A stretch of DNA of 26,924 nucleotides. It comes from a virus. The translations under genes were made by a program, and so were the position numbers. The notes under the pieces are model-generated. The model saw only the letters and a list, made by a program, of their open reading frames with translations. It ran no database searches and was not told the origin of the DNA. Below are positions 1-26,924 of this stretch, one piece after another; position 1 is the first letter of the stretch, and the number at the start of each line of letters is the position of its first letter. The DNA lies in the IMG/VR virus record IMGVR_UViG_3300015242_000039, positions 1 to 26,924 of that record; one strand, given 5' to 3'.

Positions 1-33
1 TATTATACTTTCATTAGCTACATAGTGTGGCTA
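1..33 (+). promoter_or_regulatory. Truncated promoter -10 box and 5'-UTR hairpin (unit P0)
   Basis: The window opens on TATTAT, a good -10 box; the -35 region lies outside. A hairpin follows at the predicted start of the transcript: TAGCTACA (15-22), loop TAG, TGTGGCTA (26-33), eight pairs including one T-G wobble. The arrangement of -10 box, hairpin at +1 and then a strong ribosome site matches the complete promoters at 357, 2065 and 2392, so it is probably a fourth member. Whether it carries the ACCGGTA operator cannot be seen. Confidence 0.55.
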
Positions 34-51
34 TCACTAAGGAGAGATAAG

Positions 52-354
52 ATGTTCGGAGTAAAGAGACCAAATCCAGTAAATCCATTAATCACAGAAT
101 GTGGCCATGAAGAAAATGATGTGCTGCAAGATGCTCAAGACAATCTTTGCTTTGCAAGCCAGTGGGTAAAGAAAGTAGATGCAGAAGCCTTCAAGTCCTT
201 GACAGTGTATCGCAAATGTTTTTCAAGATCAGTACCAGAATGCTCAGCTAAAGTAACGAACAAAATGCTTTTCGGTGAAGTAGTTTCCAAAGAAGAATAT
301 TTGGCTTCAATACCAGAGGAAATCTTAAAAAAATTCGATTTGGATGCGAAATAA
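52..354 (+). CDS. Hypothetical small phage protein
   Basis: 100 aa, soluble, no signal peptide or membrane segment. I place the start at ATG 52 because AAGGAGAG (39-46) sits at normal spacing before it. The in-frame GTG at 25 lies inside the leader hairpin and has no ribosome site. The protein has four cysteines and a C-terminal acidic/basic segment (SIPEEILKKFDLDAK). I recognise no domain. It is the only gene of its unit; the next promoter begins three bases after its stop. The single-gene, own-promoter arrangement resembles phage accessory or anti-defence genes, but that is inference from context only. Confidence 0.75.
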   Translation: MFGVKRPNPVNPLITECGHEENDVLQDAQDNLCFASQWVKKVDAEAFKSLTVYRKCFSRSVPECSAKVTNKMLFGEVVSKEEYLASIPEEILKKFDLDAK

Positions 355-356
355 TC

Positions 357-413
357 TTGACTTGGTTACCGGTAACCTTTATTATTATCTTACTAGCTGG
401 ATGGGCCAGCTAG
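357..413 (+). promoter_or_regulatory. Promoter P1 with palindromic operator and 5'-terminal hairpin
   Basis: TTGACT (357-362), a 17-bp spacer and TATTAT (380-385) form a near-consensus sigma70 promoter. The spacer is almost filled by a perfect 14-bp palindrome, GGTTACCGGTAACC (364-377), so a bound repressor would block RNA polymerase directly. The predicted start (about 392) is followed at once by a perfect 8-bp hairpin, CTAGCTGG (393-400) / CCAGCTAG (406-413), loop ATGGG. The ribosome site AAGGAAG is at 424-430. Confidence 0.85.
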
Positions 414-435
414 ATAACCAAAAAGGAAGTAAATC

Positions 436-705
436 ATGAAAGTAATAGATATATGGAAACTAGCACAAACCGATGAAATTCTAGCTAAAGCAACTCTTGA
501 ATCTGAATTCAATCAGAAGATAGCTTCAGGAGAGACTATAGTGGCTTCTACTGTAAGTGGTCATGAGCAGAGCGCTGATGATTGGATAGAAGACATCTGG
601 TCTAATATCTCTGAAATGGGTGAAGAGCAAGCAGATGATGAGGGTGAATTAGATTTCCGCACTCTATGTTTACCAGGAGATAATAGCGAAACACATCCAC
701 AATAA
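436..705 (+). CDS. Strongly acidic small protein (possible DNA mimic or anti-defence)
   Basis: 89 aa with about 21 Asp/Glu against 5 Lys/Arg, the acidity being densest in residues 44-73 (ADDWIEDIW, then GEEQADDEGELD). There is no membrane segment or known domain. The start is fixed by AAGGAAG at 424-430, downstream of the P1 hairpin. First gene of the P1 unit, followed by a ribbon-helix-helix-like gene and an exported nuclease. A compact acidic protein is the profile of DNA-mimic anti-restriction proteins, but this is composition-based inference; no homology is claimed. Confidence 0.75.
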   Translation: MKVIDIWKLAQTDEILAKATLESEFNQKIASGETIVASTVSGHEQSADDWIEDIWSNISEMGEEQADDEGELDFRTLCLPGDNSETHPQ

Positions 706-713
706 TAATAATC

Positions 714-738
714 TTTCCCCCTTCGAAAGGAGGGGGAA
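714..738 (+). other. GC-rich hairpin between genes
   Basis: TTCCCCC (715-721) pairs with GGGGGAA (732-738), seven pairs around a 10-nt loop. No T-run follows, so it is not a standard terminator. The loop and descending arm contain an AGGAGG Shine-Dalgarno-like run, but that lies about 20 nt before the next ATG at 753, which is better served by AGGGGG at 743-748. It may stabilise the upstream message or tune translation of the next gene. Confidence 0.45.
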
Positions 739-752
739 TATCAGGGGGCATC

Positions 753-926
753 ATGGACAAATCAGAGATAAGAAAAGCAAGAAAGAGATTAAATATAAAA
801 GATTTTAGACAAAAACGACATACTGCCGGATTCCATAGATTAGAAGTCTATGTGCATGATGATTACAGGCAGATGGTCAAAGACTTTGTAACTGAGTTGA
901 ATAAGGAAATTCCGCATGAAATATGA
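753..926 (+). CDS. Small ribbon-helix-helix-like DNA-binding protein
   Basis: 57 aa. The first 22 residues are very basic (MDKSEIRKARKRLNIK, then FRQKRH). They are followed by a hydrophobic strand, HRLEVYVHDDY, and an amphipathic helix, RQMVKDFVTELNKE. A short beta strand then helix with basic flanks is the pattern of Arc/MetJ-type ribbon-helix-helix repressors; my call rests on pattern only. Ribosome site AGGGGG at 743-748, spacing 4. Its stop (TGA 924-926) overlaps the nuclease start at 916 by 11 nt, so the two are translationally coupled. It is a plausible candidate for the factor that binds the ACCGGTA operators, since it sits inside that regulon. Confidence 0.65.
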   Translation: MDKSEIRKARKRLNIKDFRQKRHTAGFHRLEVYVHDDYRQMVKDFVTELNKEIPHEI

Positions 927-1488
927 TCATATTTTACTCATCGCATGCTTTGTGTTTGCCACAGTATGTGTATTTTTTATTCCAAGAGGAAGCGCACTAC
1001 CTTTTTCACCTAATGCCAGCTATGAAGTTTGCTTTACGCCGGGAGAAGATTGCACCGCGCAAATTGTCGACACACTAAATAACGCGCAAAAAAGTATTTT
1101 AGTTATGGCATATAGTTTTACCAGTTTACCGATATTAGAAGCGTTATTAGATGCCAAAAATAGAGGTGTAACGATTGAAGTTATTTTAGACAAATCTCAA
1201 TTTGAAACAGAAAAATATTCCGTTTCAAGATTTTTGCATAATCAAGATATTCCTGTATGGATAGATGCTAAGCCAACTATTGCACATAACAAAGTTATGA
1301 TCGTAGATCAAGGAACTGTTATAACGGGTTCATTTAATTTCACGCGTGCTGCAAGAGAAAAAAATGCTGAAAATGTGTTAATTATTCAAGACAAGCAATT
1401 AGCACAGAAATATTTTGACAATTGGCAAAAACGCAAGATATCTTCTATGATCTGGAAAGAATATCAATCATACAAAGAGAAGAAATAA
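916..1488 (+). CDS. Exported Nuc-type phospholipase D family endonuclease
   Basis: 190 aa. Residues 5-22 are a hydrophobic signal or anchor segment followed by RGSALPF, a plausible signal-peptidase region, so the enzyme probably acts in the periplasm or at the inner membrane. The single HKD motif is complete: H124-N-K126-VMIV-D131, then G138-S139-F-N141 and E152-N153. One HKD per chain is typical of Nuc-like nucleases, which dimerise to form the active site and cut phosphodiesters through a phosphohistidine intermediate without metal. Length fits the Nuc family. It overlaps the upstream RHH-like gene and is followed directly (TAA then ATG) by a two-TM protein. A role in degrading incoming phage DNA (superinfection exclusion) is an inference. 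Confidence 0.9.
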   Translation: MKYDHILLIACFVFATVCVFFIPRGSALPFSPNASYEVCFTPGEDCTAQIVDTLNNAQKSILVMAYSFTSLPILEALLDAKNRGVTIEVILDKSQFETEKYSVSRFLHNQDIPVWIDAKPTIAHNKVMIVDQGTVITGSFNFTRAAREKNAENVLIIQDKQLAQKYFDNWQKRKISSMIWKEYQSYKEKK

Positions 1489-1659
1489 ATGAATCATGAT
1501 TTCTATATAATTTTAACAACTATTTTTTATTTTATAATTTCATCTGCAGTGGTTGGATGCTTTTTTGGAAATAAAGATAGAGAAGATAAAATAGATAGAA
1601 TTTTACTCATAATAATTATGATCATTGCACTCACAATTGTAAATTTATGGAATGACTAA
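1489..1659 (+). CDS. Two-TM small membrane protein
   Basis: 56 aa. It starts at the base after the nuclease stop codon. Two hydrophobic segments, about residues 5-26 and 38-52, are joined by a charged turn (GNKDREDKID). The hairpin topology resembles small holins and membrane-exclusion proteins, but the family is not recognisable. The tight junction with the exported nuclease suggests joint function, for instance anchoring it or exclusion at the membrane. Its start lacks a strong ribosome site and probably depends on coupling. Confidence 0.7.
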   Translation: MNHDFYIILTTIFYFIISSAVVGCFFGNKDREDKIDRILLIIIMIIALTIVNLWND

Positions 1660-1718
1660 AATTATTAACTTGGAAAGGATTATATACTATGAACCTATAA
1701 TATTGAAGGAGATAAAAA

Positions 1719-2084
1719 ATGACAGATGAATGTAAAAAGAACATGAAATTACAAACTAATCAACAAATTTATGATCAAATTTATATAAATATTTCTTTAC
1801 TTCGACATAAAGCCGAAGAGATAAGAAGTGTATCTCAGGTATATGAAGATAATTCCAGACAAGAAAATATTCTCTTGAATTTCGAAATTAGTATTCTGAA
1901 AATTGCTAAAAATTTGGAAGAATATTCACTAGAATCATTAAGAGTTGGAAATCGCAGAGAACTTCAGACAACCCTGAGTTTATCAACAATAATAATATCT
2001 TCCCCTACTTTACAAAATAAAATTGGTTCGATAAAAAAAGAAGAAGAAATAATTGATAAAAGTATTGCTTTTGGTTACCGGTAA
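1719..2084 (+). CDS. Hypothetical protein, helical
   Basis: 121 aa, mostly predicted helical, with long polar/hydrophobic runs (IYDQIYINISLLRHKAEEI; ISILKIAKNLEEYSLESL) suggesting a helical bundle or short coiled coil. Strong ribosome site GAAGGAG before ATG 1719. No domain recognised. Its last codons (GGT TAC CGG TAA) are themselves part of the P2 operator, so coding and control sequences overlap. The 59-bp gap before it shows no clear promoter, so it may be read from P1. Confidence 0.75.
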   Translation: MTDECKKNMKLQTNQQIYDQIYINISLLRHKAEEIRSVSQVYEDNSRQENILLNFEISILKIAKNLEEYSLESLRVGNRRELQTTLSLSTIIISSPTLQNKIGSIKKEEEIIDKSIAFGYR

Positions 2085-2121
2085 TCGTATAATGTTCTTA
2101 CTGACTGAATGATTCAGACAG
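2065..2121 (+). promoter_or_regulatory. Promoter P2 with operator and 5'-terminal hairpin
   Basis: TTGCTT (2065-2070), 17-bp spacer, TATAAT (2088-2093). The spacer holds GGTTACCGGTAATC (2073-2086), which differs from the P1 operator at one base. The predicted transcript starts near 2100 and folds immediately: CTG-A-CTGAA (2101-2109) pairs with TTCAG-A-CAG (2113-2121) around TGA, with one A-A mismatch. The next ribosome site is AAGGAAAG (2128-2135). Confidence 0.85.
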
Positions 2122-2140
2122 GCAACTAAGGAAAGATAAA

Positions 2141-2386
2141 ATGTCAGCTAAATATCATAATGGTTTTTCATTAAGAACAAATCAAGATGGAACTAAAATC
2201 GCTTATGCAAAAATATGGGCAGAAATTTTGACACAAGAAGAATTTGATACGCTACTTCATATCTCATCAGAAGACTATAAATATTATTATGACCGATATG
2301 CTGATGCTTTAGTTTTAGAAGGTATTGTAGAAATGAAAGTGAATGCTCCAATAAAACATTCATATTATTGCAATACAATCGCATAA
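2141..2386 (+). CDS. Hypothetical small phage protein
   Basis: 81 aa, Tyr-rich (KYYYDRYADA), soluble, no recognised domain. Sole gene of the P2 unit, with AAGGAAAG five bases before the ATG. Its stop lies five bases before the -35 of P3. As with the gene at 52-354, having a private promoter with an operator is the main functional hint: it is likely a separately controlled accessory protein. Confidence 0.75.
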   Translation: MSAKYHNGFSLRTNQDGTKIAYAKIWAEILTQEEFDTLLHISSEDYKYYYDRYADALVLEGIVEMKVNAPIKHSYYCNTIA

Positions 2387-2391
2387 ATATA

Positions 2392-2448
2392 TTGACACCG
2401 GTACCATATCAATGGTATTATATCTTTATCAACTAGGGCAAGGTTGAT
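2392..2448 (+). promoter_or_regulatory. Promoter P3 of a non-coding unit, with operator core and 5' hairpin
   Basis: Consensus TTGACA (2392-2397), 18-bp spacer, TATTAT (2416-2421). The core ACCGGTA (2397-2403) shared with P1 and P2 overlaps the end of the -35 box and continues as CC, like the P1 operator with one base deleted. TACC (2402-2405) and GGTA (2414-2417) form a second, looser inverted pair. The transcript would begin near 2428 with the stem ATCAAC (2428-2433) / GTTGAT (2443-2448). No start codon with a ribosome site follows. Confidence 0.8.
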
Positions 2449-2536
2449 ATTCTCCACGTTAGCGGAGGTGTTTCAAAATTAACGCTCGGTAGTAATGGAG
2501 CTTTAAGACCTTCCCCACGATTGTGGGGGTGCTGAG
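2447..2536 (+). CRISPR. Solo mini-CRISPR: two type I-E-like repeats, one 32-nt spacer
   Basis: Repeat 1 is 2447-2475 and repeat 2 is 2508-2536; the spacer is 2476-2507 (32 nt); period 61. Both repeats have the layout 5 + 6-bp stem + 4-nt loop + 8-nt handle. Repeat 1: CTCCAC/GCGGAG, loop GTTA, handle GTGTTTCA. Repeat 2: CCCCAC/GTGGGG, loop GATT, handle GTGCTGAG. This is the geometry of the E. coli I-E repeat (29 nt, Cas6e hairpin, 8-nt handle, 32-nt spacer). The repeats share 18 of 29 bases and the stems differ by a compensated pair (T-A for C-G), though repeat 1 has one A-C mismatch. No cas gene is present. It has its own promoter, and its terminator starts at 2537. It could be a phage mini-array or a decoy RNA anti-CRISPR that occupies Cas6e/Cascade. 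Two repeats alone cannot prove this. Confidence 0.65.
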
Positions 2537-2566
2537 ATCCCCGAGAAATCGGGGATTTTTATTTTT
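2537..2566 (+). terminator. Rho-independent terminator
   Basis: ATCCCCGA (2537-2544), GAAA tetraloop, TCGGGGAT (2549-2556), then TTTTATTTTT. It is a textbook terminator for the + strand RNA unit. On the other strand no T-run follows the stem, so it does not stop the convergent operon whose last stop codon lies at 2559-2561. Confidence 0.92.
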
Positions 2567-2816
2567 CCAAAATTGGCAATAATTTACTCAAAGAAAATAG
2601 ATAGCAAATTCCACTTGAATTTCCAATAAGTTGTACAAAAACATCTTTATTTTCTATCAGATCTATTTCTGTATCAATCTCTTCTGAAGTATCGCAAAAT
2701 AAAAATTTACTTGACAAACTATATCTTTTACCATCACAAGGAAGCATGCTGCACACTTCTACGCTATTCGCATGCTTTAATAGCTTATTTTCAATATCTT
2801 TGAACTTTATTTTCAT
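2559..2816 (-). CDS. Hypothetical small protein, last gene of the left operon
   Basis: 85 aa, soluble, no domain recognised; three cysteines and an acidic middle (TSEEIDTEIDLIENKD). There is no good ribosome site upstream; its ATG overlaps (ATGA) the stop of a possible 15-codon micro-ORF at 2813-2860, so translation may be coupled. Its stop sits in the T-run of the opposing terminator, so the two transcription units converge here. Confidence 0.65.
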   Translation of the reverse strand: MKIKFKDIENKLLKHANSVEVCSMLPCDGKRYSLSSKFLFCDTSEEIDTEIDLIENKDVFVQLIGNSSGICYLFSLSKLLPILEK

Positions 2817-2860
2817 TTTCCATACCTATAAATTAAATTTTTTTCTGTATTTCTGAACAT
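2813..2860 (-). CDS. Possible 15-aa coupling micro-ORF
   Basis: MFRNTEKNLIYRYGK. It starts in a TAATG overlap with the stop of the gene at 2860-3240 and ends in an ATGA overlap with the start of the gene at 2559-2816, so it exactly fills the gap between them. It may act only to carry ribosomes across. It could be chance in AT-rich DNA. Confidence 0.3.
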   Translation of the reverse strand: MFRNTEKNLIYRYGK

Positions 2861-3240
2861 TATTTTTCTCTCTGAAAGAAGAAAAGGGCAGTTTTTATGC
2901 AGGTGGTTATAACGCGATATTCTGCAGGCAATGTGAAATACAAATCTGCCACATCTTTACTAGGGGAATCACATAACTTAGACTGCCTAGCAGTCATATA
3001 TCCGGCGCATGAATTTTTATTTATTTCCATATATATACACGCATGCTCATTTTCCCAGTTTAAGCTTACACTTTCATTTTCTTTCAATTCAGCTACAGGC
3101 ATCAGAATATTTTTGCTAAAAGTTTCGAAGATATATATTAAGTGATAGTGAATCTCTTGGGGAATCACTTGCCCATATTCTTTTACTATTCCATCGATTA
3201 TTAGCTCCCCATAAGTATGGGGTTGATATAACTGTATCAT
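2860..3240 (-). CDS. Hypothetical protein
   Basis: 126 aa. Start fixed by an excellent ribosome site (GAGGAGG, four bases before ATG 3240). The N-terminal half is hydrophobic/aromatic (EIHYHLIYIFETFSKNIL) but not a clear membrane helix; the C-terminus ends with a hydrophobic patch, TALFFFQREK. No domain recognised. It is part of the left operon and has the strongest ribosome site there, so it may be one of its better translated products. Confidence 0.7.
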   Translation of the reverse strand: MIQLYQPHTYGELIIDGIVKEYGQVIPQEIHYHLIYIFETFSKNILMPVAELKENESVSLNWENEHACIYMEINKNSCAGYMTARQSKLCDSPSKDVADLYFTLPAEYRVITTCIKTALFFFQREK

Positions 3241-3315
3241 TTATCCTCCTCTATATAAAGTTGCATTATTTGCTCCATATACATCTGTATTTCTTGTATG
3301 TAATTTCTGCTTCAT
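3241..3315 (-). CDS. Possible 24-aa coupling micro-ORF
   Basis: MKQKLHTRNTDVYGANNATLYRGG. Its ATG overlaps the stop of the upstream gene (3312-3611) as ATGA, and its TAA directly abuts the ATG of the next gene at 3240. It therefore spans the whole intergenic gap in one frame. Its last codons contain the ribosome site of the next gene. Real product or coupling device is undecided. Confidence 0.35.
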   Translation of the reverse strand: MKQKLHTRNTDVYGANNATLYRGG

Positions 3316-3611
3316 TCCTCATTTTTTCTCATCCACTCTAGCATATCTTCTATAGTCTCCAAAGAACCTGCTGCACAATCAAGAGTTCTAGATAATGGCG
3401 CATATTCTTCTTGCTTATGTTTTAAATATCCCATAATTTTTTCACACATTTCTTCATATCCAAATTCATAACCATCTGAAAATCCTATCTCATGTCCTTC
3501 TTGATATATTCCTTTCAGAAGATTTTCAATTACCATATACAAGTTATGCTCTTCTAATAATTCGAATGCTTTTTTCAATTTAATTTCTTGATCACTATTA
3601 TTCTTTGACAT
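3312..3611 (-). CDS. Hypothetical protein, paralogue family A (copy 1)
   Basis: 99 aa, acidic, helical. Residues 15-43 (AFELLEEHNLYMVIENLL, then YQEGHEIGF) align with AFRLLQENNLDNCIRKHI and YQQGYESSH of its upstream neighbour at 3598-3936. Each also ends in a leucine/tryptophan helix (DMLEWMRKNEE; LSQWIETNVKE). The two are tandem duplicates that have diverged far. They overlap by 14 nt and must be co-translated. No known domain. Confidence 0.7.
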   Translation of the reverse strand: MSKNNSDQEIKLKKAFELLEEHNLYMVIENLLKGIYQEGHEIGFSDGYEFGYEEMCEKIMGYLKHKQEEYAPLSRTLDCAAGSLETIEDMLEWMRKNEE

Positions 3612-3936
3612 TAGTTTCTATCCACTGAGATAATTCTCTCAAACATTCATGCATTCCTCGCAAGTTTCCATGTCTCCAACCATCACAAAAAGTTTTATTG
3701 TCACCTCGTGGGGGTTGTGTTTCATCTAATTTCCATATCATACGTTGGATATGATGCCATATATTCTTATGGCTACTCTCATATCCTTGTTGATATGTAG
3801 TCTCAATGTGTTTTCTTATGCAATTATCTAAATTATTTTCTTGTAATAATCGAAATGCATCTTTCATTTTAATCTCATGCTGCATTATTTCGAAGAAGAC
3901 TTTGTCTAAATGTTCGCAATATGTTTGTTCATTCAT
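3598..3936 (-). CDS. Hypothetical protein, paralogue family A (copy 2)
   Basis: 112 aa from the ATG at 3936, chosen because GGAGAAA precedes it and it overlaps the upstream stop by 8 nt; the frame is open further (to 3993) but without a ribosome site. It shares the LLQENNL and YQQGYESSH blocks with the gene at 3312-3611 and has an inserted Gly/His/Trp-rich segment (FCDGWRHGNLRGMHE). Function unknown. Confidence 0.7.
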   Translation of the reverse strand: MNEQTYCEHLDKVFFEIMQHEIKMKDAFRLLQENNLDNCIRKHIETTYQQGYESSHKNIWHHIQRMIWKLDETQPPRGDNKTFCDGWRHGNLRGMHECLRELSQWIETNVKE

Positions 3937-4189
3937 CTTTCTCCGCTTCATTTTTGGCTTCCATCTCATCAAATATAATATTAATTTTTTCAACTAGCTT
4001 TTCTCTTACTTCTTCTTGAAAATTATTTATCCATTTCAACGCATAAGTAAATTCTCCGATAGTATCATTGCCATCTTTTACTGCATCTTCAAGAGAATCA
4101 ACAATAGATTCGATATTATACAGGCAATAACCAAGCACTCTGGTCATTCCGAGAATGTTATCTTTATTATCATTAAGTTTTTCATCCAT
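3929..4189 (-). CDS. Hypothetical protein, paralogue family B (copy 1)
   Basis: 86 aa from the ATG at 4189. That start is chosen because GGAGAAAAATA precedes it, the same leader found before its paralogue at 4907-5119; an upstream ATG at 4210 overlaps the previous stop but has no site. MDEKLNDNKDNILGMTRVLG, then YCLYNIESIVDSLED, matches MDEEQIIAIKGILRALAYAI, then SDIDCVADSIRDE, of copy 2. All-helical, acidic, no known domain. Confidence 0.7.
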   Translation of the reverse strand: MDEKLNDNKDNILGMTRVLGYCLYNIESIVDSLEDAVKDGNDTIGEFTYALKWINNFQEEVREKLVEKINIIFDEMEAKNEAEKDE

Positions 4190-4206
4190 TATTTTTCTCC
4201 ATTTTG

Positions 4207-4569
4207 TCATTGTTCACCATCTAAATTTCCATTAATAAAATAATTAATTTTATTTAGCGATTCCAATTGTCCTATTAAATATCCATATTTATATCCTGAA
4301 GAATATGAATCTGGATTATATGGTGTCAATTCTTTTGCATATAATTCTTCCCTCATATTATCAATGTAATTTTTTATTAACAGATGGGGAATTGTTATTT
4401 CTGAGGCGAGAGATGAATCATTATTCTTTGGCATTTCATCCTGTCCATATGCTATAAAAGTATGGATTGCTTTCATTAAAAGATCTGCCTCTTCACAATA
4501 ATACTTGCTTATTTTATCATTTAATAATTCAAATGAAATTTGGGTTAATTTTTTAGTTATATCATTCAT
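4207..4569 (-). CDS. Hypothetical protein, paralogue family C (copy 1)
   Basis: 120 aa. The N-terminus MNDITKKLTQI and the block LLMKAIHTFIAYGQDEM correspond to MNDIDKKLMDL and VLVKAISTFIEYRQNEI in the adjacent gene at 4569-4910, so the two are tandem duplicates. Start codon in a TAATG overlap with the upstream stop, with GGAAAT nearby. A Tyr/Gly-rich C-terminal half (YSSGYKYGYLIGQLES) resembles the GYxxGY pattern of the A family (GFSDGYEFGYEE), hinting that A and C share ancestry. Function unknown. Confidence 0.7.
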   Translation of the reverse strand: MNDITKKLTQISFELLNDKISKYYCEEADLLMKAIHTFIAYGQDEMPKNNDSSLASEITIPHLLIKNYIDNMREELYAKELTPYNPDSYSSGYKYGYLIGQLESLNKINYFINGNLDGEQ

Positions 4570-4910
4570 TATTTTATTTCCAATTTACCTTTTTCATATA
4601 TTTCTATCCATCGCATCATGCATGTTAGCGCTTCTTCATAAGCAGCTACATTACAATTTAAACGATTTCTCTCAATCATCAATTCCATATGTGTAAACAT
4701 ATCTTTACAAGTTTTTTCCATTCCCATATTTAAACCTTCTTTATATCTATCATGTCCACTAATTTCATTCTGACGATATTCTATAAAAGTAGAGATCGCC
4801 TTTACTAACACCGCCACATTAGTCGCAAATATCACATCTAGATTTCCCTCCAATATTACCGGAGATAATTCATCCATTAAATCCATCAATTTTTTGTCTA
4901 TATCATTCAT
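4569..4910 (-). CDS. Hypothetical protein, paralogue family C (copy 2)
   Basis: 113 aa, paralogue of its downstream neighbour (see the shared blocks there). The C-terminal helix MMRWIEIYEKGK resembles the terminal MLEWMRKNEE of the A family. ATGA overlap with the upstream gene indicates coupling. Together with the B genes on either side, the order B2-C2-C1-B1 looks like an inverted-order or stepwise duplication of a two-gene unit. Function unknown. Confidence 0.7.
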   Translation of the reverse strand: MNDIDKKLMDLMDELSPVILEGNLDVIFATNVAVLVKAISTFIEYRQNEISGHDRYKEGLNMGMEKTCKDMFTHMELMIERNRLNCNVAAYEEALTCMMRWIEIYEKGKLEIK

Positions 4911-5119
4911 CTTTTTTCTCCATTAACAATTTGAAGTAATTGATCCCCTAGTTTATCTTGATTGTCCCTTATACAATAAAGAGTATGAATTATTATATGT
5001 CTTGAATTTTCATCTTTTCCTTCGTCGCGTATAGAATCTGCCACGCAGTCAATATCACTTATAGCATAAGCTAGTGCGCGCAGAATGCCCTTTATTGCTA
5101 TAATTTGTTCTTCATCCAT
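4907..5119 (-). CDS. Hypothetical protein, paralogue family B (copy 2)
   Basis: 70 aa, helical and acidic. The leader GGAGAAAAATAATGGATGAA is identical to that of B copy 1 at 4189, showing that regulatory as well as coding DNA was duplicated. It starts in a TAATG overlap with the alpha-CTD-like gene upstream and ends in an ATGA overlap with the C gene downstream. No known domain. Confidence 0.7.
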   Translation of the reverse strand: MDEEQIIAIKGILRALAYAISDIDCVADSIRDEGKDENSRHIIIHTLYCIRDNQDKLGDQLLQIVNGEKR

Positions 5120-5544
5120 TATTTTTCTCCTTTTAGCAATAAAACTTTTTCATTAAAAACTTGCAATCTTTTATAAATTTCTTTTAAGGAACCCTTAGAA
5201 ATTCCAGAAATATTAAATTTTTCGCTATTTATCTGTGTTATAAGTTCTCCAACTGTATATATTTTATGCTGCACAAGAATATTTTCTATTCTTTGACATA
5301 AAATTAATTCTTGTATAGGAATTCTAAAATATTTCTCTTCTCTCATATGTTTTTCACGAGCAACATTTTTTTCTATAAAATATATTTTATGCGCCATTCT
5401 TTTCAAATAAAAATTGAATATAGCCAAATCTTGATCATATAAATATTTTTGGGTACTGTATTCTAAATAATCTCTATCAAAATAAGTTAAAATAATGCGA
5501 ATTTTTTCCATATTTTCTAAAATATTTTTTTCATAATATGACAT
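5119..5544 (-). CDS. RNA polymerase alpha-CTD-like phage protein
   Basis: 141 aa. The N-terminal 70 residues are helical and charged and resemble nothing I know. Residues 75-128 read as an alpha-subunit C-terminal domain: PIQELILCQRIENIL (76-90), IYTVGELITQ (95-104), GISKGSLKEIYKRLQ (114-128). They align with PVDDLELTVRSANCL, IHYIGDLVQR and NLGKKSLTEIKDVLA of E. coli RpoA. R85, N88, S119 and E122 match the DNA-contact residues R265, N268, S299 and E302; the K298 position is glycine. The helix-hairpin-helix fold is therefore likely intact and may bind UP-element-like DNA or mimic the host subunit to redirect transcription. That role is inference. Start at ATG 5544; only weak ribosome signals, with a possible micro-ORF upstream. 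Confidence 0.7.
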   Translation of the reverse strand: MSYYEKNILENMEKIRIILTYFDRDYLEYSTQKYLYDQDLAIFNFYLKRMAHKIYFIEKNVAREKHMREEKYFRIPIQELILCQRIENILVQHKIYTVGELITQINSEKFNISGISKGSLKEIYKRLQVFNEKVLLLKGEK

Positions 5545-5551
5545 AATGATC

Positions 5552-5593
5552 TCATGTTTTAATAAATAATGAATGCCAATTTTTTTTATTCAT
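5552..5593 (-). CDS. Possible 13-aa coupling micro-ORF
   Basis: MNKKNWHSLFIKT. It begins in an ATGA overlap with the stop of the gene at 5590-5856 and ends eight bases before the start of the alpha-CTD-like gene, filling the gap. Third such micro-ORF in this operon. It may be chance. Confidence 0.25.
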   Translation of the reverse strand: MNKKNWHSLFIKT

Positions 5594-5856
5594 TTCATTA
5601 TAGCAATAATTTGTTTCTGATCTTCTATTTTTTCATATATCAATAAAATCTCTTTTTCCAAATCTTCAATCATTGTTTCAAATCGCTCCTTAAGGCGATA
5701 AGTCGTCGATCTCATTGCCAGTATCCTATCCCGATCTTCTGAATGGAGCGTACCAAGCGTAGTGCATTCAACTGTATCTAATACAGTTTGTCCTAAGGCA
5801 GCTATTGTATCTTTTAATAGAAATATCATTGAATCCATTTCATATTTTCTTAACAT
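5590..5856 (-). CDS. Hypothetical protein with C-terminal coiled coil
   Basis: 88 aa. Residues about 46-85 (AMRSTTYRLKERFETMIEDL, then EKEILLIYEKIEDQKQII) form a heptad-rich amphipathic helix typical of a dimeric coiled coil. Start at ATG 5856, with AAGGAGATATTGGT before it. It follows the DUF1064 gene by 13 bp in the same operon. No family recognised. Confidence 0.7.
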   Translation of the reverse strand: MLRKYEMDSMIFLLKDTIAALGQTVLDTVECTTLGTLHSEDRDRILAMRSTTYRLKERFETMIEDLEKEILLIYEKIEDQKQIIAIMK

Positions 5857-5869
5857 ACCAATATCTCCT

Positions 5870-6229
5870 TTATGGCTTTATAAATAACTGATGAAAATTT
5901 TTTTTATTCACTTCCTTAATCGTGATCGGATAAAGTTCTTCTACTTGCTTTTTCTTCATCACATATATCTGCGTGTTATATCCTTTTACATCTACATATT
6001 CTACAAGACCATCACTATAGAACACTACAAAATCTATCACATATTTTATCCCGCCAGGTAAATGAAATGGCGTCTGCATGAGGAAGTGTGTTATATCACC
6101 ATTCCCTTTTAATTGTTGGAGATAATCATAATATGAAGCTTCCATTTGAGAATGGAATTTTAGACTTCCGCGCAATGCGGGCACATTTTTGTATTTGCTT
6201 TTTGATGGGATTCTATATCGTACAATCAT
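5870..6229 (-). CDS. DUF1064-family phage nuclease-like protein
   Basis: 119 aa. It has the layout of the DUF1064 / PD-(D/E)xK phage family: a basic start (SKSKYKNVPALRG), the helix FHSQMEASYYDYLQQL carrying E30, the core strands IKYVIDFVVF (D66) and LVEYVDVKGY (D80-V-K82), then the helix MKKKQVEELYP. Such proteins are predicted endonucleases of the restriction-like fold, often encoded in phage recombination/replication operons, and may process branched DNA. The upstream reading frame, a broken paralogue, ends in an ATGA overlap with this start, indicating ancestral translational coupling that the nonsense codon at 6298-6300 would now disrupt. Confidence 0.8.
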   Translation of the reverse strand: MIVRYRIPSKSKYKNVPALRGSLKFHSQMEASYYDYLQQLKGNGDITHFLMQTPFHLPGGIKYVIDFVVFYSDGLVEYVDVKGYNTQIYVMKKKQVEELYPITIKEVNKKNFHQLFIKP

Positions 6230-6441
6230 AATATTTTTATTCTATTTTCTTCATCAAGTTCAAATTCTTTATGACCTGACAAGTTATATCTCTTAATTCA
6301 TGCTAAGGATATGTCACATATAGATGCTTGCACAAATCCATTTTCATCTACTATGCATACTTCAATCACTCCATCAGGTGCATCGATTAGTCTTACTAGA
6401 AGACGATCTTTTGATTCATTATAGACTGCTAATTTATTCAT
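6226..6441 (-). pseudogene. Third member of a tandem family, interrupted by TGA (intact part 6298-6441)
   Basis: The ATG at 6441 opens a 47-aa ORF (MNKLAVYNESKDRLLVRLID, then APDGVIEVCIVDENGFVQAS) that stops at TGA 6298-6300. Its start matches the two upstream paralogues (MKIKVYEE..., MNVKIYEE...). In the same frame after the TGA, 23 sense codons follow (IKRYNLSGHKEFELDEENRI, then KIL), resembling the C-terminus of the family (GISLDENDYLRTKL). They end at TGA 6226-6228 in an ATGA overlap with DUF1064. With readthrough the product would be 71 residues, near the paralogues' 77 and 81. The simplest reading is a recent nonsense mutation; readthrough is the alternative. The 47-aa product may still be made. 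Confidence 0.7.
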
Positions 6442-6480
6442 TCATTCTCTCGTTATAAACTTATCTCAATCAGTTAAAGA

Positions 6481-6714
6481 CTATTCATAGTCATATTTAA
6501 TTTTTATATATGAATGCGCATCGGTCGGTAATTTATTAAAAGAAGCCCATTGTTTCAAAAGAGTAATCCCATCTTTATCAATAACTAATAATTTTGTAAG
6601 AATAGTTCCAGTACTATTAGTAGTGCAAAGTTCTACTTTATCATCATCACAACTAAATATTAATGTTAACAACAATTGATCATGTTCAACTTCTTCATAG
6701 ACTTTAATTTTCAT
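6481..6714 (-). CDS. Hypothetical small protein, tandem family (copy 2)
   Basis: 77 aa, predicted mostly beta strand. It shares the pattern M-x-x-K-hydrophobic-YEE, LLLTL, then KVELC and a TGTILTKLLVIDKDG segment with copy 1 at 6750-6995. AAGGA lies about 12 bases before the start. Function unknown; tandem triplication in a phage operon suggests a dosage or diversification role. Confidence 0.7.
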   Translation of the reverse strand: MKIKVYEEVEHDQLLLTLIFSCDDDKVELCTTNSTGTILTKLLVIDKDGITLLKQWASFNKLPTDAHSYIKIKYDYE

Positions 6715-6749
6715 AATTTGCTTTCGTCCTTATAATTTGTTTCACATAG

Positions 6750-6995
6750 TTAAAGCATAGAAAAATCATTCGTAGGTATTAATTTAGTTCTTAAATAATC
6801 ATTTTCATCCAGTGATATTCCTTTAAAATCATCAGGCATTTTGTGAAATAATATTCCGGCTGCATCTATATATAATAAACTATTAATTATAATTCCTGCA
6901 GCATTTACTTGACATAACTTTACAGCACCCATACATTGAACTAACGTTAATAAAAATATTTCTTCTTTTGGTTCTTCGTAAATTTTAACATTCAT
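6750..6995 (-). CDS. Hypothetical small protein, tandem family (copy 1)
   Basis: 81 aa. First of three tandem paralogues. Recognisable blocks: MNVKIYEEPKEE, FLLTLVQC, AVKLCQVNAAGIIINSLLYI and GISLDENDYLRTKL. ATGA-type overlap (6992-6995) with the preceding gene. No known domain. Confidence 0.7.
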   Translation of the reverse strand: MNVKIYEEPKEEIFLLTLVQCMGAVKLCQVNAAGIIINSLLYIDAAGILFHKMPDDFKGISLDENDYLRTKLIPTNDFSML

Positions 6996-7195
6996 AAATA
7001 ATCCTCATTAAATTCGTTGAAAATAGTTGTTATTTTTCTATCAATTTTAGTAATTAGCTCCATATTACTTTGACATAAATCATATTCACTGTATTTCTTT
7101 TCATTATTCATGTAATAGGGATTATCAAAATATGCGAATTGCTCCACAAAAAGCATTGAAGATATTTTACGTAATAAATATTCATTATTATCCAT
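6992..7195 (-). CDS. Hypothetical small protein
   Basis: 67 aa, rich in Asn, Tyr and Phe (FAYFDNPYYMNNEKKYSEYD), acidic, soluble, no recognised domain. Ribosome site AAGGAAAT precedes ATG 7195. It overlaps the first member of the tandem beta family by 4 nt. Confidence 0.65.
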   Translation of the reverse strand: MDNNEYLLRKISSMLFVEQFAYFDNPYYMNNEKKYSEYDLCQSNMELITKIDRKITTIFNEFNEDYL

Positions 7196-7216
7196 AATAA
7201 TTTCCTTATTGATTAT

Positions 7217-7474
7217 TCATTTATTGACATTTTTATTAAGTATTGAATCTATAATCTCTGAAACATCACAAAATATATCTGCTAAGATCCGGTGATGATA
7301 TGCCATTGGATTAAAAAAAGCCTCTGTTTCATAAGTGTATCTTTGATTATACTCGAAGCATTGATCCAACTTATATTTTAATTTATTTAGTTCTTCTTCA
7401 TAAGAATTAATTTTATCTTTTAGATTTTTTACTGTAGCTATTAAATTTTCTTCTCTTTCATAAAGCTCATTCAT
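7217..7474 (-). CDS. Coiled-coil hypothetical protein
   Basis: 85 aa. Residues 4-42 (LYEREENLIATVKNLKDKIN, then SYEEELNKLKYKLDQ) are heptad-rich and predict a strong coiled coil. The C-terminal half (YHHRILADIFCDVSEIIDSI) predicts another helix. AGGAGATC precedes the start at 7474. No family recognised. Confidence 0.68.
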   Translation of the reverse strand: MNELYEREENLIATVKNLKDKINSYEEELNKLKYKLDQCFEYNQRYTYETEAFFNPMAYHHRILADIFCDVSEIIDSILNKNVNK

Positions 7475-7512
7475 CCTATATGATCTCCTAAAAAGTTTGA
7501 TTGCATTTATTT

Positions 7513-7788
7513 TTACTCATCTCTATTTCCTACTCCAAAGGCTAGCCAAACAGGACTTACTTTCAATATCTTTGATATCAGATCTATTACGTGCAAGCTA
7601 GGAGATCGTTCTCCACTTGCATATATACGTAATGAATCTGCTGAATAATAAGATTTAGCTGTGTTATTTTGTAAACAGTATATTTTGAAATTTAAATCTT
7701 TATATGTCATATCACTCATGCGCATTTCCTTTGAGAAACGGTCAGAGAAATTTTCTTTTTTTAACATGTCACTATTTTTCAGATTCAT
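7513..7788 (-). CDS. XRE/CI-like helix-turn-helix regulator
   Basis: 91 aa from ATG 7788 (AGGAAAG eight bases upstream; the preceding in-frame TTG is not needed). The C-terminal part, RIYASGERSPSLHVIDLISK followed by ILKVSPVWLAFGVG, is the helix 3-5 signature of phage XRE repressors: the recognition-helix end (ASGERSPSL), the helix VIDLISKIL and the closing WLAFG. The N-terminal helices (FSKEMRMSDMTYKDLNFKI) are more diverged. At this length it has only the DNA-binding domain and no peptidase or oligomerisation domain, as in Cro-type or short CI proteins. It overlaps the upstream gene by 17 nt. Confidence 0.75.
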   Translation of the reverse strand: MNLKNSDMLKKENFSDRFSKEMRMSDMTYKDLNFKIYCLQNNTAKSYYSADSLRIYASGERSPSLHVIDLISKILKVSPVWLAFGVGNRDE

Positions 7789-7984
7789 CAAGTGTCTTTC
7801 CTAATATCTCAAAAGTTATTTTAGTCAGCTTATTAATAGTTGATATCTTCCCGATAGTCTCTAATAGATCAGATTTGATCAAATCCAATGTCAAGTCTTC
7901 TATCCAATCCACGAACTTTATTGTTTCTCCAACTCCAGGAATGTCTGTTCTATAGCATATAGTTGTTTGAATGGCATATGTCAT
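7772..7984 (-). CDS. Hypothetical small protein before the HTH gene
   Basis: 70 aa, with a helical C-terminal half (LDLIKSDLLETIGKISTINK). Strong ribosome site GAGGAGATGAA before ATG 7984. It overlaps the HTH gene, so the two are coupled, which would allow a repressor-partner or antitoxin-toxin-like relation. No domain supports that. Confidence 0.68.
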   Translation of the reverse strand: MTYAIQTTICYRTDIPGVGETIKFVDWIEDLTLDLIKSDLLETIGKISTINKLTKITFEILGKTLDESEK

Positions 7985-8027
7985 TTCATCTCCTCATTAT
8001 TTTCTAAAGCACATGGAATTATTTCAA

Positions 8028-8049
8028 CAAGTATTAGATATAATACTTG
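8028..8049. repeat. Perfect 9-4-9 inverted repeat
   Basis: CAAGTATTA (8028-8036), GATA, TAATACTTG (8041-8049), in the gap upstream of the HTH-encoding pair (7984 start). There is no T-run, so it is more likely an operator or an mRNA hairpin than a terminator. Its nearness to an XRE-type gene makes autoregulation plausible. Confidence 0.5.
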
Positions 8050-8077
8050 ATTATTAAATCATTTTTCACCTTTATTG

Positions 8078-8233
8078 TTAATATTGCTCAATTAAAATTT
8101 TCTTTATCATGCAAGATCTAGGGATAGCTTTGTAAAAGAAATGATTTATATAGGCAATTATATCTATTTCATTCAAAAATGAATAATTTTCCGAATATCC
8201 ATCCATATATTCAACAATAAGAAAAAATTTCAT
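8078..8233 (-). CDS. Hypothetical 51-aa protein
   Basis: MKFFLIVEYMDGYSENYSFL, then NEIDIIAYINHFFYKAIPRS, CMIKKILIEQY. Hydrophobic strands at both ends flank an acidic/aromatic middle; no clear membrane helix. The ribosome site is weak (GGA about 15 bases upstream). The ORF lies in the operon direction 27 bp after the stop at 8261 and fills an otherwise empty gap, so it is probably real. Confidence 0.55.
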   Translation of the reverse strand: MKFFLIVEYMDGYSENYSFLNEIDIIAYINHFFYKAIPRSCMIKKILIEQY

Positions 8234-8260
8234 TTCAATCAAGATTCCAGAACAAATTTA

Positions 8261-8593
8261 TCAATGCAATTTCTCCTTGTTATCAAGATACTTACCTATC
8301 TCTTTTTCTATTTTTATACGTAGGTCATTAGTATGAACTAAACATGCGCCTGATCCTTGCTCAACAGCTTTTCCTATCCCCCAATTGATCATTACCTCAG
8401 TAATAATAGCAAGCTTCAAAATTGATAGAGAAGGTTCTTCATCAAACTTATTTACATATATTTCTGTAAAATCTTTCACTATATCATCAGGAACTCGGCC
8501 ATTAATAATGTCAACAATAAGATCAATAGCAAATAATAATCGTTCTTCAAGAGTATATTTTTGCACATGACACTCTTCACATAAGTGACTCAT
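8261..8593 (-). CDS. Hypothetical protein with N-terminal Cys/His cluster; first gene of the left operon
   Basis: 110 aa. The N-terminus MSHLCEECHVQKY has H3-x-C5-x2-C8-H9, a possible small metal site. The remainder is helical (LLFAIDLIVDIINGRVPDDI; LKLAIITEVMINWGIGKAVE). AAGGATATT precedes ATG 8593. Upstream, TATAAT (8620-8625, - strand) could be its -10 box but has no good -35. The cluster resembles a half zinc finger; function unknown. Confidence 0.7.
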   Translation of the reverse strand: MSHLCEECHVQKYTLEERLLFAIDLIVDIINGRVPDDIVKDFTEIYVNKFDEEPSLSILKLAIITEVMINWGIGKAVEQGSGACLVHTNDLRIKIEKEIGKYLDNKEKLH

Positions 8594-9093
8594 ATAATAT
8601 CCTTGTAAATAATTACTTAATTATACATGAATTATCCAGTATGGATACATACATCTTGTAGGTAAATGCCCTGTCTGCACTATACAGTTAGCATTAACAA
8701 AAAAAATCATTCTACTAGCAAGATGATCATTTATTAAAAAACGGATCAAAAATATTAGATCCTAAATAATAGACAAATGACTACAAATATATTGTCAAGA
8801 TGATGAAAATATATAAACTCTGCAAATATGCGATTTAAGGCATATACAGCATCGTTTCATTATCAACCCTAGGTTGTGTGCCATTTTATCTTAAAAACGT
8901 TAATCATGGCTGTTCATTCTCATTTTAACACTATCTTCTCCATCAATTTTAAATCACATGTAAAAATTTACTTAATAAAAAAATATTCTCATCATTAGTT
9001 TTAATCTATAGCTAGGCATATAAGTAAATAAGTAGTTTGTTTATATTGGTAGAGTTCAGATGGTGGTGTAGCACGTACACCACTTTAAAAAAG
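8594..9093. other. Non-coding region upstream of the origin
   Basis: 500 bp with no supported gene on either strand; the only + strand ORF of note (8907-8999, 30 codons) has no ribosome site. It is very AT-rich. Visible elements are a possible -10 TATAAT on the - strand at 8620-8625, paired GGATC/GATCC motifs near 8732-8762, AACCCTAGGTT near 8867, and the inverted repeat at 9063-9083. It probably forms part of the replication origin and the promoter region of the left operon. Confidence 0.5.
9063..9083. repeat. 8-5-8 inverted repeat next to the DnaA boxes
   Basis: GTGGTGTA (9063-9070), loop GCACG, TACACCAC (9076-9083), perfect arms, unusually GC-rich for this region and 10 bp before the first DnaA box. 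No strong T-run follows. It may be an initiator-binding site or a cruciform of the origin. Confidence 0.55.
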
Positions 9094-9137
9094 TTATCCA
9101 CAGGTTATCCACAGGTTATCCACAGGTTATCCACAGG
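9094..9137 (+). repeat. Four tandem DnaA boxes: probable replication origin
   Basis: TTATCCACAGG is repeated four times without gaps (9094, 9105, 9116, 9127), exact 11-bp period. Each contains TTATCCACA, the strongest E. coli DnaA box, all in the same orientation and about one helical turn apart, so DnaA would load along one face. The flanking 9138-9176 is AT-rich and could be the unwinding element. The adjacent gene encodes an HTH_36-like protein typical of phage/plasmid replication initiators. This points to theta-type, host DnaA-dependent replication. Confidence 0.85.
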
Positions 9138-9157
9138 TTGAGATAAATTATTTATTT

Positions 9158-9172
9158 GTTCAAAAAAAGAAC
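9158..9172. repeat. 15-bp inverted site downstream of the HTH_36 gene
   Basis: GTTCAAAAAAAGAAC has the same ends and length as the palindrome upstream of the same gene at 9511-9525. It lies between the DnaA boxes and the stop codon at 9177. It may be a binding site for the encoded protein. Confidence 0.4.
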
Positions 9173-9176
9173 ATTT

Positions 9177-9455
9177 TCATTCATGATTCCCATATTTTTT
9201 ATGCATAATTCGATAAAAAATCTTATTGTAACCAGATTTTTCGATCCTAATCGCATCTATATCATGAAGTTCACGAATCAATTTTATGATGGTTTTTTTG
9301 GATATATTGGTATGAGTTACTAAAGTTTTTAAGGAGGGATAGCAGATTCCATTTTCATCTGCGTATTTTGAGAGATATAAGAATACTACTTGCGCCAAGG
9401 CACTTGCTTTTCCGTCTACTTTAGACAGATATACCTTGGCAAAACTACTTGACAT
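9177..9455 (-). CDS. HTH_36-like replication initiation or regulatory protein
   Basis: 92 aa. Residues 20-75 follow the HTH_36 pattern seen at the start of lambda O-like and plasmid Rep proteins: AQVVFLYLSKYADENGICYP, SLKTLVTHTNISKKTIIKLI, RELHDIDAIRIEK, a winged helix with the recognition helix around SKKTIIKLI. It is short and lacks the second domain of full initiators, so it could be a minimal initiator or an origin-linked regulator. It lies directly beside the four DnaA boxes, with matching 15-bp palindromes on both sides (9158-9172 and 9511-9525), which may be its sites. Start ATG 9455 with AAGGG four bases away. Confidence 0.7.
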   Translation of the reverse strand: MSSSFAKVYLSKVDGKASALAQVVFLYLSKYADENGICYPSLKTLVTHTNISKKTIIKLIRELHDIDAIRIEKSGYNKIFYRIMHKKYGNHE

Positions 9456-9510
9456 TAAGCCCTTTTTTTATTTTTTCACACGTAATTACTCCTTTCATCC
9501 TGAATAGAGT

Positions 9511-9525
9511 GTTCAATAATTGAAC
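9511..9525. promoter_or_regulatory. Perfect 15-bp palindrome upstream of the HTH_36 gene
   Basis: GTTCAATAATTGAAC, 7-bp arms around one base, 56 bp before ATG 9455 and just downstream of a weak promoter-like stretch on the - strand (TTGATT ... TAAATA, 17-bp spacing). It is probably an operator for this gene. The rest of 9456-9602 holds no gene. Confidence 0.5.
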
Positions 9526-9602
9526 TATTTATATTTTTTCAACAGTTAAATCAATAAGAAATCTTTACAATTTCAACTGTCTTTTATCATCTTTCATAAT
9601 TT

Positions 9603-9899
9603 TTATATATACATAAACATGCCATCGTTTTTATCAGGCAGATATAAAGTAATATCATTTTTAAATGCCATAAAATATTCCTCAAATATTTCCTTCTTCA
9701 ACATAAGAGGCATTTTTGAAGACAACTTCTTCACTATCCACATATTTTTCATAGCATGTAAGCGTTGCATCATGAAAGTAGTGAAATGTGCATCTTTATT
9801 ATCCATATCCAGCATGGTTCTTATTTCTTCCAGATTATTTCCTGTCCAAAATATTGCTTCTACAATTTCCGGAAATATTGGTTTTGTCATGTATCTCAT
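9603..9899 (-). CDS. Hypothetical protein
   Basis: 98 aa, rich in Met (11 residues). The central helix carries charged and hydrophobic residues (TTFMMQRLHAMKNMWIVKKL). Ribosome site GAGGAG eight bases before ATG 9899. It lies between the Cro-like and HTH_36-like genes in the same direction; no domain recognised. Its position suggests an early regulatory or replication accessory. Confidence 0.65.
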   Translation of the reverse strand: MRYMTKPIFPEIVEAIFWTGNNLEEIRTMLDMDNKDAHFTTFMMQRLHAMKNMWIVKKLSSKMPLMLKKEIFEEYFMAFKNDITLYLPDKNDGMFMYI

Positions 9900-9914
9900 T
9901 CTTCTATCTCCTCA

Positions 9915-10121
9915 TTAGTGTATTTCTCTATAGTCAAACTTTGTGACCATGCCATGCGTGAGCTTTCCTATCTTCGCACGCCACTTCATTGGCATTTTAT
10001 CCATCCTTGCTATCCTATACATCTGCGACATACTAATCCCTAGATGCGCTGATAAAAGACCTATTAGGTGGCGTGGATTGTCACAATTAGGATGGTTATA
10101 TATAAACTCTTTTAATGTCAT
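9915..10121 (-). CDS. Cro/YdaS-like repressor
   Basis: 68 aa from ATG 10121, chosen over the in-frame ATG at 10127 because AGGAG would be only one base from the latter and seven from the former. The layout HLIGLLSAHLGISMSQMYRI (helix-turn-helix), MPMKWRAKIGKLTHGMVTKF and DYR follows the Cro/YdaS pattern, where a core HTH is followed by 'P-x-x-W-A-x-x-I-E-x-x-T-x-G-x-V-T-x-x-x-L-R'. It is the first gene leftward from the divergent control region, the classic position for a Cro- or CI-type switch protein binding the repeats there. Confidence 0.72.
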   Translation of the reverse strand: MTLKEFIYNHPNCDNPRHLIGLLSAHLGISMSQMYRIARMDKMPMKWRAKIGKLTHGMVTKFDYREIH

Positions 10122-10127
10122 CTTCAT

Positions 10128-10291
10128 ACTCCTAGTAATATGTGTAGCCTAAATATAGCGCATTAAAACATATCGCGTGTAATCAATTGGCTGTTCATTG
10201 CGTAATCAATTGGCTTGTCATCAAAAATGCTATTGTGTAATTAAATTTATTGTTTTACAGTGCGTTCACTTAAAAATATAAGGATAAAAAA
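10128..10291. promoter_or_regulatory. Divergent early control region with operator-like direct repeats
   Basis: Separates the leftward Cro-like gene from the rightward early operon. GTAATCAATTGGCT occurs twice exactly (10179-10192 and 10202-10215), centre distance 23 bp, each containing the palindrome CAATTG; a partial copy GTAATTAA lies near 10237. Promoters are not sharp: a leftward -10 TATATT near 10151-10156 and a rightward TTGTCA (10215-10220) are candidates. The repeats are the likely operators of the lysis-lysogeny or early switch. Confidence 0.6.
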
Positions 10292-10573
10292 ATGAATTTG
10301 TCTCCTTTAGAAATACAAGTAATAAAAAGAATTTTCAAAAAAAAATCAATTCCCATTTCAAGATTAGATATAAATAAAGAAATTGTTTTTATGCTACAAA
10401 AATTAAAAGAGAAATATAAATATGAATTTTCATGGATAGGAACAATAATCGGTTTGCCAGAATCATTTTTATTCGATTGCGGAAATTTTACACATGATAA
10501 TTTTAGAAATTTATTAAATTTATATTTAAATGAAAAATACAAAGACAGAAAAAATAAATCAAACAATCACTAA
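10292..10573 (+). CDS. Hypothetical early protein
   Basis: 93 aa, basic, first gene rightward of the switch region, with AAGGATAAAAAA before its ATG. Helical N-terminus (LSPLEIQVIKRIFKKKSIPI), then FSWIGTIIGLPESFLFDCGN, which loosely resembles a helix-turn-helix (IGTIIGLPESFL). The position would suit an early activator or repressor, but the similarity is weak. Confidence 0.68.
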   Translation: MNLSPLEIQVIKRIFKKKSIPISRLDINKEIVFMLQKLKEKYKYEFSWIGTIIGLPESFLFDCGNFTHDNFRNLLNLYLNEKYKDRKNKSNNH

Positions 10574-10587
10574 TAACAAGGAGATAT

Positions 10588-10881
10588 ATGGAATACGATG
10601 GGATAGATTTAGATAGAAGCGGTCTAGTACTTACACTTACTGTAGGTAAAAAAATATATATAGGTGATGAAATAATTATCACCTCATTACGTACAATAGG
10701 TGCACAGACTAAACTGCATATAAGTGCGCCTAGGCATATACAGATACTAAGAGACAGATTAAAAGCTAAGATAGCTGAAAGTGGAATTCCATGGGAAGAA
10801 CTTTCTACAAAAAATAGTCAAGCAATGATAGATGAATGGGATGATGGAATAAATTCATATGAAGATAGGAGAGGAATTTAA
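10588..10881 (+). CDS. CsrA/RsmA-like RNA-binding regulator
   Basis: 97 aa. Residues 12-61 align throughout with CsrA: GLVLTLTVGKKIYIGDEIII (12-31) against [20 protein letters not shown], then ITSLRTIGAQTKLHISAPRH (31-50) and IQILRDRLKAKI (51-62). L15 and R55 match CsrA L4 and R44, key RNA contacts, but the R6 and R7 positions are L17 and T18. It has an extra 11-residue N-terminus and a 35-residue acidic C-terminus (PWEELSTK ... EWDDGINSYEDRRG) that normal CsrA (about 61 aa) lacks. CsrA dimers bind GGA motifs in mRNA leaders; a phage copy could act on host or phage messages or poison host CsrA by heterodimers (inference). AAGGAG precedes the ATG; TAATG overlap with ERF. Confidence 0.8.
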   Translation: MEYDGIDLDRSGLVLTLTVGKKIYIGDEIIITSLRTIGAQTKLHISAPRHIQILRDRLKAKIAESGIPWEELSTKNSQAMIDEWDDGINSYEDRRGI

Positions 10882-11591
10882 TGATAGAGAAAGAAAGAAA
10901 ATCTGAACTATGGACGGCTTTTGCAAAAGCACAGCTTGAAATATCAAATCCCATCTTTGATTCAGTGAATCCACATTTTAAAAATAAATATGCAAGCTTA
11001 GCGGCTATTAGAAACGCAGTTCTTCCTTGCATGAATAAACATGGAATATGTGTTATGCAAGATATACAACGCACTGAAAAGGGTATTCAGTGCGTTACAT
11101 CTTTCACGCATGTTTCTGGAGAAAAATATATTTCACATGCTTTAGAAATTCCTGTCATTAAATATGACGCTCAGGCATTAGGATCAGCAATAACGTATGC
11201 GAGACGTTATCAACTTCAAACCTTGGTTTCCATTGTAGGGGATTCAGATGACGATGCAGAAGCTGCTGTACAGCCTATAAAAACACAATCTACATATAAT
11301 AATAAAAATCAAAACAATACTATAAAATCAAAACCAGTAGTAAAAAATATTCTTCGAGATTTAACTCCAATAGAAAAAGATGGTCTTGATGAGAAAATTT
11401 CATTTCATTCTGACATCATGAAAGAAGCTAAATCTTTAGGAGAATTATCTTCTCTTTTTAAAGGATCATATAATGACATTAGTGGAATATATTTGAATAC
11501 TGCTGAATTAGAAGGAGCTATTTTATCACTTATAAAAGTTAAAGATGATATGAAAATTAAATTGTCAGGAGTGAATCATGTTAAAGATTGA
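10881..11591 (+). CDS. erf: ERF family single-strand annealing protein
   Basis: 236 aa. The N-terminal 130 residues carry the ERF hallmarks: NPHFKNKYASLAAIRNAVLP (30-49), MNKHGICVMQ (51-60), SFTHVSGEKYISHALEIPV (74-92), AQALGSAITYARRYQLQTLV (97-116) and the acidic DSDDDAE (121-127). ERF proteins form rings that anneal complementary single strands in phage recombination and genome circularisation. The C-terminal half is a low-complexity Asn/Gln/Lys linker (THE NNKNQNN region, about 140-150) and a helical tail. Start fixed by AGGAGAGG and a TAATG overlap with the CsrA-like gene. It probably works with the DUF1064 nuclease elsewhere in the window. Confidence 0.92.
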   Translation: MIEKERKSELWTAFAKAQLEISNPIFDSVNPHFKNKYASLAAIRNAVLPCMNKHGICVMQDIQRTEKGIQCVTSFTHVSGEKYISHALEIPVIKYDAQALGSAITYARRYQLQTLVSIVGDSDDDAEAAVQPIKTQSTYNNKNQNNTIKSKPVVKNILRDLTPIEKDGLDEKISFHSDIMKEAKSLGELSSLFKGSYNDISGIYLNTAELEGAILSLIKVKDDMKIKLSGVNHVKD

Positions 11592-11841
11592 AGAAATTTC
11601 TGCGGTATTAGTAGGTAAGATTTGGAATATCTTATCAGATAGTTTTAATGCTGAAGGCATAAATATCTTTCATACTCAGAAAGAAACTCAAGATATAATC
11701 GAGTTTTTTTTGGATCTTGGAATCGCATCTATAGATCGTGAAAATAGATCGATTGATCTATGTCATGAACTTAAAAATTTTATAAAAGAACTACACTTTA
11801 AAGATTTACTTCTATCATCTGATGCACAAGGTACAGCATAA
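11578..11841 (+). CDS. Hypothetical protein, paralogue of next gene
   Basis: 87 aa, overlapping the ERF end by 14 nt, with GGAGTGA before its ATG. The block QDIIEFFLDLGIASIDRENR, then SIDLCHELKNFIKE, aligns with KAVTLLLLELEIIIISEDRT, then SVYICKEIEEISE, of the next gene. The two are old tandem duplicates of a small helical/beta protein. Function unknown; the link to ERF suggests a recombination accessory, but only by position. Confidence 0.7.
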   Translation: MLKIEEISAVLVGKIWNILSDSFNAEGINIFHTQKETQDIIEFFLDLGIASIDRENRSIDLCHELKNFIKELHFKDLLLSSDAQGTA

Positions 11842-12158
11842 TGGAAAATAAAATGGCTACTTTTATACATGGATTTTTTCAAATATTTTTTGGAAATTTT
11901 TGTGAAGATGATCCAATATTTAAAGATAGGAGGATTAAAGCTGTAACATTATTATTATTAGAATTGGAGATAATTATAATTTCTGAAGATAGAACATCAG
12001 TTTATATATGTAAAGAAATTGAAGAAATAAGTGAAAGATATTTTGATAAAAAGACAAATATTACTTCGGATGAAATAGATAAATTTATAAAGAAAATAAT
12101 AGATAAACACAGAGAAATAAATGACAATCAATATCCTTCAGAGAAAATATTTCTATGA
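11841..12158 (+). CDS. Hypothetical protein, paralogue of preceding gene
   Basis: 105 aa, begins in a TAATG overlap with its paralogue. Shared central block LLELEIIIISEDRTSVYICK. It has an added C-terminal acidic/basic helix (TSDEIDKFIKKIIDKHREIN). No domain recognised. It ends in an ATGA overlap with the next gene. Confidence 0.7.
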   Translation: MENKMATFIHGFFQIFFGNFCEDDPIFKDRRIKAVTLLLLELEIIIISEDRTSVYICKEIEEISERYFDKKTNITSDEIDKFIKKIIDKHREINDNQYPSEKIFL

Positions 12159-12805
12159 TCATAAATAAAAATTTGAAATATATTTATTTTTTCCTAATAA
12201 GTGGAGCAATAATTTTATGCATCGCATTATATTTTAATTACATAGATAACAAAAATAATAAACCTTACAGAGTAAATGTTGAATCAATTCAAAAAAGGGA
12301 AATAAAAATGGATCACACAAAAATTAACGAAATCATACAAGAAAATAAGCTTATCAAAGAAATTATTAATCCATTAACCGGAGAAATAATTGAACAGACA
12401 TATGATGATCTCGCTGAAAATATTCATATGGTTAATGAGTACATAAAACATTTATCATATTTTGTTAGACAAGCTAGGGTCGTTCTATCAGAGATGTCTC
12501 CTAAGGCTGAAGATGGATATACATACTATGCTAGAGGAGAGAGATATAGGATAAAAATAGTCTACCCAGTGAATCAATGGGATAATAATTCACTCCAAAA
12601 CGCATGGAATTCTTACCCTGAGTATAGACAATATCTAAGAATATCAAAAATAGAACCTAACATGAGAGAAATAAAAAAGCTTAAAAAGGAAATAGGAGAT
12701 GATAATTTTCAGAAGTTCAAAGAGCTAGTCTTAGCTGCTGAAAGAGAATCAAATTCTCCACCTGTTATAACAATTGTAGAGGAAATGAAAAATGGATCGA
12801 TTTAA
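12155..12805 (+). CDS. Phage protein with N-terminal membrane anchor
   Basis: 216 aa. Starting at the coupled ATG 12155, residues 9-29 (YIYFFLISGAIILCIALYFN) form one membrane helix, followed by a polar linker and a helical domain from about residue 52. An in-frame ATG at 12308 (MDHTKINEI) has AAAGGGAAATAAAA before it, so a shorter soluble 165-aa form may also be made or be the main one. The domain contains SYFVRQARVVLSEMSPKAED and GYTYYARGERYRIKIVYPV; I do not recognise the family. A dual-start gene giving anchored and soluble forms is worth noting. Confidence 0.7.
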   Translation: MIINKNLKYIYFFLISGAIILCIALYFNYIDNKNNKPYRVNVESIQKREIKMDHTKINEIIQENKLIKEIINPLTGEIIEQTYDDLAENIHMVNEYIKHLSYFVRQARVVLSEMSPKAEDGYTYYARGERYRIKIVYPVNQWDNNSLQNAWNSYPEYRQYLRISKIEPNMREIKKLKKEIGDDNFQKFKELVLAAERESNSPPVITIVEEMKNGSI

Positions 12806-13241
12806 ATTTAGAGTGTGGGATTTAGTTGAATACAAGATGTCTTACGATAGTATTATTGAAAATAATCATGATTTTACTGAGGGATATGATCCTAGAATAG
12901 ATGAAGTAATTTATGATAAAAAATTTACTATAATGCAGTGTACTGGTGTAAAGGATTCTAATGGAAAATTAATGTACGAGGGAGATATAATTTTATTTGA
13001 TACATTAGATTCAGGACAAAGTGATGCGTATATTGTACATTGGGACTTGCCTGAATTTTGTTTAACAGATATATCTGGAAAAAACGACTATGGATTTAGT
13101 TTATGTGAATTTTATTTCGATCGTTCTTATTTTACCATAATTGGAAATGTATGGGAAAAAACAGATAACAAAATAGTCATTAAAGTACAAAAAAAAATTA
13201 CTGTTGATTATGTTCAGAAATTAAATTTATTAAATAAATAA
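12792..13241 (+). CDS. YopX family protein
   Basis: 149 aa. Typical YopX layout: FKFRVWDLVEYKM at the start, the core QCTGVKDSNGKLMYEGDII (49-67) and the closing FTIIGNVWEKTD. YopX proteins are common in phage early operons of many bacteria; their function is not established. A 22-residue Lys-rich tail follows the domain. GAGGAAATG precedes the start; 14-nt overlap with the upstream gene. Confidence 0.9.
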   Translation: MDRFKFRVWDLVEYKMSYDSIIENNHDFTEGYDPRIDEVIYDKKFTIMQCTGVKDSNGKLMYEGDIILFDTLDSGQSDAYIVHWDLPEFCLTDISGKNDYGFSLCEFYFDRSYFTIIGNVWEKTDNKIVIKVQKKITVDYVQKLNLLNK

Positions 13242-13253
13242 AAGGAGAGTAAA

Positions 13254-13610
13254 ATGCAAAATAATGAATTAAAAATTTATAGTAGTTGGAGTGTATGTAA
13301 ATCTAATACACTTATATATATGCAGGAAGAGAAGTTCAATGAACGAGAATTTTTCATGAAAGGATTTCAGCATGCAATAGAAGAATATGCCTGGATATTA
13401 AAGGGTGACATTCCATGGGTTAATTTCTGTAAAGATTTGTCAATATTCCATGATATGGAAATATACGCTGATGAATATTTTGAAGAATACCCAAAGAAAA
13501 AATACAATAAAATGAAATGCTATTTTGCTGGATATAAACGAGCATCTATTTTCATGCGTGATGTAAGTGAAAAAGCAAGATCGCTAAATTCAGAAAAATC
13601 TATTTCTTGA
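13254..13610 (+). CDS. Hypothetical protein, end of the right early operon
   Basis: 118 aa, aromatic-rich and charged (FFMKGFQHAIEEYAWILKGD; EIYADEYFEEYPKKKYNKMK), soluble. Clear ribosome site AAAGGAGAG. Last + strand gene; its final 91 bases overlap the convergent membrane-protein gene (13520-13762). No domain recognised. Confidence 0.72.
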   Translation: MQNNELKIYSSWSVCKSNTLIYMQEEKFNEREFFMKGFQHAIEEYAWILKGDIPWVNFCKDLSIFHDMEIYADEYFEEYPKKKYNKMKCYFAGYKRASIFMRDVSEKARSLNSEKSIS

Positions 13611-13762
13611 TTTTCATTATATTTTAATAATAAGTTTTCATAATCGTGCTTCACATCTATGTACATTAAAAAAATTATAAAAATGAACCATGCCATAATA
13701 ATCAGTGCATAGATTTTCCATGAAATAATTATTGAATTATATAATATTTTAATATTATTCAT
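13520..13762 (-). CDS. Small membrane protein of lysis cassette (spanin- or antiholin-like)
   Basis: 80 aa from ATG 13762, which overlaps the endolysin stop by 8 nt; an in-frame ATG at 13771 is an alternative. One strong membrane helix, residues 13-34 (SWKIYALIIMAWFIFIIFLM), then a polar helical tail (YIDVKHDYENLLLKYNENQE). A single N-terminal TM plus charged helix right after an endolysin is the layout of inner-membrane spanins, although the tail is short for that; a holin or antiholin is the alternative. The 3' end overlaps a convergent gene by 91 bp. Confidence 0.6.
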   Translation of the reverse strand: MNNIKILYNSIIISWKIYALIIMAWFIFIIFLMYIDVKHDYENLLLKYNENQEIDFSEFSDLAFSLTSRMKIDARLYPAK

Positions 13763-14213
13763 TAATTTCATCTTTGGTAAAGAGAGATAATTCTGCCATT
13801 CTTCTTCGGCGCAAACCTTTATTTTCTTTTCCATTGACGAATATCCATCGAGGAAATTCTTTTCTAGCTACGATATTTGGAATCATATTTGCATTTAAAT
13901 TTTTTAATAATGTACTTTCTTCGAGTGCATTTAATCCTAAATTAAATGCAAAAGAAATAAGTGCAGAAAATTGATTTTCATTAATATTGCATATTAATAA
14001 TTTTGAAACTCCTTTTTCAAAAAAGGAAATATCTTTAAAAAATAGATCATCAATTTCTTGTTGAGAATATTTTTTTTCAATTCCATTTAAAAATACATCA
14101 TCTCCTGTATGTCCCCAACCCACTGTCCATATGCCCGCAAGGCACCTATAAGGAATTGATTTACATCCTTCAAATGATTTTATTAATTCAATCCCGTCTA
14201 AATTTATTTTCAT
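13755..14213 (-). CDS. GH24 phage lysozyme (endolysin)
   Basis: 152 aa. Hydrolyses the MurNAc-GlcNAc bonds of peptidoglycan at lysis. Residues 8-36 show the family active site: IELIKSFEG with catalytic E15, then YRCLAGIWTVGWGHT with C24 at the position of T4 lysozyme D20, and T30. Cys in place of Asp is common in the 'AGxWTxGxGHT' subgroup. FSALISFAFNLGLNALEEST and GLRRRRMAEL are the conserved C-terminal blocks. No signal peptide or SAR segment, so export to the wall would need a holin, for which the gene just upstream is the candidate. Confidence 0.93.
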   Translation of the reverse strand: MKINLDGIELIKSFEGCKSIPYRCLAGIWTVGWGHTGDDVFLNGIEKKYSQQEIDDLFFKDISFFEKGVSKLLICNINENQFSALISFAFNLGLNALEESTLLKNLNANMIPNIVARKEFPRWIFVNGKENKGLRRRRMAELSLFTKDEINE

Positions 14214-14218
14214 ATTTT

Positions 14219-14377
14219 TTATAATGTTAATAAAAAAACTTTCATTGCAGTTTTATATTCTTGCGAATAAATTATTTCACAAACTTCTTTATATTTTAAT
14301 GGACAATATTTATCAGTAAGAAATATCATCAGAAGCATAAAAATTCCCATAAAGAACAGATGATATTTATCTTTCAT
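14219..14377 (-). CDS. Candidate holin, 52 aa
   Basis: MKDKYHLFFMGIFMLLMIFL, then TDKYCPLKYKEVCEIIYSQE, YKTAMKVFLLTL. One strong membrane helix at residues 7-21 and a second, shorter hydrophobic stretch at the C-terminus. AGGAAATAAA precedes the ATG and the stop lies five bases before the endolysin start. Position and topology are those of a small class III/IV-like holin or a lysis accessory; sequence similarity is not recognisable. Confidence 0.6.
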   Translation of the reverse strand: MKDKYHLFFMGIFMLLMIFLTDKYCPLKYKEVCEIIYSQEYKTAMKVFLLTL

Positions 14378-14401
14378 TTTATTTCCTACATTGAGGAATT
14401 A

Positions 14402-14611
14402 TTATTTTTCCTCATCCGCATTATCTGGTATTACTTTATCTATAATTTTATCAGTAGCAACTTTAGCAAGTTCATTTATCCAATGGAGACATTCTTCTTT
14501 ACTACCCAAATGTTTCTGTAACATTGTTGATGCTTGATGTACAATTTTTCCAGTATTCTCTATTGCATTTTCTATATTTTTCAAACGTTCTTTTAGTGCT
14601 TCAATTTTCAT
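14402..14611 (-). CDS. Hypothetical protein before lysis cassette
   Basis: 69 aa, helical. The first 27 residues (MKIEALKERLKNIENAIENT) predict a coiled coil. Overlaps the upstream gene by 11 nt, with GAGGAAG inside that gene as ribosome site. No family recognised; soluble. Confidence 0.68.
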   Translation of the reverse strand: MKIEALKERLKNIENAIENTGKIVHQASTMLQKHLGSKEECLHWINELAKVATDKIIDKVIPDNADEEK

Positions 14612-14798
14612 TTTTAACTTCCTCTATTTTAGTTTCTAAATATTCTACATTATTATTTATATATTCACATAAAGTAGCAATATCTTTTACTTCCATTGTT
14701 GTTTTGTTAGGATAAACTGCATTCATAATTAAATTTAATAATTTTGCTAATTCATTTGCATCTAAAATTATTTTTCCAGGTTTATTTAAAATAGCCAT
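14601..14798 (-). CDS. Hypothetical small protein
   Basis: 65 aa, helical, acidic C-terminus (EYLETKIEEVKNEN). AAAGGAAAA precedes ATG 14798. Pairs with the overlapping downstream gene; located between fibres and lysis genes, where phages often place fibre chaperones or lysis regulators, but nothing in the sequence selects between these. Confidence 0.68.
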   Translation of the reverse strand: MAILNKPGKIILDANELAKLLNLIMNAVYPNKTTMEVKDIATLCEYINNNVEYLETKIEEVKNEN

Positions 14799-14807
14799 AA
14801 TTTTCCT

Positions 14808-15431
14808 TTATAAGGTTAATTCATAGATTGATGTAATTGAATTACTAGATCCTGATGCAGATATTATTTTATATGTGGAATTTGCAGGCACTATAAAAGA
14901 AAAACATTTAGCATCTGTAGCTGCAAGTCCAGATAAACTTCCACTTGCTATAGTTATAAACCCTGTTCCATTATCTATCTGGATATCTATCATAGCAGAT
15001 GTTAAAAGAGTACTGGATAAACTCAAAGTGGCTAATACTTGTATATCGTTAGTAACGCTGGGAGTATATGATGTAGCAAATGCAGGACTGGAACGTGGTG
15101 CATAACTTCTAGAAGTATTCAGCTTCCAACCTTGAGTATCTAACACAGATAGAATATTAGCATCAAAAACCATCTTCCACCATACCATCGCATCGGCAGT
15201 TCCATCTACACATAGCCAAAAATTTTCTGTCGTAAATGTAGAAAAATCATCTACAGATGCAGCTGTTTGCCACCAAAGTGGGAGCCATGGATACCCCAGA
15301 TATGGCAGCGTAGATTCACTTGCGGTAGGATCGCGTGTACAAATATAATTAAAAAAGACATCAAAACCTGGATCTTGCGGATCAGTTGTAGGTGTAGTTA
15401 ATGCTAAGCTACTTAAATCTAAAATTTTCAT
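14808..15431 (-). CDS. Tail fibre or receptor-binding protein
   Basis: 207 aa from ATG 15431 (AGGAA eight bases upstream; the frame is open 12 codons further without a site). The N-terminal part is aromatic (PYLGYPWLPLWWQTAASVDD). The C-terminal ~105 residues start RSYAPRSSPAFATSYTPSVT and continue with beta-rich SVTNDIQVLATLSLSS ... FIVPANSTYKIISASG, resembling the terminal head domain of many phage fibres ('R-S-L-N-x-A-F-x-P-S-x-T-R-D' pattern). Last of the fibre series, nearest the lysis genes. Confidence 0.68.
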   Translation of the reverse strand: MKILDLSSLALTTPTTDPQDPGFDVFFNYICTRDPTASESTLPYLGYPWLPLWWQTAASVDDFSTFTTENFWLCVDGTADAMVWWKMVFDANILSVLDTQGWKLNTSRSYAPRSSPAFATSYTPSVTNDIQVLATLSLSSTLLTSAMIDIQIDNGTGFITIASGSLSGLAATDAKCFSFIVPANSTYKIISASGSSNSITSIYELTL

Positions 15432-15441
15432 GAAAATATTC

Positions 15442-16140
15442 CTATAGAGATTTAATGAAAAATACACTTACTGTCGAATTATCTAAACTTCCACCAGAAA
15501 CTGAGAAAGTGCCTGATCCACAGGTAACTTGATATTGCGTTGTCGCAGTACCGCTTCTTGATGTAGCAAAAGCTAGACCCTGATGAGATGTTGTAATAGA
15601 TGAATTATTAATGGTTCCTGAAGCTCCTAGACTTAATACTACACCTGTGACCAATGTAGAATTTGCAGTACTACCTGATACTGCGGCATGCGCAATCTCT
15701 ATACCACCTGTGGTTAAATTTAACTGCAAACTACCTGCAGCAGAAAATGCGACATTCGGATTATTGTTATTTGCAATGTTATTATCCATCCAGAAACCAA
15801 TAAGCGCATTATTTGTACCAAACCTTAAAAAATTTCCTCCTCCTGTTGAAAACATGCCTATATCAGTATCACCACTCGTACTGATAGGACCAACTTGACC
15901 ATGAAATGTACCCAAATTTCCGGTATAAAATGCAACCGAATGATTATTAGCGAGAGTTGGATTACTGCTTAATACAGTTAATCCCGGACATGTTATTCCA
16001 CTAATTTGATTGAATGTAAGACCTAATGCACTAATCCAATTTTTATTTCCATCTGCCATAATTACAGTATTTGCTGTAAAATTTGGAAAATTAATATTAG
16101 AACCAACATTTTTTATTTTAGGCGACAGTTCTCCGAACAT
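15442..16140 (-). CDS. Tail fibre-like protein
   Basis: 232 aa from ATG 16140, which overlaps the upstream stop as TAATG and has AAGGTGG before it; the longer frame is not supported. Low in charge, rich in Gly, Ser, Thr, Asn, with beta-strand-type repeats (AAGSLQLNLTTGGIEIAHAA; GASGTINNSSITTSHQGLAF). The C-terminus TTQYQVTCGSGTFSVSGGSL suggests a terminal beta domain. Typical of trimeric fibre or collar proteins. Confidence 0.72.
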   Translation of the reverse strand: MFGELSPKIKNVGSNINFPNFTANTVIMADGNKNWISALGLTFNQISGITCPGLTVLSSNPTLANNHSVAFYTGNLGTFHGQVGPISTSGDTDIGMFSTGGGNFLRFGTNNALIGFWMDNNIANNNNPNVAFSAAGSLQLNLTTGGIEIAHAAVSGSTANSTLVTGVVLSLGASGTINNSSITTSHQGLAFATSRSGTATTQYQVTCGSGTFSVSGGSLDNSTVSVFFIKSL

Positions 16141-16556
16141 TAGTAGTTTCCACCTTGTGCAAAAAATTGCAATAATTTTGCAGAAGTTACTGTAGTAAGA
16201 CAAGCTACAGATAATACACTTCCATTTGCGATATAAATATATCGATTCCCATTAGTATCAAAAGCAAGCGATGGAAATTGAGAGCTTCTTAGCATATCAA
16301 CAGAAATAATATTATTCACACTGCCAGCAGTAGCAGGTATAGAAATAGTAGTCAATAAATAATTAACGGAACTAATCGTTATCCATAATGCAACATCACG
16401 TGCAGATGTGTCAGTAGATGTAGCTGTAATGCTTTCTATTTTAGTCCCATTTGCTCCACCAGTGACTAAAGTAACTAATGCTTGCGCTGTAGAATTTTGA
16501 ATTTGGGCAATTGAGTTGACAATTGTCTGTGGGAAAATAGGTGTTGCTGTAGCCAT
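16140..16556 (-). CDS. Tail-associated beta-sandwich-like protein
   Basis: 138 aa. MATATPIFPQTIVNSIAQIQ followed by VTGGANGTKIESITATSTDT and SARDVALWITISSVNYLLTT is a layout I know from small phage structural proteins next to fibre genes (a beta domain with 'G-A-N-G-S-K-V-x-x-I-x-A-T-S-T-D'). Ribosome site GGAGG six bases before ATG 16556. Probably a fibre-tip or decoration protein; the exact role is not known. Confidence 0.65.
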   Translation of the reverse strand: MATATPIFPQTIVNSIAQIQNSTAQALVTLVTGGANGTKIESITATSTDTSARDVALWITISSVNYLLTTISIPATAGSVNNIISVDMLRSSQFPSLAFDTNGNRYIYIANGSVLSVACLTTVTSAKLLQFFAQGGNY

Positions 16557-17986
16557 TATAAGCCTCCGCTAGTTGTATAAGAATAAATATCTTGTAGATG
16601 TACTCCATTCAAATTGCCAATAATTAAGCCTGTAATCGAAACATTTCCACTAGTATCAATGCTCATTCCATTCGACCATGTGATAGAAGTTGCTAAAGTA
16701 TTTCCGGATGAATAATTAAAAAATAATTTATTGGATGATTGTTGTATCTGAAAGTTAGAGGATGCATTAGAAGAAAGCCATCCAGTCGTATAATAAGCAT
16801 CAAAACTTATCGAATTAATTCCATGCGCATAAGGAGATATAGTTATTAATGGATAGGCATCAAGTGTAGTAGAAAACTCCATGCCTGGAGAATCTGTACT
16901 GCTAGATGAAGTACCAAAAACATTTAGTTTTGCATTAGAGGAAACTTGAGACGAGACTTGTCCCACTAACAATCCTGGCACATTTAATCCTATCGCTGGA
17001 TTAAATGTGAATCCGTTATTTGCTAAAGCATTTTCATTAGATGTTGATGAAGAGGAAACAAAGACAGGATAATATGTGCTATTTCCAGATGTTGATGTCA
17101 CACCAATATTGGTAGCATTTGTTGCTGTAGTAGATGTAGTCGCATTTCCAGAAAGGGCACCATTAAAAGTAGTAGTTGTAAGTGTGTTTGTACTTGGATT
17201 GAAAGTGAGTCCCGTTCCTAAATCTGTCGCTTGATTACTATTTGTCGAAGATGCTACTAATAAAGGATAATAGGATGAATTTGCAGACACTTGTGTTGTC
17301 GCTACATTATTGGCATTAGTCGCTGTAGTGGAAGACGTAGCAGTTGTGGCATTACCTGATAATGAACCGGTAAAAGTAGTAGTAGATAGATTATTAGTAC
17401 TAGGATTAAATGTTAATCCTGTGCCTAAATTTACACCATGATTTCCATTAGTAGAAGAAGATACAAATAGAGGGAAAAAAGATGCATTAGTAGAAGATTG
17501 AGCAGTAGAAATACTAGTGGCACTTGCAGAAGCACCAGTAATGCTTATGCCCCAGCTTCCGCTAGCTCCTGTTCCTGTAGTAGTAGGAGCGCCAATTCCC
17601 GCAGGAGTAATAAGATTTGCACTTGCAGCTATTGCACGACCCTTACCATCTAGATTAAGTGTTACAGTATGAGTAGCATCACCAAAATTTCCTGTATTTG
17701 AATTTACTGTAGCTAGTGTAGTGGATAATCCTGAAGTAGATATATCTCCGCTTAAATTTCCACTTATTAAATTCTTACTACTATCAGTAACAACCAAATC
17801 AGAAATTGTTAATGCAGATAAATTTAATCCAGAAAATTGTGGAGAAGCACTAGAATTTATATTTTGAATTGTATTCAATAATCCAGAAGAATTCTGTAAA
17901 TTTGTTGTATTAAAATTTATCATTGATGCATCTAGAGGTGTACCAGAATCGATAAAAGTTGCTGGTGAATTCATAAGACTAGACAT
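16556..17986 (-). CDS. Long repetitive tail fibre protein
   Basis: 476 aa from ATG 17986 (GGGAT upstream; a GTG at 17998 is possible). The N-terminal 140 residues include NTGNFGDATHTVTLNLDGKG followed by RAIAAS, a fibre shaft motif. Three units of about 69 residues begin near residues 168, 238 and 305 (SFFPLFVSSSTN, SYYPLLVASSTN, TYYPVFVSSSST); the first two carry GTGLTFNPSTN, TTTF-x-G and LSGNATT, and the third is degraded. Ser, Thr, Asn, Ala and Gly dominate. This is a trimeric beta-structured fibre; the repeats allow length change by recombination. Start overlaps the previous stop by 8 nt. Confidence 0.85.
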   Translation of the reverse strand: MSSLMNSPATFIDSGTPLDASMINFNTTNLQNSSGLLNTIQNINSSASPQFSGLNLSALTISDLVVTDSSKNLISGNLSGDISTSGLSTTLATVNSNTGNFGDATHTVTLNLDGKGRAIAASANLITPAGIGAPTTTGTGASGSWGISITGASASATSISTAQSSTNASFFPLFVSSSTNGNHGVNLGTGLTFNPSTNNLSTTTFTGSLSGNATTATSSTTATNANNVATTQVSANSSYYPLLVASSTNSNQATDLGTGLTFNPSTNTLTTTTFNGALSGNATTSTTATNATNIGVTSTSGNSTYYPVFVSSSSTSNENALANNGFTFNPAIGLNVPGLLVGQVSSQVSSNAKLNVFGTSSSSTDSPGMEFSTTLDAYPLITISPYAHGINSISFDAYYTTGWLSSNASSNFQIQQSSNKLFFNYSSGNTLATSITWSNGMSIDTSGNVSITGLIIGNLNGVHLQDIYSYTTSGGL

Positions 17987-20282
17987 AAGTAATCCCACTA
18001 TTATTTTGATTTAATACAACAAATTGATTTGCTGAGTTATATTGTATTTCTATACAATCTGCTGTTGTTTGTGCAGAAACACTTCCTCCTACTCCTATAG
18101 TAGTTTTTGCAACTACTCCACCACTTGGGAAAACGATTAATTGCCCTGAATTTTGTGCAATAATCCATAAACCAGAACCACCACCACATACTTTAAAAAT
18201 TTGTCCGGCTACTAATCCAGATGCAGGCAATGTTACTGTTGTTGTAGTGCTAACAGCATTTTGTAAATTAATGATATTAATCAAAGCAGTTGTTGTCATC
18301 GTAAAAGATGTTCCAGTCACTGTGGATATTGAAGCAGGAGGCAATCCTCCATCTTTTACAGTACCCATAGTATCAGCAGCTATTAACATATTTCCGGAAG
18401 CAGTGGCAGAAAATACTGAAGCAACTCCAGATTTCGTATTGTCAGAAGCAAATTTTCTTGCAGCTGTTTGTATAGCACCACCATCAGAAATTAAACCAGT
18501 ATTTCCAGAAAAAACTGCAATATTTCCACCAAAAACAGAGCCTGAAACATTCTGAAAACTTGATCCACCATTCTGGCTAAGATAAAAATTATTAGTACCT
18601 TGTGGTAATGAATCTGTATTTGGAATACTTCCAGATAGACTAATAACTGAATATGTAGCATATGCAGCATACATTGAATTAGTATTACTAATATTTGCAA
18701 CGGCTATATATATAGAATCACCTTGATTTAATAAAATATTTCCAGTCAATGAAACATCATAATAATTTATTAAGTCACCTAAACTTAAAGTATTTCTATA
18801 TTGTGTGGGAACAATCGTTCCATTTGATAAACGTATATAAATACTAAAAACATAAATTCCAACAGATGGCACGGCACCTCTGCAAGTCAAATTTATATTT
18901 ATATTAAAAAATTGTGAAGATGATCCTGTATAAGTCATCATTGGGGTGGATGACAAAAATTGATTAGTAAAATTTGATGCATCACTTCCTACAAAAGATG
19001 TTCCAAGATATACAGGATAAAAAGTAGAAGTAGAAGAAAAAGAAGTTGATGTTGTATTGTTTTGTATAGATAAAGAAGCATATGCTGCTGCAGAACCACC
19101 ACCACTCCCACTAGCATTAAAAGTATAGGTTCCATCACTGTTGCTAACGATGGTCATATTATTACCAGCTAATGCATTTCCTCCTGTAAGTATAGTTTCA
19201 TAATCAGCACCATCAAAATAATCGAAGGTGTTAAAAGTACTATTATATATTTGCATTCCAGCAACTGGAGAAGTAATTGCATTTCTTTGTGATGTCGTCA
19301 TCCTTGGAAATAATATTCCTTGCGATGTTGAATCTGCTTGAAAAATAGCGCAATCATTAATTGATCCAACATTTATTCCAACTTGATTTATAGAAATAAA
19401 ATCTGCTCTAGATAATTCACCACTTGCTCGTGTTCCTGTTAATTGAAAAATATCATGCACAGATCCATTGTCTAATATCTGTAAAGACATATAACCAGAT
19501 TCTTGTCCAGAAATTTGATTAGAGAATCCACCATAAATCTGCATATATTGTAGATCTATTGCTGTTGGAGTTGTTCCCATAAAAAATAAATACGATGATT
19601 TATCATCTATTCCTACATCGATAGGATTATTAAAAAATAAATAATTACCACTTATCCCTAGGAAACTTGTATCTGAACCAGTGATATTTAAACCATTAGT
19701 TGCATTTAAATTATGACCACTTGTTTCAGAATATGCAGAATTTAAATCAACTACGGTATTTCCTGAATTTCCGTTCACAGATGATACTAATGGGAAAATA
19801 TAATAACTAGAAGAAAGCTGATCTGGAATAACAAAAATATAATTTGTGCTAGCATTAACAGTGAAAATTTGATTATCAAGTGAATCATGAAAGTTTTGTG
19901 CAGCACTTCCATAATTGTTTATGAAATACATACGGCCAAAAGAATTTATATTCAATGCGGATTTTTCAGGAAGTGTAAATGTTTGAGTGGATGTATTTCC
20001 TAGACCTATAACTTCTGGAAGTGGCGAAGTCAAAGTATGATTTGCATTATCACTATAAATGACATACCCATTACTTAATCCTAAATTTGCAGCTGAAGTT
20101 CTTATATCTGCTACATCAGATAAATTATTTAAAATTTGTAAAAATTGACCGACAGGTGAATTAAATTGTCGATTAATTCCACTTCTTAAACCTACAAGAA
20201 TATCTCCAGAAACAAAATTCCCGCTAGGAATAAATACTGATGTATTTGTCCATGGTATTTCTAATGGCATTTCTAATGGCAT
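17979..20282 (-). CDS. Large tail fibre protein
   Basis: 767 aa, the largest product here. Sections: an N-terminal stalk (GNFVSGDILVGLRSGINRQF; QFLQILNNLSDVADIRTSAA) and a middle part with the common fibre block SQGILFPRMTTSQRNAITSP, then VAGMQIYNSTFNTFDYFDGA (about 315-360). Long Ser/Asn/Thr-rich beta segments follow, ending in TVTLPASGLVAGQIFKVCGG, GSGLWIIAQNSGQLIVFPSG. No peptidase (S74) domain seen. It is likely a main adhesion fibre. The first codons are a tandem 12-bp repeat (ATGCCATTAGAA twice), so the start occurs twice in frame; GGGAA precedes the first. Confidence 0.85.
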   Translation of the reverse strand: MPLEMPLEIPWTNTSVFIPSGNFVSGDILVGLRSGINRQFNSPVGQFLQILNNLSDVADIRTSAANLGLSNGYVIYSDNANHTLTSPLPEVIGLGNTSTQTFTLPEKSALNINSFGRMYFINNYGSAAQNFHDSLDNQIFTVNASTNYIFVIPDQLSSSYYIFPLVSSVNGNSGNTVVDLNSAYSETSGHNLNATNGLNITGSDTSFLGISGNYLFFNNPIDVGIDDKSSYLFFMGTTPTAIDLQYMQIYGGFSNQISGQESGYMSLQILDNGSVHDIFQLTGTRASGELSRADFISINQVGINVGSINDCAIFQADSTSQGILFPRMTTSQRNAITSPVAGMQIYNSTFNTFDYFDGADYETILTGGNALAGNNMTIVSNSDGTYTFNASGSGGGSAAAYASLSIQNNTTSTSFSSTSTFYPVYLGTSFVGSDASNFTNQFLSSTPMMTYTGSSSQFFNININLTCRGAVPSVGIYVFSIYIRLSNGTIVPTQYRNTLSLGDLINYYDVSLTGNILLNQGDSIYIAVANISNTNSMYAAYATYSVISLSGSIPNTDSLPQGTNNFYLSQNGGSSFQNVSGSVFGGNIAVFSGNTGLISDGGAIQTAARKFASDNTKSGVASVFSATASGNMLIAADTMGTVKDGGLPPASISTVTGTSFTMTTTALINIINLQNAVSTTTTVTLPASGLVAGQIFKVCGGGSGLWIIAQNSGQLIVFPSGGVVAKTTIGVGGSVSAQTTADCIEIQYNSANQFVVLNQNNSGITYV

Positions 20283-20295
20283 AAATAATTCCCAC

Positions 20296-20448
20296 TTATG
20301 TTTCTGTTATCATTATGCTTGTAGAAGATTCTACAAGCATATAATCTCCACTTTCTGTCACCATTACATAACTTCCAACCGGAGGCACAGGATAAATTAT
20401 TCCTTGCACAGGAAATAAAAGTAACATATTGATGGCAGTATTTTTCAT
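20296..20448 (-). CDS. Small 50-aa protein inside fibre operon
   Basis: MKNTAINMLLLFPVQGIIYP, then VPPVGSYVMVTESGDYMLVE, SSTSIMITET. Starts in a TAATG overlap with the upstream structural gene and ends 13 bp before the large fibre gene, so it is well placed in the operon. It is mostly hydrophobic/beta; the internal PVPPVGSYV and DYMLVES suggest a single small beta domain. No family recognised; perhaps a tail connector. Confidence 0.62.
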   Translation of the reverse strand: MKNTAINMLLLFPVQGIIYPVPPVGSYVMVTESGDYMLVESSTSIMITET

Positions 20449-20867
20449 TATGCAATGGCCTGATAAATAGGTTGCATAGCTATACTTACATCTAGTATAG
20501 CTGTCTGTGTTGCACTAGAACGAATCTGGAAATATCCCACGGAATCAAACCAATAAGGTTGCATAACTATACATTTTCCAGCTTGACAATTAGGAATTGT
20601 TAAGGCCGAAGTTGTAAGTGTTCCATCTGAAATACATAAGAGAGTAAAATCTGATCCATCTCCTATTTCTGACACATAAAAATTTATGCTAGCAGTTATC
20701 CATGCAGAAGGAAATATCAATCTTCGCGCAGCAAAAGCTCCTGCCGTTGTTACATTAGGAGATCCTCCATATGGAAGACTTGCGCAATTTACTATACTTG
20801 ACATTGTCGAATTTGCTATAAAACGAGCGGGAAAATATTGCAAAACATTCTTATAAGCGATACTCAT
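20448..20867 (-). CDS. Tail structural protein, fibre region
   Basis: 139 aa, low charge and beta-rich: FPARFIANSTMSSIVNCASL, RRLIFPSAWITASINFYVSE and FQIRSSATQTAILDVSIAMQ. GAGGAATAAAT precedes the ATG. The pattern, strands with aromatic ends and a QPxYQA tail, fits a small baseplate or fibre-attachment domain. Exact family not recognised. Confidence 0.68.
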   Translation of the reverse strand: MSIAYKNVLQYFPARFIANSTMSSIVNCASLPYGGSPNVTTAGAFAARRLIFPSAWITASINFYVSEIGDGSDFTLLCISDGTLTTSALTIPNCQAGKCIVMQPYWFDSVGYFQIRSSATQTAILDVSIAMQPIYQAIA

Positions 20868-20876
20868 ATTTATTCC

Positions 20877-21998
20877 TCAATAATCTATATAGACGACACC
20901 ACCACCACCATTTCCACCAGCTGCGCCAGCATAAGCTGATGTTTGTGGCATGGCTACAGAAGCACCAGAAGCGCCTCCTCCTCCGCTACCAAAGCCATAA
21001 TTCAAACCTCCCGCATTACTGCCAGGTACTCCAGCATTATTTCTTACAGCAACTCCGCCAGAAGCTGGGACTCCAAGCATAGATGAAGCTCCTGCACCTC
21101 CACATCCACTGGCGCTTTCAAAAATTAAATCTGCACTATCTTCTGAGACATATGCACTACCACCAGGCTGTCCTGTAGCATCACCACCACCGCCACCTTG
21201 CGTAACTACTTGTGAAGCTGCAGCATATGTAGAATGAAAGCCATTTCCCCCACCAGTAAGTGTAAGTAAAGGTGTCGAACCTCTTAAAATAACTGTATCA
21301 CCACCATCTGTACCATCCCCGCCATTTGAGACAATTCCTCCTGCAGTTCCTCCAGTACCACCACCACCTACAGTAATAGTAAGAGTCTCTCCAGGCATTA
21401 CGATGATCCCTTTTCTAAATGTTCCTTGACCACATCCACCACCACCTGCACCACCTGATGCAGTAGGAACTCCGACAAAAATTGCAGAGCCTCCAGATCC
21501 TCCTCCACCACCACCACCTGCTACAGCGGTAACAAAGATAGTAGTTGTATACACCGGTACTACAAAAGTTCCACTTGATGTATATTGTGTCGTATGGGTA
21601 TTGCTTCCTAAAGGAGCACCATGAATCCAACCACCTCCAGTAGGAAGATTTGTATTATTTGCTAAAATATTCATATATATCTGATCACCACTTCCGGAGT
21701 TATATCTCACCATAGCAAATAACGCATATGGAAAAGGTGACCCATCATTGTCAGAAGTACTAATGAAATATGGAATACCATATTGTTGGTACTGTTGTAA
21801 ATTTAAAGTGGTGTCATACATTAGCTGATTAAATTGCGCGCGAGGTACAGGACGTGCGTCAGGATCAGTACTCAAATTCCCTTGATAATTTATTGTAAAA
21901 CCTTGCTGATACGAAACCATACCTTCAGGTTGCGTAGGATCGAGTATCGGGGTTAAATCACCAGAAACTCCGAAAGGATAAACATAATATTTTGCCAT
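20877..21998 (-). CDS. Glycine-rich tail adhesin (copy 2)
   Basis: 373 aa. Residues 1-135 (MAKYYVYPFGVSGDLTPILD ... FNQLMYDTTLNLQQYQQYG) are a baseplate-attachment module almost shared with the upstream paralogue. From about 138, YTSSGTFVVPVYTTTIFVTA followed by AVAGGGGGGGSGG is the start of a glycine-rich domain of the phage tip-adhesin type: a lattice of poly-glycine runs (GTGGTAGG, GGGGGDATG, GSGGGGASGAS) ending in VVYIDY. Such domains bind host surface receptors in other phages (e.g. T-even gp38-like adhesins). The variable loops between the Gly runs differ from copy 1, so the two may recognise different receptors. Confidence 0.85.
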   Translation of the reverse strand: MAKYYVYPFGVSGDLTPILDPTQPEGMVSYQQGFTINYQGNLSTDPDARPVPRAQFNQLMYDTTLNLQQYQQYGIPYFISTSDNDGSPFPYALFAMVRYNSGSGDQIYMNILANNTNLPTGGGWIHGAPLGSNTHTTQYTSSGTFVVPVYTTTIFVTAVAGGGGGGGSGGSAIFVGVPTASGGAGGGGCGQGTFRKGIIVMPGETLTITVGGGGTGGTAGGIVSNGGDGTDGGDTVILRGSTPLLTLTGGGNGFHSTYAAASQVVTQGGGGGDATGQPGGSAYVSEDSADLIFESASGCGGAGASSMLGVPASGGVAVRNNAGVPGSNAGGLNYGFGSGGGGASGASVAMPQTSAYAGAAGGNGGGGVVYIDY

Positions 21999-22011
21999 CT
22001 AAATTTCCTAT
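21943..22011 (-). repeat. 69-bp exact repeat, adhesin gene 5' end (copy 2)
   Basis: Identical to 23047-23115. It covers the ribosome site (AGGAAATTTAG), start codon and first codons of each glycine-rich adhesin gene. Retained identity over control and 5' coding DNA, against diverged 3' parts, indicates recent duplication or ongoing recombination between the copies. Confidence 0.92.
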
Positions 22012-22016
22012 CAGTC

Positions 22017-23102
22017 CTAAAAAGTGATGATTACTACACCAGGAGCACCTGCTCCGCCAGCAGCTCCAGCTACTGGAGCACCTAAAGTAGGTGAGGAAGC
22101 GCCAGAAGCACCACCACCACCACCACCATATCCGAAGCCACCACCACCAGCATTGCTGCCTGGAAGACCTGCCGCGTTTGTATCTGCCCTTCCCCCACTT
22201 GTAGTAGTAGATAAGATAGATGCTGCCCCTGTACCACCGAAGCCTGAGTTGATACCATTCGCAATGCCGCCTGGCGCTCCGCCTTGACCAGCATCACCGC
22301 CATCCGTGTCGGGGTTAGTGAGTGTAGGGAAAACTGATCCTCGTCCAGCGCCGCCACCTGGAAGGGTCAGGAGAGGAGTGCTACCTAGTAAAATTATCGT
22401 ATTGTTTCCAACTACTCCGTTGCCACCATTTACTGTAGAAGTTCCCGCAGTTCCGCCATTACCACCATTGCCGACAGTAATGGTAAGCGTACTTCCACCT
22501 GTCACACTTATCGGAGTACTAAGTGCGCCTTGCCCACACCCACCACCACCACCACCGCCGGCAGAAGTAGGAGTGCTTGATCCAGCGAAGACTGATCCGG
22601 CTGATCCACCACCACCACCACCGCCACCTACAGCAGTCACATAGATGCGATTCGTCAAAGTGGGCACGAGAAAAGTACCTGATGTCGTATATGTCACCGT
22701 GGATGTGCCTGCAAAAGGATTTGCACTTATCCAGCTCGATGTTGTGGGAAGTGTGGCATTTGAATTTACTAAGCTCATATATAGCTTCTCGCCACTTCCA
22801 TCGTCATATCTGACTATCGAGTAGATGGTATAAGGAAATGGTGTGCCGCCATTATCAGAAGTCGTAATGAATTTTGGGAATCCCTGTTGCTGATACTGCT
22901 GAAGATTTAAAGTTACGTCATACATCAGCTGGTTAAACTGACCGCGAGGCACAGGAAGTGCTGAAGGATCCGTGTCAACATCACCTTCATAATTTATTGT
23001 AAAACCTTGCTGATACGATACAAAACCACCAGGTTGCGTAGGATTAAGTATCGGGGTTAAATCACCAGAAACTCCGAAAGGATAAACATAATATTTTGCC
23101 AT
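22017..23102 (-). CDS. Glycine-rich tail adhesin (copy 1)
   Basis: 361 aa. The N-terminal ~135 residues parallel copy 2 (MAKYYVYPFGVSGDLTPILN; VPRGQFNQLMYDVTLNLQQY). The C-terminal domain opens with YTTSGTFLVPTLTNRIYVTA followed by eight or more glycines and has many Gly runs, closing with APGVVIITF. The glycine-rich half is visibly richer in G+C than its neighbours (long CCACCACC runs on the + strand), more than in copy 2, which may mean import from another phage. The role inferred is receptor recognition at the tail tip. Proline-rich antisense frames over this region are artefacts of the Gly codons. Confidence 0.85.
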   Translation of the reverse strand: MAKYYVYPFGVSGDLTPILNPTQPGGFVSYQQGFTINYEGDVDTDPSALPVPRGQFNQLMYDVTLNLQQYQQQGFPKFITTSDNGGTPFPYTIYSIVRYDDGSGEKLYMSLVNSNATLPTTSSWISANPFAGTSTVTYTTSGTFLVPTLTNRIYVTAVGGGGGGGGSAGSVFAGSSTPTSAGGGGGGGCGQGALSTPISVTGGSTLTITVGNGGNGGTAGTSTVNGGNGVVGNNTIILLGSTPLLTLPGGGAGRGSVFPTLTNPDTDGGDAGQGGAPGGIANGINSGFGGTGAASILSTTTSGGRADTNAAGLPGSNAGGGGFGYGGGGGGASGASSPTLGAPVAGAAGGAGAPGVVIITF

Positions 23103-23115
23103 CTAAATTTCCTAT
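23047..23115 (-). repeat. 69-bp exact repeat, adhesin gene 5' end (copy 1)
   Basis: Matches 21943-22011 base for base; see that entry. The two copies lie 1104 bp apart in the same orientation, so recombination between them would delete or swap one adhesin. Confidence 0.92.
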
Positions 23116-23762
23116 ATTGGAAAAAAATTTCCGTTCTCAAAGTTTTGATTAAATTCCTCAAATCCCCATGTTGGATGTGTTACATCTCTAATTTTCAATC
23201 CAACTGTTGCAGGTCTAGGTAACACATCGTATTTTTGTAAAGCTTGCAAAAGTGTTTCATCAATAGGAACATTTATAACATATGTCATAGTCATATCGAG
23301 ATTATCTATAACATGCATCATGCCTTGTCCAAATAAATATGCCAAAAACGCATTTATTTCTAATACAGCGCCACGTGTAGTAAGTTGAAAATATCTCAAT
23401 CTCAACAGAATTCTTTTATCTTCTGTTGGCAAAAATATGTCTGTATTCGCATTAGAAAAATTTCCTCGTTCGAAATTCTTATTGTTAATACCAAAACCCC
23501 ATCTTGGTTTACTAGGAGCATCAGGATGAGGAGAAATAAAAAGTGGCATGCCTAAAATAATCGACCACACTGCCAAACCAAAATCGTTTGCCGTCTCCAA
23601 ATTAAAAACGTCGTTGTACCACTCTGTCCAAAATTGTTGTTGATTTTGATTGTACCAATCTTGCTTCGTCTGCAATAAACTTTGTAAAGTTTCTGAATCA
23701 TTGTACTGCCATAAAATGGCTTGTAACAAATCAACACTATAATCAAAATGTTGTATATTCAT
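23112..23762 (-). CDS. Baseplate protein, DUF2612-like
   Basis: 216 aa. N-terminal helices with many aromatic residues (LLQAILWQYNDSETLQSLLQ; QFWTEWYNDVFNLETANDFG), then LAVWSIILGMPLF, a central RLRYFQLTTRGAVLEINAFL block and the end PRPATVGLKIRDV. This fits DUF2612-type proteins, which follow baseplate J in many contractile-tail phages and link the baseplate to fibres. ATGA overlap with gpJ. An internal near-repeat is seen: RWGFGINNKNFERGNFS and TWGFEEFNQNFENGNFF, two copies of one short motif in the middle and at the C-terminus. Confidence 0.75.
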   Translation of the reverse strand: MNIQHFDYSVDLLQAILWQYNDSETLQSLLQTKQDWYNQNQQQFWTEWYNDVFNLETANDFGLAVWSIILGMPLFISPHPDAPSKPRWGFGINNKNFERGNFSNANTDIFLPTEDKRILLRLRYFQLTTRGAVLEINAFLAYLFGQGMMHVIDNLDMTMTYVINVPIDETLLQALQKYDVLPRPATVGLKIRDVTHPTWGFEEFNQNFENGNFFPI

Positions 23763-24961
23763 ACAATGACTACCAGAATATTAGATATACTAATTGTCGC
23801 CTGTTGAAATATTTCTATTGGTAATTCTGCAACAACATAAGTTATTGTTGGAAGATATGTAACTTCTACTTTTGTCACGAAAAGACCTGAAGATTGTATA
23901 TTAACTGCACCCGATAATTCAAATGGTGACACATTCCCACCAACAACAAATCCAGGCTCTCCGCTAATCAGACCATTCGCATAATCTAAAATAGCGTTTT
24001 GTACAGTTTGCACAGGATCAGCGACAGATAAATTTTGTCTTATCGTAACTCTTACTCCTATAGGTATGAGCGTTGGTCTATCAAAAGATACTGGATAAAC
24101 TTGCCCGCTCACTGGATCAGTTACATTGACAGTTGTACTTCCATTCCACGCAGCGCCCGCACTCTTTTTAGAAAGAAGTGTGGTAGCAACTTCGGTGTCA
24201 GTTGCTCCATCTACACAAACATAAATTGAATGTGCAATCAGTGTTACGCTATCAATGACAACTGTCGCGTTAGTCACATTCTCTCTAAAAGTTAAACTCT
24301 TAAAACCTGGGATAGAATAAAGCGCAGATGTTATTGCTTCCGGTAAAGATGTTCCCTGCAAAGCAAGTGTATTACGTCTATAAAATCTTCCTGATTCATC
24401 CGACTGTGTTGTACTTCCAAGTACAGCAGCATTAGGATTAGTAACAGTTTCCCAACCAAGAACATTTCCTGGTAATATTTGTGTAAGTGTGGAAGCTATA
24501 CAAACTATTGGTCCTGGAACTACGCATTGAAAATCAACAGTGGCATTTCCAAGATCATCTAAAGTAACTGTGCTGAGTGAAGAAAAAATATCCCCATTTG
24601 AATTTTTCGCTGTTGCTCCTTCTGGTATGACAGTTCCAGCAACACCAAATAACGCGACATCACTTATTGTAGAAAATTGATTTGGGTTTCTAGCACCACC
24701 TGTTAAAGCCCATATAGCATCGAAATACACGCCGCCTGCGAGATTAGGATTTATTTGATTTGCGAGCGTGGCATTATTTCTAGCAACAGAAATACGCGCC
24801 AAAACTTCGCCCGTAATTAAAACTCCTTGCGGTGTATCAGGTGTCGTGATCAAATCTTGCCCGAACGCATCTAAATATTCTTGTTGAACATCTGAGCTTA
24901 TTTGAGACACGTCAGGAACTATGGTTCCAGTCAGCGTTATATAATCATATGTTGCTGCCAT
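23759..24961 (-). CDS. Baseplate J-like protein
   Basis: 400 aa, usual length for the family. N-terminal TIVPDVSQISSDVQQEYLDA followed by FGQDL...TPQGVLITGEVLARIS and a hydrophobic-rich GGVYFDAIWALTGGARN are hallmarks of gpJ. The middle has VPEGATAKNSNGDIFSSLST (entry of the beta domain) and ESGRFYRRNTLALQGTSLPE; the C-terminus has GARVTIRQNLS-like strands and FELSGAVNIQSSGLFVTKVE. It forms the baseplate wedge with the gp25-like protein encoded upstream, overlapping by 17 nt. Confidence 0.92.
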   Translation of the reverse strand: MAATYDYITLTGTIVPDVSQISSDVQQEYLDAFGQDLITTPDTPQGVLITGEVLARISVARNNATLANQINPNLAGGVYFDAIWALTGGARNPNQFSTISDVALFGVAGTVIPEGATAKNSNGDIFSSLSTVTLDDLGNATVDFQCVVPGPIVCIASTLTQILPGNVLGWETVTNPNAAVLGSTTQSDESGRFYRRNTLALQGTSLPEAITSALYSIPGFKSLTFRENVTNATVVIDSVTLIAHSIYVCVDGATDTEVATTLLSKKSAGAAWNGSTTVNVTDPVSGQVYPVSFDRPTLIPIGVRVTIRQNLSVADPVQTVQNAILDYANGLISGEPGFVVGGNVSPFELSGAVNIQSSGLFVTKVEVTYLPTITYVVAELPIEIFQQATISISNILVVIV

Positions 24962-25313
24962 TTATAATTCCGTCAATAATTGTTTGTCCTTCTGTCGTAA
25001 GAAGAACTAATTGATAAGCTAAAATATCTTTTGAAACATTCGTGCGCAAATCTAAAATTCTAATCACTCCAGGAATAATAGAAATAACTTTTCTCAAAGC
25101 TGCCTGAAATTGTGACACGTTAGGAACACCTACCCATATCGCTTGAAAATTTGGCATGCCGGCATTGACAGCAAGCGTCATTTCACCAGCTTGTGCTTGC
25201 ACTGCACTTTGACATGATTCCTCTATAGCCGTTATTCCCGAATCAATAATCAAATTGCCATCAGTTCCAATATAAAGATCATTGTTTTCGTTCACTCCAA
25301 AAGTTTTTGTCAT
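24945..25313 (-). CDS. gp25-like baseplate wedge protein
   Basis: 122 aa. DLYIGTDGNLIIDSGITAIE, ESCQSAVQAQAGEMTLAVNA, GMPNFQAIW and FQAALRKVISIIPGVIRILD follow the gp25/gpW-type wedge family: a short N-terminal beta segment and a helix with Q-x-A-x-x-x-x-GE. In contractile phages it nucleates sheath assembly next to gpJ. ATGA overlap with the spike gene upstream fits the conserved order spike-gp25-J. Confidence 0.8.
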   Translation of the reverse strand: MTKTFGVNENNDLYIGTDGNLIIDSGITAIEESCQSAVQAQAGEMTLAVNAGMPNFQAIWVGVPNVSQFQAALRKVISIIPGVIRILDLRTNVSKDILAYQLVLLTTEGQTIIDGIINGSNI

Positions 25314-26014
25314 GGCGGTATAGGAACTCCAGGAGTAATAGTGCCTGCGGCTGTGATATCTCCACCAGATGCTACATCAGATAAAAATATTGCTCTCTCT
25401 GAAACTTTTAGCGTTCCATCAATCTCAATATTTCCTTCCATGAGTCCTTCATTTATTATAGTTATATTCCCGTCGACAATTAGATTTCCATTTATTTCTA
25501 CAGCTATTGCCGTCATTTTTATTTTATCCGGCCATAAAGAAATTCTTGTGCTTCCGTCAGAATTTTGAAAAACTGCGTGCTCACTATCTTCTGAAGAAAT
25601 AGTAAAATTTCTAATTAACATCGGAAGAAAAAAACTATTCCCAAAATCTTTAACAAAATTCGTATTGGGAGGAGACTCACTTCCTGTTTGCATATATAAA
25701 GAAATATCTCTATCACATGCAATTATTAATCCTTGATCACCCGGCAGCAAATTAAAATTCAAAACAAAACCACCACCACCTATTTGATACACAGGTATAC
25801 TTGCGATTTGCGCGCGATTCATCTGTGTGCCATCTGTAGCAACTACAGATATGAGTGGTTGTACTTGGGCCAAATTATTTGTGCGATCATAGGCAACAAT
25901 TTGCGCAGGTAAAACTCCATCTATCTGCTGCATCATCTTATTAAAAACGTGCCTAAAAGTTCCTGTCAAAGAATCATTGTCAGCCGGATTTAACGACGGA
26001 TTAGCATTGCTCAT
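25310..26014 (-). CDS. Gp138-type membrane-piercing central spike
   Basis: 234 aa. Residues 20-130 (MQQIDGVLPAQIVAYDRTNN; LAQVQPLISVV; ASIPVYQIGGGGFVLNFNLL; PGDQGLIIACDRDISLYMQT) follow the N-terminal OB-like domain of the phi92 Gp138 spike family. The C-terminal ~70 residues (EINGNLIVDGNITIINEGLM, EGNIEIDGTLKV, GGDITAAGTITPGVPIPP) are short alternating strands forming a trimeric beta-helix needle. No iron-binding HxH tip motif is seen at the end. It pierces the outer membrane on tail contraction. Overlaps gp25 by 4 nt. Confidence 0.85.
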   Translation of the reverse strand: MSNANPSLNPADNDSLTGTFRHVFNKMMQQIDGVLPAQIVAYDRTNNLAQVQPLISVVATDGTQMNRAQIASIPVYQIGGGGFVLNFNLLPGDQGLIIACDRDISLYMQTGSESPPNTNFVKDFGNSFFLPMLIRNFTISSEDSEHAVFQNSDGSTRISLWPDKIKMTAIAVEINGNLIVDGNITIINEGLMEGNIEIDGTLKVSERAIFLSDVASGGDITAAGTITPGVPIPP

Positions 26015-26850
26015 ATACGCTTACCTTCAGCTATCCAATAAAATGGTACATCTCTACTGGAAATATTAAAACCTAGCTTGTAGATGACATACGCACCATT
26101 TGCTGCAGGATATATTTGACTCGTTATATCCATCTGTCCGCCAAGTGTAGTCTGTCCATCTAACAAGAAAGTTACTTTGATTCCCTGTTCTGTTACTTCT
26201 GGTACGCCTATCATTCCTGTGTCTAAATTTACAATAGTTCTTCTATTAGCAAGAGGTAAATTTAAATCTTTTACGACCAGTGTGTTGTTATCAATATATG
26301 CGCTAATAATTCCAGTGGAGTTCATTTTGTCAACTTGCTTTAGCGCAGCACCCGTAAAAGTGTAATTCGCGATGTTCTTATCAGACGCCTGGAAATCCAA
26401 AGTCACATTTAAATTTTCCGCGATCTGTTGAGCAATAGCAGAAATTTTCGCACTAGCAGGAGAATTTACAGATACTATATTTCCCTTCTGGAAATTTCCT
26501 GTTAGGCACTTTAAAGTAAGGTCTATATCAGGCGGTTGTGACGGTGTGGATGTCACGATATTTCCGTAAAAAACTCTCACCGTTCCATATGATTGTCTTC
26601 CTGCATCTAAATATAAAATCTTTTGCGTTTTATTAAGATTGAAAGGAGACGTCTCAGTTAAAATAAAATTTCTCGTTTCTTTATCTAAATTTGTTATTTT
26701 TACTTCGCATTCGTTTTGATTTGCATTTGCATACTTTGTTCCGCTTGCAGTGATGTTAAAAGGCACATTTATAGAGCCTTCATACACTTTCAATCTACCA
26801 TCCACTTCTATCCCTACACGAACTATGCGCGGATCAAGATGCTGCGGCAC
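26011..26850 (-). CDS. Baseplate hub-like protein (GTG start)
   Basis: 279 aa from GTG 26850: GGAGG lies six bases before this GTG, while the ATG at 26880, ten codons upstream, has no ribosome site and lies deeper inside the preceding gene. Beta-rich: DPRIVRVGIEVDGRLKVYEG, ECEVKITNLDKETRNFILTE, GTVRVFYGNIVTSTPSQPPD, AENLNVTLDFQASDKNIANY and a C-terminal GAYVIYKLGFNISSRDVPFY. Position directly before the spike and this fold pattern suggest a hub protein of the gp44/gpD type on which the spike sits; the family call is moderate. Confidence 0.7.
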   Translation of the reverse strand: MPQHLDPRIVRVGIEVDGRLKVYEGSINVPFNITASGTKYANANQNECEVKITNLDKETRNFILTETSPFNLNKTQKILYLDAGRQSYGTVRVFYGNIVTSTPSQPPDIDLTLKCLTGNFQKGNIVSVNSPASAKISAIAQQIAENLNVTLDFQASDKNIANYTFTGAALKQVDKMNSTGIISAYIDNNTLVVKDLNLPLANRRTIVNLDTGMIGVPEVTEQGIKVTFLLDGQTTLGGQMDITSQIYPAANGAYVIYKLGFNISSRDVPFYWIAEGKRI

Positions 26851-26924
26851 GTAGCGCCTCCAGCTCTGATTGCGATGCATATACTAAACTTTGCGTTATG
26901 CCGAACTGATCCCAGTACGGATAT
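26834..26924 (-). CDS. 3' end of an upstream tail gene (partial)
   Basis: The frame YPYWDQFGITQSLVYASQSE, then LEALRAAAS, runs from the window edge to TGA 26834-26836. It continues the tight overlap pattern of the operon (17 nt with the hub gene's GTG) and contains that gene's ribosome site. Only 29 residues are visible, so the product is unknown; it is presumably a baseplate or tail protein. Confidence 0.6.
   Translation of the reverse strand, partial: YPYWDQFGITQSLVYASQSELEALRAAAS

Follow-up and report, generated by a model that had tools for sequence, protein, structure and literature searches.

A two-repeat type I-E CRISPR unit with its own promoter and terminator in a phage record: a possible hard-wired crRNA gene

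The linear virus record IMGVR_UViG_3300015242_000039 from IMG/VR comprises 26,924 bases at 33% GC and is probably incomplete. We analysed the record at its full length and refer to it as the window. The phage is tailed and probably contractile, because it encodes a baseplate hub of the E217 gp41 type, a baseplate J protein, an ERF recombinase and a lysozyme among others. Between a rightward open reading frame (2141-2386) and a leftward one (2559-2816), we find a non-coding, self-contained RNA unit at 2392-2559 that consists of a promoter, a 5' hairpin, a first repeat, a spacer, a second repeat and an intrinsic terminator (Table 1). The small open reading frames beside the unit have almost no family match. 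No near DNA matches to the window were found in phages, two proteins neighbouring the unit have no close relatives in IMG/VR, and relatives of the ERF recombinase are at most 50% identical and are accompanied by no comparable unit within the stretches examined. Further small leftward open reading frames of unassigned function, some of them paralogous pairs, lie in tandem at 3312-5119 and 6481-6995. Relatives of the PLD-type nuclease with 57-59% identity occur in small genomes and in one case adjoin chromosomal genes. The CsrA-like protein belongs to a group whose phage homologues (CsrA/RsmA) have been proposed as repressors of host CRISPR-Cas (PMC8450108), and it could complement the RNA unit by such a repression.

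Table 1. Features of the RNA unit and selected proteins of the window
Feature	Position	Strand	Remarks
sigma70-type promoter, TTGACA-18-TATTAT	2392-2421	+	upstream TG; ACCGGT core at 2397-2402 between the two boxes
5' hairpin	2427-2449	+	begins near expected transcript start; z -3.4
Repeat 1, type I-E, ATATT CTCCAC GTTA GCGGAG GTGTTTCA	2447-2475	+	
Spacer, 32 nt, AAATTAACGCTCGGTAGTAATGGAGCTTTAAG	2476-2507	+	no target found in the collections searched
Repeat 2, type I-E, ACCTT CCCCAC GATT GTGGGG GTGCTGAG	2508-2536	+	
Intrinsic terminator	2534-2559 (extended stem)	+	arms 2537-2544 / 2549-2556, then T-rich
PLD-type nuclease	916-1488		apparent signal peptide
CsrA-like protein	10588-10881		PF02599, 1.5e-12
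Baseplate hub of E217 gp41 type, baseplate J, ERF recombinase, phage lysozyme			encoded in the window

Both repeats have the geometry of type I-E, i.e. 29 nt with a 6-bp stem, a 4-nt loop and an 8-nt handle, and they follow each other at a period of 61 nt around a spacer of 32 nt. The stem of repeat 2 (2513-2518/2523-2528) is perfect; in that of repeat 1 (2452-2457/2462-2467) there is one A.C mismatch, and T-A stands in the place of a C-G pair of repeat 2. The 8-nt handle of repeat 1 occupies 2468-2475, while the corresponding handle of repeat 2 (2529-2536) is degenerate and contributes its last three bases to the extended stem of the terminator. Overall, the repeats are identical at 18 of 29 positions and differ at the other 11, so at most one of them can be identical to the repeat of a host. 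The private promoter and the terminator of the original prediction are both present, one in front of repeat 1 and the other directly abutting repeat 2. The 26.9-kb record, which is probably partial, contains no cas6e gene, and its scanned proteins gave no match to cas genes.

With a score of 11 out of 12, the promoter of the unit is the joint best within the first 12 kb. Promoter-like matches are no commoner in the window than in shuffled sequences, and the support for this promoter therefore comes from its context, since the first 2.4 kb contain three to four promoters with a common layout. Each of those at about 1, 357, 2088 and 2392 appears to give a transcript that opens with a hairpin some 20 nt long; behind the promoters located at 1-6, 357-385 and about 2088-2093 the hairpin lies in the same place as in the unit. 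The z-scores of these hairpins are about -3 or below in three of the four cases, the first being weak, and a hairpin near the transcript start perhaps serves as a 5' stabiliser. It had further been claimed that the unit shares an operator with nearby protein-coding units. This holds for the 6-bp core ACCGGT and the 5' hairpin but not for the whole 14-bp palindrome GGTTACCGGTAACC, which is complete at 364, occurs with one mismatch at 2073 and is represented only by its core in the promoter of the unit. ACCGGT was observed five times in the window compared with about 2.3 expected copies. The combination of core or palindrome with a start hairpin recurs at 1-60, 357-422, 2073-2132 and 2392-2449, and judging from these shared elements a common early regulon of the unit and its neighbours is plausible.

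Our analysis confirms the presence of a two-repeat type I-E unit. The exact geometry stated in the original prediction was recovered, and the pair is unique, as only one pair of 6-bp/4-nt stem-loops at a 61-nt period exists in the window and it corresponds to repeats 1 and 2. In 100 dinucleotide shuffles such pairs occurred at a mean of 0.07, with at most 10 of 29 positions identical in the best one. We also scanned all positions on both strands with a type I-E profile built from 23 arrays that had been picked by a core motif. Repeat 2 ranked first (24.6 bits) and repeat 1 second (13.2 bits), followed by the next-best position of the window at 7.9 bits; the maximum over 60 shuffles was 6.5. 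The agreement in the core is partly circular because the arrays of the profile were selected on it, but the 61-nt period, the 32-nt spacer and the handle are independent of this selection. The first seven bases of the repeat 1 handle, GTGTTTC, are those of type I-E arrays that adjoin cas6e. In two Enterobacterales genomes (G052 and G198), cas6e (PF08798) lies about 3 kb from arrays with this handle, which supports the assignment of the repeat class to type I-E; the locus around the G052 array has a GC content of about 35%. Neither repeat is identical to any of the array repeats examined. A search of the unit against Rfam gave only sub-threshold matches, which is uninformative given that Rfam also misses a bacterial array of the same repeat class (L156).

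No protospacer for the 32-nt spacer was detected in 50,697 phages, 72,556 plasmids, IMG/VR patterns and the genomes sampled, all of which are incomplete collections. Three partial matches in plasmids, with E values of 0.2 to 9 and covering at most 78% of the spacer, were judged to be due to chance. A self-regulation in the style of CreA is not supported, as seed matches between the spacer and the rest of the phage genome do not exceed in length those obtained with shuffles. We considered a CsrA sponge in regard to the CsrA-like protein of the phage and rejected it, since GGA is found in neither repeat hairpin loop. The host, taken to be AT-rich, could not be fixed via the baseplate hub, whose best matches of about 50% are scattered over Zoogloeaceae, Superficieibacter, Bartonella and others; none of 369 sampled genomes from one class gave a match. 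The PLD-type nuclease has its relatives in small genomes that belong to this class, but an array with the repeat of the unit was absent from all 16 genomes in the order concerned.

Scanned by pattern, IMG/VR yielded ordinary arrays and, in addition, two-repeat, one-spacer type I-E units in five unrelated sets of viral contigs (L005/L016/L017, L006/L024, L010, L015 and L023). None of the records in these sets contains Cas6e, and the last handle differs from the first in four of the five sets, L015 being the exception. Terminase and portal genes are present in L010, whose unit is directly followed by a T-tailed hairpin. In L023, a contig with tail genes, the unit lies at 3053-3147 and its spacer matches the tail-completion/Neck1 gene of the contig itself (3352-3383) at 29 of 32 bases, the mismatches falling on spacer positions 4, 12 and 15. 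Such a mismatched self-match is expected of a guide aimed at a relative, and this sequence match suggests inter-phage targeting. A check for conservation in related phages found no close relative of the window's unit and none closer than these five sets, although records very near the window may be omitted here. The related contigs L005, L016 and L017 contain two successive type I-E repeat pairs whose spacers are identical, and after them comes an inverted repeat that is long and perfect. Another viral contig, L003 with a GC content of 39%, carries mimics of the repeats of several CRISPR subtypes within about 170 nt of one strand (8840-9000, minus strand): a mimic ending GTGGATTGAAAC with a sub-threshold Rfam match to CRISPR-DR9, a type I-F-like mimic CCGCCGCACAGGCGGCTT with a compensated pair and a sub-threshold match to CRISPR-DR4, a type I-E mimic TTCCCCACGTATGTGGGGGTGTTTC and a fourth hairpin that precedes GGGTTGAAAT. 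This stretch may represent a multi-subtype RNA anti-CRISPR cassette.

Judged by its sequence features, the unit resembles virus-borne mini-CRISPR arrays most closely, in its presumed working as well. Mini-arrays of viruses target related viruses (Medvedeva et al. 2019, PMC6858448; modelling in PMC7099407) and share with the unit the lack of visible cas genes, one or two spacers, the geometry of a CRISPR subtype that hosts possess, an own promoter and the presumed use of host Cas proteins. However, the repeats of published mini-arrays are identical to those of the host and most of their spacers match related viruses, whereas the two repeats of the unit differ from each other and its spacer found no target in the collections searched. 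The phage-type promoter with an operator core in front and the terminator abutting repeat 2 also set the unit apart. The RNA anti-CRISPRs known as Racrs each consist of one solitary repeat unit, and RacrIF1 owes its activity to a product without a 5' handle (Camara-Wilpert et al. 2023, PMC10651486). Like Racrs, including RacrIE1 and RacrIE2, the unit is a phage-encoded CRISPR-repeat RNA with a strong promoter that should engage Cas6, but it differs from them by having two repeats at an exact period and a conserved handle. With repeats 61 nt apart it is not solitary in the sense of a Racr; still, it could act as an inhibitor by competition. The bacterial arrays with the GTGTTTC handle (G052 and G198, with their repeat class also present in the viral contigs L004, L007-L009 and L011-L013) have the 5-6-4-6-8 layout, the 61-nt period, the 32-nt spacer and the seven handle bases in common with the unit. 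Unlike the unit, they consist of near-identical repeats, and those of G052 and G198 adjoin cas6e.

A mature type I-E crRNA takes its handle from the upstream repeat and its hairpin from the downstream one, with the spacer in between. In the unit the repeat 1 handle and the repeat 2 hairpin are kept while the unused handle of repeat 2 is degenerate, which suggests that selection has kept one complete crRNA. Going by this pattern of conservation, the unit probably encodes a complete crRNA. We favour, with a probability of roughly 0.5, the reading that it is a hard-wired type I-E crRNA gene which loads host Cascade. Upon infection, the RNA would be made at a high level and cut by host Cas6e after 2467 and 2528. 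The resulting 61-nt product, with the handle GTGTTTCA, the spacer and the repeat 2 hairpin, would then assemble a complete host Cascade with the guide of the phage. The likeliest use would be to direct Cascade against a competing phage or another mobile element, with the simultaneous benefit that the host's own crRNAs would be displaced. The divergence of the repeats would limit the loss of the spacer by recombination and keep the guide fixed instead of letting an array grow. A fitting host would have a type I-E system with a repeat resembling GTCTTCCCCACGNNNGTGGGGGTGTTTC. Against this reading, the mismatch in the repeat 1 stem may weaken the binding of Cas6e. A role in redirecting or occupying host Cascade, as originally predicted, appears likely, and the chances that targeting is its main use are about even.

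A complete crRNA alone is no proof of targeting, since strong expression of a non-targeting crRNA likewise inhibits interference. The unit might be an anti-CRISPR whose complete but targetless crRNA is strongly expressed, fills Cas6e and Cascade and protects the phage, an alternative that we regard as a serious possibility. Expression of a non-targeting crRNA has been found to lower I-F interference and to let phage infect (PMC10651486), and such a role would agree with the strong promoter, with the missing target and with the additional CsrA-like protein, a class proposed as CRISPR repressors (PMC8450108). However, the missing target carries little weight, as for most spacers no match is known; published Racrs come without a handle, and the spacer of L023 does match a phage gene.

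The original prediction instead preferred a Racr-like decoy, in which the hairpins would titrate Cas6e and Cas7 and no true crRNA is formed, and argued that the diverged 5' and handle bases favour it. RacrIE candidates indeed inhibit a type I-E system (PMC10651486), the repeats have diverged from each other and the stem of repeat 1 is imperfect. But two repeats at the exact crRNA period are not solitary, the spacer measures exactly 32 nt and the argument from the handle is not supported, as repeat 1 keeps GTGTTTC. The divergence lies mainly in parts that a single crRNA does not need, which speaks for a functional crRNA rather than a solitary-repeat Racr and makes the decoy unlikely. We consider it very unlikely that the unit is an ordinary small RNA of the phage or the decaying remnant of a host array that no longer plays a role. 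The diverged repeats, the sub-threshold Rfam matches and the combination of stem-loops with a terminator, which fits many small RNAs, would be compatible with this. Against both speak the dedicated promoter with an abutting terminator, the two top-ranking profile positions at the exact period and a divergence that mostly spares what a crRNA requires.

Units of this kind are already known, but the presumed hard-wired form, its recurrence in unrelated contigs and the spacer match of L023 mark out a concrete class that is open to testing. Mini-arrays as targeting elements and RNA anti-CRISPRs as inhibiting ones have been treated separately, and units with a complete crRNA and diverged repeats fall between them. 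SRUFinder drops repeat matches with less than 90% identity to known repeats and would therefore probably miss the unit described here. Together, the two-repeat type I-E units in unrelated viral contigs, one of them with a spacer matching a neck gene, suggest an under-counted class. Tentatively, some phages may carry single-crRNA genes that combine diverged repeats and a fixed spacer with a promoter and terminator under phage regulation, and by which host type I-E Cascade would become a phage-directed tool, possibly in combination with a CsrA-like repressor of cas genes.
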